Shown here: piece after piece, positions 1 through 64,000 of the stretch
How positions within the stretch are numbered: the stretch's first letter is position 1
How the letters are laid out: each line of letters begins with the position of its first letter
Source: Clostridia bacterium
GTDB lineage: Bacteria > Bacillota > Clostridia > Lachnospirales > Lachnospiraceae
Direction: 5' to 3'
NCBI GenBank assembly: GCA_910574835.1
Contig: CAJTDE010000003.1
Coordinates: 124,001-188,000 of the forward strand
DNA length: 64,000 nucleotides
Made by a program: the position numbers and the translations under genes
Notes under the pieces: model-generated
What the model was told of the DNA's origin: nothing
Database searches by the model: none
Seen by the model: the letters and a program-made list of their open reading frames with translations, nothing else

Positions 1-2406
1 TCCGTCCATAATCAGAGCGGAAACGGCATCCTCGCTGATTCCTGCCTTATCTGCCTGAATCGTTACCTCTCCCGCATACGCAAGAGTCGCAAAGAAAATC
101 CGGCCCTTTTCAAAGATGCTCCGAACCTCTTCCTTGTCGGAAACCACAATCACCGTAGCTTTTTTGCTTGGGGGCACATTCATCTCGGATCGCACATTCC
201 GGATTCCGCGGACAGCCTCCTTGATACGCTCTACGAACCATTCATCCGCCTCAAAGGCCCACTCCTCTTTATACTCCGGCCAGGATGAAATCATGATAGA
301 TTCTTCCCCTGTCAGATTGCAGAATATCTCCTCCGTAATAAAGGGCATATAAGGATGCAGCAGCTTAAGCGCATTGGCAAGAACTGTCCGCAGCGTCCAC
401 AGGGCCGCCGCCTTCGTCTCATCCCCTTCCTGGTAAAGCCTGGGTTTCACCATCTCAATATACCAGTCGCAAAATTCTTCCCAGATAAAGTCGTAAAGCT
501 TTTGAACGGCAATTCCAAGCTCAAACCTGTCCATATTGGCAGTAACATCCTTAGCCAGCGTATTTACCTTGGAGAGTATCCATTTGTCCGCGCCGGTAAG
601 CTGCGCCAGGTCCATAGTCTTTGGAATCTCGGCCTTCTCCATATTCATCATAATGAACCGGGAGGCGTTCCACACCTTATTTGCAAAGTTTCGGCTTGCC
701 TCCACGCGCTCCATGTAGAAACGCATATCATTTCCCGGCGCATTGCCTGTTACCAGGGTAAAGCGAAGGGCGTCGGCGCCGTATTTCTCGATAATCTCCA
801 GGGGATCGATGCCGTTCCCCAAAGATTTGCTCATCTTTCTTCCCAGGGAATCCCGCACAAGTCCGTGAATCAGCACATGATGGAAGGGGGATTTTCCCGT
901 CTGCTCATATCCGGAGAATACCATCCGGATTACCCAGAAGAAAATAATGTCGTAGCCTGTCACCAATACATCCGTAGGATAGAAGTAATCCAGATCCTCT
1001 GTCTGCTTCGGCCATCCCAGGGTAGAGAAAGGCCACAGAGCGGAGGAGAACCAGGTGTCCAGAGTATCCGGGTCCTGTGTAAAGTGCTTACCGCCGCACT
1101 TCGGGCAGGCAGAAGGCTCTTCTCTTGCTACTACCAGCTCGCCGCAGTCATCGCAGTAGTACGCCGGTATCCGGTGTCCCCACCAAAGCTGCCGGGAGAT
1201 GCACCAGTCGCGGATATTCTCCAGCCAGTGAAGGTAAGTCTTGTCAAAGCGCTCCGGCACAAACGTCAGCTCACCGTTTTTCACCGCCTCGATGGCAGGC
1301 TTCGCCAGCTCTTCCATTTTAACAAACCACTGCTGCTTGATAAGAGGCTCCACAGTCGTTCCGCAGCGATCATGGGTCCCCACGTTATGAGAGTGATCCG
1401 CAACCTTTACCAGAAGCCCCTGCTCCTTTAATTCCTCCACAATCAGCTTCCGGGCTTCATAGCGGTCCATCCCTGCATACTTTCCGCCGTTTTCATTGAT
1501 GGTGGCGTCGTCATTCAATATATTGATCTCCGGCAGATTATGGCGTCTTCCCACCTCAAAGTCATTGGGGTCATGGGCTGGGGTAATCTTTACTACACCG
1601 GTTCCAAATTCCTTGTCCACGTAGGCGTCGGCAATTACGGGTATCTCCCGGCCAACCAGGGGCAGTACCACCGTCTTTCCGATGATATCCTGATAACGCT
1701 CATCCTCCGGATTCACGGCCAGCGCCGTATCGCCGAGCATGGTTTCCGGACGTGTGGTGGCTATCTCCACAAAGCGATCGCTGTCCTTGATAGGATAGTT
1801 AATATGCCAGAAATGGCCTGCCTGCTCCTCGTGCAGTACTTCTGCGTCGGAGATAGACGTCTTACATATGGGGCACCAGTTGATAATCCGGGAGCCTTTG
1901 TAAATATAGCCCTTTTCATAAAGACGGATAAATACCTCCAGCACGGCCTCAGAGCAGCCCTCATCCATAGTAAAGCGCTCCCGATCCCAATCGCAGGAGG
2001 ACCCCAGCTTCTTCAGCTGATTGATGATGGCTCCGCCGTACTCTTCCTTCCACTGCCATGCTCTCTTAAGAAAGCCCTCTCTTCCAAGCTCTTTCTTGTC
2101 AATGCCCTCCTCCTTCAGCTGGTTGGTAACCTTCACCTCTGTGGAAATGGAGGCGTGATCCGTTCCCGGAACCCAGAGAGCATTGTAGCCCTGCATCCTC
2201 TTGTAGCGGATTAGAATATCCTGCAGGGTTTCATCCAGGGCATGTCCCATATGAAGCCGCCCTGTTACATTTGGGGGCGGAATAACGATGGTGAAGGGCT
2301 TTTTGCTCCTGTCCACCTCCGCATGGAAATACTTCTTTTCCAGCCATTTTTCATAGATACGATCCTCCATTCCTTTCGGGTCGTAGGTTTTTGCCAATTC
2401 TTTCAT
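1..2406 (-). CDS. valS: Valine--tRNA ligase, C-terminus cut by window edge
   Basis: Class I aminoacyl-tRNA synthetase that charges tRNA-Val and edits misactivated threonine. Reading leftward from the ATG at 2406, 802 codons are in the window. The HIGH-type motif ([14 protein letters not shown]) is near residue 45, a zinc-ribbon-like CDDCGE...CPKCGG segment near 420, and [10 protein letters not shown] near 525. The anticodon-binding domain follows. The family is about 880 residues, so roughly 80 (the C-terminal coiled coil) lie beyond position 1. The start is preceded by AGGAGG about ten bases upstream. The gene is controlled by the T-box leader at 2470-2735. Confidence 0.97.
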
Positions 2407-2416
2407 TTGTGAAATC

Positions 2417-2470
2417 CCTCCTATTATAAGTCGCTGCGCGACAGCTCGAAAGAGTAAAGTCGCAATGCGG
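2417..2470 (-). repeat. 5'-UTR repeat module, copy 1 (before valS)
   Basis: Between the T-box terminator and the valS start is a module that, read on the minus strand, runs GCGACTTTAC, a small GTCGC-GCA-GCGAC hairpin, then TTATAATAGGAGG. The same order of blocks occurs before unrelated genes at 14897-14922, 43510-43532 (shorter) and 56555-56616. It supplies the Shine-Dalgarno sequence of valS. Confidence 0.55.
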
Positions 2471-2508
2471 AAATAAGCAAACGCCCTTTCATTATCCGAA
2501 AGGGCGTC
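2470..2508 (-). terminator. T-box regulated intrinsic terminator of valS
   Basis: A perfect 10-bp stem (GAAAGGGCGT at 2498-2507 with ACGCCCTTTC at 2481-2490) is followed on the minus strand by a T-rich tract. It lies directly after the T-box sequence, so it is the terminator that uncharged tRNA-Val would prevent from forming. Confidence 0.85.
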
Positions 2509-2735
2509 AACAAACGCGGTACCACCTGTCTTATATGCGGCTGTCCGCATACATCTCCAAAACCCGATAACGCCGGTCATGCGTGAACGGCTACTCCTCT
2601 TTCACCGCTCCGGCTCCAAAGCTACCTCCACAGCCACTATTCCGAAAGGAGCTTTCAGCCTGCGGCTCCCTCTCTCTGACAGATGTGCTCTCTGTGTACC
2701 CTCTTTTTCCAAGCCTTTTCTTTTTGATATTTTCT
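2508..2735 (-). promoter_or_regulatory. T-box leader (valine type)
   Basis: The minus strand carries the T-box core AGGTGGTACCGCG (2513-2526), which pairs with the tRNA acceptor end. Upstream is a stem I region containing a distal GGAGCC...AGCTCC arm and a run of GAGAGAG. A GTA triplet in the descending side of stem I (near 2622-2626) could be the valine specifier; that assignment is by position only and uncertain. The leader precedes valS, which fits. Confidence 0.88.
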
Positions 2736-2764
2736 AACATAGCAGGCTTTTTTCTGTTTGTCAA
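2736..2764 (-). promoter_or_regulatory. valS sigma-A promoter
   Basis: TTGACA (2759-2764) and TATGTT (2736-2741) are separated by 17 bases on the minus strand, just upstream of the T-box leader. The TGA inside the -35 box is the stop codon of the TetR gene. Confidence 0.75.
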
Positions 2765-3366
2765 GCCGTTAACTGATTCAGCAGGCCCTTACAGAGAAAT
2801 TCCTTCATCCATCCCGTATCAATCTCCGGCATCTGCTCGCTCTTCTCCAAATACATGATAAAGGCTGCCATATTTGCCAGGGTTGTGATGCAGGCTGCGG
2901 AAACGGGTATATCTTTTCTAATCTCTCCCCGATCTTTTCCCTCCTGACACATTTCCATAAGCACCCTTAAGGGTCCGCAGCCTGCCTTTTTACGCTTCTG
3001 AAGCTCTTCCAGAATCGTACTGCTCAGTCCGCTCCCTTCCGTAGTCAGGCGGAGAATCCGCACAAACACCTTCTGTTCCCGAAATCTCCTCTCCATCCAA
3101 TCAAAGGCATATATCACCTTCCGGGAAAAGCCTTCATGCCGATCTAATTCTCCCTTTTCTTCTTCTATCTTCCGATCTACGTCGTAGAGGAGCGCGCAGG
3201 CAATGATTTCCTCCCGGCTTTTAAAATAATCATAGGCCGTTCCCTTTCCGATGCCTGCTTTTACGGTGATATCGGACACTTTGATGGAATTTACATCCGC
3301 CCCTTCATCCAAAAGCTCCAGGACTCCCCGGTACAATGCCAGGACCTTCGGCCTTGTCTCCCTCAT
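2761..3366 (-). CDS. TetR/AcrR family transcriptional regulator
   Basis: A 201-residue regulator, probably repressor of the adjacent RND exporter and of itself. The N-terminal helix-turn-helix is visible as VSDITVKAGIGKGTAYDYFK (residues about 33-52); the rest is a divergent helical ligand domain. The start MRETRP at 3366 is chosen because GGAGGTGG lies seven bases upstream; a start 18 bases earlier would lie inside the exporter gene and lacks such a site. It begins one base after the exporter stop, so the two are co-transcribed. TetR-type palindromes lie in the exporter promoter at 7433-7483. Confidence 0.88.
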   Translation of the reverse strand: MRETRPKVLALYRGVLELLDEGADVNSIKVSDITVKAGIGKGTAYDYFKSREEIIACALLYDVDRKIEEEKGELDRHEGFSRKVIYAFDWMERRFREQKVFVRILRLTTEGSGLSSTILEELQKRKKAGCGPLRVLMEMCQEGKDRGEIRKDIPVSAACITTLANMAAFIMYLEKSEQMPEIDTGWMKEFLCKGLLNQLTA

Positions 3367-3367
3367 A

Positions 3368-6300
3368 CTACTCCACCTCCCCACGTGTTTTCCTGCGGAT
3401 CAGCAGCGAGTAAATACAGGGAATGACAAACAAGGTCAGCAATGTACCGTACAGCAGGCCGCCAATGGTCACGATTGCCATAGGCTGAACCATATCTGCG
3501 CCCATGCCTACGCCGATTCCCATCGTAGACAAACCAAGCACTGTGGTCAAAGCTGTCATCAAAATAGGCCGCATACGTGTTTTTCCCGCCTCCACTAAGG
3601 CTTCCGTCTTGCTCATTCCCCTGTCTATAAGCTGATTTGTGTAATCGATCAGCACAATGCCATTGTTTACAATGATACCGGACAGCATAACAAAGCCTAT
3701 CATGGCAATGACGCTAAATTCGCTTCCTGCAAAAAACAGCCCGAAAAGGCCGCCCGTAAAGGCCAAAGGCACGGTAAACATAATGATAAAAGGCGACAGC
3801 AGTGACTGGAACTGGGCTACCATGATAAGATACATAAACAACAGCGCCAGCAGAAGCATCTTCACCAGCTCAATCATGGATTCCATAATGGCTTCATTTT
3901 CTCCCTGCATCTCAATGGTATAACCCTCGGGCGCCTGATAGCTCTGAAGCTTCTTTTCTACCTCATTTGAAACCAAGCCGACATTGTGTGTATCATCTAT
4001 GGCAGCCGTCACGGTGATATACCTGGACTGTGCATCCCTCTGAATCGTCTCCAAGCCCTCTGCCTGAGAAAATTCTGCAATATCCGCCAGCGGAACGTGT
4101 TCCTTGGTATTATCCTTCTTCGTCACGGTCAGCACCAGATCCTTTATGGTTTCTCTGGTCAGCTCCACATCGTTGCCATTTACTACCAGAACATCAAAGT
4201 CCTCCGTATCGGTGGACAGAGTCGTCGCACTTGCAGGGTCCGACAGTTTCTCCATAATCTGTGAAAATACGCCTGCTGTGGTAAGCCCCTGCTGAGCAGC
4301 CCTTTCCTTATCCACCTTAATGCGAAGCTCCCCTGTGGTTTCCTCCACGCCGTCAGACACATCAATAGTTCCTTCCACCTCTTCCACAAGCTTTGCAATG
4401 TCTTTTGCAATCTCCTGCAGGCGGTCCAGATCTCGGCCTTTTATCATAACGCTGATGCCGCTTCCGCCCAGGGCGCTCATATCCATACTGGAGGTGGCCA
4501 CATCAATCTCAGCCTCCATGTCCTCTGTCAGTTTTAAAATCTCATTTTTCAGTTCCTGGTTTGTCAGCTTCTTATCCTCTTTAAGCAGGCCATAAAGGGA
4601 AACCTCATTGGTGGAGGTATCGCCGCTTACCAGGCCCATACTGTTTCCGGAGGCTGACATCGCTCCAACTTCCAACACATCATCTAGGGTCAGCAGCCGG
4701 CGCTCCAGCTCATCCGCCTGTTCTGCGGTTTCTTTGAGAGGCGTTCCCTCCGGCATGGTTAAAGTCATGCTGATTTCCGTACTGTCCATCTCCGGCATAA
4801 ATGCGGTTCCCTTTGCAAATTCCAGGACTGCACTCAGCACCAGAAGCCCTACGGCAAGGATAAGTACAACGGCTCTTCTTCGCAGCGCAAAACGTATCAT
4901 TCCTTCGTAAGTTTCCATCATGCGCTCAAACAGCCGGGACGGCTTCTTTTCCTTTGTATTTTTCAGAAGTCCCGCTCCCATAGCCGGTACCAAGGTCAGG
5001 GCAACGGCAAGGCTTGCTCCCAGGGAGTATGCAATCGTAAGGCCCATATCCACAAAGAGCTGCCTGGTAATTCCCTCGGTAAATACAATAGGCAGGAATA
5101 CACAGACGGTAGTCAGCGTGGAGGCCGCAATGGCTCCCGCCACCTCTTTTGCTCCTTCCATAGCTGCTTTTGCCGCACTCATACCCTCATTTCTGAGACG
5201 GTAAATGTTCTCAATCACGACGATGGAGTTATCCACCAGCATACCGATTCCAAGAGCCAGACCGGACAGGGATATGATGTTCAGGGTAACACCGCTGAAA
5301 TACATGCATACCACGGCCGCTACTACGCTGATCGGAATGGAGCAGGCAATAACCAGAGTTGGCCTTAAGTCCTTGAGAAATACTAAGAGGATTAAAATTG
5401 CCAGAAATGCTCCGGAGATCATATTGTTAAATACGGAGTCTGTTACCAGCTCGATATAAACGCCCTGATCCATCAGGGGGAGCAGCAGAAGCTCCGGATC
5501 TTCCTCCTGAAGCTCTCCTATCCGTTTGTTAATCCGATCGGATACATCACCTGTCGAATACCCCGTCTGCTTCTGGATGGTCAGCATCACGCCTGCCTGA
5601 CCGTTGATGCTGGCATACACCTTGTCGGAGTTATCTGTCATAAATACATCCGCAACATCGCTTAAGTGTATGGTGTCCACACCATCCATTTCCATATCGA
5701 TAAGGACCATATTTTGAAGGCTTTCCACATCATCCACTTTTTCGCCTACACGAACCAGGTAGTCAATGCCCTCTTCTGTCACATAGCCGGCAGGCATGGA
5801 GAAGTTCTGAGCCGCCAGAAGGTTCTCGACCATCTCTACCGTGAGGATATCTGTCATATCTGCATTTGCCAGAGCATCCTCTTTAGCCTCCGCCAGCTCT
5901 TCCTCGCCTTCCTTGATGGAATCCCAGCCTTCGCTGAGCTGCTTTCTGGCATCGTTTAACTGTTCCTGGGCATCGCTTATCTGATCCCAGGCGTCTGTTA
6001 GCTGCTCCTCGGCGGATTCTAACTGTTCCTTAGCGGATTTAAGCTGGGATTTGGTTATGCTTAAGGTGGCGGAAGCGCTGCCCATCTCGATTGCCGCTAT
6101 CATTTCGCCCATGTTTGCTTCCGTAAGCTGCTGGCTTAGTTGGGCATCGGTTGCTTTGAGTGCGTCCCTAGATTTTAATAGTTCTTCATACTGCTTTATT
6201 CCTGCCTCCACTTCAGAAATATTACTGTTCATTTCTTCTATTTTTGTATCCAAGGCAGCTAAATTAGAAATACCGCCCAGCATAGCTTTTAATGTATCAT

Positions 6301-7402
6301 CATCAAGATTTTTTATAATTTCTTGTATTCCATTATTAACAACAGCGTCCCCTGCTGCCCCAGTCGGATCAGCATCGTTCGCCGCTTCGGCATTTGTTTT
6401 CAGCACTTTCAAAAGATTTACGACTTCTTGCAGTCCCGGAAGCATCTGCTTTGCCTGTTTATATTCTTCTGCACGTTGTGCTATCTGCGGTTCTATCATA
6501 GCCAGATTCTTCGTAATCTCAGCCTTGCCGTTATTAATCGCCGTCTGCGCGGCAGCCAATTGTGCCGCTGTCTCGGTTTTCTTGCTATTCAAGGCATCGA
6601 TCCCGCCTTGAACCTCATCCAGCCCTTCTTCCAGATCCTGCTTATTCTCCGCCAGATCCGCCTGATTCTCCTGCAGCTCGGCAATGCTGTCATTTAGCTC
6701 AATCTGGCCGTCGTTCAGTTCCTTCTGACCGTCTGCAAGCTCTTTCTTGCCGTCTTCAATCTCTTTCTGCGCATCCTCAAATTCGCTCTCAACATATCCG
6801 AATACCTGCTCATTGATGGCGTCTATTTTTTCCTGGCGGATCACCACTTGGACGTTTTCCTCAATCAAGCCGGATGCGTTCACGGAAGCCACGCCTTCCA
6901 AGCTCTCAAGCTCCGGTATAATCAAATCCTCCGTAAGCTTCGTCACTTCCGTGTGAGATAATCCCTCTTTTCCCACAGCGGCTACCATAACCGGCATCAT
7001 GTCCGGGTTCAGCTTCATAATAATGGGACTTCCGATGGAATCATCATCCCACATGGCTTTGAGCTGATCCAAATTCTCACGCATCTCAATGGTTACGGAA
7101 TCCATATTGGCGGTCTGGGCAAATTCCAGGATCACCAGAGAATAGTTCTCGGCGGAAAGAGAGCTTACATTTTCAATATTGCTCACCGTGGCCATAGACT
7201 GTTCCACCGGCCGCGTCACAATGCTCTCTACCGTCTCCGGGCTTGCGCCTGCATATGTAGTCATAACAATCGCATAGGGCAGATTCATACTTGGCAGTAA
7301 ATCTGTGGTCATCTTTGTAAAGGATACCACGCCCAATACAATCACAAGCACAACTGCCACAAATACGGTATATGGTCTCTTTACACTGTATCCGGATATC
7401 AT
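3368..7402 (-). CDS. RND-family efflux permease with coiled-coil insertion
   Basis: A 1344-residue inner-membrane proton-driven exporter of the HAE1/SwrC-like RND group. An N-terminal membrane helix (about 10-28) is followed by an extracytoplasmic porter domain. Roughly residues 205-520 are a long Glu/Gln/Lys-rich heptad region (repeats of the type ADGQKELNDGQIELNDS). The first membrane block follows, with the RND motif GLALGIGMLVDNSIVVIENI, then a second porter domain and a second membrane block (MLSGIIVNNGIVLIDY). Typical RND pumps are about 1030 residues; the excess is the coiled coil. There is no adaptor or outer-membrane partner nearby, as expected in a Gram-positive. The substrate is unknown. 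Confidence 0.92.
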   Translation of the reverse strand: MISGYSVKRPYTVFVAVVLVIVLGVVSFTKMTTDLLPSMNLPYAIVMTTYAGASPETVESIVTRPVEQSMATVSNIENVSSLSAENYSLVILEFAQTANMDSVTIEMRENLDQLKAMWDDDSIGSPIIMKLNPDMMPVMVAAVGKEGLSHTEVTKLTEDLIIPELESLEGVASVNASGLIEENVQVVIRQEKIDAINEQVFGYVESEFEDAQKEIEDGKKELADGQKELNDGQIELNDSIAELQENQADLAENKQDLEEGLDEVQGGIDALNSKKTETAAQLAAAQTAINNGKAEITKNLAMIEPQIAQRAEEYKQAKQMLPGLQEVVNLLKVLKTNAEAANDADPTGAAGDAVVNNGIQEIIKNLDDDTLKAMLGGISNLAALDTKIEEMNSNISEVEAGIKQYEELLKSRDALKATDAQLSQQLTEANMGEMIAAIEMGSASATLSITKSQLKSAKEQLESAEEQLTDAWDQISDAQEQLNDARKQLSEGWDSIKEGEEELAEAKEDALANADMTDILTVEMVENLLAAQNFSMPAGYVTEEGIDYLVRVGEKVDDVESLQNMVLIDMEMDGVDTIHLSDVADVFMTDNSDKVYASINGQAGVMLTIQKQTGYSTGDVSDRINKRIGELQEEDPELLLLPLMDQGVYIELVTDSVFNNMISGAFLAILILLVFLKDLRPTLVIACSIPISVVAAVVCMYFSGVTLNIISLSGLALGIGMLVDNSIVVIENIYRLRNEGMSAAKAAMEGAKEVAGAIAASTLTTVCVFLPIVFTEGITRQLFVDMGLTIAYSLGASLAVALTLVPAMGAGLLKNTKEKKPSRLFERMMETYEGMIRFALRRRAVVLILAVGLLVLSAVLEFAKGTAFMPEMDSTEISMTLTMPEGTPLKETAEQADELERRLLTLDDVLEVGAMSASGNSMGLVSGDTSTNEVSLYGLLKEDKKLTNQELKNEILKLTEDMEAEIDVATSSMDMSALGGSGISVMIKGRDLDRLQEIAKDIAKLVEEVEGTIDVSDGVEETTGELRIKVDKERAAQQGLTTAGVFSQIMEKLSDPASATTLSTDTEDFDVLVVNGNDVELTRETIKDLVLTVTKKDNTKEHVPLADIAEFSQAEGLETIQRDAQSRYITVTAAIDDTHNVGLVSNEVEKKLQSYQAPEGYTIEMQGENEAIMESMIELVKMLLLALLFMYLIMVAQFQSLLSPFIIMFTVPLAFTGGLFGLFFAGSEFSVIAMIGFVMLSGIIVNNGIVLIDYTNQLIDRGMSKTEALVEAGKTRMRPILMTALTTVLGLSTMGIGVGMGADMVQPMAIVTIGGLLYGTLLTLFVIPCIYSLLIRRKTRGEVE

Positions 7403-7432
7403 TTTGTCACGTCTCCTGTCTCCTCATTTTCC

Positions 7433-7483
7433 GACCGACCAGTCGGTTCTGCTCTATTATAAAAGTCTCCGACCGGACGTGTC
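7433..7483 (-). promoter_or_regulatory. Two TetR-type operators in the RND promoter
   Basis: A near-palindrome (ACCGACCAGTCGGT, 12 of 14 symmetric, within 7433-7448) lies downstream of the -10 box. A related CCGACCGGAC site (7469-7479) lies between the -35 and -10 boxes. Binding by the downstream TetR protein would block the promoter. Assignment to that regulator is inference. Confidence 0.65.
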
Positions 7484-7485
7484 AA
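7456..7485 (-). promoter_or_regulatory. Promoter of the RND-tetR operon
   Basis: TTGACA (7480-7485) and a perfect TATAAT (7456-7461) with an 18-base spacer on the minus strand, about 55 bases before the exporter start. Confidence 0.8.
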
Positions 7486-7580
7486 GTTGAAAAATATAAA
7501 AAATTTCGAAGATATCTTACCTCTTTCGGATAGGAATTGTCAAAAAATAAGGGTTTACAGGATGTATGTTCTTAGATCAT

Positions 7581-8735
7581 TTAACAGGATAGGCTTTCCC
7601 GGGCGGTTCTCCAGAGCCTGAACACCTGCTCACTGGTCTCCAGAAGGTTTTCCCTTGCATTTTCCGGATTCATGGCTTCCTCAAGCGTCCCCACTCTCCG
7701 CAATATGGGAAAGAATGCGTCAATCCCGGCTTCATTGCAGGCCGCCGCATCCTTTTTGACGATACCGGAAAAGGCAATTACCGGCTTCCCATACTTCTTC
7801 GCAAGTCCGGCCACCCCAATCGGCGCCTTCCCCTGAACTGTCTGCCCATCCAGGCAGCCCTCACCGGTTACAACAAGATCCGCATCCTTTATAAGCTCCT
7901 CCAGCCGCGTTTCTTCCATCACGATCTGAATACCGGATTCCAGTACCGCATTGGTAAAGGTCAAAAATGCATAGCCTAAGCCTCCGGCCGCCCCGGTTCC
8001 CGGCGCTTCCGAATCGGCCGACGGATTCAGAGCCTTTGCCAGAAATGCAAAGCGCCCCAGATAACTGTCCAATCTGGTAACCATTTCCGGGTCCGCCCCC
8101 TTTTGCGGTCCATAAACAGCGCTGGCGCCGGAAGGACCGCAGAGAGGATTGGTCACATCACAGGCAATCCGGAAAGTACATTCCTTTAACTCCTCCATAA
8201 CATTCTTTGCCGTAATTTTGTAAAGGGCAGAAAGCCCCTCTCCCCCGAAAGGCACCTGATTCCCTTCCTGATCAAGCATCTCAAAGCCCAATGCCTGAAG
8301 CATACCGATTCCGCCGTCGTTCGTAGCGCTGCCTCCGATCCCCACTATAAAATGACGGCATCCTTTTTTGACGGCATCCCGAATCATCTCGCCCACACCA
8401 TAGGTTGTGGTTTTCATGGGGTTGCGTTTCTCCGGCTCTGTCAATGTGATTCCTGCTGCCGCCGCCATCTCCAACACTGCGGTTTTTCCATCGGGAAGAA
8501 TACCATAGGACGCAGTTACCGGCTCTCCCAAAGGACCTGTCGCCGTTAAGCTCTGCCAGCTCCCTTTCAGACCTGCGGTCAATGCCTCCGCCGTCCCCTC
8601 TCCGCCGTCTGCCAAAGGACAAACCCGGACCTCTGCCTCCGGATACACTCTTTTGATCCCCTCCGCGATTATGCCGCCCGCCTCCGTTGAAGCAAGGCTT
8701 CCCTTTAATGAATCAATTGCAATAATTATTCTCAT
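7581..8735 (-). CDS. Glycerate 2-kinase (GlxK/GarK family)
   Basis: Phosphorylates D-glycerate to 2- (or 3-) phosphoglycerate, feeding glycolysis. The 384 residues begin MRIIIAIDSLKGSLAS and contain PLADGGEGTAEAL (about 45), GIGGSATNDGGIGML (about 130) and VVTGEGCLDGQTVQGKAP (about 280), all typical of the family. The start at 8735 has GGAG seven bases upstream; the longer frame to 8762 has no such site. It follows the thiolase gene by 81 bases on the same strand, so it may be the last gene of the acyl-CoA operon or separate. Its metabolic link to that operon is unclear. Confidence 0.92.
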   Translation of the reverse strand: MRIIIAIDSLKGSLASTEAGGIIAEGIKRVYPEAEVRVCPLADGGEGTAEALTAGLKGSWQSLTATGPLGEPVTASYGILPDGKTAVLEMAAAAGITLTEPEKRNPMKTTTYGVGEMIRDAVKKGCRHFIVGIGGSATNDGGIGMLQALGFEMLDQEGNQVPFGGEGLSALYKITAKNVMEELKECTFRIACDVTNPLCGPSGASAVYGPQKGADPEMVTRLDSYLGRFAFLAKALNPSADSEAPGTGAAGGLGYAFLTFTNAVLESGIQIVMEETRLEELIKDADLVVTGEGCLDGQTVQGKAPIGVAGLAKKYGKPVIAFSGIVKKDAAACNEAGIDAFFPILRRVGTLEEAMNPENARENLLETSEQVFRLWRTARESLSC

Positions 8736-8816
8736 CTTTTTCTCCATATGGCAAATGGACACACAAGCGCGCCTGCATGTCCATCTGACCTTTTTGTAAT
8801 CTTGACAGCAATTTTA

Positions 8817-9995
8817 TTAACATTTTTTAAAGTACATGGAGATTCCCTGCCCGCCTCCGATGCACATGCTAATCATAGCATCTTTCTTATCGGTCCGCAA
8901 TAATTCATACAAAACTTTTACTGTCAGTATGGCTCCGGTCGCTCCAATGGGATGTCCGATGGAGATTCCGCCTCCATATATATTCACCTTATCTTTGTCA
9001 AGCCCCAGATCACGGCTTACCGCATAGGCCTGACTTGCAAAAGCCTCGTTGATCTCAAACATATCAATGTCCTTTAGATTCAATCCCAATTTTGCAGCCA
9101 GCTTTTCACTGGAAAACTTGGGAGAGTAGCCCATAAGCTCCGCATCAAAGCCTGCCACGGCAAAGCCTTCTATCTTAAGCTTGGGAGTTACGCCCAGCTC
9201 CTTTGCCTTTTCTGCGGACATTACCACAACGGCCGCCGCTCCGTCGTTTAAGCTGGAGGAATTTCCGGCCGTTACGGTGCCGTCCTTTACAAAACAGGGA
9301 CGAAGCTTTGCCAGCTTTTCTATTGTCTGCCCATCCCTGGGGCCTTCATCTGTGTCAAAGACCGTGACATTCCCCTTCCGATCCTTTAACTCTACCGGAA
9401 GAATCTCATCCCTGAACTTTCCCGCCTTAATTGCCGCACATGCTTTCTGATGGCTTTCCAAGGCAAATTGATCCTGCTCTTCTCTTGTCACGTGATACTT
9501 TTCCGCCACATTTTCTGCCGTAACCCCATTGTGGTTGCCGTCCAGCGGCCAGGTCAAGATATCAATCACCCCATCCTCAAAGCTCTTATGCCCCATGCGC
9601 GCCCCCCAGCGGGCGTCCTTTACATAGTAAGGAAGCTGGGAGATATTCTCGGCGCCGCCGGCAACGACCACCTCTGCCTGGCCTGTTTGAATCTCCATCA
9701 CAGCCTCCGCAACAGACTGGAGTCCGGAACCGCACTGACGGTTTACCGAGTAGGCTGTGGACCCTTTGGGCATGCCGGCCTTTAAACTGATAGCTCTCGC
9801 GATAAATCCGTTTTCCGCCACCTCTCCTACCTGTCCGATGACTACCTCATCCACATCGGAGGGCTGAATCCCGGCACGCTTTACAGCCTCTTTTACTACC
9901 ATAGCTCCCATATCAATCGCGGATACATCCTTTAAGCTTCCGCCATAGCTTCCCACCGGAAGGCGGACGCCGCTTACAATTACTACCTCTTTCAT
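8817..9995 (-). CDS. Acetyl-CoA C-acetyltransferase (thiolase)
   Basis: A 392-residue biosynthetic/degradative thiolase interconverting two acetyl-CoA and acetoacetyl-CoA (or cleaving 3-ketoacyl-CoA). The nucleophilic cysteine is Cys88 in VNRQCGSG, the histidine is in GGGISIGHPIGATGA (about 347), and the second cysteine is in SMCIGGGQGI (about 378), so all three catalytic elements are present. It lies 19 bases after the 3-hydroxyacyl-CoA dehydrogenase gene and is the terminal step of the pathway encoded by the upstream genes. Confidence 0.95.
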   Translation of the reverse strand: MKEVVIVSGVRLPVGSYGGSLKDVSAIDMGAMVVKEAVKRAGIQPSDVDEVVIGQVGEVAENGFIARAISLKAGMPKGSTAYSVNRQCGSGLQSVAEAVMEIQTGQAEVVVAGGAENISQLPYYVKDARWGARMGHKSFEDGVIDILTWPLDGNHNGVTAENVAEKYHVTREEQDQFALESHQKACAAIKAGKFRDEILPVELKDRKGNVTVFDTDEGPRDGQTIEKLAKLRPCFVKDGTVTAGNSSSLNDGAAAVVVMSAEKAKELGVTPKLKIEGFAVAGFDAELMGYSPKFSSEKLAAKLGLNLKDIDMFEINEAFASQAYAVSRDLGLDKDKVNIYGGGISIGHPIGATGAILTVKVLYELLRTDKKDAMISMCIGGGQGISMYFKKC

Positions 9996-10014
9996 CTCTT
10001 CTTTTTCTCCCTTC

Positions 10015-10875
10015 TTAACCTATCTTATTTCCTTTTTCATCATATTTATAGAAGCCCTGCCCTGTTTTCCTGCCCAGATGTCCTGCCTTTACCATCGTCT
10101 CCAGCAGAGGGCAGGGTCTGTACTTGCTGTCATGGAAACCGTTGTAAAGTCCCGTCATAGTGGCAAGCATTGTGTCAATTCCCACAAAGTCCGTCAGCTC
10201 AATGGGACCCATAGGGTGGTTGCAGCCAAGCTTCATGGCATTGTCCACATCCTCCGGAGAGCTTCCCTCCATCACCATAAAAGCCGCCTCATTCTGCATG
10301 GGAACAAGAATCCGATTGACCATAAAGCCCGGATATTCCGGCGCATCTACCGTAGTCTTGCCGATCTGACCTGCAAACTCCTTTACCTTTCTATAGGTGT
10401 CATCCGAGGTTGCCAGCCCGCGCACCAGCTCCACCAGCTTCATCACCGGCGCCGGATAGAAGAAATGAACTCCCATCACCTTATCCGGGCGGTTGGTAAC
10501 CGATGCAATCTCAGAAATACTAAGCCCGGAAGTATTTGAAACAATCAGGGTGTCGGGTTTTGCCGCCTCGTCCACCTTCTTGAAGGTATCCTTTTTAATC
10601 TCAATTTTCTCCGGAACAGCCTCAATGACAATGGCTGCTTCCTTTACATCATCAAAGCTTCCGCTATAGGTTAATCTGCCTAAAATCTCCGCCTTTTTCT
10701 CCGCTGTCATGGACCCCTTTGCTACCTTCTTTGTAAAAAGCGCCTCCAAATTTGCCTTTGCCTTTTCGATGGCTGACGGGAAGGCGTCAATGTTCACGAC
10801 CTCAAGCCCTGCCTGGGCACACGCCTGTGCGATCCCGCTTCCCATAAGTCCTGCTCCAATCACTGCTACTTTCAT
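10015..10875 (-). CDS. hbd: 3-hydroxybutyryl-CoA dehydrogenase (S-specific)
   Basis: A 286-residue NAD(P)-dependent enzyme oxidising (S)-3-hydroxyacyl-CoA to 3-ketoacyl-CoA. The Rossmann motif GAGLMGSGIA is at residues 7-16, the catalytic histidine is in GVHFFYPAP (about 136), and the C-terminal domain carries NRILVPMQNEA and the terminal GRKTGQGFYKY. The ATG at 10875 with GGAGG seven bases upstream is preferred to the adjacent GTG. It lies between the CoA-transferase and thiolase genes. Confidence 0.95.
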   Translation of the reverse strand: MKVAVIGAGLMGSGIAQACAQAGLEVVNIDAFPSAIEKAKANLEALFTKKVAKGSMTAEKKAEILGRLTYSGSFDDVKEAAIVIEAVPEKIEIKKDTFKKVDEAAKPDTLIVSNTSGLSISEIASVTNRPDKVMGVHFFYPAPVMKLVELVRGLATSDDTYRKVKEFAGQIGKTTVDAPEYPGFMVNRILVPMQNEAAFMVMEGSSPEDVDNAMKLGCNHPMGPIELTDFVGIDTMLATMTGLYNGFHDSKYRPCPLLETMVKAGHLGRKTGQGFYKYDEKGNKIG

Positions 10876-10893
10876 CACTAATCCTCCATTGTA

Positions 10894-10908
10894 GTTCCGT
10901 AATATCCC
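10894..10908. repeat. Short copy of the GTTCCGTAATATCCC repeat
   Basis: Fifteen bases identical to the core of the hairpin repeat at 18964-19086, placed in the gap between the hbd start and the preceding CoA-transferase stop. See also 16128-16135 and 30401-30411, where only GTTCCGTA remains. Confidence 0.5.
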
Positions 10909-10926
10909 TTCCGTTACCTCCGCATC

Positions 10927-12504
10927 CTACTTCTCTTTAAGCTTCAGACCAAACGGCCCGTCCGGAACAAACAGCCGTTCATCCATCAGCTTCAAATCCT
11001 TGCTGATCACAGGCGCAAAATCCATCTGATCCAATACCTGAGTCTGCAGTTCGATACCGGGAGCAATCTCTATCAGCTCTACGCCGTCCCTGCACAGCCG
11101 GAATACGGCGCGCTCCGTTACAATCAAAACCTCCTGGCCTTTCTCTCTTGCAAGAGGCCCGTTGAAGGAAAGCTGTGCTACCTTTTTCACCATTTTGCGG
11201 ATCTTTCCCTCCTGAACAATCGTAAGCCTTCCATCGGAAAATTCGTATTTGGCTCCGCTTGCGGTAAAGGTTCCAAGAAATACAACTTTTTTGGCATTCT
11301 GTGTGATGTCAATAAAGCCCCCGGCCCCGGTGCATCTTGGCCCCATCTTTGTAGAGTTGACACTTCCGTCCTCTCCCAGCTCTCCAAGTCCCATAAAGGT
11401 AATGTCTACGCCCGCGCCATTGTAATAGTCCATCTGCTCATGATGGCCAATCATAGCATACAGATTCTGCCCGATACCAAAATCAATGCCGCCTGCCTGA
11501 ACGCCGCCATAGATACCGGATTCCACCGTAATCATGATATCGTCCGATACTCCTTCCTCATTGCAGATCTTGCCGACCATATCGTTCGGGATTCCTGTTC
11601 CAAGATTCACCACCGCTCCCCGGTACAGCTCCTGGCTTCCCCGGCGCGCAATAAATTTCCGCTCATTAAAAGGCGCCGGAGAAATATTTCCCTGGGGAAC
11701 CCGCGCCTGTCCGCAGTAGGAAGGATCAAAATACCAGGATGATGTCTGACGGTGATCCTCCGCAGGATTTTCACATACTACAATGTCATCAATAAACACT
11801 CCCGGTACCGTAACCTCTTTGGGATTGACAGTGCCTGTCTGTACTACCTGCTTCACCTGGGCAATCACCCGTCCGCCATAACGTTTCGCTGCCAGCACCG
11901 CCGGAAGTACCTCAAGCTTCATGGCCTCCTCTGTTGTAGTCAGGTTCCCCATTTCATCACAGACCGTTCCGCGGATCACACATACATCAATGGGAATCTG
12001 ACGGTAAAACATATATTCTTCATTGTCATATGTGAGAATATCCACAATATCCGGCAGCGGCTTTGTGCGCTCATTCATCTTGCCGCCCTCAATCCTGGGA
12101 TCGATAAAGGTTCCAAGCCCTACCTTTGACATCTTTCCCGGCAGGCCGCAGGCCATGCTGCGGTAGAGCTGCGCAATCTGCCCCTGGGGCAGACAGTATG
12201 CCTCCACCTGACTGTTCGCTATCATCTCCATCCACTTAGGCTGAAGCCCCCAGTGGGAGCCAATGATCCGCCTGACCATTCCTTCATGGGCCAGGTGCTG
12301 AATCCCATCTTTTCGATCGCTCTGCCCGCAGGAATGTAAAAGGGTCAGATTGGCCGGATGGCCTGTTTCCAAAAAACGCTTCTCTAGCTCCTTTAAAATG
12401 GATTCGCTGGCACTGACAAGGGTCATGGCGATGGTACATATGGTACTGCCGTCCTTCACTTTGGCCGCCGCTTCCTTTGCCGTAATAAAATTTGCTTTCA
12501 GCAT
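10927..12504 (-). CDS. Acyl-CoA:carboxylate CoA-transferase, fused alpha-beta (Pct-like)
   Basis: A 525-residue family I CoA-transferase moving CoA between short-chain acyl-CoA and acetate, propionate or acetoacetate. The alpha half runs to about residue 270. The beta half carries the glutamate nucleophile in ITVESGIYGG (about 330) and a glycine-rich CoA loop in RCTGAGGFIDI (about 395). It resembles propionate CoA-transferase/ketoacid CoA-transferase fusions. It starts five bases after the ligase stop, so translation is probably coupled. Substrate is inferred only from neighbours. Confidence 0.9.
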   Translation of the reverse strand: MLKANFITAKEAAAKVKDGSTICTIAMTLVSASESILKELEKRFLETGHPANLTLLHSCGQSDRKDGIQHLAHEGMVRRIIGSHWGLQPKWMEMIANSQVEAYCLPQGQIAQLYRSMACGLPGKMSKVGLGTFIDPRIEGGKMNERTKPLPDIVDILTYDNEEYMFYRQIPIDVCVIRGTVCDEMGNLTTTEEAMKLEVLPAVLAAKRYGGRVIAQVKQVVQTGTVNPKEVTVPGVFIDDIVVCENPAEDHRQTSSWYFDPSYCGQARVPQGNISPAPFNERKFIARRGSQELYRGAVVNLGTGIPNDMVGKICNEEGVSDDIMITVESGIYGGVQAGGIDFGIGQNLYAMIGHHEQMDYYNGAGVDITFMGLGELGEDGSVNSTKMGPRCTGAGGFIDITQNAKKVVFLGTFTASGAKYEFSDGRLTIVQEGKIRKMVKKVAQLSFNGPLAREKGQEVLIVTERAVFRLCRDGVELIEIAPGIELQTQVLDQMDFAPVISKDLKLMDERLFVPDGPFGLKLKEK

Positions 12505-12509
12505 ATTTA

Positions 12510-14135
12510 TTATTCCTCTCTTTTATCCATCTGCTTTTCTGCAAATAGTTCTTTTATCCGTCTTTTATCTGTCTTTAATCCCGGCGTCTTAGGCACAGCC
12601 TCTACAAACAGAATCTGTTCCGGTATCTTATAGCGGGCTAACCTGGTTTTCAACCGTTCCTTTAAATCTTCTTGGGTAACATGCCCCGGTTCCTTCGGAA
12701 CGACAACCGCAGCCGCCACCTCCCCATAGACAGTGTCCGGGATTCCCACCACCGCAGCATCCCGCACCTCTTCAATGGCTATCAGCTCATCTTCCACATC
12801 GGTACACCAGATTTTTTCCCCTCCCCGGTTGATCATATCCTTTTTCCTATCCACAATAAATACATAGGAATCCTCATTGATATAGCCCAGATCTCCGGTG
12901 TCCAGCCAGCCATCCTCCGTAATAAGAGGCGTGTCGGGACGATAATAATATTCGCAGATATTGGCGCCCCGTAAGAATACCACCCCAACAGTCCCGTCAG
13001 GCACTTCCTTTCCTTCTTCATCCACAATCTTAAGTTCCATTCCCGGCACCGGCTTCCCCTGGGACCCCGGATAAATGCTGGTGGCCGCGTCGTAGGGAAA
13101 TACGGTTCCCGGGGAAGCGGTCTCTGTCATGCCATAAACAGTTTGAAGCTTCATCTTCGGCATCCATCTGTGAAGCTTTTTCAAGGTCTCTACCGGAAGG
13201 TAGCTGCTTCCGCAAGCCAGCGTCCGTATACTTGAAAGCCTCGGAAAATCCTTTTGGTAGTCAAGAAGCATCCCAAATACCGTAGGGGAGCCATGCATAA
13301 AAGTAATCTCGTGCCTGCACACACTCTCCAGAATCCGCTTTGCATCGTAGCGCTTGTAAAGGTAAGCCGTACCGCCCAAGTAAACAAACAATCCAAGCAG
13401 TGCAACCAGTCCGGTGATATGATAAATCGGCACAGGAATAATTGTCTTGTCCTCAGGCCCCAGCTCAAGAAGCCTCTGATAAATCATAACCGCATGGTTG
13501 ATGTTATAATTCTTCAGCACAACGCCTTTGCTGGCAGAAGTAGTTCCGGATGTAAACATCAGAATCATCTCATCCGTCAGCTCGCCGACTCCCTCCTCCT
13601 TCGGGGCGTCCGGCAGCTTCAAATAGGAAAATCCATACTCCTGCTCCTCATCACGGGTAAATAAAACCGGAATCCCGGCTTCCTCACAGACCGATGTCCA
13701 CCCCTTGTAATCTTCGCTGACCAGGATACATTTCAGATCCGCTTTATCTGCCAAGGCTCTGACTTCCGGCTCCCGGTACTTTGTGGGAAAAGGCACTGCC
13801 ACGGCCCCCAGCTTGCATACCGCATAGAACGATACCGCAAATTCCATTCCATTATTCAAAAGCAGGCCCGCATGATCGCCTTTTTTCACCTGCATTTCCC
13901 GCTTCAGGAACGCCGCCAGATTATCTACCATCTGCAGAAACCTTCGGTATGTATAGCTGCGGTCCCAATTGTCGCATAGCCCAATCTTTTCCGGATAAGC
14001 CTCTGCTGTCTCCTTCAGTATGTGATAAAAGCTTTTTTTCATATCGGAAAATGTATATACGGTACGGCTTCCAATCCGCCGGTCCTCCATACCCCTTTGG
14101 AACCATTTGTTCCATACATTTTTTCCTTCTAACAT
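12510..14135 (-). CDS. AMP-forming acyl-CoA synthetase
   Basis: A 541-residue ANL-superfamily ligase activating a carboxylic acid with ATP and CoA. The P-loop MFTSGTTSASKG is near residue 193, the adenine-binding YGMTE near 340, and the hinge/phosphate segment TGDLGYINEDSYVFIVDRKK near 420-440. The catalytic lysine region PKTPGLKTDKRRI is at the end. AGGAG precedes the ATG by nine bases. Having both a ligase and two CoA-transferases in one operon suggests alternative activation routes depending on energy state. Substrate unknown; the family also includes crotonobetaine, bile-acid and benzoate ligases. Confidence 0.9.
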   Translation of the reverse strand: MLEGKNVWNKWFQRGMEDRRIGSRTVYTFSDMKKSFYHILKETAEAYPEKIGLCDNWDRSYTYRRFLQMVDNLAAFLKREMQVKKGDHAGLLLNNGMEFAVSFYAVCKLGAVAVPFPTKYREPEVRALADKADLKCILVSEDYKGWTSVCEEAGIPVLFTRDEEQEYGFSYLKLPDAPKEEGVGELTDEMILMFTSGTTSASKGVVLKNYNINHAVMIYQRLLELGPEDKTIIPVPIYHITGLVALLGLFVYLGGTAYLYKRYDAKRILESVCRHEITFMHGSPTVFGMLLDYQKDFPRLSSIRTLACGSSYLPVETLKKLHRWMPKMKLQTVYGMTETASPGTVFPYDAATSIYPGSQGKPVPGMELKIVDEEGKEVPDGTVGVVFLRGANICEYYYRPDTPLITEDGWLDTGDLGYINEDSYVFIVDRKKDMINRGGEKIWCTDVEDELIAIEEVRDAAVVGIPDTVYGEVAAAVVVPKEPGHVTQEDLKERLKTRLARYKIPEQILFVEAVPKTPGLKTDKRRIKELFAEKQMDKREE

Positions 14136-14147
14136 GACATACTTCTC

Positions 14148-14891
14148 CTAGACAATCATTCCTCCGCCTACGTTGATTACTTCCGAGGTAATATAAGAAG
14201 CCTCGTCCGACGCCAGAAATGCAACCATATTTCCCACATCCGACGGCTTACCGGCATAACCTGCCGGGATTCTCTTCATCATACTGTCCCATGCCGCTCC
14301 GTCATTGACCTCTTTAAGCTTCAGGGTCATATCTGTCTCAATAAAGCCCGGGCAGATGGCATTACAAGTGATTCCCTTTCGGGCGTTTTCTCTGGCTGCT
14401 GTCTTTGTCAATCCCACTACGCCGGCCTTTGCCGCCGCATAGTTGGCCTGGCCGATATTTCCAAGCCAGCTTCCGGAAGAAATATTGATCACGCGGCCAT
14501 AGCCCTTTTCCCTCATATATTTGATTGCCTCCTGGGTACCGTAGAAGGTTCCGGTAAGGTCCACGTCAATTACAAGGTTCCAGTTCTCCACCGGCATCTT
14601 GTGCAGCATCCCGTCCCGGTTAATTCCGGCATTGTTCACCATAATGTCCAGTGTGCCATAAGTGTCGATGGCAAACCGCACCATACTCTTTACTTCTTCC
14701 TGGTTGGTCACATTTACCTTAAATGCGCTTGCCGTTCCTCCTGCCGCTTCAATAAGGGATACGGTCTCCGCTGCAGGCTCCATATCTGCCGCGACAACCT
14801 TCGCTCCCTCCGCCGCCAGTCTTAAGGCAATTCCTCTTCCCAAACCTCTGCCTGCTCCTGTTACAATTGCTACCTTGTTCTCTAATCTCAT
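14148..14891 (-). CDS. Short-chain dehydrogenase, 3-oxoacyl reductase (FabG/PhaB-like)
   Basis: A 247-residue SDR. It has the TGAGRGLGRGIA dinucleotide motif (11-22), NNAGINRDG (about 86), the active-site serine in ISSGSW (about 138), and Tyr/Lys in YAAAKAG (about 151-155). In this setting it probably interconverts (R)-3-hydroxyacyl-CoA and 3-ketoacyl-CoA, complementing the S-specific dehydrogenase downstream; the bacterial PhaB is the closest functional analogue. A housekeeping fatty-acid FabG role is less likely because no other fab genes are present. Confidence 0.9.
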   Translation of the reverse strand: MRLENKVAIVTGAGRGLGRGIALRLAAEGAKVVAADMEPAAETVSLIEAAGGTASAFKVNVTNQEEVKSMVRFAIDTYGTLDIMVNNAGINRDGMLHKMPVENWNLVIDVDLTGTFYGTQEAIKYMREKGYGRVINISSGSWLGNIGQANYAAAKAGVVGLTKTAARENARKGITCNAICPGFIETDMTLKLKEVNDGAAWDSMMKRIPAGYAGKPSDVGNMVAFLASDEASYITSEVINVGGGMIV

Positions 14892-14896
14892 AATGT

Positions 14897-14922
14897 CCTC
14901 CTATTAAAAGTCGCTTCAACAG
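14897..14922 (-). repeat. 5'-UTR repeat module, copy 2 (before the SDR gene)
   Basis: On the minus strand CTGTTGAAGCGACTTTTAAT is followed by AGGAGG, five bases before the ATG. It matches the end of the valS module, differing mainly in the hairpin bases. Confidence 0.5.
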
Positions 14923-14926
14923 TTTT

Positions 14927-15691
14927 TCAGAACCCAAAGTTGGGTTTTCTTTTTTCAAAAAATGCATTGGTGCACTCTGTTTTTTCCGGTGTTCCAAGCA
15001 TCCTGTCCGTATAAAGGGTCTCTGTTAAGAATTTCTTCTCTATCTGTGCGCTTCGGTTGATATTGATCGCCTCCTTGGAAAACTGCATGGCGATGGGCGG
15101 ATTGCCTGTCATATCCTTTGCAAGCGCAAATGCCTCCTTCTGTAAATCTTCTTCCTTTACCACCCGGTTGATTCCGCCAAAGCCAAACATTTCCTCTGCC
15201 GTCAGAGGCTTGCCGGTCAGCGCCATATACCTTACCACCTTATCAGGTACCATCAGGCTTAAGAAGCTTGAACCGGACACGATGCTTAAGGTGACCTCCG
15301 GTATGCCAAACTTTGTTCCCTCTGACGCAATGACAATATCACAGGCCGCCGCAAATACAAGCCCTGCTCCCAGCGCAAATCTGTGAATTGCACCGATTAC
15401 CGGATATCTGCACTTCATTACACTCAGCGCACAGCCGCACAATACATCCTGATACGCGTGGTGATTTTCCTTGGTCATCAGCTTAATATCATTGATATCA
15501 TTTCCTGCGATAAAGCCTCTTCCCTCTCCCTGAAACACTACGACGCTGATGTCATCCCGAAAGTTGATTCCCGTAAATGCATCCGTAAGCTCCTGATAGG
15601 TTTCCGCGTTAATGGCATTGACAGGCGGACGATTCACTGTTATGGCGCAGATTCTGTCTTTCACTTCCAATCTGATATTCTTATATTCCAT
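14927..15691 (-). CDS. Crotonase-fold enoyl-CoA hydratase/isomerase, atypical
   Basis: A 254-residue crotonase-superfamily protein. The oxyanion-hole segments GEGRGFIAGNDI (about 63) and HRFALGAGLVFAAACDI (about 105) and KFGIPEVTL (about 135) are clear. Of the two glutamates used by classical hydratases, the second (in GIPEV) is present. The first, expected in a GGGCEL-type segment, is replaced here by GAGLVF. Single-glutamate relatives include enoyl-CoA isomerases, so the reaction may be isomerisation rather than hydration. The start at 15691 has GGGAGG nine bases upstream and overlaps the MaoC gene by 11 bases. Confidence 0.85.
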   Translation of the reverse strand: MEYKNIRLEVKDRICAITVNRPPVNAINAETYQELTDAFTGINFRDDISVVVFQGEGRGFIAGNDINDIKLMTKENHHAYQDVLCGCALSVMKCRYPVIGAIHRFALGAGLVFAAACDIVIASEGTKFGIPEVTLSIVSGSSFLSLMVPDKVVRYMALTGKPLTAEEMFGFGGINRVVKEEDLQKEAFALAKDMTGNPPIAMQFSKEAININRSAQIEKKFLTETLYTDRMLGTPEKTECTNAFFEKRKPNFGF

Positions 15692-16106
15692 CTGCCGCTT
15701 CCTCCCTTGCAAGCCGGGTAATAGCCTCTCCCTCCAGGACAAGCTCTCCCCTTTGGTTATAGCAGTTTGTCTGCATCTTTACTCTGCCCTTTTCCAGCTT
15801 TTCCTTACAAGTCACCACCGCCTTTATGGTATCTCCCAGGTAAACGGGCGCTTTAAACTCCGAATACTGAGAAATATAAATAGACGTGGGAAATGCATTG
15901 GTAAGGGCAGTGGAAATCAAGCTTGATGTTAATGCGCCGTGGGCAATTCTTGCTCCGAATTTTGATTTCGCCGCAAACTCATCGCTCACATGCATGGGGT
16001 TGCAATCTCCGGAAACTGCCGAGAAAAGCAGCACATCCGCCGCGGTGATTGTCTTTTCAAATTCATTGCTGTCGCCAACCCGAAGCTGGCTATAGGTATA
16101 TACCAT
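15681..16106 (-). CDS. MaoC-like (R)-specific enoyl-CoA hydratase
   Basis: A 141-residue hot-dog-fold protein. The hydratase 2 motif SGDCNPMHV (about 31-39), with catalytic Asp and His, and GARIAHGALTSSL follow the PhaJ/MaoC pattern, so it probably hydrates trans-2-enoyl-CoA to (R)-3-hydroxyacyl-CoA. AGGAGGAG lies shortly before the ATG. It overlaps the downstream crotonase gene by 11 bases, indicating coupled translation. Confidence 0.9.
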   Translation of the reverse strand: MVYTYSQLRVGDSNEFEKTITAADVLLFSAVSGDCNPMHVSDEFAAKSKFGARIAHGALTSSLISTALTNAFPTSIYISQYSEFKAPVYLGDTIKAVVTCKEKLEKGRVKMQTNCYNQRGELVLEGEAITRLAREEAADGI

Positions 16107-16144
16107 ATTCCTCTCCTCCTAATTCCGGTTCCGTACTGTTACGG

Positions 16145-17335
16145 CTAAATAACGCCTTTCTCTCTGAAAACGGCAAGCTCTTCCTCCCGGATTCCGGCCA
16201 GGGTCTTTAAAATCTCATCCGTATGCTCCCCGATCAGCGGCGCCCGCTCCCGATTCTCGATGGGACGTGTTTTCAGTTTCAGGGGATTTCCCACAAAGGG
16301 AACGGCTCCCAACCCCGGAACCTCTGTGTAGACAACCATCTCCCGCTCCTTCGAGTTGGGGTCCTCCAAAATCCGCTTCAAGTTGAACACGATTCCGCAG
16401 GGCACTCCCGCCTCTGTCAGCAGGCGGTCCGCATCCTCCACCGTCTGCCCGGCAAACCAGTCGGCCGTCAGCTTATCCACGGTAAAATAATCCGCCATCC
16501 GCTCCTCGATTTTTAAATACTTCTCCTGCATCAGCCCTTCATCCCCGGTCACCTCCGCAAACCGCTTGTAGTTGGGGTCCGTTCCCGCATGGAGGCATAC
16601 ATAGCCGTCCTTGCAGCGATATACATTGGAGGGGCAGGCCAGCGGATCGCCAGTTCCATATTTCGGTACAACTCCGATGTCCACGCCATTTAAGGCAAAG
16701 CCCGGCAGACGTGTCTCAAATACGGAAAACAGGCAGTCTACCATCGCAGTATCAATGAGCTGCCCCTGTCCCGTCCGCTCACGATCATACAGCGCCATCA
16801 TAATCGCAAGTGCATTGTATATTCCGGAAATGTGATCTCCAAGGGGAATCCCTGTAGGTCTTGGCCCGGATTCCGTAAAATTAATGGCATACATTCCGCT
16901 CATAGCCGCCGCAATTCCATCAAACGCCGCCTTATGGCTGTATCTGCCCTCCTGTCCAAAGCCAGAGATAGACGACATGATAATGCGCGGATTGACAGCC
17001 TTGCAGGTCTCATAGTCAAATCCCATCTTCGCCATCGTTCCCGGACGGAAGTTTTCAATGATAACATCTGACTTTTCTATCAGCTTCCGAAAAATCTCTT
17101 TTCCCTCATCCGTCCGAAAATTCAGTGTGATCCCCTTTTTATTTCTGTTAAAGGCTGTCACATATACACTGATTCCATCCTTATAAGGACCCAGTCGGCG
17201 TCCGTCTTCCCCTGCGCCGACCCGCTCTATTTTGATAACCTCTGCTCCCATATCTGCCAAAAGCATCCCGCAAAAGGGAGCGGAAATGAAACGCCCTAAA
17301 TCTAAAATTCGAATCCCTTTTAATATTCCTTCCAT
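16145..17335 (-). CDS. CaiB/BaiF family III CoA-transferase
   Basis: A 396-residue formyl-CoA-transferase-type enzyme (intertwined dimers, aspartyl-CoA intermediate). The N-terminus GIRILDLGRFISAPFCG and IENFRPGT (about 94) are family hallmarks. The nucleophile is Asp167 in IPLGDHISG, aligned with Asp169 of formyl-CoA transferase. The C-terminus RAPLIGEHTDEIL is standard. The start at 17335 follows GGAGG; an in-frame GTG at 17356 has no ribosome site. It is the first gene of the acyl-CoA run, only 38 bases after the NERD-like gene, so it may be read from the PTS operon. Substrate unknown. Confidence 0.92.
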   Translation of the reverse strand: MEGILKGIRILDLGRFISAPFCGMLLADMGAEVIKIERVGAGEDGRRLGPYKDGISVYVTAFNRNKKGITLNFRTDEGKEIFRKLIEKSDVIIENFRPGTMAKMGFDYETCKAVNPRIIMSSISGFGQEGRYSHKAAFDGIAAAMSGMYAINFTESGPRPTGIPLGDHISGIYNALAIMMALYDRERTGQGQLIDTAMVDCLFSVFETRLPGFALNGVDIGVVPKYGTGDPLACPSNVYRCKDGYVCLHAGTDPNYKRFAEVTGDEGLMQEKYLKIEERMADYFTVDKLTADWFAGQTVEDADRLLTEAGVPCGIVFNLKRILEDPNSKEREMVVYTEVPGLGAVPFVGNPLKLKTRPIENRERAPLIGEHTDEILKTLAGIREEELAVFREKGVI

Positions 17336-17373
17336 AAAGCCTCCGCTTCCTGTCACCGTATGAAAATCATCTA

Positions 17374-18048
17374 TTAATTTGCTTTTTCCAGCTTAATCGC
17401 CTCATCCGCCAGGGCATGGAAGATATCATCTATCTGCCCTTCCGTAAGAACTGCCGGATTCTTCTCAAAATGTTCCTTTATAACACCAAACAGCTGCTTT
17501 CGCTGCAGCACCCGTATCTCCCCGTCTTCCTGCCCGTCCCAGGAAAGCCGGCACCGCTTTGGAAATACCACCATATTCGTAACGGGACATTCTGCGGAAG
17601 GGAGCTTTTCCCTAAGTCTCTTCTCAAAGAAGCGGACTTCATCTAGAGGATTGCGGAATAAAAACAATTTTTCTTCCTTCCCTCTGTCCTTAAAATACTG
17701 CTTGAAATCTCCCTTCCTCTTAGCCAGCACCCTCCCGCTCTGATTCTTAACATTCAATATGTAAAGACCGCTTGCCAGTATCAGGATCACATATGCCTGA
17801 GGCGCCTTTTCGTTCTTTGCCTGAGCCATCTGATAGACAATCCGATGCTTTCCGAATACGGAGTTCAGATAATAGCTCTCCGACAGCTTGGTGAGGCTTT
17901 TGCGCCGAAGCTGATATTCCAAAAAATTAGAATAAATCTCCGTCTGTATGCTTCTTCCGTATATGCTCCACATGTAGGCGTTCTTCACAAGCAAAATGCT
18001 TCCGGCTACAACTGCTATCCCGATTAAAACGTCGCTCCAAACAGACAT
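17374..18048 (-). CDS. Membrane-anchored NERD-domain-like protein
   Basis: A 224-residue protein with one N-terminal membrane helix (about 8-28). The cytoplasmic part carries ILASGLYILNVKNQSGRVL (about 92-110), resembling the core strand of nuclease-related (NERD) domains with their VKN...G pattern. The C-terminal 60 residues are helical and charged. Catalytic activity is not established for the family and cannot be judged here. It lies 12 bases after the aldolase gene and before the CoA-transferase, an unusual place for such a protein. Confidence 0.6.
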   Translation of the reverse strand: MSVWSDVLIGIAVVAGSILLVKNAYMWSIYGRSIQTEIYSNFLEYQLRRKSLTKLSESYYLNSVFGKHRIVYQMAQAKNEKAPQAYVILILASGLYILNVKNQSGRVLAKRKGDFKQYFKDRGKEEKLFLFRNPLDEVRFFEKRLREKLPSAECPVTNMVVFPKRCRLSWDGQEDGEIRVLQRKQLFGVIKEHFEKNPAVLTEGQIDDIFHALADEAIKLEKAN

Positions 18049-18060
18049 CTTCTCTCCTTA

Positions 18061-18945
18061 TTAGTCCAAATCCTGACCTTCCGGTTTTTCGAATCCATAT
18101 CTTCCGCTTGATCCGATCACCCGCATATAGCTTTTGATAAAGTCCTTCATTGCGTTCTGAATCTCTATACACAGATCCATGTAATCAATGGACGGCGTTT
18201 TCTCCAACACCTGAATCGCCGTATTTGTGGCGTGGCGGAAAAGGTCGGTGCAGACATTGATCTTATTGATTCCGCATGCCACTACTCTGCGGATATTTTC
18301 CTCCCCGGCGCCGCTTCCCCCGTGAAGCACCAGGGGCATTTTCAGTTCTTCCTTTAATTCCCTCAAGCGTTCAAAATCCAGCTTCGGCACAAAGCCCTCC
18401 GGATATTTTCCATGTGCTGTGCCTATAGCAACAGCCAGACAGTCACAGCCTGTTTTTTCCACAAATTCCTTTGCCTGCGCCACGTTGGTAAACAGATCAA
18501 CCTTGTCATTGTCCGACTGGCTGGCCAAGCCTACGTGCCCAAGCTCCGCCTCACAGGAACGCCCCTGACTATGGGCAAGCGACGCAACCAGCGCAGTTCT
18601 TCTGACATTTTCTTCAAAGTCGCAGCCGGAAGCATCGATCATAACACTGGAAAAGCCATACTGCATAGCCTTCACAATGTCTTCCATCGCCGTTCCGTGA
18701 TCCAGGTTAAACGCTACCGGCACGCTTACCTTCTCTGCCATATTTCGAATCATGGGAGCAAGAATATCTCCATGTCCATGAGCTTTCATCTGTCTCGGTG
18801 AAATATTGATAATCACCGCTGATCTTTCTTCCTCCGCCGACTGTATAATCGCCTTTGCCTGTTCCATATTCACACAGTTGATGGCCATAACGGCATAATT
18901 GTTTTTGTGAGCGTGAAGAAGCATTTCCTTCATTGATGCATACAT
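18061..18945 (-). CDS. Class II aldolase, fructose/tagatose-bisphosphate type
   Basis: A 294-residue zinc aldolase cleaving a ketose 1,6-bisphosphate to dihydroxyacetone phosphate and an aldehyde. Zinc and substrate segments are NLDHGTAMEDI (about 80), AIGTAHGKYPEG (about 175) and LVLHGGSGAGEENI (about 205), followed by KINVCTDL. GGAG precedes the ATG. Its position after the PTS genes suggests it splits the product of the imported sugar after a further phosphorylation; the matching 1-phosphofructokinase-type gene is not in the window. GatY/KbaY-type specificity is possible. Confidence 0.9.
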   Translation of the reverse strand: MYASMKEMLLHAHKNNYAVMAINCVNMEQAKAIIQSAEEERSAVIINISPRQMKAHGHGDILAPMIRNMAEKVSVPVAFNLDHGTAMEDIVKAMQYGFSSVMIDASGCDFEENVRRTALVASLAHSQGRSCEAELGHVGLASQSDNDKVDLFTNVAQAKEFVEKTGCDCLAVAIGTAHGKYPEGFVPKLDFERLRELKEELKMPLVLHGGSGAGEENIRRVVACGINKINVCTDLFRHATNTAIQVLEKTPSIDYMDLCIEIQNAMKDFIKSYMRVIGSSGRYGFEKPEGQDLD

Positions 18946-18963
18946 ATCCTATTCTCCATTCCA

Positions 18964-19086
18964 GTTCCGTAATATCCCGGCCAATACACCTGTATGAAAT
19001 CAATTTCCAGCCACAAAATCATGTGTCTGTAAATCAATTTGTGCATTGTCCGGGATATTACTGATTCCGGTTCCGTAATATCCCGG
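18964..19086. repeat. Hairpin-forming intergenic repeat, full copy
   Basis: GTTCCGTAATATCCCGG occurs twice in direct orientation (18964-18980 and 19070-19086). Arms at 18969-18989 and 19041-19061 are inverted copies matching at 19 of 21 positions. Between them are two related AAATCAATTT blocks. The unit could fold into a long stem-loop. It sits in the 199-base gap between the IIC and aldolase genes. A partial copy about 80% identical over 47 bases begins at 35983, and a right-end copy is at 43549-43578. Confidence 0.75.
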
Positions 19087-19097
19087 TTCCTTTTTTA

Positions 19098-19136
19098 AAT
19101 AGCGCAGTCTCGGAAGCCTCTATGCCAACCGGGACT
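19098..19136 (-). terminator. Imperfect hairpin after the IIC gene
   Basis: GCAGTCCCGG and CCGAGACTGC form a ten-base stem with one mismatch just after the IIC stop codon on the minus strand. The following tract is only weakly T-rich, so it may attenuate expression of the aldolase gene rather than stop transcription. Confidence 0.4.
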
Positions 19137-19144
19137 GCTTAAAC

Positions 19145-20227
19145 TTAACCAAGCATTGGATTGTCCATATCTTCATCCACATAGTCTTCCGGCAGCGGCC
19201 TTCTCAAAATTGCATAAAGCACACCGGAGATACAGCCTCCCAAAAGCCACAGGCCGATGTACAGCAGCGGGTTTGAAGTCATTGCAATAACGAATGCTCC
19301 GCCGTGTACGGCAGGAGATTCCAAACCGAATACCATACACAGACCGCCTGTGATAGCGCCGCCAATCATAATGCTGGCTGTCAGCCGGACAGGGTCCTTT
19401 AACTGGAAGGGAATAACGCACTCCTGAATGTAGCAGCAGGACAGCAAAAGACAGGTAACGGCCTGCTTTCTCTCACCTTCGGAGAACTTCTTTTTGCCGC
19501 CAAGCAGAATGGCAATCGCCATGCCGAGAGGAGCCGTCATACCGGAACACATTTTTGCAGAGGTGGGAATAAAGAATCCGTCCGCATTCAGTCCATTTGT
19601 AAAAAGCGCCGCCGTCTTGCCGATGGGACCCCCGTTGTCAAAGCACATCATGGCTCCGATTACGGCGCCAAGGCCGAACTTGGAAACCGTACTTAAGGAT
19701 GCCAGAAGTCCGGTAAGCCATGCCATAAACCAGCTAATGGGAACACCGATGATATACCACATCAGCAAGCCGCAGACAAGAGTCGTCACCACCGGAATGA
19801 ACATAATCGGCATGACACCCTGAAGGGCCTTGGGAACGTTGAGCTTCTTCATCTGAAGGACAAACCAGCCTACTAAAAGCGCGCCTACAAGACCGCCCAC
19901 GAAGCCGGTATTCATAGTTCCCGCAAGAACACCCATTGCATATCCCGGTGCAATACCCGGCTTATCCGCGATTGCATATGCAATAAATGCGGAAAGACAG
20001 GGCACTGCAAAAGCAAACAGGTTGTTGCCGATTGTAAAGATAACCTGAGCCAAGGTCTCCATGCTCGCCGCGTCGGCTCCGATATTGTATCCGCCCAACA
20101 TCTTTGCAACTGCCGTAATTACGCCGCCGCCTACAATAACAGGAATCATATAGGAAATTCCCGTCATGATTGCATCTCTGATAACACCGCCTACATTTTT
20201 CTTTTTCTTCCTTTGTATCTCTGCCAT
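19145..20227 (-). CDS. PTS fructose-family EIIC permease
   Basis: A 360-residue membrane component that imports the sugar and presents it for phosphorylation by EIIB. It is hydrophobic throughout. Characteristic segments include ISYMIPVIVGGGVITAVAKM near the start, GFVGGLVGALLVGWFVL, and FDNGGPIGKTAALFTNGL (about 197). Its ATG overlaps the EIIB stop by one base (TAATG), so translation is coupled. Length matches stand-alone EIIC proteins of the fructose/mannitol class. The sugar is not determined. Confidence 0.92.
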   Translation of the reverse strand: MAEIQRKKKKNVGGVIRDAIMTGISYMIPVIVGGGVITAVAKMLGGYNIGADAASMETLAQVIFTIGNNLFAFAVPCLSAFIAYAIADKPGIAPGYAMGVLAGTMNTGFVGGLVGALLVGWFVLQMKKLNVPKALQGVMPIMFIPVVTTLVCGLLMWYIIGVPISWFMAWLTGLLASLSTVSKFGLGAVIGAMMCFDNGGPIGKTAALFTNGLNADGFFIPTSAKMCSGMTAPLGMAIAILLGGKKKFSEGERKQAVTCLLLSCCYIQECVIPFQLKDPVRLTASIMIGGAITGGLCMVFGLESPAVHGGAFVIAMTSNPLLYIGLWLLGGCISGVLYAILRRPLPEDYVDEDMDNPMLG

Positions 20228-20535
20228 TATCCTATTGCCTCCACTAATTCTTCTATTACGCTTTTTGCATCCTTTACAGCTTCACTCACTCCAACCGTTA
20301 AGGTCGGAACCGGCTCCAGACGTCCCGGATTTTTAATACGCACATCACTTGCTATGATGGCGCCGTCCGCTCTGGCAATATCCTCCGCCGTAAGCTCATC
20401 CTCAATTCCGGTGGCCCCTTGGGTTTCCACTTTAATCTCAATTCCTTTCGCCTGTGCGGCCTTCTTTAAATTCGCTGCCGCCATGTACGTATGCGCAATC
20501 CCTACCGGACAGCTCGCTACTGCTACAATAAACAC
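20227..20535 (-). CDS. PTS fructose-family EIIB
   Basis: A 102-residue cytoplasmic phosphotransfer protein. The phosphorylated cysteine is Cys9 in VAVASCPVGIAHTYMAA, the fructose EIIB signature. The start is GTG at 20535, with AAAGGAGG about seven bases upstream. It passes phosphate from EIIA to the sugar at EIIC. Confidence 0.92.
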   Translation of the reverse strand: MFIVAVASCPVGIAHTYMAAANLKKAAQAKGIEIKVETQGATGIEDELTAEDIARADGAIIASDVRIKNPGRLEPVPTLTVGVSEAVKDAKSVIEELVEAIG

Positions 20536-20565
20536 TCTGCTTCCTCCTTTCGTTTTACCCTTTCA

Positions 20566-21027
20566 TTACTCCTGATTTTGATACTTTAAAAAAAGCTTTG
20601 TGATTTCCTTCACGCTGGACGCATTTTTCAGCCCTTCGCGGAAATCATCATCCATCAGATTTGCTGCAAGCCTGGAAAGCATTTTCAAGTGTACATTATC
20701 TGATGTGTTTGGCGCTGCGAGCATAATTACATAGTCAACCGGACGTCCATCCAATGTTTCCCACTCCACCGGATTATTTAGTTTCACCAATGTAAATGCC
20801 GCCTCTCTGACGCAGTCGGATTTGCAATGGGGAATTGCAATTCCATTTCCTATCCCTGTAGAAAATTCGGACTCTCTTTCATAAAGTCCGTCTATATATT
20901 GGTTCAGGTCATTTACCTTCCCTGCATCATACATCATTCTGCCGATTCCTTTTAGTACGTCATCCTTGGTACCGGCATCAAATCCGAAGCTGATAAGCTT
21001 CTCGTCAACCATTTCCGCAATATTCAT
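20566..21027 (-). CDS. PTS fructose/nitrogen-type EIIA
   Basis: A 153-residue EIIA-2 domain protein accepting phosphate from HPr. The active histidine is in GNGIAIPHCKSD (about 65), and VIMLAAPNTSDNVHL follows the family pattern. It is the second gene of the operon, 15 bases after the regulator. Confidence 0.92.
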   Translation of the reverse strand: MNIAEMVDEKLISFGFDAGTKDDVLKGIGRMMYDAGKVNDLNQYIDGLYERESEFSTGIGNGIAIPHCKSDCVREAAFTLVKLNNPVEWETLDGRPVDYVIMLAAPNTSDNVHLKMLSRLAANLMDDDFREGLKNASSVKEITKLFLKYQNQE

Positions 21028-21042
21028 TCGTTTCTTCCTTTC

Positions 21043-22998
21043 TCATTTCCAAATATTAATTTCCCTGAATTTTTTTGCCCTTAAAAGATGCTCCAGATCC
21101 TTTCCATTCTGGGTAAGAGAAAGAACATCTTCAAAAATCTTCTGAAAGTCCGTTTCTTTGGATGCCTCCAATGCAAGCATAAATACGATCTGCACCCGCT
21201 CCATCCCCCATTCAACAGGCTTTTGCAGGGTTAGAAGTCCGATTCCCTGCCGTATGATATGTCCTTCAAAGGCATGTGGTATTGCCAGCCGATTGCCTAT
21301 GGCTGTTTCCGAAACCTCTTCTCTTTGAAATACAGATGCAAGATAGCCTTCATCCACATACCCCTCCATGCACATCCTGTTTCCAAGAAGACGAAGCACC
21401 TCCTCCTTTGACCGCAAATCACAATTTAATATTGAAATTTTCTCATGAAGGAAACGCTTTAAATACATGTACTTACCTGTATTCTGAGAAAAGCTCCCTT
21501 TCTGTATATACCGCCCGATTCTCTGCACATCCGCTTCATTGAGCACAGAGGAAACCTGTATCACATGCAAATCCTCTCTCTTTAACGGCACGGTGGAGAT
21601 GACCAAATCCTGTTCTCCCGCTTTTAACTGTTCTGCCTGTTTGCTTGGAAGAATCTCCCGTATCTCCAGCTCTTTGAACAGCCTTTTCAGCTTCACAGAA
21701 AGAAACTGCGAGGTTCCGGCTCCGGTAGAACAGATAAGAACTGCCTGCAATGCCTTCCGGCTATTGTCCTTCATCCGCTCTATGGCCGCCCCTATATAAA
21801 AGGTGACATAACCAATTTCATCCTCTGTGGGTTCTATTTCGTACCTGGCACTGAATTTTGACATAAAGTAGGAGGCTATCTCATATTCATAAAACATTTC
21901 CTTCTTCAGCGAACCCAGGATCGGATTTTCCAGGAACAATTTGCTTTGTATGCGGTGAATCATACATTCCAAGTGATTAAACATGGCGCAGTATAATTCC
22001 GAATCTCCCTCCAGCTTAAGCTGGTATAGCTCGTCAACCTCCCGGATAACTGACATCATATAGTCAAACAGCTCCGGCGAACGGCTCCGCAGCTTTTCTC
22101 TGTCAGTCTCCTGAAACATGGGAACCTGATAGCGCAGAGCCTGGAGGCAGATACGAAGATACCGCTCCTCTGCTTCCGGAATGACAATTCCCATTCTGTC
22201 CGTCAGCTGACTTTTCAAGTATTGAATAACAAACCACTCTTTTCGCTCCCGGCTGTCGGACAGCTGCCTTTCTTCCTGATTGCTCTTTGCATCCATTTCT
22301 ATTGAACAGCCTCTTTGAAGCCGCTCTGTCAAAACAGCTAACTGTATGACAAACTCATCAAAGGAAAGATCGGAAAGTATAAAATGAAAACGGCTTTCAC
22401 TTTGCAGAATAGCTTCCCTTACGGCATTTAGATCCGTTTTTTCCAAAAAAATCTGAAGCGCCGTATTTTCGGAAATCCTTCCTTCCCGCTTTATCACCTG
22501 TTTTAAAGCTTCTATCAATGCCAGACGAAGCTTAAGCTCCGGGGCCTCTACCTTGATTCCGTACTTTACCTTTTTAATAAAGGTAATTCCAAACCGATTC
22601 CAGAATGTCTCAAGCTCCGCCACATCATTTACAACCGTTCCTTTGCTGACATAGAGCTTATTTGCGACTGCTTCCATAGAGGTATAACCCCGATGCAGCA
22701 AAAGCTCCGCTGCAACATAGTACTTTCGGTTTTCCACGGAAACATAGGATTCCCCGTCTCCATATATGATAAGCTCCAGGTAACGCCCTCCGCTCTCATC
22801 ATAATTCAGCCACAGACCTACCCCCTGCTTTGTTTGGATACGGCAGGAATGTTTTTTCAATATATCGTTGATCCTTTTGATGTCTGCTTTAATCGTCCTG
22901 GGGCTGACCTTCAGCTCCGCTGCAATTTGAGATGTGGTTAATTTTTTCTCACTTTTCCATAGAAGCCTTAGAATATTCTTTTCTCTCAGTAAAAACAT
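21043..22998 (-). CDS. PRD-containing transcriptional activator (MtlR/ManR-like)
   Basis: A 651-residue multidomain regulator that senses PTS phosphorylation. In order: an N-terminal helix-turn-helix (about 15-35, TSQIAAELKVSPRTIKADIK), a second helix-turn-helix (about 100-125, MEAVANKLYVSKGTVVNDVA), two PTS regulation domains (about 190-410), a GatB-like EIIB domain with ICSTGAGTSQFLSVKL (about 425), and an EIIA-2 domain with histidine in NRLAIPHAFEGH (about 595). It is the first gene of the PTS operon. The TTGCAC/GTGCAA boxes upstream (23074-23263) are its likely binding sites. Confidence 0.9.
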   Translation of the reverse strand: MFLLREKNILRLLWKSEKKLTTSQIAAELKVSPRTIKADIKRINDILKKHSCRIQTKQGVGLWLNYDESGGRYLELIIYGDGESYVSVENRKYYVAAELLLHRGYTSMEAVANKLYVSKGTVVNDVAELETFWNRFGITFIKKVKYGIKVEAPELKLRLALIEALKQVIKREGRISENTALQIFLEKTDLNAVREAILQSESRFHFILSDLSFDEFVIQLAVLTERLQRGCSIEMDAKSNQEERQLSDSRERKEWFVIQYLKSQLTDRMGIVIPEAEERYLRICLQALRYQVPMFQETDREKLRSRSPELFDYMMSVIREVDELYQLKLEGDSELYCAMFNHLECMIHRIQSKLFLENPILGSLKKEMFYEYEIASYFMSKFSARYEIEPTEDEIGYVTFYIGAAIERMKDNSRKALQAVLICSTGAGTSQFLSVKLKRLFKELEIREILPSKQAEQLKAGEQDLVISTVPLKREDLHVIQVSSVLNEADVQRIGRYIQKGSFSQNTGKYMYLKRFLHEKISILNCDLRSKEEVLRLLGNRMCMEGYVDEGYLASVFQREEVSETAIGNRLAIPHAFEGHIIRQGIGLLTLQKPVEWGMERVQIVFMLALEASKETDFQKIFEDVLSLTQNGKDLEHLLRAKKFREINIWK

Positions 22999-23357
22999 TG
23001 GACCGCCTTTCCCTGCTGTTTGAGTTCATTATAGCGAACAAGCACTTGTTTTATCAAAACAGTTAATTTCACTTTGCACAAGAAACTTAGTGCAACTTTT
23101 ATTTAATATTTCCTGTAATTTCCCCTGTTCTCTGATTTTTTGTGTATATTGACGACACTTCTCTTGGAAAACTGCACATTTTTCCTCTCCCTCTTTTGTG
23201 CAACTTGTCGGATTTCTAACTTATCTTTTCCTTTACGGATTTCATTGCACTAAGTAGATGCAATTTTATAATTATTCTTTCCGCTGTTTTTTTTCTATAA
23301 TACTTTTTGAAAAAATTACTCATCACAGCAATCAAATCTATAAAGGAGGTTTTTCGA
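22999..23357. promoter_or_regulatory. Divergent regulatory region, PTS regulator / alcohol dehydrogenase
   Basis: Minus-strand promoter TTGATA (23052-23057) and TATAAT (23028-23033), spacer 18, serves the PTS operon. A plus-strand TATAAT (23296-23301) without a good -35 box may serve the dehydrogenase, suggesting an activator. Between them lie TTGCAC/GTGCAA boxes: an inverted pair at 23074-23095, CTGCAC 23172-23177, GTGCAA 23198-23203, and a second inverted pair at 23245-23263. Confidence 0.65.
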
Positions 23358-24536
23358 TTGATTAATTTTGAATTTTACAGTCCCACCAAGGTAATCTTCG
23401 GCAAAGGCGCGGAAGCCCAGGCGGGAAAGGAGATCAAGGCGCTGGGAGGGCACAAGGTTCTCGTTCATTTCGGCGGCAGCCACTTGAAAAAAAGTGGCGT
23501 CTTGGATCGTATTCACGCAAGCCTTGCCGATGCCGGTTTGGAATATGTAGATTTGGGCGGTGTTGTCCCCAATCCCCGGCTCGGTCTGGTGAAAGAGGGA
23601 ATCCGCCTCTGTAAAGAGGAGAAGGTGGACTTTCTTCTTCCTGTGGGCGGCGGCAGCGTAATTGATTCTGCAAAAGGAATCGCCTACGGCCTGGCAAATG
23701 ATTTTCCTTTGGAGGATCTGCTTCTTGGAAAGGCTGCCACGGACAAGATCGCCCCTCTTGGCTGCATCTCCACAATTGCCGCCGCAGGATCGGAGACAAG
23801 CAATTCAATGGTAATTACCATTGAAGACGGGATGCTCAAAAGAGCCTATAACCATGATTGCGCCCGTCCCAAATTTGCTATTATGAATCCGGAGCTTACC
23901 TGCACGCTACCCGTTTATCAAACCGCAAGCGGCGCGTCGGATATTATGATGCATACTATGGAACGCTATTTTACCAATACAACGGATGTGGATCTCATCG
24001 ACCGTATGGGAGAAGGGCTTCTGGTGGCCGTTCGCGAGGCTGCCAAAACTGCGGTAAAAGAACCGGACAACTATGAAGCGCGCGCCACTCTGATGTGGGC
24101 GGGAAGCTTGTCTCACAATGGGCTGACCGGGACCGGACGGGTAGGCGACTTCGCCTCTCACAAGATCGAACATGAATTGGGCGGCATGTTTGACGTAGCC
24201 CACGGCGCCGGTCTGTGCGCTGTCTGGGGAAGCTGGGCGCGCTATGTGTACAGGGAAAATCCGGCCCGCTTTGCACAATTTGCTGTTCGCGTCTTTGATG
24301 TGGCGGAGAACTTCCATGATGTGGAGGCTACTGCCCTAAAGGGAATTGAAGCATGGGAAGATTGGTGCCGCTCTATTGGAATGCCTGTAAATCTGCGGGA
24401 GCTGGGCATCACTCCTACGGATGCACAGATAGAAGAAATGGCGGAAAAATGCGCGGCAGCCGGGAACGGACATGTCGGATTCTTCAAGACCTTATACAAA
24501 GAAGATATCATGAAAATCTATGAAATGGCTAAATAA
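23358..24536 (+). CDS. Iron-containing alcohol dehydrogenase (butanol dehydrogenase-like)
   Basis: A 392-residue group III NAD(P)H-dependent alcohol dehydrogenase. It has the nucleotide motif VGGGSVIDSAKG (about 97) and metal-ligand segments SDIMMHTMERYF (about 198), IEHELGGMFDVAHGAGL (about 260-276), typical of the BdhA/YqhD branch. The start is taken as TTG at 23358 because AAAGGAGG lies eight bases upstream and the protein then begins INFEFYSPTKVIFG as in the family; the 17 codons before it would not fit. It probably reoxidises NADH by reducing an aldehyde such as the aldolase product or acetaldehyde/butyraldehyde. Confidence 0.92.
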   Translation: MINFEFYSPTKVIFGKGAEAQAGKEIKALGGHKVLVHFGGSHLKKSGVLDRIHASLADAGLEYVDLGGVVPNPRLGLVKEGIRLCKEEKVDFLLPVGGGSVIDSAKGIAYGLANDFPLEDLLLGKAATDKIAPLGCISTIAAAGSETSNSMVITIEDGMLKRAYNHDCARPKFAIMNPELTCTLPVYQTASGASDIMMHTMERYFTNTTDVDLIDRMGEGLLVAVREAAKTAVKEPDNYEARATLMWAGSLSHNGLTGTGRVGDFASHKIEHELGGMFDVAHGAGLCAVWGSWARYVYRENPARFAQFAVRVFDVAENFHDVEATALKGIEAWEDWCRSIGMPVNLRELGITPTDAQIEEMAEKCAAAGNGHVGFFKTLYKEDIMKIYEMAK

Positions 24537-24560
24537 CTTTTACTTTTGCTGTCAATAAAA

Positions 24561-24604
24561 GAAAACATCCCGAATGAAACCTCATTTGGGATGTTTTCTT
24601 TTTG
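24561..24604. terminator. Bidirectional terminator between adh and metK
   Basis: GAAAACATCCCGAATGA pairs with TCATTTGGGATGTTTTC around a short AAAC-type loop, followed by a T tract on the plus strand and preceded by an A tract, so it can end both converging transcripts. Confidence 0.85.
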
Positions 24605-24609
24605 AACGT

Positions 24610-25797
24610 TTATAAATACTTTTTAAGCACTTCTACTTTGTCTGTTTTCTCCCACGGCAAATCCAGGTCCGTGCGTCCAAAATGTCCGTAAGCCGCCGTT
24701 TGCTTGTAAATGGGCCGGCGCAGATCCAGCATCTTGATGATTCCTGCCGGACGCAGATCGAAGTTCTCGCGAATCAGATCGACCAGCTCTTGGTCCGAAA
24801 GCTTTCCGGTACCGAAGGTATCTACCATAACAGAGGTGGGCTGCGCCACGCCGATGGCGTAGGAAAGCTGAATCTCACACTTCTCTGCCAAGCCTGCCGC
24901 TACGATATTCTTTGCCACGTAACGGGCCGCATAGGCTGCGGAACGGTCTACCTTGGTACAGTCCTTACCAGAAAATGCACCGCCGCCGTGGCGTGCCATT
25001 CCGCCATATGTATCCACAATAATCTTCCGTCCTGTCACACCGCTGTCTCCATTTGGTCCGCCGATTACAAAGCGTCCGGTAGGATTGATATAGAACTTGG
25101 TATCCTGATCTACCATATCTTGAGGAAGCACCTCGTCAAAGACATATTTCTTTATGTCTGCGTGAATCTGCTCCTGGGTCACATCTTCGCTGTGCTGGGT
25201 GGAAAGTACTACCGCATCAAGACGTAAGGGCTTTCCTGCTTCGTCATATTCTACGGTTACCTGGCTCTTTCCGTCAGGCCGCAGATAGGGCAGAGTGCCG
25301 TCCTTACGTACCTGAGTGAGCTTAAGAACCAGCTTATGAGCCAGGGAAATGGGATACGGCATCAGCTCCGGCGTCTCGTTGGTGGCATAGCCGAACATCA
25401 TACCCTGATCTCCTGCTCCGATAGCCTCCAGCTCCGTATCGGACATCTGATTCTCTTTTGCCTCCAGAGCCTTATTTACGCCCATCGCAATGTCTGTGGA
25501 CTGCTCGTCAATGGCCGTAAGCACCGCACAGTTGTCCGCATCAAAGCCGTATTTTCCACGGGTGTAGCCGATCTCACGGACGGTTTCCCGGACAATCTTC
25601 TGAATATCCACATAGCCTTTGGTGGTGATCTCACCCATAACGAGCACCAGGCCGGTGGTGGTGGCTGTCTCACATGCCACGCGGCTCATGGGGTCCTGCT
25701 CTAAAAGTGCGTCTAAAATGGCATCGGAAATCTGATCGCAGATTTTATCCGGATGGCCTTCGGTTACGGATTCTGAGGTAAACAGTAATTTTTCCAT
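24610..25797 (-). CDS. metK: S-adenosylmethionine synthetase
   Basis: A 395-residue enzyme making SAM from methionine and ATP. It begins [20 protein letters not shown] and contains [12 protein letters not shown] (about 117) and [16 protein letters not shown] (about 260), the three MetK signatures. The start at 25797 has AAGGAGAG seven bases upstream; the open frame extends 27 codons further but those lie in the riboswitch leader. Expression is controlled by the SAM-I riboswitch at 25910-26009. Confidence 0.97.
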
Positions 25798-25862
25798 GAT
25801 GAATCTCTCCTTTGTTGTGATATTTTTCTTATAACAGTCTGCTGTGCACCTATCTCCGGTGC

Positions 25863-25888
25863 AAAAAAGGTCCGCCAAAGGCGGACCG
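25863..25888 (-). terminator. SAM-riboswitch-controlled terminator
   Basis: GGTCCGCC and GGCGGACC form a perfect eight-base stem around a TTT-type loop, followed on the minus strand by six T residues. It lies between the aptamer and metK. Confidence 0.85.
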
Positions 25889-25909
25889 GATATATTCTGA
25901 TAACCAAAT

Positions 25910-26009
25910 CCCCTTATTGTTCGATTACTCGCTCAGGTTGGCACCTTCCATCTCTGGGGTTGCCGTGACTTCATAGATCCTTTGTATCTCCATCACTCTG
26001 AATAAGAGA
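25910..26009 (-). promoter_or_regulatory. SAM-I riboswitch (S-box)
   Basis: Read on the minus strand: P1 strand CTCTTATT, the AGAGTGATGGAGA segment, ATGAAGTCACGGCAACC, AAGGTGCCAACCTG, and the closing P1 strand AATAAGGGG. These are the conserved S-box blocks in the right order. It represses metK when SAM is plentiful. Confidence 0.93.
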
Positions 26010-26046
26010 AAATTTAACAATATTCAATTTGCTTACCATCTATTCT

Positions 26047-26075
26047 AAAATACACCGATTGTTCTTATTTGTCAA
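26047..26075 (-). promoter_or_regulatory. metK promoter
   Basis: TTGACA (26070-26075) and TATTTT (26047-26052) with a 17-base spacer on the minus strand. The TGA within the -35 box is the stop codon of murA, the same overlap seen at valS/tetR. Confidence 0.75.
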
Positions 26076-27364
26076 CCTACTTTTAAGCGGAACTTGCGTA
26101 TCTCCTTTTCATCCCGCACTCTCTCAATCATAGCGCCCAGGCTTCTCAGCTTTTCCTCAAAACACTCGTACCCGCGCTCAATAAAGTGCACATCCTCCAC
26201 AACCGTAAATCCGTCCGCCGCAAGCCCCGCAAGGACAAGAGCCGCTCCCGCGCGGAGATCTGGGCTGGAGATCTGGGCGCCTGTATACTGCCCAACTCCG
26301 TCAATAATGGCCGTATTACCCTCTACCTTGATGTTAGCGCCCATACGGGCCAGTTCATCCACATATTTAAAACGGTTCTCGAAAATGCTCTCCGTGACAA
26401 TGCTGGTCCCTTTGGCCAAAGCAAGCGCTACGGTAATCTGAGGCTGCATATCCGTAGGGAATCCCGGATAGGGCAGCGTCTTTACATTGGTCGGCTTCAG
26501 TCCCTTCGCGCAAACCACACGCACGGCGTCGTCAAGCTCTTCAATCTCGCAGCCAATCTCCAAAAGCTTGGAGGTAGTAGCCTCCAGGTGCTTCGGTATC
26601 ACATTCTTTACCGTAACATCTCCCATTGTTACCGCTGCGGCAAACATAAAGGTTCCTGCTTCTATCTGATCCGGAATAATGGAGTACTCCGTGGCATGAA
26701 GCCGCTCCACACCCTTGATACGAATCACATCCGTACCGGCGCCCTTGATATTCGCACCCATACTGTTCAAAAAGTTGGCCACGTCTACCACGTGGGGTTC
26801 TTTGGCCGCATTCTCAATGACCGTATTCCCCTCTGCCATAGACGCCGCCATCATAATATTGATGGTAGCTCCTACGGACACTACGTCCAAATAAATGTGA
26901 CTTCCCCGAAGATGCTCTGCCTCCGCAACAATAAAGCCGTACTCTATCTTCACATCGGCGCCGAGGGCCTTAAAGCCCTTCAAATGCTGATCGATGGGAC
27001 GGCTGCCGATATTGCAGCCTCCGGGCAGGGGTACTTCCGCCCTTTTATACTTGCCCAGCATAGCTCCCAGCAGATAATAAGATGCGCGAATCCGCTTAAT
27101 GTACTCGTAATCTACGCTGTATCTTCCAATTCCGGAGCTGTTTATTTTCACGGTATGGCAATCTATCCGCTCAACCTGCGCCCCAATCTCCTCCATAGCC
27201 TGCAAAAGGACATTGGTATCCCGCACATTCGGGAGATTCTCCACAACTACCGTTTCATCCGTCATAATCGCCGCCGCAAGAATGGCCAGAGCCGCATTCT
27301 TAGCTCCACCAATCTCAACTTCGCCTACCAATGGGTTTCCGCCTTTTATCACATATTGATCCAT
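26072..27364 (-). CDS. murA: UDP-N-acetylglucosamine 1-carboxyvinyltransferase
   Basis: A 430-residue enzyme that transfers enolpyruvate to UDP-GlcNAc, the first committed step of peptidoglycan synthesis. The EPSP-synthase fold starts at MDQYVIKGGNPLVGEVEIGG, and the PEP-binding, fosfomycin-target cysteine is in LPGGCNIGSRPID (about 117). The end is EKLRSLGAMIERV as in the family. GGGAG lies nine bases before the ATG. Confidence 0.96.
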   Translation of the reverse strand: MDQYVIKGGNPLVGEVEIGGAKNAALAILAAAIMTDETVVVENLPNVRDTNVLLQAMEEIGAQVERIDCHTVKINSSGIGRYSVDYEYIKRIRASYYLLGAMLGKYKRAEVPLPGGCNIGSRPIDQHLKGFKALGADVKIEYGFIVAEAEHLRGSHIYLDVVSVGATINIMMAASMAEGNTVIENAAKEPHVVDVANFLNSMGANIKGAGTDVIRIKGVERLHATEYSIIPDQIEAGTFMFAAAVTMGDVTVKNVIPKHLEATTSKLLEIGCEIEELDDAVRVVCAKGLKPTNVKTLPYPGFPTDMQPQITVALALAKGTSIVTESIFENRFKYVDELARMGANIKVEGNTAIIDGVGQYTGAQISSPDLRAGAALVLAGLAADGFTVVEDVHFIERGYECFEEKLRSLGAMIERVRDEKEIRKFRLKVG

Positions 27365-27477
27365 TATTGACTGCTCCCAATCTATCTATATTTAACCGAG
27401 CAATATATCTATTACAAAAAATACTGTCGTTGGTTTACTTTATTTATTCCCGAAAATGCAGGAAATATCCTCAATAT

Positions 27478-27505
27478 AGTATAGCACAATCTGCCCATTT
27501 GTAAA
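27478..27505 (-). promoter_or_regulatory. murA promoter
   Basis: TTTACA (27500-27505) and TATACT (27478-27483) with a 16-base spacer on the minus strand, about 115 bases before murA. Confidence 0.55.
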
Positions 27506-27534
27506 TACCTTATCTTTCGAGAGAGAAAAGAGGC

Positions 27535-27572
27535 AAAAAAGCCTGCAGAATTTTTTCATTCCACAGGCTCTT
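27535..27572 (-). terminator. Terminator after the M23 peptidase gene
   Basis: On the minus strand GAGCCTGTGGAA pairs with TTCTGCAGGCTT (one mismatch) and is followed by a T tract. It ends the transcript that includes the M23 gene and separates it from murA. Confidence 0.75.
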
Positions 27573-27627
27573 TTACTGAAAATTTTGTTTTTTTATACAA
27601 CAATTCAGACAGCAGGCTTATTTCTCT

Positions 27628-29253
27628 TTAATCCAGATAGTTCAGAGGATTTACCTGGCTTCCATTGATGATAATCTCAAAATGCACATGGGGTCCTGTA
27701 CTTCGTCCCGTATTGCCGCTCAGTCCTATCTTCTCTCCCTGCTTTACGCTCTGTCCCGTCTTCACCAGAATCCTGCTCAGATGGCCGTAGCGTGTCTGCC
27801 GTCCGTCCGGATGACGAAGGGTAATGCAGTTTCCATAGCCGCCGAACCAGCCGGCCTGTACCACAGTTCCGCCGCAGGAAGCCATAATGGAGGTTCCAAC
27901 CGGGCAGGCCCAGTCGATTCCCTTGTGCTGCCTTCCCCATCTCCATTTGAAGCCGGAGGTAAATCGGCCTCCGGAAAGAGGTTTGATATAAGTGGGCGGC
28001 GTCTTTGTCCCCCGCTCAATGATCTGCGGCACCGGCTCTACCGTCACCGTCTCCGCAATCATCTCCCGTCCTTCCTCCGTTCCGTTCTTTTTCGTAATCA
28101 GAACCGTCACTTCATGATGTCCCGGAGCAGCCGCCTGGCGTTCTACGGTCTCCGTTGTAAACCAATCGTCATTGTCTATATACTGCGTCTCCGCAAAGTA
28201 GTCCTCCTCATAAGTGGATTCCTCCACATATGTCACAGAAAGCTCCGGCTCCGGAACCGTGATAATAATCTCATCTCCGGGATGCAGAGTTGTCGTTTCC
28301 TCCAAGCCTTCATTGAGCGCCAATACCTCTTTTACCAAGAGTCCGTTACTATTTGCTATGACAGAAAGGGTATCTCCTGACTGAACCTCATACACCTGAT
28401 TCTTTTCCGTATCCTTGGTCACCATATCAATGGCTTCCTCCGTAGGCGTAATCATATCATTTGACACATAGGCTTCCACAATTTCCACCCGATCTGTGAA
28501 CTTAACATCCTTTAAGCCGTCTCCGGTCACTTGGCGGATATCATCCTCCTGATCCGTACCATTGAGAAGCTCTTCCTCTGTTACCGTCATGGTGATTACA
28601 TTTTCCACCGCCTGGGTAACGTCATATTCCCCAACTCCCGCCGTAGCCTTTCCTACCCGTGAAAGACTGTCGCTCATAGCGGGAAGCTTTTCCACAACCT
28701 CCTGCTCCTGCTTGGAAATCTCTACGGTATAGACGTTCAGCTCTCTGTCCGCGTCAGATACCACATTAATCTGAAATTCATTCTCCGCATCATAGCGGTT
28801 CTTGGTGGCGTAAAGGACATCCATTACATCCTGATAGCTGCCGAGCGTCACCGTAAACTCATTAATCTTCATGAGATACGCTTTGTGCTTGGCTGTCGCT
28901 ACCACCTTCTCAAGCTCCTGATAAATAGCTTCCGTCAGCGCCTCCGTATCCATAGTGCTTCCGAATACCTTCGGAATCTTTTCCATACTGTATTCCACAT
29001 CGGCCAGGACCAGACCTTCCGTCTCTCTGGATATCTTTGCTCTGGCATCCAAGAATGCATCCTCTACCACATCCGGATTCTTTACGGAACCAACCAGGTT
29101 TCCCTCCAATGTCACTTCATAATAGCTGTCCCCGCTGCCGAAGCCGGCTCCCAAAAGCGGTATCCCTATGAACATGCAGCCGCAGGTGGCCGCCATAGCC
29201 TGAATAAATACAAGTTTTGATTTTTTGCCTAGTATAAGTTTTTTTCTATTCAT
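27628..29253 (-). CDS. M23 peptidoglycan endopeptidase with LysM and G5 domains
   Basis: A secreted or membrane-anchored cell-wall hydrolase of 541 residues. An N-terminal hydrophobic segment (LVFIQAMAATCGCMFIGIPL, about 15-34) is followed by a long helical region. Then come a LysM (YEVQSGDTLSVIANSNGLLV, about 292), a G5-type domain (about 345-425), and the lysostaphin-type M23 domain with zinc motifs HKGIDWA (about 457) and HVHFEI (about 525). The ATG at 29253 is preferred; an in-frame TTG at 29295, directly after the aroK stop, would add 14 residues. Neither has a strong ribosome site. Confidence 0.9.
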   Translation of the reverse strand: MNRKKLILGKKSKLVFIQAMAATCGCMFIGIPLLGAGFGSGDSYYEVTLEGNLVGSVKNPDVVEDAFLDARAKISRETEGLVLADVEYSMEKIPKVFGSTMDTEALTEAIYQELEKVVATAKHKAYLMKINEFTVTLGSYQDVMDVLYATKNRYDAENEFQINVVSDADRELNVYTVEISKQEQEVVEKLPAMSDSLSRVGKATAGVGEYDVTQAVENVITMTVTEEELLNGTDQEDDIRQVTGDGLKDVKFTDRVEIVEAYVSNDMITPTEEAIDMVTKDTEKNQVYEVQSGDTLSVIANSNGLLVKEVLALNEGLEETTTLHPGDEIIITVPEPELSVTYVEESTYEEDYFAETQYIDNDDWFTTETVERQAAAPGHHEVTVLITKKNGTEEGREMIAETVTVEPVPQIIERGTKTPPTYIKPLSGGRFTSGFKWRWGRQHKGIDWACPVGTSIMASCGGTVVQAGWFGGYGNCITLRHPDGRQTRYGHLSRILVKTGQSVKQGEKIGLSGNTGRSTGPHVHFEIIINGSQVNPLNYLD

Positions 29254-29298
29254 TCGTTTTCCAACACTGCTTTTTCTGTAATAATTTCGTAACAAATT

Positions 29299-29808
29299 CT
29301 ATTCTATCAGCAAATCAAGGGCTTGTAAAGTTTTTTCTAATGTTTCTTCTACGGTAAATCCATCCTCCTCCACCGTCACATGGGCATATTTTTCATAAAG
29401 CGACCTGCGCTCTTCATACAAATCATAAAGCGTCTGACCTTCCCGAAGCACAACGCCCCGCCCGCGGATATCCTGAAGACGCCCTGCAATTGTCTCGTAG
29501 GAAAGCTTCAGATATACGATTGTCCCGATTTTTCCAAGATGCTCCATCGCGGCTTTGCCGTAGACTACACTGCCGCCCGTGGCTATGACGGCTTCCTTCG
29601 GATGTAAGCTCTGATTGATCCGCTCCTCAATGCGCAAAAACTCTTCCGTTCCCTCCTCCTCAATAATCTGATGGAGCAGGCGGCCTTCTTTCTTTTGGAT
29701 CTCCAGATCCGCATCTACAAAATCCTTTCCCAGTACTTTCGCTAAAATAACGCCAAGAGTGCTTTTTCCCGCTCCTGGCATTCCAATCAATACAATATTA
29801 TTCTTCAT
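29299..29808 (-). CDS. aroK: Shikimate kinase
   Basis: A 169-residue P-loop kinase phosphorylating shikimate in aromatic amino-acid synthesis. Walker A is GMPGAGKST (8-16), with FVDADLEIQKKEG (about 31) and ATGGSVVYG (about 76) as substrate motifs. Its ATG overlaps the stop of the flavin reductase gene by four bases (ATGA). No other aro genes are in the window. Confidence 0.93.
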   Translation of the reverse strand: MKNNIVLIGMPGAGKSTLGVILAKVLGKDFVDADLEIQKKEGRLLHQIIEEEGTEEFLRIEERINQSLHPKEAVIATGGSVVYGKAAMEHLGKIGTIVYLKLSYETIAGRLQDIRGRGVVLREGQTLYDLYEERRSLYEKYAHVTVEEDGFTVEETLEKTLQALDLLIE

Positions 29809-30383
29809 TTATTTTTCCGCTTCTTTCGCACGCTATACCCAAAACTCCCGCATTGCTTTCCCAGGGTAAAATATGCACCATGAGAATATGCTAACAGGCC
29901 GGTGTCATTTAACCGGAACTTTCCCTTATCATCCAGATAGGATTCGTCCACATCTACCGCAAGCACTTCCGCCAGGAACATATGGTGGCTGCCAAGCTCT
30001 TTCACCTCTGTCACCCTGCATTCGATGTTAACCGGGCTCTCTTGGATCAAGGGCGCCAGATTCAGCTTGCACGCTTTTCCCGGATGCAGCTGAAGCTCGG
30101 CAAACTTATCTGCATTGCGGCCTGATTTTACCCCGCAATAATCTGTTGCATAGGCCAGCGCCTTGGTGGTCAAGTTAATCACAAATTCTCCGGTCTCCCG
30201 AATGATATCATAGGAATATCGCTCGGGCCGGACAGAGATTGATACCATCGCCGGGTCGGAACAGATTGTTCCCACCCAGGCTAATGTAATAATATTTGGT
30301 TTTTCTCCCTCTCTTTTGCAGCTTACCATAACTGCCGGAAGAGGATAAAGCATATTTCCCGGTTTCCACTGTTGTTTTTTCAT
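29805..30383 (-). CDS. Flavin reductase family protein
   Basis: A 192-residue FMN-binding split-barrel protein. PAVMVSCKREGEKPNIITL (about 18-36), ERYSYDIIRETGEFVINL and GSHHMFLAEVLAVDVD match flavin reductase-like domains that use NAD(P)H. The electron acceptor is unknown. It sits immediately before aroK with a four-base overlap. Confidence 0.88.
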   Translation of the reverse strand: MKKQQWKPGNMLYPLPAVMVSCKREGEKPNIITLAWVGTICSDPAMVSISVRPERYSYDIIRETGEFVINLTTKALAYATDYCGVKSGRNADKFAELQLHPGKACKLNLAPLIQESPVNIECRVTEVKELGSHHMFLAEVLAVDVDESYLDDKGKFRLNDTGLLAYSHGAYFTLGKQCGSFGYSVRKKRKNK

Positions 30384-30400
30384 GTCAACGCCTTTCTTCC

Positions 30401-30411
30401 GGTTCCGTAAT
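30401..30411. repeat. Fragment of the GTTCCGTAAT repeat
   Basis: GGTTCCGTAAT in the 29-base gap between the flavin reductase and pyrophosphatase genes, matching the start of the repeat at 18964 and 19070. Weak on its own, but it recurs in the same kind of position as other copies. Confidence 0.3.
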
Positions 30412-30412
30412 C

Positions 30413-32062
30413 TTACTGCTGAATAATACTTACCAGCGCAGGAATCAGCTGCTTCTTTCTGGAAACCAATCCCTTCAGTTCATAGCTGTCAGAGTCCTCC
30501 GGCAATTGAAATGCCTCGCGGACAATACTGTCGGAATTGGGTCCGTAGCAGAGAAGCTCCGTCGTCTCTTTTACAATATTTGTAAGCATAAAGAAGATCA
30601 TATTCAAGCCGATTTCCTGATATGCTTCCTCCAGATAGGGCATCAGCTTTTCGCGGATCTCTCCCAGCTCTATCGCATTCATGGAATTGATCTGACCTAC
30701 TGCGAACTCTACTCCATTTACGCTGAATCGCTTGAAATCCTGATAAAAGATCTCTTTTGCCGTCCGGGAACCCAGGTTGCTGCCCGCAGAGAACATGTCA
30801 ATAGCCAGCTCTTCAATCTCAATCCCCGCTATATCTGCCAACGCCTCGGCGGCAGCCCTGTCCACCGCCGTACAGGTGGGCGAGCGGAACATTAACGTAT
30901 CGGAGATAATCGCCGAGCAGAGCAGTCCCGCAATTTTCTTGGGAATCTCCACCCCTCGCTCCTGGTACATCTGATACATAATGGTAGCCGTGCAGCCCAA
31001 GGGCTGGTTTCGGAAAAAGACCGGGGACATGGTTTCCAGAGAACCGATTCTATGATGATCAATAATCTCTAAGATCTCCGCAAACTCAATGCCGTCCACC
31101 GCCTGGGATTCCTCGTTGTGATCCACCAGAATCAGACGCTTCCGCTTCAGATTCAGCAGATTCCGTCTGGAAATCATACCCACATAATTCTCATCTTTAT
31201 CAATAATGGGAAAATCACGATAACGCTTTTGTCCCATAATTTCTTTAATGTCTTCCGTTTTCTCACTGACATTGAAAATCGTAAGATTCTCCGACTTCAT
31301 AAAGTACTGAATGGGCATACTTTGATTGATCAGCCTTGCCGCCGTAAAGGTATCATGCGGCGTGCTGATAACCACGCAGTTATGCTCCTCCGCCAGCTTA
31401 CGTATCGTGATAGAGACCTTAGCCCCTTCACATACGATGATACAGCCCGCATGCATTTCAATGGCGCAGAGCTGAGACTCATACCTGTTTCCCAGAATCA
31501 CCAAATCTCCCTCTTCAATGTAATCCTCCATTAAGTCGGGATTGGCTGCCGCAATCAGAACCTTACCCTTATTGTAATACTCCTCCTCCGAGCCAATAAG
31601 CATTTGTCCTTCTAAGGTTTCCACAATATTCCTGTATTGCGTATTGGCGGTGGAAAGAATCTTGCTGTCATATACATCCATATAAGAGGTGGCAATATCG
31701 CCAATGGTAATCAATCCCTCTATCTTCCGATCCTTTGTAATCGGAAGCGTCACAACACCCAAGCGGCGCATAAGGTTCCACGCCTGCTTTAGAGAAAGAT
31801 TTCCATGTACGCCCTCCGTCTTTCGAATCTCTATATCTTTTACCTGCGTCATAACATCCGCCACATATACGGGAGCTTCCGCCTGAAAGAAGTTCAATAC
31901 ATACTGCGTCTCCTGGTTCAGCTGCCCTGCCCTTGCCGCAATATAACCGCCGCCCTCTGTCTGATTTTTCAAATATGCATAGGCAAGGGCGGAACAAATC
32001 GAATCCGTATCCGGATTCTTGTGTCCGATAATATACACTGGCCTTGTGCTATCCTTTTTCAT
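30413..32062 (-). CDS. Mn-dependent inorganic pyrophosphatase with CBS and DRTGG domains
   Basis: A 549-residue family II pyrophosphatase hydrolysing PPi to phosphate. The DHH-type motifs are GHKNPDTDSICSALAYA (13-29), DHNEESQAVDG (about 316) and EIIDHHRIG (about 334), followed by a DHHA2 C-terminal domain. Between the first two motifs lies an insert (about 72-305) of two CBS domains around a DRTGG domain, which in characterised relatives binds adenine nucleotides and regulates activity. GAGGG is six bases before the ATG. Confidence 0.92.
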   Translation of the reverse strand: MKKDSTRPVYIIGHKNPDTDSICSALAYAYLKNQTEGGGYIAARAGQLNQETQYVLNFFQAEAPVYVADVMTQVKDIEIRKTEGVHGNLSLKQAWNLMRRLGVVTLPITKDRKIEGLITIGDIATSYMDVYDSKILSTANTQYRNIVETLEGQMLIGSEEEYYNKGKVLIAAANPDLMEDYIEEGDLVILGNRYESQLCAIEMHAGCIIVCEGAKVSITIRKLAEEHNCVVISTPHDTFTAARLINQSMPIQYFMKSENLTIFNVSEKTEDIKEIMGQKRYRDFPIIDKDENYVGMISRRNLLNLKRKRLILVDHNEESQAVDGIEFAEILEIIDHHRIGSLETMSPVFFRNQPLGCTATIMYQMYQERGVEIPKKIAGLLCSAIISDTLMFRSPTCTAVDRAAAEALADIAGIEIEELAIDMFSAGSNLGSRTAKEIFYQDFKRFSVNGVEFAVGQINSMNAIELGEIREKLMPYLEEAYQEIGLNMIFFMLTNIVKETTELLCYGPNSDSIVREAFQLPEDSDSYELKGLVSRKKQLIPALVSIIQQ

Positions 32063-32487
32063 ATCTATCCCTCATCTTTCAAATATCCGGTACGGCAATA
32101 CGGCTGTTTAAAACCCGTACACTGCCGTATGGACATTACATATTTTTTCTATTTTATCATTTCCCCGTAGTCATTACAACCACTTTTCCAAAGCCCTTGC
32201 TCGCCGCGCTTTATATAATTTGCCCTATTATTTCGTCTTGTTATTTATTCTTTTGTACACTTTCACAATAAGTTCATGATTTATTCATACTTTATTCACA
32301 ATTGGCTGATATACTGAATTTACGCTAAAGGAAGGGCTTCCTTCCCATATAAAATAGCTTTCATTACACATATAGATAAATTTTTTCATAATAGCCTCGG
32401 TGTACTTTTGTACACCGGGGCACTCCTCATTTACGGGCAGCCAATAAACAGAACGGCAAAAATATAAAGCTTCAATGGGGAGCCTGA
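32063..32487. other. Intergenic region between pyrophosphatase and signal peptidase
   Basis: About 425 AT-rich bases with no convincing gene. It holds the pyrophosphatase leader, an imperfect inverted repeat near 32089-32132 (GTACGGCA / TGCCGTAT), and the perfect hairpin at 32395-32420. No promoter with both good boxes stood out. Confidence 0.5.
32395..32420. other. Strong hairpin without T tract after lepB
   Basis: An 11-base stem (CCTCGGTGTAC and GTACACCGGGG, one G-T pair) around a TTTT loop. Neither strand has a T run after it, so it is not a classical terminator; it may be an RNA-processing or protein-binding site. Confidence 0.45.
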
Positions 32488-33021
32488 TCACCGCACCAAT
32501 CCCAGATGCAAAAACACCCTCCCCACAATCTCATCTTTCGAAACAGCGCCAAACCGCCGTGAATCCTTTGAGTTCTCTCTGTTATCACCCAGCAAAAAAT
32601 AGGCCCCCTCCGGCACTTCATAAGGAAGCGCTATCCCGTCCTCCAGCGGCAGCGTCGCCTCCTGCCGCTCTTTGTCAATCGCAATCATTCCTTCTTCATC
32701 CAGCGTCACCTTTGATCCTGTGGAAGCCATAATCCGTTTAATATAAAATACCTCATTTTCCCTTTTGACAATCACAATATCATTCTTCTGATATTCCTGA
32801 TCCAACCGATAAAACAACACCAATTCCCCGTCTTCTAAAGTCGGAGCCATAGAATGTCCGCTGACAAAAGCAACGCCGATTACATAATGAAATATAATAT
32901 AAACCGCTGCCACCAGCACAGCGGCTTCCAGCAAAAAATGCCTCCATTCTCTCCTGCGCTGAATCCGTTCTAATCTTCCCTCCAGAATTTCCTTCGGACT
33001 TTCTTTTACCTCTTTATCCAT
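32488..33021 (-). CDS. lepB: Type I signal peptidase
   Basis: A 177-residue membrane peptidase removing signal peptides outside the membrane. One N-terminal membrane helix (about 29-50) is followed by the serine nucleophile in VSGHSMAPTLEDGE (about 55), the lysine base in FYIKRIMASTGSKV (about 95), and the conserved GDNRENSKDSRRFG (about 145). It starts 14 bases after the coiled-coil gene, and the Shine-Dalgarno match is weak, suggesting coupling. The compact size fits the Gram-positive SipS class. Confidence 0.95.
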   Translation of the reverse strand: MDKEVKESPKEILEGRLERIQRRREWRHFLLEAAVLVAAVYIIFHYVIGVAFVSGHSMAPTLEDGELVLFYRLDQEYQKNDIVIVKRENEVFYIKRIMASTGSKVTLDEEGMIAIDKERQEATLPLEDGIALPYEVPEGAYFLLGDNRENSKDSRRFGAVSKDEIVGRVFLHLGLVR

Positions 33022-33035
33022 ATGCCTGTCTCACT

Positions 33036-33779
33036 TTATTCCTCTACGGCCGAATTAACCTTATCCTTCAATGTGGTAAGGCGCATAACCAGCCTTTCCA
33101 GCTCTTCCTCCAGCATCTTCAGCTGCCTTCTCTGTTCTTCCCGGCCTTCCTCGTATCGAGCTTTCTGTTCCTCCAGCTCTTTTTCAATCCTTGACTTTTC
33201 TTCCTCTATCTTTCCGGCACAGTTCGCCCTCTCTTCTTCTAATTCCCTGGCATGTTGACTCTTCATTTCTTCTAATGCCTTATCGCACCTGGCCTTTTCT
33301 TCCTCCAGCTTCTTCCGGGATCTCGCCCTTTCTTCTTCAAGCGCTCTTTCATGCAAGGCTTTTTGGGCTTCCAGCTCCTGTACCTGCACAGCCTTTATGG
33401 CTTCTAAGCTTGCTTCATGCTCGCTCTTTAGCTCTTCCATTTCTTTCAGACATTTTTCTTTATATTCATCCTGTACCTTCTGCAGATGGCTTCGAATCTC
33501 AATTACATCCTCCTGCTGCTGCTTCTTCATCTGCTTTAGCTGTCCTCTTGCCTGATCCCGCATTTGCTGAGCACGGCTTTGATAGAGGCTGTTTAATTGC
33601 TGCATCTTTTCCAGCACATCCTCCTTCTGATAACCAAACAGCCCCGTCTTTATCTTCATTTTCTGTAAAAATTCATTAATCTCCGGATAGTCCACGGTAA
33701 CTACTCCCGCCACTGCCTCCGGCATTTCCAACGGCTCAAATTCGCCTGACTTTTCCTCTATATTGTCTTTTGCTTCCAT
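33036..33779 (-). CDS. Coiled-coil protein, DivIVA-like N-terminus
   Basis: A 247-residue acidic/basic helical protein. Residues about 45-75 (KTGLFGYQKEDVLEKMQQLN) resemble the FGY-KxEVD motif of DivIVA/GpsB-type membrane-targeting domains. From about 85 on it is an uninterrupted E/K/R/Q-rich coiled coil with repeats such as LEEEKARCDKALEEMKSQ. No membrane helix or signal peptide. The ATG at 33779 is chosen over a TTG at 33806 that lacks a ribosome site. It is paired with lepB, so a role at the septum or secretion site is possible but unproven. Confidence 0.65.
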   Translation of the reverse strand: MEAKDNIEEKSGEFEPLEMPEAVAGVVTVDYPEINEFLQKMKIKTGLFGYQKEDVLEKMQQLNSLYQSRAQQMRDQARGQLKQMKKQQQEDVIEIRSHLQKVQDEYKEKCLKEMEELKSEHEASLEAIKAVQVQELEAQKALHERALEEERARSRKKLEEEKARCDKALEEMKSQHARELEEERANCAGKIEEEKSRIEKELEEQKARYEEGREEQRRQLKMLEEELERLVMRLTTLKDKVNSAVEE

Positions 33780-33875
33780 TTTCCTTTGTATCCCCCTTTT
33801 CGACAAGTATTTTCTACATCATAACCTGGAATATATGATTTGACAAGCCTTGCTCCGGCCTCCAAATTCCGCCTC

Positions 33876-33904
33876 TTTACTTTCCGTACAAACTCCGCTA
33901 TACT
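33876..33904 (+). promoter_or_regulatory. Promoter of the 93-aa gene
   Basis: TTTACT (33876-33881) and TATACT (33899-33904) with a 17-base spacer on the plus strand, about 37 bases before the gene. Confidence 0.65.
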
Positions 33905-33940
33905 TAAATACATCTTTCATTTATAAAAAGGAGTGTCATT

Positions 33941-34222
33941 ATGTTTCGTCTCTGGGCTAAAACCTTTAAAAATAATCATATGCTTCAGGATACTGTCATC
34001 TGCGACAGCAGTGCGGACACGCGCACCCACAAGGTTTTTCATGCCCTGGATGAAGTTTGCGGTCAGTTTGATCTTGGCCGGCCCATATGGCTCGACACCA
34101 ATATCCGTGAATTTCAAAAACATTCCAAAGCCAGATTTTACAGCGACAGTTTTATTGAACAAATAGACTTTGATTTTTTGGAGATTCAGATGCTGGAAGA
34201 GGACGACGAACCAATTATGTAA
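33941..34222 (+). CDS. Small conserved-looking hypothetical protein
   Basis: A 93-residue soluble acidic protein. AAAAAGGAG lies seven bases before the ATG and a good promoter lies upstream, so the gene is convincing, although I do not recognise the family. It contains VICDSSADTRTHKVFHALDE and ends in an acidic EEDDEPIM. Its last eight bases overlap the convergent TRIC-type gene. An ORF on the opposite strand (33917-34255) is judged a shadow. Confidence 0.7.
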   Translation: MFRLWAKTFKNNHMLQDTVICDSSADTRTHKVFHALDEVCGQFDLGRPIWLDTNIREFQKHSKARFYSDSFIEQIDFDFLEIQMLEEDDEPIM

Positions 34223-34841
34223 TTCGAGGCAAGTCCCACCGCAGCTTTGCGGCAAGCAGGCGAATCAGCAAAATACAGCAAACCCCGCAGGTCACCGCCA
34301 GTTTCCGGGGTGTTTCCATATACAGCAGTACATAATAAAGAATCCCCCCGCAGACACAGGCCAGGGCATACACCTGTTTATAGAGCACAAAGGGCACTTC
34401 TCCTGCCAGCACATCACGAAGCATTCCTCCGCCGATTCCTGTCAGAACACCTACAAAGATCACCAAAAATCCGTTATCCGCATATCCCATCCCCAATGCC
34501 GTATTCATTCCGCCTATCGTAAATACTCCTAAGCCCAAGGCGTCCATCACATTCAGCAGGTTATTAAAGGCTTCTTTATACTTTACCGGATCTTTTTTTA
34601 TAAAGTAAGCCGCCCCAAATGTAAAAAGAGAGACCAGGGCTGCTATTCCCACATACCGATAGTCCCGAAACATAATAGGCGGAATGTTGCCAATCAGCAC
34701 ATCACGGAGCGTACCTCCTCCCAGGGAGGTTATTATCCCCAGGAAGAGAACTCCAAATAAATCATGCTTCTTTTTCACGCCGACCATCGCGCCTGATACG
34801 GCAAATGCAATGGTTCCGACAATCTCTAATACTTCTATCAT
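34215..34841 (-). CDS. TRIC/UPF0126 trimeric cation channel family protein
   Basis: A 208-residue membrane protein of seven helices built from two UPF0126 repeats. Each repeat carries a glycine motif: GGGTLRDVLIGN (about 48) and GGGMLRDVLAGE (about 134). Prokaryotic relatives form potassium-permeable channels. The start at 34841 overlaps the aminopeptidase stop by one base (TAATG), indicating coupled translation. Confidence 0.9.
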   Translation of the reverse strand: MIEVLEIVGTIAFAVSGAMVGVKKKHDLFGVLFLGIITSLGGGTLRDVLIGNIPPIMFRDYRYVGIAALVSLFTFGAAYFIKKDPVKYKEAFNNLLNVMDALGLGVFTIGGMNTALGMGYADNGFLVIFVGVLTGIGGGMLRDVLAGEVPFVLYKQVYALACVCGGILYYVLLYMETPRKLAVTCGVCCILLIRLLAAKLRWDLPRIT

Positions 34842-35956
34842 TAAACCAAATTCTCCGGATTCAGGCAAGTAAGCTCCGGAATCACAAAGCGGCCGTCCTT
34901 TCGTATTAATTTATCATCAAAATAAATTTCTCCGCCGCCGAAATCTTCTCTTTGAATCATTACCAGATCCCAGTGAACGGCGCTGGAATTGCCGTTGGGT
35001 GCATCATCGTAGCAATTCCCCGGCGTAAAATGAATGGACCCCATAATCTTTTCATCAAACAGGGTATCCTTCATGGGATACAGGATATAGGGGTTGACCC
35101 CAATCGCAAACTCGCCTACATAGCGGGCGCCTTCATCCGTATCCAGCACTTGATTCAGGCGTTCCGTATGATTGGACACAGCATTTATGATCTTGCCGTC
35201 CTTAAACTCCAGGCAGATATCCTCAAAGGTAACTCCCTGATAAAGCGACGGCGTATTGTACGTAATCTTTCCGTTAATGGAATCCTTTACCGGCGCCGTA
35301 TAGACCTCTCCGTCAGGAATGTTCAATTCTCCCGCACATGCAATAGCCGGGATATCCTTAATCGAGAAAGTCAAATCCGTCCCCTTTCCGGTCAAACGAA
35401 CCTTATCCGTGCGGTTCATAAGCTCTACCAAAGGCTCCATAGCCTTTGCCATTTTAGAATAATCCAGATTGCATACCTGGAAGTAAAAATCCTCAAACGC
35501 CTCTGTGCTTGTCCCCGAAAGCTGTGCCATAGACATATTCGGGTAGCGCAGAACCACCCAGCGGGTCTTAGGCACTCGGATATTGTGATGCACGGGCGTG
35601 GAATACAGTGTGTCGTATAAATGCATCTTTTCGGGCGGAACATCCGAAAGCTCCGAAACATTATCACTTCCCCGGACGCCGATGTAGCAGTTCATCTGCT
35701 CCATCTCGCGGCACGCCAGATCCGCCATGAACTTTAACTGCTCCTCCGTGCAGTTCATAAGCACTTCTCTTTGAAGCTTCGGATTGATATAATGCACGAA
35801 GGGGATTCCGCCTGCCTCATACACCTCTTTTACAAGCTGCCGTGCCAGATCTTCCGTGGCCATGCCCGTATAGTTGATATAGACCTTATCTCCCTTTCCC
35901 ACCTTACAGGAATAATTTACCAGATTTCTCGCCAATGTTTTAATTCTCTCATCCAC
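34841..35956 (-). CDS. M29 family aminopeptidase (AmpS/thermophilic type)
   Basis: A 371-residue two-metal cytoplasmic aminopeptidase. Recognisable segments include the N-terminal LVNYSCKVGKGDKVYINYTG, ELNIPDGEVYTAPVKDSING (about 236) with a metal-ligand glutamate, and GSIHFTPGNCYDDAPNGNSS plus HWDLVMI (about 310-330). Length is slightly shorter than the usual 400-410. It is co-transcribed with the channel gene downstream. Confidence 0.9.
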   Translation of the reverse strand: MDERIKTLARNLVNYSCKVGKGDKVYINYTGMATEDLARQLVKEVYEAGGIPFVHYINPKLQREVLMNCTEEQLKFMADLACREMEQMNCYIGVRGSDNVSELSDVPPEKMHLYDTLYSTPVHHNIRVPKTRWVVLRYPNMSMAQLSGTSTEAFEDFYFQVCNLDYSKMAKAMEPLVELMNRTDKVRLTGKGTDLTFSIKDIPAIACAGELNIPDGEVYTAPVKDSINGKITYNTPSLYQGVTFEDICLEFKDGKIINAVSNHTERLNQVLDTDEGARYVGEFAIGVNPYILYPMKDTLFDEKIMGSIHFTPGNCYDDAPNGNSSAVHWDLVMIQREDFGGGEIYFDDKLIRKDGRFVIPELTCLNPENLV

Positions 35957-35982
35957 TATTTATTTCTCCTTTTTTAAATTAT

Positions 35983-36029
35983 AGTTCTGTAATATCTCTT
36001 CCAACGCACCTGTATAAAATCAACTTCCG
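35983..36029. repeat. Partial copy of the hairpin repeat
   Basis: Forty-seven bases starting GTTCTGTAATATC align with 18964-19010 at about 80% identity and no gaps. The copy runs into the 3' end of the 849-codon gene and contains its stop codon (36020-36022), so the repeat may have set the present C-terminus of that protein. Confidence 0.6.
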
Positions 36030-38569
36030 GTTGCAGATGCATGTGCCGGTAAGCAAACGATAAATCGGTTGCCAAGCTCTTCAAACATTTGATTGCTGTC
36101 ATTCATTCCTTTTCGATAGCTTTCTCCTGTCAGCGGATCCAGAAGAATGATATTCTGAGGGTCATATCCTACAATCAGCTCCGCCTGATCCGCTCCCTCC
36201 AGCGCTAAGACCGGATAACCCTGACTCACATAATACAGCACCATATTTACGGAACAGCCCGATAAGTTCATAACTCTCCCGCTGAGATTCTCTGACAATA
36301 TTTCATATGCCGTACGCCCTGCTTCCAGATCCTGTGTGATATCTGCATAATTGTTCTCGCTGCTCAAGAGAATCTCAATCGCCGCCTGCATACTTGACTC
36401 CCCTGGCTGCTGCTGCGGATTCTCCAGTGCGGCAAGCTCTGCGCGCGTCCGCCTTCCGCCCCGTCTCCAGATATACGCCTGCCTGCTGTCCACAACCACA
36501 CCCATCTGTTCATAAGCGCTCTTTATGGACTCATTGACCGCTATATAAGCTCCCTCAAAGCTTCCGTCATAAGCATATACAAAGTACCGGGGATCCGGCT
36601 CGTTTTCCTCCAGCTTAAGATTCCGGCTCCCTTCAAATAAAACCTGCCTTGGAGCCAGCTGCTGCATCTGTGCCTCTCCGTGATTTTCTGTCAGATTCAA
36701 ATAAAAAATGCGTTTCTTTACTCCTGAACTTTTCGTCTCCAATGCTATCTTTTCCACTGCCTCCACATTATTATACGTGATAGGCTCGGGAACTGCTTCC
36801 GTATATCCGCCGCCCTCTGTCTTTTGTATACATTCCAGAGAAATACGGTTGTTCTCAATGGCAATAGATACGATATATTTATTCTGATCTTCATAGGGAA
36901 ACTCCCGTACTACATTTCCGTTCTCCCCCTGTATCGTCACATATCCCATTGGAAAAATATAATTTCCTGTAATATCCTTTACAATATCTTCTTTTCTTGC
37001 CCCTCCATAGATAAAATCCGTTCCCATAAATCCAAGCGCCTGAATATAGAAGCCCTCTTCGGCCTGTACCGTCCGCCTGACGCCTGTTTCCAGATTCATA
37101 ATTTCTATCCCTTCGGAGCCGTTTAATGTCTTTTCTTTTTGCCATGCTATCAAGTGACCGTCTTTGGAGATCTGGCAGCTTTCCTCCCCAATCCCTGTCA
37201 CAATCTCTTCATAGCTTCTGGTATCCAAATCAATTCGGCAGATATTGCCATGAAGATACAGATAAAGTATCTCTTTCTTATTTACATAAGCCAGCTTTCC
37301 CACTTCGGACTTTAAGATACGGAAGGGTTTTCCGCTCTCAATAAAAATGCGCTCCTCCACAGAATTTGTCATAGCATTGTAGGTATAGACGGCAACTCCC
37401 GTTTTTCCTTCATGCTGTCCCCGATTCATATAGCCATAAACCAGAAAGTTCATGCTTCCTGACTCTTCTACATTGATAATCTTAATCTCATGCTCCTGGT
37501 AATTGCACCTTAAATCATCGCCGTCCTGAAAGCCGAACACATAGGACAGCTTATTCTGTGCTACATCATAACACCAAAGATCACCGTTCTGAACAAACGC
37601 AACCACATTTTCCTCTTCATTTTTATGATACTCTACCTCAGTATTCAAGATTCCCAGCTCAACCGAATTTGAGGAGAATACATCCAGTGTCGGATCAAAT
37701 ATGCGGTCAGTCTTTCGCTCATAATTCAGCAGGTACATTCTCTGCTCCGTATACCGTACCCGGTAGGATTCCTGAACGTGGTACCGCTCCGTTTCCTTTT
37801 TCTCATTCACATGACTTACTTCATATTCCAGCCGAACGGAAGCAATGGAGTTTTCCAATTCCGTAAGATACGTTTGTACTGGGCCGGACAGCTGTACCTC
37901 CATTTCATCCCAAATCAGCTGGCGGTAGCGGGAATGAATATTTACATAAGCTAAGGTCCCGTTATCTACGGTATTATCCGGCTCCAGATAGGAAGTAATA
38001 TTAACCGTATTCTCTTTGTCAAAAAAAGCCTCGTGAAGCAGTGTTACAAACTCCATACATTCTTCCAGGTGATTTTCCGGCAAGTTCAAAAGGCGGGTAT
38101 AGTAAAATGCCTCCTGCCCTCTTTCCAATACCACATGAAGCACTAAGAGATATTCTTCCTGTGGATCTAAAAGATCCTTCATCTGAAACTCGGCCCGTAT
38201 CCACTCGTCTTCTCTGTCGTAGTCTTCGATTTGAGCATCTTCTATCAAACGCTCCGTATCGAGACTTCGAACCTCATAAAAAATCTGTTCTACCTCTAAA
38301 TCGGGACATTGAACAGATATCCGAACCCTTCTGTCTTCCGGGATCGGAAGTACCGCCTCCCTTAAAAGACTGCCGTTCATAGGCTGGGTATAGCCATGCA
38401 TCAGATTCATCTGACGCCCATTCTGTTCCAGGTAAATCATCGGAAGTGTAGCAGGCGCCATCGAATCTGTCAGATCCTGATTCCCGGCAGATAAAATACG
38501 GCTCATACAGATAATCCCCAAAAAGAATGCTGCCAAAATCGAAAGAATCTTTAATATCAGCTTTTTCAT
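36020..38569 (-). CDS. Membrane-anchored protein with degenerate C39-like domain
   Basis: An 849-residue extracytoplasmic protein with one N-terminal membrane helix (ILKILSILAAFFLGIICM). Residues about 300-690 look like a beta-propeller-type repeat region (short strand pairs such as NLETGVRRTVQAEEGFYIQA). The last 120 residues resemble a bacteriocin-type C39 peptidase: AAIEILL, LSGCSVNMVLYYVSQGYPVL, LIVGYDPQNIILLDPLTG. The positions where C39 enzymes have Cys and His appear to be Ser (GESSMQAAIE) and a non-His residue, so catalysis is doubtful. Four-base overlap with the upstream methyltransferase gene. Function unknown. Confidence 0.7.
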   Translation of the reverse strand: MKKLILKILSILAAFFLGIICMSRILSAGNQDLTDSMAPATLPMIYLEQNGRQMNLMHGYTQPMNGSLLREAVLPIPEDRRVRISVQCPDLEVEQIFYEVRSLDTERLIEDAQIEDYDREDEWIRAEFQMKDLLDPQEEYLLVLHVVLERGQEAFYYTRLLNLPENHLEECMEFVTLLHEAFFDKENTVNITSYLEPDNTVDNGTLAYVNIHSRYRQLIWDEMEVQLSGPVQTYLTELENSIASVRLEYEVSHVNEKKETERYHVQESYRVRYTEQRMYLLNYERKTDRIFDPTLDVFSSNSVELGILNTEVEYHKNEEENVVAFVQNGDLWCYDVAQNKLSYVFGFQDGDDLRCNYQEHEIKIINVEESGSMNFLVYGYMNRGQHEGKTGVAVYTYNAMTNSVEERIFIESGKPFRILKSEVGKLAYVNKKEILYLYLHGNICRIDLDTRSYEEIVTGIGEESCQISKDGHLIAWQKEKTLNGSEGIEIMNLETGVRRTVQAEEGFYIQALGFMGTDFIYGGARKEDIVKDITGNYIFPMGYVTIQGENGNVVREFPYEDQNKYIVSIAIENNRISLECIQKTEGGGYTEAVPEPITYNNVEAVEKIALETKSSGVKKRIFYLNLTENHGEAQMQQLAPRQVLFEGSRNLKLEENEPDPRYFVYAYDGSFEGAYIAVNESIKSAYEQMGVVVDSRQAYIWRRGGRRTRAELAALENPQQQPGESSMQAAIEILLSSENNYADITQDLEAGRTAYEILSENLSGRVMNLSGCSVNMVLYYVSQGYPVLALEGADQAELIVGYDPQNIILLDPLTGESYRKGMNDSNQMFEELGNRFIVCLPAHASATGS

Positions 38570-39780
38570 CCGACAGCTCCTTTCTCCCCGGAATGTTTCC
38601 GCAGACGATTCTTATACGCCTCTGATGGTAAATGTTCGGCCGCAAACAGGCGTTCCAGTGTCGGCTGCACCTGCAGGCCTTGTGTACATCTTTCATAAGC
38701 CCTGTGATCCGCTTTGCGGTCGCCTGTACGCTTTACTGCCCGTATCAGAATATTTTTCGGCGTATGCTCCATATCAATAAATTCCAGAACCTGCGTATCA
38801 TATCCCTGCTGCTCCAAAATCTCCGCACGAAGGCCGTCTGTCACCAAAGCCGCAATCCGTTCTTTTAAAAGTCCATATTTTAAAACCGGGTCCAGCAGTT
38901 CGCTTTTTATCTGCCTGTTTAATTCATGCTGACAGCAGGGTACGGACAGAATCACCTTCGCCTTCCACCGCACAGCCTTATAAATAGCATAATCGGTGGC
39001 CGTATCGCAGGCGTGAAGCGTCACCACCATATCTATCTGCTCTCTTCCCTCATATTCTGCAATATCGCCCTTTAAAAATTCCAGTTTTTCATAGCCGTAT
39101 TTCTCAGCCAGAGCATTGCAGCGGCGGATCACATCCTCTTTCAGATCCAGGCCCGTAATGCGGATATCCAGCCCCCGGCACACTCTCAGATAATAATACA
39201 TCGCAAAGGTTAAATAAGATTTACCGCAGCCAAAATCAAGAATCGTCACTTCTTGATCTCCTGGCAAAAAGGGAAAAACATCATCAATAAATTCCAGGAA
39301 CCGGTTGATCTGCCTGAACTTATCATACCTGGCATGAACCACCCTTCCCTCTGCGGTCATAACACCCAGGTCCACCAAAAAATCCACCGGCTTTCCTTCC
39401 TCCAGCAGATACCGCTTCTTTTTATTATGTGCAAGTTCCGGCGCTTTTACGCCTGCTTCCTGTCTCCTTTCTTTTATCGTAACTTTGCCTTTTTTACTCA
39501 CCAGAACATTCGCTGTGCCAAAACGGCCTGTAATCTGAAGCTGGCGGAAGGAACCCTTCATCCATTCCAAAATCCGGAGGACTGTTTCCTCTTTGCCCGC
39601 ATTTTCATGAAAGGCTTTTGTTCCCCGGAACAGCTCCGCCTGAAACAATAACTTCTCTTTTATCAGAACCGGCCGAATATAAATCTTTGTTACATCAGTC
39701 GTTCCCTTTGCACCGCTTATTACTATCCGAATTAGATTCCCATTTAAATAACGCTCTAATAATTTCTTTAATTCTTCCAT
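38566..39780 (-). CDS. SAM-dependent methyltransferase (Methyltransf_32-like)
   Basis: A 404-residue protein. The central Rossmann methyltransferase domain shows the SAM motif TILDFGCGKSYLTFAMYYYL (about 202-221), ITGLDLKEDV (about 230) and VVTLHACDTATDYAIY (about 268). In related proteins this DFGCGKSY...HACDTATD pattern is assigned to RNA or nucleic-acid methyltransferases. The N-terminal 170 residues are a separate unidentified domain. It is the first gene of a pair, its stop overlapping the start of the 849-codon gene. Confidence 0.85.
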   Translation of the reverse strand: MEELKKLLERYLNGNLIRIVISGAKGTTDVTKIYIRPVLIKEKLLFQAELFRGTKAFHENAGKEETVLRILEWMKGSFRQLQITGRFGTANVLVSKKGKVTIKERRQEAGVKAPELAHNKKKRYLLEEGKPVDFLVDLGVMTAEGRVVHARYDKFRQINRFLEFIDDVFPFLPGDQEVTILDFGCGKSYLTFAMYYYLRVCRGLDIRITGLDLKEDVIRRCNALAEKYGYEKLEFLKGDIAEYEGREQIDMVVTLHACDTATDYAIYKAVRWKAKVILSVPCCQHELNRQIKSELLDPVLKYGLLKERIAALVTDGLRAEILEQQGYDTQVLEFIDMEHTPKNILIRAVKRTGDRKADHRAYERCTQGLQVQPTLERLFAAEHLPSEAYKNRLRKHSGEKGAVG

Positions 39781-39903
39781 TCACTATCCTTATTTTTCTT
39801 CCTTTAATATCCATCTTTCATTTTCGTCTACTATAGCACAAACTTTTCCAAATTACCAGTACAGCATTGCACAAATAACCGGACAATAAACCTCGGCAAA
39901 TGA

Positions 39904-39944
39904 AAAACCGGAAATGCGTCTCTATTTCACACATTTCCGGTTTT
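39904..39944. terminator. Bidirectional terminator
   Basis: AAAACCGGAAATG and CATTTCCGGTTTT form a perfect 13-base stem. A/T tracts flank both sides, so it can serve the 141-codon gene on the minus strand. Confidence 0.8.
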
Positions 39945-39951
39945 CTGATTT

Positions 39952-40377
39952 TCAATACATCCAATTGCACCGCCGGTCCCTTCGGCGGCAGCGGCGCTGG
40001 TACATCTCATTGAGAAGCATCATCGTGACGAAATCCTCCATCCAATTCCGCCCGTTTGTCTCCTGCATCATCAGATCGTCCTCATATTCTTTTTTATTCA
40101 GCCGATCATAGACCCGGCGGCTGACCCGGCGGATTTGGAGCTGATCCGGATATTCGTCGAACATAAAGCTTCCGTCATACTCCATACGGTCACATTCTTC
40201 CTCTACCAGCGGTTGAATTTGTCTTGCAAGAGCCGGATAGAGTTCCCTAAATTTTCTTTGATCTCGCGCTTTTTCATCTTCCCAAGGGCAGAAAGGGCAA
40301 AAAGGGTATCGTCCATACGCTTGGTAAAAGGGCGTGGGGTTTTGTCCCGGTACATATTGCTCATAATAGGGGTTCAT
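39952..40377 (-). CDS. Tyr/Arg-rich hypothetical protein
   Basis: A 141-residue protein I do not recognise. The N-terminus is Tyr/Pro-rich (MNPYYEQYVPGQNPTPFYQA) with a CPFCPWED segment. The middle is helical and charged, and the C-terminus is arginine-rich with two cysteines (YQRRCRRRDRRCNWMY). This composition recalls clostridial spore-coat or morphogenetic proteins, but that is a resemblance only. It is followed directly by a strong terminator, supporting a real transcript. Confidence 0.6.
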   Translation of the reverse strand: MNPYYEQYVPGQNPTPFYQAYGRYPFCPFCPWEDEKARDQRKFRELYPALARQIQPLVEEECDRMEYDGSFMFDEYPDQLQIRRVSRRVYDRLNKKEYEDDLMMQETNGRNWMEDFVTMMLLNEMYQRRCRRRDRRCNWMY

Positions 40378-40423
40378 AAAAAAATCCTTTTTGGATAGTA
40401 TATGCCAAAATCTTTTTCCTGTG

Positions 40424-41254
40424 CTACTCCTCCTGGGCCGCTACCCGCTCAATATGCATAGCCAGATAGCCGATTTCTACCTCGTCCAAAGGTTTGCGCA
40501 GATAGGATTCCAGGTATTTGCACACCTGCGCCGCCAGCTCATAGGCTTCCGGGAATTTTGTGGACATATAATCATTCATATTCAGCTTCAGCTTTTCCCC
40601 TTTCACCGCCCGGGCCGCCATATAACGCACATGGTTCATCAGCCGGTTGTAGGAGAGGGACATAATGTCAATCGTCTGACCCGTTGCCTCCTCCACCATG
40701 CGGATACACTCCCGGACCGTCTGGGCAATCTGCATGGAAAGAGCCACATTTTCATCCTCAATGGCCGAATGAATATGCAGGGCAATGTATCCCACCTCGT
40801 GCTCGTCAATCTCCACATGCAGGCGTTCCTTTAAAATCGGCCGGATACATTCCGCCGTCTTATACTCCATATGAAACAGCGCCCGGATATCCCCGGTCAG
40901 AGGATTGCTGATCTGATCGTTATTCTGAATCCGGCGGACCGCAAAGGCAATGTGATCCGCCATAGGGAACAAGATGCTCCAGTCAATGCGCCCGAAGGTC
41001 CGCTCACTCTCTTTCAGCACCTGTTCGGCAATCTCCAGAAAGATCGGATCCATATCCTTGACCAAATCTATAGCGTCGCCGCGCTCCGTGTGCTCACGCA
41101 GGGAATATACGGTGCAGTCTGCGGGAGCCTCTATGCGCTCGCTGACCTTTCGCCCGAAGCCAAGTCCCTTTCCGATAAGCAGATATTCCCGGTTGTCCGC
41201 CATGTTGATCGCAATGATTGTATTGTGATTCAGCGCTTTTTTTACTCTGAACAT
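40424..41254 (-). CDS. LicT/GlcT-type transcriptional antiterminator
   Basis: A 276-residue RNA-binding regulator. The CAT domain (1-55) shows KALNHNTIIAINMADNREYL and IGKGLGFGRK. PRD1 (about 70-170) and PRD2 (about 180-272) contain the PTS-phosphorylated histidines (FPMADHIAFAVRR, YIALHIHSA, YLAMHIERV). It should bind the RAT hairpin at 43681-43716 and prevent termination before the PTS gene 93 bases upstream of it. Confidence 0.93.
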   Translation of the reverse strand: MFRVKKALNHNTIIAINMADNREYLLIGKGLGFGRKVSERIEAPADCTVYSLREHTERGDAIDLVKDMDPIFLEIAEQVLKESERTFGRIDWSILFPMADHIAFAVRRIQNNDQISNPLTGDIRALFHMEYKTAECIRPILKERLHVEIDEHEVGYIALHIHSAIEDENVALSMQIAQTVRECIRMVEEATGQTIDIMSLSYNRLMNHVRYMAARAVKGEKLKLNMNDYMSTKFPEAYELAAQVCKYLESYLRKPLDEVEIGYLAMHIERVAAQEE

Positions 41255-41347
41255 CTTCTTTGTCCCCCATTTTTATCATACGCCAGGCTTTCTGTCTGAT
41301 ACGCCGAACAGAAAATCATTCCTTGTATCATTTATAAAAAATATTTT

Positions 41348-43501
41348 TTATCCCTCATAGGTATCTACGGCATACAGGGCTTCCCCGGCCTTTACCGCTC
41401 CCGTTGAGAGCAATCGAATCTTCTGGTTCTCCCCAAGCTCCGTGCAAAGCACCGGAGACGCCAGGGACGGCGCATGGCTCTTTAAATATTCCAGATCAAG
41501 CTTCATCAGCACGTCGCCCTTTTTCACCTGATCTCCATCCTTCACCAGAACCTCAAAGCCCTCTCCGTTTAAATTTACCGTGTCAATTCCCATATGAAGA
41601 AGCATGGCAATTCCTGACGCGGTTTGGAAGCCGACGGCGTGCTTTGTCTCAAATACAAAACAAACCTCTCCGTCATCCGGCGCGCATACAACAGGCTCTT
41701 CGGGAATGACCATAGCTCCGTCGCCCATCATCCGGCCGGCAAATGCTTCATCCGGCGTCTCGGATATATCGGCCGCCGTACCTGTAACCGGGCTGTAAAT
41801 GGTAACGCTCTCCACAACCCTGCCCGCTGCTTTTTCCGCCTCCTGCTCCGGCTCTGCCTCAGTTTTCTTTGCCTGCGCCGGGGAATACTCTTCATCCGGC
41901 GCGTATTCCAGATAGTCTTCCAGGTTGGACTTAATCACCGTTACACGGGGGCCGTAGATTACCTGTACGCCGTTTCCTTTGTGAACCACACCGGAAGCGC
42001 CTGTGGACTTCAGCAGCGCATCGTCCACCAGGTCGGACTTGTGAACCGTGCAGCGCAGTCTTGTAGCGCAGCAGTCCACATCGGAAATATTCTTCTTACC
42101 GCCAAGTCCCCGGCAGATAGCCTCTGACAGAGCGTCCTCCTCGGAAGCGCCGCCCTCCTGCGCTCCCTGTGTGCCTTTTTTCCTGGCGTCCACATCACTT
42201 CTTCGGTAAAGCTTCACTTCCTCATTGTCGTCACGGCCGGGAGTCTTCAGATCCATTTTGCGGATCAGGAAGGAAAACAGCAAATAGTAAACAACAAAGT
42301 AAGCCGCACCTACCACCACAATCCATACCCAGCTTGTCTTTGCATTTCCCTGAAGAATACCAAACAGGAACATATCAATAAGACCGCCGGAGAAGGTCAT
42401 TCCCACGCCTACGCCGAACACATGCATCAGCATATAAGCCAATCCTGCAAATATACAGTGGATGGCATACAAAAGCGGCGCTACAAAGAGGAAAGTAAAC
42501 TCCAAAGGCTCCGTAATACCGGTCAGCATAGAGGTCAGAGCCGCGGATAACAGAAGACCGGCGACGGCTTCTTTTTTCTCCGGCTTCGCTACCTTGTACA
42601 TGGCAAGGGCCGCTCCCGGAAGGCCGAAGATCATCAGCGGGAATTTGCCGGCCATAAACCGTGTTGCGGATACGGCAAAATGCTCGACTGTCGGATCTGC
42701 AAGCTGCGCGAAGAAGATATTCTGGGCGCCCTCTACCATCCGGCCGGCAACCTCCATCGTTCCGCCAAGGGCTGTCTGCCAGAAGGGGAGAGAAAATACG
42801 TGATGAAGGCCAAAGGGAATCAGCGCGCGCTCCATCAGACCATACACCCAGGTTCCGGCATAGCCGGATTCCAGCACCACGCCGCCTACCGCATAGATGC
42901 CCTGCTGAATCACCGGCCAGATATAAAACATCAGAATACCTACAATGGTATAAGTAAGGCCGCTGACAATGGGTACAAACCGGGTGCCGCCGAAGAAGGA
43001 CAATACCTGAGGCAGTTCAATCTTGTAGAAACGATTGTGAAGGGCCGCAACGCCCAGTCCTACGATGATACCGCCGAACACGCCCATCTGCAAAGAGGTG
43101 ATTCCCACAACGGAGGCGGTAGCGCCTTCCAGCATGGCCTCCGCTCCCCCGTGGTTTCCGATCATGGCTCCGATAGATGCGTGCATAATGAAAAATGCAA
43201 TCGCCGCTGCCAAAGCCGCCACTTCCTTTTCCTTCTTTGCCATACCGATAGCGACGCCCATAGCAAAGATAATGGGAAGATTGGCGAATACGATATCGCC
43301 GGCTGCACTCATTACCTTAAGAATTGCGTTTAAAAAGGTTCCGGGACCCATAATCCCCATGAGGCCGTAAGCCTCGAGCATTGTTTCGTTGGTGAAGGAA
43401 CCTCCTACACCAAGCAGCAGACCTGCCACCGGCAGGATTGCGATTGGAAGCATAAAGGAACGTCCCACTCGCTGCAGTACTCCAAAAATCTTGTCTTTCA
43501 T
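41348..43501 (-). CDS. PTS glucose-family EIICBA transporter
   Basis: A 717-residue fused permease importing and phosphorylating glucose or a related sugar such as N-acetylglucosamine. EIIC covers about 1-420 (GRSFMLPIAILPVAGLLLGVG at the start, GITEPLEFTFLFVAPLLY about 328). EIIB follows with phospho-cysteine in DVDCCATRLRC (about 490). EIIA-1 is at the C-terminus with active histidines in FETKHAVGF and MLLHMGIDTVNL (about 640). Expression is gated by the RAT/terminator leader. Confidence 0.93.
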   Translation of the reverse strand: MKDKIFGVLQRVGRSFMLPIAILPVAGLLLGVGGSFTNETMLEAYGLMGIMGPGTFLNAILKVMSAAGDIVFANLPIIFAMGVAIGMAKKEKEVAALAAAIAFFIMHASIGAMIGNHGGAEAMLEGATASVVGITSLQMGVFGGIIVGLGVAALHNRFYKIELPQVLSFFGGTRFVPIVSGLTYTIVGILMFYIWPVIQQGIYAVGGVVLESGYAGTWVYGLMERALIPFGLHHVFSLPFWQTALGGTMEVAGRMVEGAQNIFFAQLADPTVEHFAVSATRFMAGKFPLMIFGLPGAALAMYKVAKPEKKEAVAGLLLSAALTSMLTGITEPLEFTFLFVAPLLYAIHCIFAGLAYMLMHVFGVGVGMTFSGGLIDMFLFGILQGNAKTSWVWIVVVGAAYFVVYYLLFSFLIRKMDLKTPGRDDNEEVKLYRRSDVDARKKGTQGAQEGGASEEDALSEAICRGLGGKKNISDVDCCATRLRCTVHKSDLVDDALLKSTGASGVVHKGNGVQVIYGPRVTVIKSNLEDYLEYAPDEEYSPAQAKKTEAEPEQEAEKAAGRVVESVTIYSPVTGTAADISETPDEAFAGRMMGDGAMVIPEEPVVCAPDDGEVCFVFETKHAVGFQTASGIAMLLHMGIDTVNLNGEGFEVLVKDGDQVKKGDVLMKLDLEYLKSHAPSLASPVLCTELGENQKIRLLSTGAVKAGEALYAVDTYEG

Positions 43502-43509
43502 ACTGAAAC

Positions 43510-43532
43510 CCTCCTACTTATTCGTTGCGCAA
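43510..43532 (-). repeat. 5'-UTR repeat module, copy 3 (before the PTS gene)
   Basis: On the minus strand the palindrome GTTGCGCAAC is followed by GAATAAGTAGGAGG. It is a shorter relative of the modules before valS and the zinc-ribbon operon, keeping the hairpin and the Shine-Dalgarno end. Confidence 0.4.
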
Positions 43533-43548
43533 CATTCCTTCCAATGTT

Positions 43549-43578
43549 TGCAGATTGTAAGGAATATTACTGATTTTA
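43549..43578. repeat. Right-end copy of the hairpin repeat
   Basis: ATTGTAAGGAATATTACTGA followed by TTTTAGTTCCG aligns with 19045-19075 (same order, few mismatches). Only the right arm of the element is present here. Confidence 0.45.
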
Positions 43579-43641
43579 GTTCCGGACGATTTATCCACAT
43601 CTTGCTTCCTTACTATGCCCACTTTTCCCCATTTTTTACGC

Positions 43642-43694
43642 AAAAAAAGCATTAACGTGCATAAACATCCAAAATATTCATGCATAGTTAATGC
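43642..43694 (-). terminator. Antiterminator-controlled terminator
   Basis: GCATTAAC and GTTAATGC close a long stem that also pairs GCATGAATAT-type inner bases with ATGTTTATGC, followed by seven T residues on the minus strand. Its 5' side is shared with the RAT, so only one structure can form. Confidence 0.85.
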
Positions 43695-43716
43695 CTGCCT
43701 AACAGTTACATACTAT
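43681..43716 (-). promoter_or_regulatory. RAT, ribonucleic antiterminator site
   Basis: TGTAACTG-TTAG-GCAGGC-ATTAACTA fits the BglG/LicT family RAT pattern (TGTTACTG, GCAGGC, ...ACC) and overlaps the terminator. It is the expected target of the antiterminator encoded at 40424-41254. Confidence 0.8.
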
Positions 43717-43859
43717 ATCACTGGAATTAAAATAGCATTTGTGGAAAGATTTGTCAAGAATTTTTTTACATTCTAAATTAATTCTAAATTCAGGCGGCAA
43801 ATCTTATTAAAACAAACATTTACACCTTCTTAAGCGTAAAAAAGTATACAAAAAACAGT

Positions 43860-43982
43860 TCATTTCCGCTTATCTGTTATATCATACCTGTTCAATGTGC
43901 TTATGTGTCTGTCCCGAAACCAGAGCGCAAGAAACAGCAGCGACATTGCCGCCCAGTACAAAAATTTGATCACTTTTTTCAA
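43860..43982 (-). CDS. Candidate small membrane protein (40 aa)
   Basis: A short frame beginning at TTG (43982), four bases after the stop of the TM2 gene, would encode MKKVIKFLYWAAM and then a hydrophobic helix followed by a basic, polar tail ending DITDKRK. The single helix with positive flanks is typical of small bacterial membrane proteins. A GGGTGAT sequence close upstream is only a weak ribosome site, so coupling to the TM2 gene would be needed. Confidence 0.4.
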   Translation of the reverse strand: MKKVIKFLYWAAMSLLFLALWFRDRHISTLNRYDITDKRK

Positions 43983-43986
43983 ATTA

Positions 43987-44436
43987 TCACCCGACTCTTA
44001 CATGGTTTTTACGGGAAAAGTTCTCGTCGCTTGAACACAAGTAAATTATGCCTTCAACAAAGGATACGAGTGCCGGTATATAGGTCCAGCAAAAAACCAG
44101 GTACAGAATCCCCATACCAATCTTCCCCAGATAAAACTTATGTACGCCGAATCCTCCTAACAGAAGCGCAAGCACTCCGGCTGTCACCTTACTCTTTACC
44201 GGCCATCCGGCATTCGCTTCGGATGCATAAACCGGCGGCTGCATTCCCTGGTAATTCACAGGCTGTTGCTGCTGAACGTATACTGTCTGCGGCTGCTGAA
44301 CATATATCGGCTGCGGCTGCTGGGACTGCAGCTGCTGCGCTGCCTGCCGGACACTCAGCTTTTCTCCGCAATATTCACATTCGGTTGCTGTGGGATCAAT
44401 CGGTGCTCCACACTGTGGACATACATATCCTGCCAT
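43987..44436 (-). CDS. Zinc-ribbon TM2-domain membrane protein
   Basis: A 149-residue protein. The N-terminal zinc ribbon has CPQCGAPIDPTATECEYCG (6-24), followed by a Gln/Pro-rich linker (about 32-70). A C-terminal TM2 domain has two membrane helices with LGGFGVHKFYLGKIGMGIL and FCWTYIPALVSFVEGIIYL. AGGAGG lies eight bases before the ATG. It follows the SPFH/zinc-ribbon gene by 62 bases on the same strand, so the two probably act together at the membrane. Function unknown. Confidence 0.88.
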   Translation of the reverse strand: MAGYVCPQCGAPIDPTATECEYCGEKLSVRQAAQQLQSQQPQPIYVQQPQTVYVQQQQPVNYQGMQPPVYASEANAGWPVKSKVTAGVLALLLGGFGVHKFYLGKIGMGILYLVFCWTYIPALVSFVEGIIYLCSSDENFSRKNHVRVG

Positions 44437-44498
44437 AACATCTTCCTCCTAAACAATTATCATTTATCGTTTGCCCATCAATATACGGGCTTCTTTTC

Positions 44499-45548
44499 TC
44501 AGCGCTCTACTTTCTTTCCGCATTCGGGACAGAACTTCATGCCCGGAGTCAGTTTGCTTCCACATTCGCAAACCATCTCACTGTTATTAAACCCGCATTC
44601 GGGACAGAATTTTGCATTCACGGGAATACGCGCCTTGCACGAAACACATTCCTTTGTGTCTTCCTTGTGCAGGGGATTGCCTACGGTCTGGCTCATGGAT
44701 GCGCCTACCCCCATAGCCGCCCCCAGGCCCATGCCGCCTGCTACAAATGCTCCCGCTATGCCGCTCTTGTTATTGGCCGCGCCTTCATAGACATCGAAGG
44801 AACGCTTTGTTGTATAGCGCCCGTCTCCCATAATCTCAAAGGCGGCCTTATCCTCAAGGATCTCATTGATTTTCTCAAAGTCCTCATCCGGAAAATTAAT
44901 GGATTCTATAAAGAAATTCACAACCTTGAAGCCGTATTTCTCAAATTCCGGCGTGATCTTTTCTTTTACCTTATCTGACAGGCCCTCCAGCCGGGCGGCA
45001 ATCTCCAGAGCCGATATTTTATTCGTTATAATGGCATCTGCTATGACAGACTTTGCCTTAATTGCCAGGATGCCTCGGTAGTATTCTTTGATCTTATCAA
45101 ACTTTACAAGCTCATCCTTCTGCATACCGCCAATCAGTTCTTTAAACAGTGTGGACACATCCGTAACGCGAAGTCCCATCTGGCCGAAGGCGCGAACTCT
45201 CAGTTTTACATAATACTTGGGGTCGATCAGCTGTATGGGATCGGTGGTTCCCCAGTTAATGTCCAGTTTTAAAATTGTGTTTATAAAATAAACTTCCGCG
45301 CTGAAGGGCGTTTCTCCTCCGAAGGGCAGATTTACAATGGAATTTAATATCGGCAGATTGGCTGTGGACAGCGTATATGTACCGGGATAAAATACATCCG
45401 CCACGGCTCCGCCCTTTACAAAAATGGCGGCCTGCCCCTCCTGCACAATCAGCTGCGTGCCCAATACCAGCTTTTCGCTTGGATGCTTGTATGTCAGCCA
45501 GTCACGGCTTTTTAATCCGTCAAATCTTACTACATTTATAATAGCCAA
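44499..45548 (-). CDS. SPFH-domain protein with C-terminal zinc ribbons (YdjI-like)
   Basis: A 349-residue protein. Residues about 30-235 are the SPFH-type core (ELVLGTQLIVQEGQ-like N-terminus, FFIESINFPDEDFEKINEIL near the end). A Gly/Ala-rich stretch (AGAFVAGGMGLGAAMGVG, about 268) and two zinc ribbons follow (CVSCKARIPVNAKFCPECG and CECGSKLTPGMKFCPECG). It resembles the B. subtilis YdjI group, linked to membrane stress. The start is TTG at 45548 with GAGGGG eight bases upstream. It is a paralogue of the gene at 56625-57902. Confidence 0.85.
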   Translation of the reverse strand: MAIINVVRFDGLKSRDWLTYKHPSEKLVLGTQLIVQEGQAAIFVKGGAVADVFYPGTYTLSTANLPILNSIVNLPFGGETPFSAEVYFINTILKLDINWGTTDPIQLIDPKYYVKLRVRAFGQMGLRVTDVSTLFKELIGGMQKDELVKFDKIKEYYRGILAIKAKSVIADAIITNKISALEIAARLEGLSDKVKEKITPEFEKYGFKVVNFFIESINFPDEDFEKINEILEDKAAFEIMGDGRYTTKRSFDVYEGAANNKSGIAGAFVAGGMGLGAAMGVGASMSQTVGNPLHKEDTKECVSCKARIPVNAKFCPECGFNNSEMVCECGSKLTPGMKFCPECGKKVER

Positions 45549-45627
45549 TGCCTTTTCCCCTCTTTCTTATACGGCTGTCTTTGTACTTCATATCTGTTTT
45601 GAAGATCTTTTCTTTACATCTTATTTT

Positions 45628-45656
45628 AGTTTACAACAAATATATATGTTTTGCAA
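45628..45656 (-). promoter_or_regulatory. Promoter of the SPFH-TM2 locus
   Basis: TTGCAA (45651-45656) and TAAACT (45628-45633) with a 17-base spacer on the minus strand, located between the V-ATPase terminator and the SPFH gene. Confidence 0.5.
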
Positions 45657-45677
45657 TCATTTCTAAAAGTTGACAAA

Positions 45678-45720
45678 AATAAAACAGGGCAAAGTCAACC
45701 AAAAGTCAACTTTACCCTGC
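45678..45720 (-). terminator. V-ATPase operon terminator
   Basis: CAGGGTAAAGTTGAC and GTTGACTTTGCCCTG pair around a short loop with one mismatch, followed by TTTTATTTTT on the minus strand, 11 bases after the subunit D stop. Confidence 0.85.
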
Positions 45721-45730
45721 ATAAATTCAT

Positions 45731-46408
45731 TTAGGCCTGCGCTCTCTGCTGTTGTTTCTCCTTGTAATGATGCTTCTCCTCCAACATCATATCCTTTACC
45801 TTCATCAGACGAATCTGCGTACTTCTCTCATTTTCATCCAATTTCATGGTAATATACTTGATGTTGCTCTGGGCCTGAGGAATGATTACGTGCTCCAGCG
45901 CGTTTACACGGCGGCGGGTTTTCTCAATCTCGCTGGCCATCAACTGGCAAGCCTTCTCACGTTCCGCCAGCAGCAGCATATCCGGCAGAATATCCGCCAG
46001 AGACTTTACCGCGTCATCCAGATCGCTGGATGTAAACGCAAAGCCGTAAGAATAAATATCATTCGTATCCGCAGTCCGGGTCTTGTACTCAAACACCGGA
46101 ATATCCACGCTCATTACGTTCTTGGTAGAGGTTTCCAGATATACCTCCTGCTTGGGCGCCATCAGCGCAACACGCAGAATTTCCTCCGACATTCCTGCCT
46201 TGGCAATGACAAAATTCTTGTTGGCAGATTTGATGCCTGCCTCCACTTTCTCACGAAGAGCCATGTTTTCACGGACCATCTCAAGGAACTGACGCATCAG
46301 CTCGTCTCGCTTATCCTTCAGAAGCTTGTGCCCCCGGGTAGCCGTAACCAGCTTTTTCTTCTGCTTGGTCAGCTCCATTCGGGTTGGAGTTACCTGGGTA
46401 GATGCCAA
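45731..46408 (-). CDS. ntpD: V-type ATP synthase subunit D
   Basis: A 225-residue central-stalk subunit forming the rotor axle with subunit F. It is a long antiparallel helical hairpin; the N-terminus TPTRMELTKQKKKLVTATRG and the C-terminal RRVNALEHVIIPQ segment are typical. The start is TTG at 46408 with GGAGGTGAT six bases upstream. Last gene of the operon, 13 bases after subunit B. Confidence 0.93.
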   Translation of the reverse strand: MASTQVTPTRMELTKQKKKLVTATRGHKLLKDKRDELMRQFLEMVRENMALREKVEAGIKSANKNFVIAKAGMSEEILRVALMAPKQEVYLETSTKNVMSVDIPVFEYKTRTADTNDIYSYGFAFTSSDLDDAVKSLADILPDMLLLAEREKACQLMASEIEKTRRRVNALEHVIIPQAQSNIKYITMKLDENERSTQIRLMKVKDMMLEEKHHYKEKQQQRAQA

Positions 46409-46421
46409 TCAAATCACCTCC

Positions 46422-47795
46422 CTAGAACTTTCCGTAGTATTCATCCAGATACTTATCGTCGATACGTTTCAGCTCGGACCTCGGCAGAATGGAAAGAAGC
46501 TTCCATCCAATGTTCAGAGTTTCCTCAATATCACGGTTTGCCAGATAGCCCTGAGATACATATTCCTTCTCAAATGCATCCGCAAACTTCGCATAAATCA
46601 GGTCAATATCGGAAAGAGCGGCCTCTCCCAAGATTACCATCAGCTCCTTCGCCTCCTTACCGCGGGAGTAAGCGGCAAACAGCTGGTTCATGGTATTGGA
46701 GTGGTCGGCACGTGTCTTTCCGTCGCCGATACCCTTATCCTTCAGACGGGACAGAGAGGGCAGTACGTCGATAGGAGGCGTTACACCCTTACTGTAAAGC
46801 TCACGGCTTAAGATCACCTGACCCTCAGTGATGTAACCGGTCAAGTCGGGAATCGGGTGGGTCTTATCGCCCTCGGGCATGGTTAAGATAGGAATCATGG
46901 TGATACTTCCGTCCTTGCCCTTCTGACGTCCGGCACGCTCATACAGCGTAGCCAGGTCGGTATACAGATATCCCGGATAACCGCGGCGGCCCGGAACTTC
47001 CTTACGGGCTGCGGATACCTCACGGAGAGCGTCCGCATAGTTGGTAATATCGGTCAGAATAACCAGTACGTGCATACCCTGTTCAAATGCAAGGTATTCC
47101 GCTGCCGTCAGAGCCATACGCGGTGTAGCAATACGCTCAACGGCCGGGTCATTTGCCAGGTTGACGAAGAGAACGGTACGGTCAATGGCGCCCGTCTCCT
47201 TAAAGCTGTTGATAAAGAAGTTGGACTCCTCGAAGGTAATACCCATAGCGGCAAATACTACGGCGAAAGACTCATCCTTGCCCCGAACCTTTGCCTGTCT
47301 TGCAATCTGCGCTCCAAGCTGTGCATGGGGCAGACCGGAAGCGGAGAAAATGGGCAGCTTCTGTCCACGTACCAGAGTATTCAGTCCGTCAATAGCGGAA
47401 ATACCGGTCTGGATAAACTCGTTGGGGTAGTCACGGGCTGCCGGATTCATGGGCAGGCCATTGATGTCACGGCGCTCGTCCGGCAAAATCTCGGGTCCCT
47501 TGTCAATGGGGCGTCCCATACCGTCAAACACGCGGCCAAGCATATCCGCAGACACGCCAAGCTCCAGGGTTCTTCCCAGGAAGCGCACCTTACTGTTGGA
47601 CAGATTGATACCGGTTGCACTCTCGTAAAGCTGTACCAGTGCGTTTGTTCCGTCAATCTCCAGAACCTTGCACCGACGGGTTTCCCCGTTCGCCAGCTCA
47701 ATTTCACCGATCTCATCATAGGTTACATTTTCAACACCCTGGACCAGCATCAACGGGCCGGCAACTTCTTGTATTGTTCTATATTCCTTTGGCAT
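46422..47795 (-). CDS. ntpB: V-type ATP synthase subunit B
   Basis: A 457-residue regulatory, non-catalytic nucleotide-binding subunit of the V1 hexamer. Characteristic segments: [15 protein letters not shown] (about 87), [18 protein letters not shown] (about 150), and [18 protein letters not shown] (about 308). The P-loop of subunit A is absent, as expected. It begins directly after the subunit A stop. Confidence 0.96.
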
Positions 47796-49562
47796 TTAGA
47801 AGTCCTCCTTCCCGAGTAAATTGGCAATCTCTGCCGCAAGCTCCTTGGTGATTGCATCATATTCCTTCTGAATGTCGTCATTCAGGGTATATTTGAAACG
47901 TCCGATACGCTCGCGAACCTCCATCTTAATAAGTCCGTTCACATCAGCGCCCTTATTAAGCGCCTCAACGCCTTCCTCATAGAACTTGAGCACCAGCTTC
48001 ATCATTAAATACTGCTTCTCAAGTGAGGTGTAAGTATCTACCTCATGGAAGGAGTTCTGATGCAGGAAGTCCTCACGGATAGACCGGGCTGCTTCCATCT
48101 TCAGACGGTCCGGTGCGGAAAGTGCATCCATACCTACCATCTGCACGATTTCATTTAACTCCGCCTCTTCCTGGAGAAGTGACATCAGGCTCTGACGCAG
48201 CTCCATCCAGTCCTCGGCCACATTCTTGTTGAACCAGTCAGCCATATCATCCACATACAGGGAATAGCTGGTCAGCCAGTTGATAGCCGGGAAGTGACGC
48301 TTGTAGGCCAGAGCGGAATCCAATCCCCAGTATACCTTTACGATACGTAAGGTTGCCTGGGATACCGGCTCGGAAATATCTCCGCCAGGCGGTGAAACGG
48401 CTCCGATTACGGACAGCGCTCCAATGCGCTCATCCTTCCCAAGAGAAACCACACGTCCTGCACGCTCATAGAACTGTGCCAGACGAGAGCCTAAGTATGC
48501 CGGGTATCCCTCCTCACCGGGCATCTCCTCCAGACGTCCTGACATCTCACGGAGAGCCTCGGCCCAACGGGAGGTGGAGTCTGCCATCAATGCTACGGAG
48601 TAACCCATATCACGGAAATACTCCGCAATGGTGATACCTGTATAAATAGACGCCTCACGAGCCGCAACGGGCATGTCGGAGGTATTGGCAATCAGTACGG
48701 TACGCTCCATCAGAGAACGGCCGGTCTTCGGGTCCTTAAGTTCCGGGAACTCGTTCAAAACGTCCGTCATCTCATTTCCACGCTCACCGCAGCCGATGTA
48801 AACTACGATGTCTGCCTCCGCCCACTTTGCAAGCTGATGCTGGATAACCGTCTTACCGGAACCGAAGGGTCCGGGTACGGCTGCCACACCGCCCTTGGCT
48901 ATGGGGAAGAGTCCGTCTACAACACGCTGACCGGTAATCAGAGGCATCTCCGGCGGCAGCTTTTCCAGGTAAGGACGGCCCTTACGAACAGGCCAGCGCT
49001 GCATCATGGTCAGCTCTTTGTCGCCGTCTGCCGTAGCAACAACAGCTACTACCTCTTCTACCGTAAATTCGCCTGCTTTGATCTCTTTTACCGTGCCTGC
49101 AGTTCCCACAGGCATCATAATCTTCTGTACTACGGAAGCCGTCTCCTGTACGGTACCCAGTACATCGCCCGGCTCTACCTCGTCGCCCACCTTGGCAACG
49201 GGTACGAAATTCCATTTCAGATCGCGCTTCAGGGAGGGAACCTCCACACCGCGCTTCAAGTTATTGCCAGACAGCTTCATAATGTCATCCAGCGGACGCT
49301 GAATACCATCGTAAATACTGCTGATAAGTCCCGGTCCCAATTCTACGGACATGGGTACATTCATGGATTCAACGGGTTCGCCAGGTCCAAGTCCGGAGGT
49401 TTCCTCATATACCTGAACGGACGCCTCGTCCCCGTGCATCTCTATGATTTCGCCGATCAAACGCTGATTGCTGACACGAACCACGTCGAACATGTTCGCA
49501 TCGCGCATTCCGCTTGCAATGACCAGCGGTCCTGCTACTTTCTTTATTGTTCCTATACTCAT
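47796..49562 (-). CDS. ntpA: V-type ATP synthase catalytic subunit A
   Basis: A 588-residue catalytic subunit. Walker A is [15 protein letters not shown] (about 231), with [20 protein letters not shown] (about 257) and [20 protein letters not shown] (about 330) as further ATPase motifs. The non-homologous insertion typical of V-type A subunits lies at about 115-185 ([18 protein letters not shown]). Confidence 0.97.
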
Positions 49563-49586
49563 TTGGACGAATCACCCACTTTCTGT

Positions 49587-49907
49587 TTAATTATTACTGA
49601 ATAAAATATCCGATCCAACGGCCTGCTCCACGGATTTGCGGACGCTCTCGATTCCCTTGCCCGTATTGCCGGACACGCCGGGAATCAAAATCACAGCCGG
49701 AAGCACGTGCTCCCTGAGCTTTCCAATCTCGTGCTCAATCTGGGCTGCCAGACTTTCCGTAACGTAGATCACGGCATACTCGCCGCCGGCCAGTTGGTGC
49801 AGCTTTTTTGTGGCCTCCACGGGTTCTGTCACAGGAAATGTATCAAGTCCCAGTGTCGCAAAGCCGTATATGCTGTCATAATCTCCCAGAACTGCAATCC
49901 TATACAT
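49587..49907 (-). CDS. ntpG: V-type ATP synthase subunit F
   Basis: A 106-residue rotor subunit that binds subunit D. MYRIAVLGDYDSIYGFATLG and YAVIYVTESLA match the family. It overlaps the 3' end of subunit C by eight bases. Named ntpG by the E. hirae operon convention. Confidence 0.92.
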   Translation of the reverse strand: MYRIAVLGDYDSIYGFATLGLDTFPVTEPVEATKKLHQLAGGEYAVIYVTESLAAQIEHEIGKLREHVLPAVILIPGVSGNTGKGIESVRKSVEQAVGSDILFSNN

Positions 49908-50871
49908 ACATCTCCCTTACCCTTTCCCGGATGGAATCATCCGACAGGCCGTTGAGCTTCCCGGACAGGATAATTCTTACCGTTTTAATCTCATTTTCCC
50001 GGGCCAGGGCGTAGGCCACAATCGGTCCCACGGAAAATGAGTTGTATTTCTGCGGACGGATGGTGTAGATAATCCGGTTGTCGCACCAGCGCTCAAAGGC
50101 GGAAGGCGATACGGCCAATGCCTCCGCACCCTCTGCATAGTCCGTGCCTGCCAGATAGTCCCGAATGGCTTCCGGGCCGCCAAGGGCCGCATGAGCCAGG
50201 GCATCTACGCTGAGGCTGTCGCAGGGTGCAAGCGCTCTTTTCATAAACTCCAAAGATTTTGCGGTTTTCTGTGAACGAACTGCAATCTTGATATCGGCCA
50301 CGGCCACGGCGGATTCCGCATAATGGCGGATGACTTCATCCTTTGCCGCCCTGCCTGCCTGGTAAATGGCGTCAAGAGCCGCCCGGTCCACAATCACATC
50401 GCAGAGCTGACCGTCCCTTGTATGAAGCAGCGTCTCGAAGGCTTCTGCCGCGGCGCCTGCCATATACTCCGGAAGGCTTCCGAAATCCCGGCTTTTTACT
50501 GCTTCCAGAATCTCTTCCGCGGAAGGGTTCGTATCCTTGTAAAAGATGTTAGAGGTGTTCCCCTCCGTGCATACTTCCTTGATAGCCGCTTTCAGATTGT
50601 GAAACACATTGGGATAATCCAGGATGCCGAACACGGACATGTCAGGCACAAGCTCGCGAATATCCTCCCATGTTTTTTCCCTCTCCCGGGTCAGTATCTT
50701 CTCTGCGTCCATTGGAGTATCCGAATCTCCCCAGCCCTTTTCCTGCAGAAACTGAAGGCAGTTTTCGTAGGTTTTACGGGCAAGCAGCTGTTCAATGGTA
50801 GCTGCCGAAAAGAGGGATAACTCCTTGGAACGGATTCGCGCAACCGCATAGGTATATTGTAAATCAGACAT
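49900..50871 (-). CDS. ntpC: V-type ATP synthase subunit C
   Basis: A 323-residue connector between the rotor ring and the central stalk (family of archaeal AtpC, eukaryotic Vma6/d). It begins with the typical YTYAVARIRSKELSLFSAAT and is otherwise helical. AAGGAGG precedes the ATG. It overlaps subunit F. Confidence 0.92.
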   Translation of the reverse strand: MSDLQYTYAVARIRSKELSLFSAATIEQLLARKTYENCLQFLQEKGWGDSDTPMDAEKILTREREKTWEDIRELVPDMSVFGILDYPNVFHNLKAAIKEVCTEGNTSNIFYKDTNPSAEEILEAVKSRDFGSLPEYMAGAAAEAFETLLHTRDGQLCDVIVDRAALDAIYQAGRAAKDEVIRHYAESAVAVADIKIAVRSQKTAKSLEFMKRALAPCDSLSVDALAHAALGGPEAIRDYLAGTDYAEGAEALAVSPSAFERWCDNRIIYTIRPQKYNSFSVGPIVAYALARENEIKTVRIILSGKLNGLSDDSIRERVREMYV

Positions 50872-50892
50872 GTTGTAACCTCCTTATGCGTG

Positions 50893-51486
50893 TTATGCGA
50901 ACAGCTCCTGATGGATCTTATCCTGCAGGGCATCTCTCTGAGTATTGAACAGCGCCCTAAAGGTACAGTTCTCCTCGATGCCTCCGTATACCAGAATAAA
51001 TCCGTTTTCTATTCCTTTGCTTTCTTTCTGAAGGGTCAGACTGCCGCCTTTCTTTGCGGCAATTGCAGAAATTTCTTTCTCAAACCCGGCAGGAAGACGC
51101 TTTAAATCTGCCGCGGAAAAATAAATCTCTCCGCTTTCCGATAATGCAAACTTCTCAAGCATCTTTCGTATCATTGCGAAATATGCTTCCTCGTCCATTG
51201 TATTCAGAGATGCGTATGCTTTTTCCAGAACGGAGGCAATCACTTCCTGCTTTGCCTGCAAAATTAAGGTTCTGCGCTGCAGGTCTGCGGAGGATTTAAT
51301 ACGCTCCAGGTAATTAGCGGCGCTTGTCTCTGACTGTTCGGACTTCTGCTCTAAGAGCTTATCCGCTTCCGCCTTTGCTTCCGAGACAATTTTTTCCGCT
51401 TCTTCTCTGGCCGTATTCAAACGGCTCTCAGCTTCTGCCTTTGCCTCGTCCACAATTTGGCTTACCATTTTCTCTAATCCAGTCAT
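50893..51486 (-). CDS. ntpE: V-type ATP synthase subunit E
   Basis: A 197-residue peripheral stalk subunit. The N-terminal half is a charged coiled coil (AREEAEKIVSEAKAEADKLL), the C-terminal half a mixed fold ending NTQRDALQDKIHQELFA. The ATG at 51486 is preferred to the adjacent TTG, with AAGGAGAG seven bases upstream. Confidence 0.9.
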   Translation of the reverse strand: MTGLEKMVSQIVDEAKAEAESRLNTAREEAEKIVSEAKAEADKLLEQKSEQSETSAANYLERIKSSADLQRRTLILQAKQEVIASVLEKAYASLNTMDEEAYFAMIRKMLEKFALSESGEIYFSAADLKRLPAGFEKEISAIAAKKGGSLTLQKESKGIENGFILVYGGIEENCTFRALFNTQRDALQDKIHQELFA

Positions 51487-51525
51487 CAATCAGCTCTCCT
51501 TTTCTGGGATTTTTCCATCTGTTGC

Positions 51526-54023
<2,498 letters not shown>

Positions 54024-54073
54024 ATACATCCCTCCTCTCTGTTATTCTCCTAAATTTGCCTGCGCAAGCTCTT

Positions 54074-54382
54074 TTATATGAGTTCAGAAGTTACGGCTTT
54101 TACTGCTTTGGCTTCCTCCTGTGCCGCAAGAGCTTTCAATGCGTCGGCTTCCTTCTGTGCTTCCGCGGCGGCTTCCTCCAGGATCTTACCTCCTGAATCT
54201 TTTGCTGTCTGCATGCGCAGAGCTTCCTGCTCTTTTGCCTGGACAGCAGCCTTTTCCCGAATCTCACGGGCTTCTTCTTTTGCCTTGGCAACAAGCTCTT
54301 CGCTCTGCTCCTGGGCTTCCCTCAGAATCGCCTCTGCCTGGGCTTCCGCTTCTTTCACAGCATGAACTGCTTCCTGAACCAC
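54074..54382 (-). CDS. ntpF: V-type ATP synthase subunit G/H
   Basis: A 102-residue peripheral stalk coiled coil, rich in Ala, Glu, Lys and Gln (VKEAEAQAEAILREAQEQSE), pairing with subunit E. The start is GTG at 54382 with AGGTGGTG upstream. It is the first gene of the nine-gene operon, in the same order as E. hirae ntpFIKECGABD. Confidence 0.88.
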   Translation of the reverse strand: MVQEAVHAVKEAEAQAEAILREAQEQSEELVAKAKEEAREIREKAAVQAKEQEALRMQTAKDSGGKILEEAAAEAQKEADALKALAAQEEAKAVKAVTSELI

Positions 54383-54764
54383 TCAATCACCACCTGTTCT
54401 TTCTCAATTCATGTAAATTATTTCTTTACACATCCCTTAAATATTAGCATTTTCTCAATTGATAGTCAATGTGCAAATCCGTAATTTTGCCTGATATCCG
54501 CCCAATTTATGCGATAGTTTTTTATATTAAGCGTCAATTGGTTTACTATAATTTATTAATTGTAAGAATTTATATAATTTTCTATTATTTTACATCCTTT
54601 TTTGTTATCTGCCGCGGTATTGTCTACGTTTCTATAAATGCCCCTTGTATCCGTATCATACCTAAAAATTTCATATTTTCTTGTATTTCATCAAAAAAGT
54701 ATGCTATGATTAAAACCAGCCGGTTATCCGGCAATTTATGGGAAAGATGTGAGGAGTGAATACG
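54383..54764. promoter_or_regulatory. Divergent promoter region, V-ATPase / sodium symporter
   Basis: Minus strand: TTGACT (54464-54469) and TAATAT (54441-54446), spacer 17, for the V-ATPase operon. Plus strand: TTGTAT (54681-54686) and TATGAT (54705-54710), spacer 18, for the symporter, followed by a small GCCGG-TTAT-CCGGC hairpin (54719-54732). The rest is AT-rich with no gene. Confidence 0.7.
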
Positions 54765-56147
54765 ATGCTGCAAATAATTACGGACATCAATACTGCGGTC
54801 AATAACCTTGTGTGGGGAATCCCGGCTATGGTCTGCATTATTGGTGTGGGACTTTATCTTAGCTTACGCACCCGTTTTATCCAGTTCCGCAAGTTCGGCC
54901 ATACGTTCCGGGTAACTATCGGAAAGATTTTTGCCAAATCCGGCGCAGCCGAGGGCGCGGTTACACCCTTCCAGGCCGTATGTACGGCTCTTGCCGCTAC
55001 GGTAGGCACGGGGAATATTGCCGGTGTTGCCGGCGCTATTGCCATCGGAGGTCCGGGAGCGGTGTTCTGGATGTGGGTTTCTGCATTGCTTGGTATGTGT
55101 ACGAAGTTTTCCGAGGTTACTCTGGCCGTGCATTTCAGGGAGAAGAATCAGCACGGCGACTGGGTAGGCGGTCCGATGTACTATATTAAGAACGGCTTGG
55201 GGCCTAAGTGGAGATGGCTGGCCGTGGTGTTTTCCGTCCTTGGTATTCTGACGGTTTTCGGTACGGGAAATGCGACTCAGGTGAATACGATTACCACGGC
55301 GATTAATACGGCTCTTTTGAATTATAATGTTATTTCTTCCGATTCCGTTCATACGGTTAATCTGGTGATCGGAATTGTGATTATGGTTCTGGTTGCTATG
55401 ATTCTCTTAGGCGGCATCAAGCGGATCGGCCGGGTTACGGAACGTCTGGTTCCTTTTATGGCTGTGTTCTATATTATCCTGGCTATCGGCGTGATTGCGG
55501 TACATATTGAGAATGTTCCCGGTGTTTTTGCCGCTATTTTTCAGGGGGCCTTTGCTCCTTCTGCCGTTACGGGCGGTGTTGTGGGAACTATGTTTTTAAG
55601 TATGCAAAAGGGCGTTTCCCGGGGTATTTTTTCCAATGAGGCCGGTCTTGGTACGGGATCGATTGCTCATGCGGCGGCGGATACGGATGATCCGGTGAAG
55701 CAGGGGTATTTCGGTGTTTTTGAAGTGTTTATGGATACGATTATTATCTGTACCACTACGGCTTTGGTTATTCTGTGCAGCGGCGTGCCGGTGGGCTACG
55801 GGTCTGCGGCGGGCGCGGAGCTGACTATCAGCGGATTTACGGCTACTTACGGGAATTGGGTGTCTATCTTTACGGCGGTGGCTCTCTGCTGCTTTGCTTT
55901 TTCTACGATACTTGGATGGGGGCTTTATGGGACGCGGTGTATTGAGTTCCTGTTCGGGTCTAAGGCGAATAAGCCCTTTATGCTGGTGTATTCGGCAGTC
56001 GCGATTGTGGGGGCTACCGTGAATCTGGGGCTGCTGTGGAGTATTGCGGATACTTTTAACGGATTGATGTCGATTCCCAACCTGGTTGCTTTGTTCCTGC
56101 TTGGCGGGACTATTGCGAAGCTTGTGAAAGGGACGGATGGGAAGTAA
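54765..56147 (+). CDS. Sodium:alanine/glycine symporter (AGCS family)
   Basis: A 460-residue membrane transporter with about ten to eleven helices, importing alanine or glycine with sodium. Family segments: GNIAGVAGAIAIGGPGAVFW (about 85), KFSEVTLAVHFREK (about 118), and GVSRGIFSNEAGLGTGSIAH (about 283). The ATG at 54765 has GAGGAG eight bases upstream; a GTG three codons earlier is too close to it. It diverges from the V-ATPase, whose predicted sodium export could supply the gradient it uses. Confidence 0.93.
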   Translation: MLQIITDINTAVNNLVWGIPAMVCIIGVGLYLSLRTRFIQFRKFGHTFRVTIGKIFAKSGAAEGAVTPFQAVCTALAATVGTGNIAGVAGAIAIGGPGAVFWMWVSALLGMCTKFSEVTLAVHFREKNQHGDWVGGPMYYIKNGLGPKWRWLAVVFSVLGILTVFGTGNATQVNTITTAINTALLNYNVISSDSVHTVNLVIGIVIMVLVAMILLGGIKRIGRVTERLVPFMAVFYIILAIGVIAVHIENVPGVFAAIFQGAFAPSAVTGGVVGTMFLSMQKGVSRGIFSNEAGLGTGSIAHAAADTDDPVKQGYFGVFEVFMDTIIICTTTALVILCSGVPVGYGSAAGAELTISGFTATYGNWVSIFTAVALCCFAFSTILGWGLYGTRCIEFLFGSKANKPFMLVYSAVAIVGATVNLGLLWSIADTFNGLMSIPNLVALFLLGGTIAKLVKGTDGK

Positions 56148-56624
56148 GGCAAGGCTGCTTTCAGGATTGTGTTGTTTTGAAGATGGGTGGATATTTATAT
56201 TTGAAGAGTTTGGATAGTTGGATAGCCGCGGTGTTTTTTGGAATGCTGCGGCTTTTTATTTGTGTTTGTATATGCCTGGGGGCTGCGGGTCAGACGGACA
56301 TGGCCCGGGCTGCCCTCGCAGGCCTAAGTGTTCATCTTGTGCCGGCATGTTCATTTGACTGTGCCAGGATGTCGGTATTGTGAGTCGCTTCTTTGCTGAA
56401 ATATATTTAAATAAATTTAAAGAGCATCAAATTATTTCTGTTGTTTTTTCTTGTTTTTCCCATTTCTGCGTATTATAATATTACTGTTCATGTATTAAAA
56501 AATATGCTGTCGGCGAGGGAGTAAACGGCGGTATAGAAAGTTTCTTTTTTTAATATGCGCGTCAAAGCGACTTTACCTTTTGGCGCTATTGCGCAGCGAT
56601 TTTAAATAGTAGGAGGAAAAAGCC
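56148..56624 (+). promoter_or_regulatory. Intergenic region before the zinc-ribbon operon
   Basis: Contains a terminator for the symporter (AGCCGC 56224-56229 / GCGGCT 56248-56253, then TTTTTATTTG), a promoter TTGTTT (56451-56456) / TATAAT (56474-56479) with a 17-base spacer, and the 5'-UTR repeat module (56555-56616). A 68-codon frame at 56177-56383 has no ribosome site and is not called. Confidence 0.65.
56555..56616 (+). repeat. 5'-UTR repeat module, copy 4 (before the zinc-ribbon operon)
   Basis: Blocks GCGACTTTACC, the hairpin GCGC-TATT-GCGC, AGCGATTTTAAATAG and TAGGAGG appear in the same order as before valS (2417-2470), although the two genes are unrelated and 54 kb apart. It ends eight bases before the ATG. 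Confidence 0.6.
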
Positions 56625-57902
56625 ATGCCGGTTATGAATGTAATCAAGAATGAGGCATACGGCAATATGCTTTGTGCCAAGATTCCATGCGAGGACTTTA
56701 ATATCGGTTCTCAGCTCATTGTGGCGGAGTATGAAGAGGCATTGTTTGTAAAGGACGGTGTAATCGAGGAGATCTTCGGGCCGGGAAAGTACACGCTGAA
56801 CACAGAGAACTACCCGTTTCTTACAAAGCTCGTGTCAAAGCTTCTGACAGGAGGCGTAAGCGCCTACAGCTGCAAGGTATATTATATCAACAAGTCTCAT
56901 CACCTGGAATTAAAATGGGGAACGCCCATGCCCATCCGCTGCATTGACCCCGTATGGGGAATTGAAACGCACGTCCAGGGGCGGGGAGCCTATTCCGTAG
57001 TCGTGAAAGACGGCAAGAAGTTCTTTGTAAAAATGGTGGGCGCCAATGAGGCGGCAGCGGAATCGGATATCATCAAGCAGTTTAAGACAGCATTTCTGCA
57101 GAATATAACAGATCAGCTCTTTGAATACTTAAACGGAGCGGAGACAGAGGTCATCGTTACCTGCAACCGGAAGAACGCCCTGGCTCAGACCCTGACCCCG
57201 ATCCTGAACCATGTTCTGGATGAGTATGGCCTGGAGTTGGTGAACTTCTATATTGAGAATCTGGAGATTCCGGAAAAGGATGATTCCATGCAGCGTATCC
57301 GCGAGATGCGTATTCAGCGGCAGGAGCGGCAGTTCGAGCGTGAGCAGACGATGGCGGATCAGCGCCTGGAATTTGGCATGCGCCAGGAGAGCGCGGTGGC
57401 GGACCGTTTTGTATCCGGCCAGAAGGCGCAGTCCGATTACGAGCGGATGAAGATTCGGGATCAGGACGGCAACAACGGCTGGGCAAGGCAGGAGGCCGCG
57501 GAGATTATGAAAACAATGGCGGAGAATCCGGACGGCAGCAGCAACATTATGGCAGAGATTGGAATGGGCCTGGGAATGGGACGGGCCATCGGCAACGCGG
57601 CCGAGGATATGTTTGCCAACCTGAATGCGCCGGGAGGAACAGGCGGACAGAAAACCATCATTTGTCCTGCCTGCAATGCGGCGAATCCCGAGGGCACCAA
57701 GTTCTGCGGAAACTGCGGCGAATCCCTGGCGCCGAAAGCCAACATCTGCGCCAACTGCGGAGCTGAGGTGGCGCCCGGCATGAAATTCTGCGGACAGTGC
57801 GGAACACCTGTAGCGCCTGTAGTAAAGCACTGTACCAACTGCGGGACCGAGCTTGCTCCTGATGTAAAGTTCTGCGGAAACTGCGGAACAAAGGTAAATT
57901 AG
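56625..57902 (+). CDS. SPFH-domain protein with three zinc ribbons (YdjI-like)
   Basis: A 425-residue protein. The SPFH-type core covers about 25-215 (FNIGSQLIVAEYEEALFVKD at the start, LVNFYIENLEIPEKD at the end). A charged helical stretch (about 220-280, MRIQRQERQFEREQTMADQR), a Gly/Met-rich segment (IGMGLGMGRAIG, about 308) and three zinc ribbons from about 347 follow, each CxxC-x10-CxxC (CPACNAANPEGTKFCGNCG, CANCGAEVAPGMKFCGQCG, CTNCGTELAPDVKFCGNCG). AGGAGG precedes the ATG. First gene of a four-gene operon; paralogous to 44499-45548. Confidence 0.85.
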   Translation: MPVMNVIKNEAYGNMLCAKIPCEDFNIGSQLIVAEYEEALFVKDGVIEEIFGPGKYTLNTENYPFLTKLVSKLLTGGVSAYSCKVYYINKSHHLELKWGTPMPIRCIDPVWGIETHVQGRGAYSVVVKDGKKFFVKMVGANEAAAESDIIKQFKTAFLQNITDQLFEYLNGAETEVIVTCNRKNALAQTLTPILNHVLDEYGLELVNFYIENLEIPEKDDSMQRIREMRIQRQERQFEREQTMADQRLEFGMRQESAVADRFVSGQKAQSDYERMKIRDQDGNNGWARQEAAEIMKTMAENPDGSSNIMAEIGMGLGMGRAIGNAAEDMFANLNAPGGTGGQKTIICPACNAANPEGTKFCGNCGESLAPKANICANCGAEVAPGMKFCGQCGTPVAPVVKHCTNCGTELAPDVKFCGNCGTKVN

Positions 57903-57917
57903 TAGGAGGAATCCGGA

Positions 57918-58595
57918 ATGAATAAAAAAATGACAAAGCTGGCAGGGGCCGTCGTGTTCCTGATTCTGATTAATATAGGCCTGTTTTCCTTGGCCGCCAT
58001 AAAGCTTACATCTTTTTGGATAAGCTGGATCTTTATACATATTGCATTTCTCATATTTGCCGGAATCCTGATCTTCAGCGCGCCGGAGCAGAGAAAGCTT
58101 AAGTTTGCCTATTCCGAGACGGCGGTAGCGGCCTATTATTTCATTATAGAGCTGATCGCAGGCTATGTGCTGCTGACATATTTTGTATTTATGCCCGTGA
58201 TATCTTTTGTGATACAGACGGTGATTCTTGCGGTATTTTTGATCGCCTTCTTTATGCTGAAAGGAATGAACCGCGACATAGACCGGAAGGAAGACGCGGC
58301 AAAGGCTGATCTGCGTCAGTTCCAGGCCATACTGGAATTTATGAAGGATGTGCAGAGTCAGGTAGACTACAGCGCTCCCTATAAAAAAACCATACAGCAC
58401 GCCTACGACGCCATCAGCGGCTCCCAGGTAAAATCCTCCCCCGCCGTATATGAGGTGGAAAAAAACATCTGGGACCTGATCGGCCAGTTAAAAAAAGAAG
58501 TCGCAGCGGAAAATGAGGAGCGCATAAACGCCCTTTGCCGCGACATCGAGAATCAGACGGCAGAGAGAAACCGCCGTCTCCGGTTGGAGCGCTAA
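57918..58595 (+). CDS. Membrane protein with C-terminal helical domain
   Basis: A 225-residue protein I do not recognise. Four hydrophobic segments lie in the first 115 residues (about 8-28, 31-52, 70-88, 92-113), followed by a charged helical cytoplasmic domain (KGMNRDIDRKEDAAKADLRQ onwards) with likely coiled coils near the end. It starts 15 bases after the SPFH gene with TAGGAGGAATCC upstream, so it is co-expressed. Probably the membrane partner of the SPFH protein. Confidence 0.75.
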   Translation: MNKKMTKLAGAVVFLILINIGLFSLAAIKLTSFWISWIFIHIAFLIFAGILIFSAPEQRKLKFAYSETAVAAYYFIIELIAGYVLLTYFVFMPVISFVIQTVILAVFLIAFFMLKGMNRDIDRKEDAAKADLRQFQAILEFMKDVQSQVDYSAPYKKTIQHAYDAISGSQVKSSPAVYEVEKNIWDLIGQLKKEVAAENEERINALCRDIENQTAERNRRLRLER

Positions 58596-58643
58596 AGAAG
58601 ATAGTTTCCGACAGAGAGAAATATACAAAAGGAGAATATACAA

Positions 58644-59309
58644 ATGAACAATACATCTTATCCCTGGTACTTATCATGGCCGGCAATTATTGTCGTTTTC
58701 ATCTTTTTCTGGCCGGCGGCCATCGTTTTAATTTATCTGAGAACCCAGAGCACAAAGGGAGGCGCGTTTGCGGCGGCGTCCAACAAAAAAATTTATATGA
58801 TTCTGGGCGGCGTCCTGATAGTATTCGGCCTGCTGCGCTTCAAAAACTCCGTTCCAATGGCACTGTTTCTGATTGTGGGCGGCGCCGCGATGATTTATTA
58901 TGCGAATACACTGGCAAAAAAAGCCTCCAGAAATAAGAGCTACATCGATCTTCTTGTAAATCAGGGAGAAACCAGTATCGACAAGGTTGCTAACATGCTG
59001 AATGTAAGGTATGATATAGCCCTGAAGGAGATAAAAACCATGAAGTCTCTTGGTATCCTGAAGGGGGCCAATATAGACGAACAGACCCGCAGCGTATCCA
59101 TTACAAACGTTCAGAACGCGGCGGGAGAGATCACCGGCATGGTAAGTTCCGTCACGGACGCCCTCTTGGGAGGCGCTTCCACCGCAGCCGCATCCGGAGC
59201 CGCGGAAACCGTAGAAGGCGCATGCCCCGGATGCGGAGCAAAATATACGGGACCAAAGGGAAGCACCGTAACCTGCAGCTATTGTGATGCCACATTCGTA
59301 CTGCATTAA
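58644..59309 (+). CDS. Membrane protein with winged-helix/PCI-like segment and zinc finger
   Basis: A 221-residue protein. Three hydrophobic helices (about 6-30, 48-65, 70-88) are followed by a helical segment, SIDKVANMLNVRYDIALKEI (about 112-131), that looks like a small winged-helix or PCI-type module. A C-terminal single zinc ribbon follows, CPGCGAKYTGPKGSTVTCSYC, about residue 193. AAGGAG precedes the ATG. Third gene of the operon. The family is unrecognised beyond these parts. Confidence 0.75.
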   Translation: MNNTSYPWYLSWPAIIVVFIFFWPAAIVLIYLRTQSTKGGAFAAASNKKIYMILGGVLIVFGLLRFKNSVPMALFLIVGGAAMIYYANTLAKKASRNKSYIDLLVNQGETSIDKVANMLNVRYDIALKEIKTMKSLGILKGANIDEQTRSVSITNVQNAAGEITGMVSSVTDALLGGASTAAASGAAETVEGACPGCGAKYTGPKGSTVTCSYCDATFVLH

Positions 59310-59404
59310 GCCGAATACCGCACAGGAAATAAAAATAAAACAGGGGTCCGTCTCAAAAGTAAATATCCGCGAAAAGCAGACGGCCCCCCGAATGGGAGAA
59401 ACAA

Positions 59405-59860
59405 ATGGACATATTTAATAAAGCAAAGGAATCCCTGAGCGCAGCCGGAAAGGGCTTCACCCAGAAGGCCAGCGACGTATCCGGACTGGCAAAAGTAACC
59501 ATGAAAATCAAAGAGGAGGAAAAACAGCTTGACCAGTCCTTAAAAGAACTGGGAACCCTCCTGTTCAACCAGTACAACGAAGAGTCAAAGCAGCTTTTCC
59601 CTCAGCAGTCGGAAAACATCCGTCAGCTTTACGCCGCGCTTCAGCAGGATCGGGAAGAACTGGCCTATCTGAAAGGAAAAAAGATATGCCCCAACTGCGG
59701 CGCGGAACTGGACGGCGACGTACAGCGCTGTACAAGCTGCGGCATGAACGTAGAAAACGTAGTAAGGCCAAGCCGGATCCAGGCATACTGTCAAAGCTGC
59801 GGCGCCCAGCTAACCCCAGGCTCCAGATTCTGCAACAACTGCGGAGCAAAAATAGAGTAA
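59405..59860 (+). CDS. Coiled-coil protein with two zinc ribbons
   Basis: A 151-residue soluble protein. The N-terminal half is a helical hairpin-like coiled coil (MDIFNKAKESLSAAGKGF, then KIKEEEKQLDQSLKELGTLL). The C-terminal half has two zinc ribbons, CPNCGAELDGDVQRCTSCG (about 97) and CQSCGAQLTPGSRFCNNCG (about 130). The start has GGGAG ahead of it. It lies 95 bases after the third gene, in the same direction. Role unknown; it could be the soluble partner of the membrane-bound zinc-ribbon proteins. Confidence 0.78.
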   Translation: MDIFNKAKESLSAAGKGFTQKASDVSGLAKVTMKIKEEEKQLDQSLKELGTLLFNQYNEESKQLFPQQSENIRQLYAALQQDREELAYLKGKKICPNCGAELDGDVQRCTSCGMNVENVVRPSRIQAYCQSCGAQLTPGSRFCNNCGAKIE

Positions 59861-60067
59861 CCCCGTTCGCTGTTCACGGCCTCCTCCGTATGACAGACAA
59901 AAGCCATACGAAGGAGAAAAAAGCAGCAAACCCGTGTGTTCGAAACCATCCTAATCAAATACAAAAAATCATTTTCCGAACCGCATAAAAGAACAAGAGT
60001 CGCCCCTCTTCCCCGTCCATTCCCCCAAAAAATATTTAAAGAGATATATTTTAAGACAAAAAAGAAC

Positions 60068-60095
60068 TTGATTTTCTTCTATAAAGTAGTAAAAT
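60068..60095 (+). promoter_or_regulatory. tRNA promoter
   Basis: TTGATT (60068-60073) and TAAAAT (60090-60095) with a 16-base spacer, 26 bases before the first tRNA. Confidence 0.5.
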
Positions 60096-60121
60096 AGAAT
60101 TTACAGGAAACAAAAGCATAT

Positions 60122-60194
60122 GGGCTCGTGGCTCAGTTGGGAGAGCGCCGCGTTCGCAACGCGGAGGCCGAGGGTTCGAATCCCTTCGGGTCCA
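60122..60194 (+). tRNA. tRNA-Ala (anticodon CGC)
   Basis: A 73-base cloverleaf. The acceptor stem pairs GGGCTCG with CGGGTCC (two G-T pairs). The anticodon arm is CCGCG-TTCGCAA-CGCGG giving CGC, which reads GCG. The T arm has GGTTCGAATCCC. CCA is not encoded. Confidence 0.95.
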
Positions 60195-60210
60195 TTTTTT
60201 GTATACATTT

Positions 60211-60284
60211 GGAAGCATAGCTCAGCCGGGATGAGCGTTCGCCTCACACGCGAGAGGTCATGGGTTCGAGCCCCATTGCTTCCA
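60211..60284 (+). tRNA. tRNA-Val (anticodon CAC)
   Basis: A 74-base cloverleaf. The acceptor stem GGAAGCA/TGCTTCC is perfect. The anticodon arm TTCGC-CTCACAC-GCGAG gives CAC, which reads GUG. The T arm has GGTTCGAGCCCC. It lies 16 bases after tRNA-Ala, so they form one transcript. Confidence 0.95.
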
Positions 60285-60294
60285 TATACCATAG

Positions 60295-60327
60295 GAAATC
60301 CGCAGACGTTTAGACTCTGTGGATTTC
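60295..60327 (+). terminator. Terminator after the tRNA pair
   Basis: GAAATCCGCAGA and TCTGTGGATTTC form a 12-base stem with one G-T pair; the following tract (TTGCTTCTAT) is only moderately T-rich. Confidence 0.6.
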
Positions 60328-60363
60328 TTGCTTCTATCATATAAATCACCCAAAATAATTGCA

Positions 60364-60836
60364 CTACTCCCGAACAGCAAACACATAATCTCCGGAGCCA
60401 AGCTCGCATATATATTCGCCATCTAATTTTCGGCAAGGCGCCTGGTTTTTCACAAGCTCACTTCCCTTTAGCCTTACCTCTGCTTTTGTATTCACAGGAA
60501 TTGTCATATGATATTCTACCGTATCCCCCTCACGTTTCCATCCGCTCACAATTCTCCCATGCATACTTTCATAGGTAAATTCCGCCATATCCAGTTTCTT
60601 TCCCTGTTTCGGACAAATTCGGAATCTTCCATACCCCGGCTCTTCCTCACACAGCTTCAGACCGGTAATATCACGATAACTCCATTCCGCCACAGAACCA
60701 TATGCATAGTGGTTAAAAGAATTCATTCAGGGATTCCACAGAGTTCCGTCCGGCGGATTCCGTCCAAATGCTCCCAGACAGTAGTCGCCCCCTGTGTGAC
60801 CTGATACATCCAGGAAGGATACTCCTTTTCTATCAA
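60364..60836 (-). pseudogene. Alpha-L-rhamnosidase (GH78) C-terminal remnant
   Basis: The last 120 codons (60726-60364) begin MNSFNHYAYGSVAEW, the hallmark of the GH78 catalytic barrel end, and run through the C-terminal beta domain. Upstream, YPSWMYQVTQGATTVWEH continues the same protein but in another frame; PDGTLWNP then appears in the MNSF frame and is separated from it by a TGA. So the gene has lost its N-terminal bulk (the family is 800-1000 residues) and carries at least one frameshift and one stop. It is joined directly to an ABC-ATPase fragment. Confidence 0.85.
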
Positions 60837-61117
60837 AACTCCGCTTTATCAAGAGTCGCCGTTAAATTCCCGTCCTTCAATACGGTAACGGCGTCACTTT
60901 TCTCCATAACCTCATCAATATCATGTGATATAAACAGTACGGAACCGCCCTCCTGACAGAGCCGTTCCATCAGAGAATAGAGAAGATCTCTTCCCTGCCT
61001 TGACAGCGCCGTGGTAGTCTCATCCACAATGAGAAGCTTCGGAGCCATGTAAAATGCCCTTGCAATCTCAATCAGCTTCACCTCTCTTCTTTCTTTGGTA
61101 TTACGATATCGCAACAA
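60833..61117 (-). pseudogene. Sugar ABC transporter ATPase fragment (RbsA/MglA-like)
   Basis: About 94 codons corresponding to the middle of the first ATPase domain: VKLIEIARAFYMAPKLLIVD (Walker B region), ETTTALSRQGRD, and VLFISHDIDEVMEKSDAVTV, then DGNLTATLDKAEF and a stop. The Walker A part and the entire second ATPase domain (the family is about 500 residues) are missing. There is no ribosome site or proper start. It ends inside the rhamnosidase remnant, marking a deletion junction near 60833-60840. Confidence 0.8.
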
Positions 61118-61251
61118 TACACAAACGGCCAGGCCGTTATCCTGCAGGAATATGTATTATGATGTGCCCTTGGATATAAAATAATGGAAATAAGGTCTTA
61201 AGGAAATGAAAAAAACTTTTATTTTGTGTAATATTCTTTTATGGCATAAAA

Positions 61252-61353
61252 AAGGAGCCGCTGCGCAACTCAGACAGCAAGCCCTCACTTCTTTTAACAG
61301 TCATTTATAAATAAGATCCAAAGAAGCTGCCGCTACAGCACGACAGCTCCTTA
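61252..61353 (-). terminator. Terminator after the LarA-like gene
   Basis: On the minus strand AAGGAGC (61347-61353) pairs with GCTCCTT (61252-61258) across a long structured loop containing further inverted segments (GCTGTAGCGGCAGC), and a six-T tract follows. It closes the catabolic operon. Confidence 0.6.
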
Positions 61354-61361
61354 TACCGCGT

Positions 61362-62816
61362 CTAAACATTCGTCAAATCATCATCTTTCATACAAAGATG
61401 CACTGCGCTTAGCTTAAACGTCTGCGGCAAGGCAAGAATATTCGGATTCTCGCCAACATACTTTCTCTTCGCATCCTCCAGAGCTTCCTCAAAGGTTCCG
61501 CGGGTCTTAAGCCCCATCCCCCTTGCAATCCCCGGTTCCTGGGCGCCTACAATATAGATCGCACTCGTATCCATCTCCGCAATGTGGCCGCAGGACATCA
61601 TAGAGAAACCATGAAAGGGATGGAACGCATTCGCAAAGCGATACTTACGGATATATTCTTCATTCGTAGCAAAATATTCCCCATAACGGTTCAAATCCGG
61701 CAGAACGTTCATATAATCGTGCTGGAACATCTCATACAGCTCACGCAGATAAGGCCAGCGCTCATCATGGAAGTACCCGTTGCAGACAGAAGAGCAGATA
61801 ATGACACACCGATCGCTCATTACTCTCTTGTGACGAATCACCTGGGCCGAAAGCGCCTGCATCAATTGGATGGGGTTTGTCCCCATTCCATCGCCGTAAT
61901 GAAAGTTCTGCGGCATTCCAAATACCATCACATCATATTTTTTCTCAGCAAAGGGTACATAAGTACGCTTATTTGCCATAACCCAGGACTTGGGCTGCAT
62001 AACGGCCGCATAGCCAGAATTAACTTCTATCTGACGGGAATATGTGTCCAGTACCGCATCGCAGCAGAAGAATGGATGCCCCATTTTTTCTTCCATGAGC
62101 ATACCGATCTCGTCAAACTTCGTGCGCATCAGGCTGTGCCCGGACACCGGTGTAAAGTCCGCACGGTGCATCACATCCGGCACATGATGGCTGGCAATGG
62201 AACGCCAATGGGTAATTCCTGTTGCGCAGTGCTTGTAGCCTCCCGAATAGCCGCCGTAGGGATTCCCCTGGGTATGGCCAATCAGAATCGGGATGTCGCA
62301 GTCAAACACATACTTGTTCATCAGCACCCGATCTCCCCGGGCCGTACATCCCAAATCCACCAGATGCTCATAATCCTCCGAATCATGGCTTGTAATCTGA
62401 TGGGACCAGTAAAATTCATTGAAAAGCTCTTCTCCTAAAATCTGCTTTGCTTCCGTTACCGTTGTCCTCGGATGAAGCCCATTGGAAAACAAAAGAAGAA
62501 TATCCTTCTTCTCCACACCGGCCGCATACAGTTCATCTACAATCAGGCGGATGGAAACCTTCCGGTGGGAGGTCGGCTGACAGCCGCCCTTCACAATATC
62601 GGGAATCACAATCACGGCCGTGCTGCCCTTGTGAGCCAGCTCGGACAAAGGCTTCATTCCCATCGGATTGCAAATGGATTCCCTTGTCTTTTCCACAATC
62701 TGATCCTCCGGAATGTACGGCGGATCGGGAACTGTTTCCCCTGGAATAAATACATCCGTAGTGTCCGGAAGCGTTGCGGACATTAAACCGTTTCCATATT
62801 CAAAATCAAGTTTCAT
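61362..62816 (-). CDS. LarA-family nickel-pincer racemase/epimerase homologue
   Basis: A 484-residue protein of the lactate racemase superfamily. The N-terminal domain has VIVIPDIVKGGCQPTSHRKV (about 68-87). The segment LIGHTQGNPYGGYSGGYKHC (about 177-196) carries the lysine that holds the nickel cofactor in LarA, and ITHWRSIASHH (about 199-209) supplies the following histidine. No larB, larC or larE maturation genes are in the window. Substrate is probably a hydroxy acid or sugar-derived acid, not necessarily lactate. Ten bases separate it from the upstream TIM-like gene; GAGG precedes the ATG. Confidence 0.82.
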   Translation of the reverse strand: MKLDFEYGNGLMSATLPDTTDVFIPGETVPDPPYIPEDQIVEKTRESICNPMGMKPLSELAHKGSTAVIVIPDIVKGGCQPTSHRKVSIRLIVDELYAAGVEKKDILLLFSNGLHPRTTVTEAKQILGEELFNEFYWSHQITSHDSEDYEHLVDLGCTARGDRVLMNKYVFDCDIPILIGHTQGNPYGGYSGGYKHCATGITHWRSIASHHVPDVMHRADFTPVSGHSLMRTKFDEIGMLMEEKMGHPFFCCDAVLDTYSRQIEVNSGYAAVMQPKSWVMANKRTYVPFAEKKYDVMVFGMPQNFHYGDGMGTNPIQLMQALSAQVIRHKRVMSDRCVIICSSVCNGYFHDERWPYLRELYEMFQHDYMNVLPDLNRYGEYFATNEEYIRKYRFANAFHPFHGFSMMSCGHIAEMDTSAIYIVGAQEPGIARGMGLKTRGTFEEALEDAKRKYVGENPNILALPQTFKLSAVHLCMKDDDLTNV

Positions 62817-62826
62817 CAATTTTTCC

Positions 62827-63660
62827 TCACTTTCCTAAATAGGTATGTATGATTTCCAGATATTCGTCCGGATAAAAGCCAATCTCACCGCAAAAGCGCG
62901 TCAGTGCAATCAGCCCTCCGTCGATCTCCGGAATGGAAGCCAGCATTTTTGCATTATCCGTCTTAAGTCCTCCTCCATACACCACATCAATTCCCTCTGC
63001 TGTCTCTTTAATAAATCGGGCAATTTTTGTAATATAAGGCTTATCCGCCGGCGTCTTGCCCGGCCCGATGGACCAGATTGGTTCATAGCCGATCACCACC
63101 TTGGACTTGTCAACTCCCTCAAGGCCAATGCGAAGCTGCTCGCCCAGAACTTCCTGCCAGCGCTCTTGCTCCTCGCTCTTCTCCCCAATACAGTAAAGAA
63201 CCTTTAAACCTCTGGAAATTGCCAGCTTGATTTCCTCATTCAAAATACGGTTGACTGCCTTTGTATCACAGACTCCGGCTTCCGCCAGAATCCCCATCTT
63301 ATCGTTCCGCTCCTCACAGTGACCGATCAGAACCGCCTCCGCTCCCATAGCCGCTGCTGCCGCCGCCGGACAGTTTGTCGTAAAAGCGCCGAAACCATTT
63401 GCTCCCGTATCCAGACGGTAAACTCCCTGGCAGCCGATGCGTACAGGGCTGCCTTCACTTTTGGCAGCTATTGCCGGTATTAAATGAGCCTCCGGAAAGA
63501 ATTGTACAAACTCCGCCTCCTCCGAAGCATATTGTTTCAAAGCCTCCTGGGTATTGGTTACAATATAGCGGCCCCAATCCGCAATGGGAGCAATCCGGTT
63601 CACGCCCCCCAGTTCCGCCGGAACATCAAAACGTTTCAAATTCAAATATAAATGTTTCAT
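62827..63660 (-). CDS. Triose-phosphate isomerase family protein, catabolic paralogue
   Basis: A 277-residue TIM-barrel isomerase. Catalytic residues are kept: Lys in LYLNLKRFDV (near residue 9, normally NWKMN), His in VLIGHCEERN (about 115, normally GHSERR), and Glu in VIGYEPIWSIGPGKTP (about 193). The changes around each motif and the extra residue in the histidine motif set it apart from glycolytic TpiA. Similar variants isomerise tetrulose phosphates in erythritol pathways, which fits the AraD-like neighbour. The ATG at 63660 is preferred to GTG at 63669. Confidence 0.85.
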   Translation of the reverse strand: MKHLYLNLKRFDVPAELGGVNRIAPIADWGRYIVTNTQEALKQYASEEAEFVQFFPEAHLIPAIAAKSEGSPVRIGCQGVYRLDTGANGFGAFTTNCPAAAAAAMGAEAVLIGHCEERNDKMGILAEAGVCDTKAVNRILNEEIKLAISRGLKVLYCIGEKSEEQERWQEVLGEQLRIGLEGVDKSKVVIGYEPIWSIGPGKTPADKPYITKIARFIKETAEGIDVVYGGGLKTDNAKMLASIPEIDGGLIALTRFCGEIGFYPDEYLEIIHTYLGK

Positions 63661-63678
63661 CACATACACCTATCCTTA

Positions 63679-64000
63679 TTATTTATTGCGAACCATTCCG
63701 TGACCATGATCATCATTTGTAAAATAGGCATTCGCTCCATGCTTGCGATAGAAATGCTTATCGCTCATAGCCTTGGGGATGGGCTTCCAATCCGGTTCAA
63801 TCGCCAGCATATGAACCGCCATCTTACAGATTTCTTCAAGCACCACAGCCTTATGAACCGCATCCCAGCAGTCCGCTCCCCAGGTGAAAGGACCATGATT
63901 AATGGAGAGAGCTGCGGGCACTTCAGCCGGATCTATGTTATGTTCCCGGAAATACTTCACAATAGCCATTCCCGTATTCCACTCATAATTATGAATAATC
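63679..64000 (-). CDS. L-ribulose-5-phosphate 4-epimerase-like, N-terminus cut by window edge
   Basis: The C-terminal 106 codons of an AraD/FucA-type class II aldolase/epimerase. HGPFTWG is the conserved segment after the zinc histidines, and SDKHFYRKHGANAYF resembles the AraD C-terminus. The frame stays open to position 64000 (IIHNYEWNTGMAIV before the first in-frame Met), so about half the usual 230 residues lie outside. It is 18 bases upstream of the TIM-like gene. Confidence 0.85.
   Translation of the reverse strand, partial: IIHNYEWNTGMAIVKYFREHNIDPAEVPAALSINHGPFTWGADCWDAVHKAVVLEEICKMAVHMLAIEPDWKPIPKAMSDKHFYRKHGANAYFTNDDHGHGMVRNK

Follow-up and report, generated by a model that had tools for sequence, protein, structure and literature searches.

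A probable four-gene operon of a Lachnospiraceae bacterium combines a zinc-ribbon SPFH protein with two membrane proteins and has sister operons with different third partners

The window (the whole 64,000-nucleotide stretch of Lachnospiraceae DNA analyzed here) contains four co-directional genes, named A, B, C, and D in their order on the + strand, at positions 56625-59860. These genes and the elements associated with them are as follows.

56451..56479, + strand: candidate promoter, TTGTTT and TATAAT separated by 17 nt (-10 hexamer at 56474-56479, perfect and located by script; -35 hexamer read from the sequence)
56625..57902, + strand: gene A, soluble SPFH (Band_7_1) protein of 425 aa with three C-terminal zinc ribbons
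57918..58595, + strand: gene B, 4-TM protein of 225 aa with a helical C-terminal part and no Pfam match over the cut-off
58644..59309, + strand: gene C, 3-TM protein of 221 aa with a long helix, a winged-helix/PCI-like part, and a C-terminal zinc ribbon
59310..59404, + strand: C-D gap with a hairpin lacking a T run (RNAfold -19.5 kcal/mol, a value without a shuffle control)
59405..59860, + strand: gene D, helical protein of 151 aa with two zinc ribbons, accessory

The open reading frames bear out the first-pass annotation in that four genes lie on a single strand with short gaps, which measure 15 bp (A-B), 48 bp (B-C), and 95 bp (C-D). Comparison with two relatives gave dN/dS values of 0.025-0.074 for A-D (at dS of 0.85-3.0, near or at saturation); thus, these ORFs are not chance occurrences, and all four genes are under purifying selection. 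The terminator scan found no + strand terminator-like match in the three intergenic gaps, and two - strand matches in the C-D gap. The operon had also been credited with its own promoter. Although a perfect TATAAT with TTGTTT 17 nt upstream is present, the promoter scan omits this site, whose -35 hexamer matches at only three of six positions, and lists instead another one (9/12 match, 56378-56407), while the number of sites in the scan (8) is about that in shuffled sequence (6.9). For these reasons, we regard an own promoter as plausible.

Gene A encodes an SPFH-type protein with three zinc ribbons, as originally described. It matches PF13421 (Band_7_1) at 122.7 bits (Pfam cut-off 24; E 2e-35) and has full-length relatives in 14 loci; its 12 ribbon cysteines are invariant in 14/14 aligned sequences, from which the three ribbons follow. 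No TM segment was predicted in A by hydropathy. The SPFH scaffold is shared with flotillin (FloA/FloT) and YuaF/YqiJ operons; unlike flotillin, however, A lacks a membrane anchor, and no flotillin model among the family profiles and no hydrophobic segment in the hydropathy plot was found for it.

The two following genes encode membrane proteins. Hydropathy assigns four TM segments to B, in agreement with the earlier description of a four-helix membrane protein, and three to C. In the Pfam search, neither protein had a match over the cut-off or any row for the TPM domain (YdjH). The top rows of the PDB profile search with B were cytochrome b562 fusions, which we took as an artefact of TM segments combined with a helical bundle. 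C had been annotated as a three-helix membrane protein with a winged-helix/PCI-like segment and a zinc finger. Its zinc ribbon lies at residues 194-214, with four cysteines invariant in 13/13 sequences. The putative winged-helix/PCI-like part, at about residues 96-155, shows winged-helix-like elements in a low-confidence structure model. Zinc-ribbon proteins headed the PDB profile search with C (best E 0.008), and the best rows of the fold search were COP9 and 26S-lid chains. These rows argue against a membrane-tethered regulator, in which the winged helix of C would bind DNA or RNA polymerase and A and B would hold C until stress releases or activates it; we consider such a regulator quite unlikely.

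In the neighborhood search, A-B-C was kept in all 14 close loci, and SPFH-B-C was found in three of four loci read elsewhere in the phylum. Conservation of all four genes together, which had been expected, therefore holds for A-B-C but not for D, which is present in seven of the 14 close loci and has no match in the other seven (downstream ORFs read in L011, L013, L019, and L020; tblastn only for L012, L014, and L015). L007 hardly differs from the window and carries little extra weight.

D does carry two zinc ribbons, as reported earlier: its eight ribbon cysteines are invariant in 7/7 sequences, and its structure model (mean pLDDT 68, pTM 0.37) comprises a helix at residues 3-64, a second at 66-89, and then the two ribbons. 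Hydropathy gave no TM segment, and the N-terminal stretch is amphipathic. A D-like helical part occurs in 30 of 245 class genomes, including the genome of the window. The suggestion that D takes the place of PspA was not borne out. Neither PF04012 nor PF03357 appears among the best 25 of 37 families for D, and a search of its own genome with these two models yields no hit on D. Profile comparison of D with the organism's own PspA and with a Snf7-like pair found in sister operons (see below) also gave no significant match; this comparison is insensitive, since it likewise fails to link the Snf7-like pair to PspA. From these sequence comparisons, we rejected D as a detectable PspA homolog and, because it is also without a match in half of the close loci, treat it as accessory. 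For comparison, the ESCRT-III fold is a multi-helix one; the model of D has two helices and two ribbons.

No PspA family is among those listed for A-D in the Pfam search, and the operon itself is without PspA. The organism, which had been taken as PspA-less, is not: a single pspA lies on another contig (C2:219640-220302), next to YdjG-like and YdjI-like genes (labeled by domain layout). It is thus untenable that the operon replaces a missing PspA. A tblastn search with this PspA (one query, E 1e-5, limited flanks) found no PspA in the other loci. The parallel drawn with B. subtilis ydjGHI stands, as a soluble ribbon-bearing SPFH protein is found with membrane partners in every close locus. The SPFH protein of pspA-ydjGHI is likewise soluble with a C-terminal zinc ribbon (PMC8581546, PMC11237479), and YdjI requires YdjG/H for reaching the membrane (PMC8581546). 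In that system, integral partners recruit the SPFH protein, and the foci of PspA depend on it. The window operon also has a ribbon-bearing membrane partner. It differs in having neither PspA nor a TPM-domain protein (YdjH), in the 4-TM family of B, in the putative winged helix of C, and in the separate pspA locus kept by the genome. We found no description of the window operon in the literature as partially consulted (including PMC8581546, PMC9239133, PMC10936438, PMC11237479, and PMC7159879). We did not assign the operon to the flotillin or Thoeris systems or to ydjGHI proper.

We propose that the operon specifies an SPFH scaffold that is anchored in the membrane and serves to survey or repair it, a reading to which we give an even chance. 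A, which has no anchor of its own, would oligomerize like YdjI on the inner leaflet by binding its integral partners, B and C. B, with four TM segments and a helical domain, may be the dedicated anchor of A, and C, with three TM segments, a long helix, a putative PCI-like winged helix, and a zinc ribbon, may serve as an adaptor or output slot. D would be an optional peripheral protein with an amphipathic helix, a helical hairpin, and two ribbons. We infer that these proteins form a complex, that the ribbons mediate docking, and that the complex acts in membrane stress.

SPFH proteins are widespread, yet for few of them is the recipient of their signal known. In the present case, an SPFH protein is constantly accompanied by a 4-TM protein that has no name, and its third partner varies. 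A B homolog and an SPFH gene lie in one cluster in the window and in 25 of the 27 loci read in Lachnospiraceae (the B counts set aside six weak B matches with E 7e-5 to 9e-4 and two further weak ones, the first of them an additional match in G285). The third partners in these 27 loci, assigned from profile matches and visual inspection of the displayed stretch only, were zinc-ribbon-TIR proteins (7), C-type proteins (4), Snf7-like plus Vps4-like proteins (2), and other or none (14). The SPFH-B-zinc-ribbon-TIR clusters (for example, L066-L070, L134, L136, L137, and L192) have SPFH and B proteins homologous to those of the window, and their third protein also bears a zinc ribbon (CxxC...CEYC type); unlike C, this protein consists of a TIR domain and TPR-like repeats rather than being a winged-helix membrane protein. 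The SPFH proteins of the TIR clusters fall in another part of the SPFH tree than A (near-duplicates L007, L012, L015, L017, and L073 and loci L241-L249 were omitted; several branches are long and outer placements are unsure).

The TIR clusters raise the question of defense, in which SPFH and B would sense a membrane change inflicted by phage and the third protein would be the effector: an NAD-cleaving or signaling zinc-ribbon-TIR protein in many sister operons, and C as a non-enzymatic effector or regulator in the window. At E 1e-15, a search of 245 class genomes matched zinc-ribbon-TIR proteins in 11, and in eight of these the proteins clustered with SPFH-B; they co-occur with B in six genomes versus about 0.5 expected (P 7e-7, uncorrected for kinship). 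TIR_2 exceeded the Pfam cut-off in all 13 proteins scanned (L066, L068, L192, L134, L136, L137, L199, L200, L202, L206, L207, L217, and L245), and one protein weakly matched Thoeris type III ThcB4 (E 2e-7, below the cut-off). In addition, a type II-A retron-like pair lies near the TIR set of L134, a UG26-type RT adjoins the TIR genes on the G087 contig (L141), and the distribution is patchy within the genus. However, A-D have no TIR row among the family profiles listed and no other enzyme family over the Pfam cut-off, their own genome has no zinc-ribbon-TIR match at E 1e-15, and no convincing PADLOC family was obtained for them (best CasR, E 4e-4, for C and LmuB, E 8e-5, for D). Moreover, the operon is flanked by an agcS carrier gene, V-ATPase genes, and two tRNA genes instead of a defense island, and five of ten scanned neighbors of other SPFH-B or TIR loci had no or only a marginal PADLOC match. 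We consider the defense reading, for the window and its sister operons together, unlikely.

In two loci, a Snf7-like and a Vps4-like gene lie beside a homologous B, in L205 with a homologous SPFH gene and in L215 without one. The products of these genes, an ESCRT-III-like protein and a CdvC/Vps4-like ATPase, set the two loci apart from the window operon. Such a bacterial pair is not without precedent: the consulted part of PMC11237479 describes PspA/Snf7 operons in which membrane-remodeling proteins occur with AAA+ ATPases and membrane partners. The window operon has neither such a remodeling protein nor an ATPase, and only L205 and L215 come close; no placement of the pair beside SPFH-B was found in the literature as partially consulted. 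D has no detectable relation to the Snf7-like pair, and a PDB profile search with the pair gave nothing useful. A Snf7-like profile had one weak match (E 7e-4) in the 245 class genomes, and PF03357 had two in 250 Lachnospiraceae, neither over the cut-off and one of them in a 704-aa frame of G258; the latter search missed the Snf7-like gene in L205 (G395). The exchange among a winged-helix adaptor, TIR, and ESCRT-III-like plus Vps4-like proteins points to membrane sensing and the response to it as modules that can be separated, and a single core may feed different outputs: C in the window, TIR or Snf7/Vps4 in sister operons. More tentatively, and with doubt prevailing, SPFH and B might form a general bacterial sensor of membrane damage whose output was swapped in evolution between a PCI-like winged-helix adaptor, a zinc-ribbon-TIR suicide effector, and an ESCRT-III/Vps4-like repair machine. 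If so, membrane repair and immunity in Bacillota would be connected through a single sensor.

The SPFH fold of A would also suit membrane-protein quality control. In this reading, A and B would build an enclosure of the SPFH type and, as HflK/C do with the protease FtsH, either restrain or supply a membrane protease or insertase. This is very unlikely in our view: visual inspection of the loci brought no recurring protease gene next to A-B to notice, and hflKC accompanies SPFH-B in one locus only, L193, where hflK and hflC (E 8e-68 and 3e-58, over the cut-off) lie two genes downstream. Also in keeping with quality control, the operon of L016 lies between rplA and rplJ, ahead of rpoB.

Reading of the open reading frames confirmed four plus-strand genes at the positions proposed by the first-pass annotation:

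56625-57902 (+), A, SPFH protein with three zinc ribbons
57918-58595 (+), B, four-TM membrane protein
58644-59309 (+), C, three-TM protein with a winged-helix-like part and a zinc ribbon
59405-59860 (+), D, helical protein with two zinc ribbons

The intergenic gaps are 15 (A-B), 48 (B-C), and 95 bp (C-D). In the Pfam search, A matched Band_7_1 (E 2e-35) in addition to zinc ribbons, zinc-ribbon families were the only ones over cut-off for D, and no family exceeded the cut-off for B or C. Hydropathy predicted 0, 4, 3, and 0 TM segments in A, B, C, and D, respectively, and the predicted structures of C and D are of low confidence. Invariant ribbon cysteines number 12 in A (14 sequences aligned), 4 in C (13 sequences), and 8 in D (7 sequences), and dN/dS values across A-D, calculated against loci L008 and L010, are 0.025-0.074 (dS 0.85-3.0). 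A candidate promoter upstream of A has a perfect -10 box at 56474 and a poor -35 box; the consensus promoter scan gave a different site, with a total number of sites no higher than in shuffles. A GC-rich hairpin with no T run (-19.5 kcal/mol) was also observed in the C-D gap (59310-59404), possibly an attenuation or processing site.

A protein search with one genome per species returned 43 loci (L numbers, from relatives or the source genome). Fourteen of them (L007-L020) match A along its length, and the other 29 are distant or chiefly zinc-ribbon matches. The genes, previously suggested to form one operon, do occur together in relatives: A is followed by B and C in all 14 close loci, and full-length D follows C in seven (L007-L010, L016-L018). 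No D match was found after C in Pseudobutyrivibrio/Butyrivibrio (L011-L015) or Ruminococcus (L019, L020), where the ORFs were read for some loci. Gaps in L008-L020 are 5-59 (A-B), 15-98 (B-C), and 8-56 bp (C-D). Within the genus, an A orthologue (E 1e-20) is present in 3 of 16 genomes, and both of those other than the source genome carry A-B-C-D. Four of the 16 have instead a diverged SPFH-B pair with a TIR gene in place of A-B-C-D, and TIR_2 was over cut-off in both such sets scanned (L217, L245). Thus, given its conservation in close loci and its uneven presence within the genus, the A-B-C-D set is conserved yet patchy. In L016 (5179-13293), the A-B-C-D operon has rplA on one side and rplJ on the other and precedes rpoB.

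B was matched in 11 of 245 Clostridia genomes, including the source genome. Among the 11 B loci of the ten others, an SPFH gene adjoins B in 10, and the eleventh (L064) ends at a contig end. With a broader B profile, 34 of 250 Lachnospiraceae were matched, and in 25 of the 27 family loci read (26 genomes) SPFH lies in the same cluster, separated from B by one gene in L201; no SPFH was found in the B clusters of L211 and L215. In the phylum sample (6 of 209 matched), three of the four loci read have SPFH-B-C, with two C-like genes in L241 and L242 and one in L244. Within the stretch examined for L243, SPFH is absent.

Third partners were assigned by profile matches and reading by eye, some contigs being short. 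In the 27 family loci, the partner is a zinc-ribbon-TIR protein in seven (L192, L199, L200, L202, L206, L207, L217; up to three ORFs intervene), C-type in four (L204, L209, L212, L218), Snf7-like plus Vps4-like in two (L205, L215), and other or none in 14. The class loci comprise five with TIR (L066-L070), two with C-type (L071, L074), and three with other partners. On the SPFH tree (53 rows), window A groups with A-B-C(-D) rows, 11 in all (support 100/100). The rows adjoining this group, L194, L197, and L201, are loci with different ribbon proteins or without a clear partner. The C-type loci L071, L074, L105, L204, L209, L212, and L218 lie together on one side of a different branch (91/88). 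C partners are therefore found with two separate SPFH groups, which may reflect either an old association or two acquisitions. TIR rows need 7 changes vs 13.5 in shuffles; by this measure the TIR partner is clustered on the tree, yet was gained or lost several times.

Of the 245 class genomes, 11 contain matches to zinc-ribbon-TIR proteins, and in eight of these the TIR gene is clustered with SPFH-B; the remaining genomes are G103 (TIR alone), G105 (a 3,270-base contig with TIR genes only), and G009 (diverged). Six genomes have both B and TIR matches, from 11 and 11 (hypergeometric P 7e-7, a guide only, as the genomes are related). TIR_2 was over the Pfam cut-off in all 13 proteins scanned, including those of the seven family loci, and L067, L069, and L070 were assigned by the zinc-ribbon-TIR profile alone. 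The clustered genes are as follows:

L066-L070, L134, L136, L137, L192, L199, L200, L202, L206, L207, L217, L245-L247, zinc-ribbon-TIR-TPR gene clustered with SPFH and B

Some of these proteins have a C-terminal DUF6273, and one zinc-ribbon-TIR protein weakly matches Thoeris type III ThcB4. PADLOC was used in its 2023 version. Near an SPFH-B-TIR cluster lies a retron-like pair of type II-A (NDT and RT; L134, 8515-10361), and in G087 (L141) the TIR genes have a UG26-type reverse transcriptase nearby, as well as a PDC-S15 candidate. These neighbours fit a defence role of the TIR versions but not of the window operon, which is flanked by an agcS carrier gene and two tRNA genes, with V-ATPase genes further upstream.

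The Snf7-like and Vps4-like sets are rare (2 of 27 family loci):

L205 2500-5881, gene for a Snf7-like (ESCRT-III-like) protein adjacent to one for a CdvC/Vps4-like AAA ATPase, clustered with B and SPFH
L215 2438-5903, the same gene pair, with B in the same cluster

The two Snf7-like genes share 66% identity. PF03357 matched the L215 one along its entire length (E 4e-5) and the L205 one with E 0.04, both under cut-off. For the L205 ATPase, AAA was over cut-off and MIT and Vps4_C were under it; the archaeal CdvC model matched at full length (E 8e-61, 206 bits, cut-off 650), with a similar CDC48 score, and we read this protein as Vps4-like. A bolder idea added by the sister operons, with TIR or Snf7-like and Vps4-like partners, is that A-B could be a sensor with exchangeable output. 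A single theme for A-B is weakened because in L193 (3677-9873) hflK and hflC lie two genes after SPFH-B. In the portions of the open-licence literature available, no description of the B family or its partner exchange was found.

The operon had been described as PspA-less, with D possibly taking the PspA place. For the genome as a whole, the absence of PspA was not borne out: a PF04012 search of the source genome found one PspA (C2:219640-220302), adjoined by genes for a membrane protein that carries a ribbon and for an SPFH protein of 321 aa whose ribbon is C-terminal. By layout, this set appears to be pspA with YdjG-like and YdjI-like genes:

L051 3527-6309 (source genome, C2), consecutive pspA, YdjG-like, and YdjI-like genes with no intervening TPM (YdjH) gene

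In L112 and L113, SPFH, C-like, TPM, YdjG-like, and TMEM43-like genes are clustered, with no PspA match there. According to two papers, YdjI depends on YdjG and YdjH for membrane location and in turn localises PspA (PMC8581546), and band-7 partners of PspA are treated as assembly chaperones, with abbreviated band-7 operons that might work with PspA encoded elsewhere (PMC11237479). The window operon fits this picture of YdjI-type recruitment and abbreviated operons. In such a complex, A would be the scaffold, B the anchor, C an adaptor, and D an optional part; it may act together with the genome's PspA, with D, or with neither.

The third SPFH-ribbon gene of the genome, the second in the window, lies behind genes for a V-type ATPase, among them that of subunit D (45731-46408):

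44499-45548 (-), SPFH-ribbon gene, with a TM2-domain ribbon gene next (pair 43987-45548)

On the SPFH tree, V-ATPase-linked proteins and PspA-linked proteins, the latter on a very long branch of unsure placement, separate from SPFH-B proteins. SPFH, a TM2-type gene, and ntpD likewise occur together in the same-genus loci L231 and L233, and in L234 SPFH is accompanied by a TM2-type gene.
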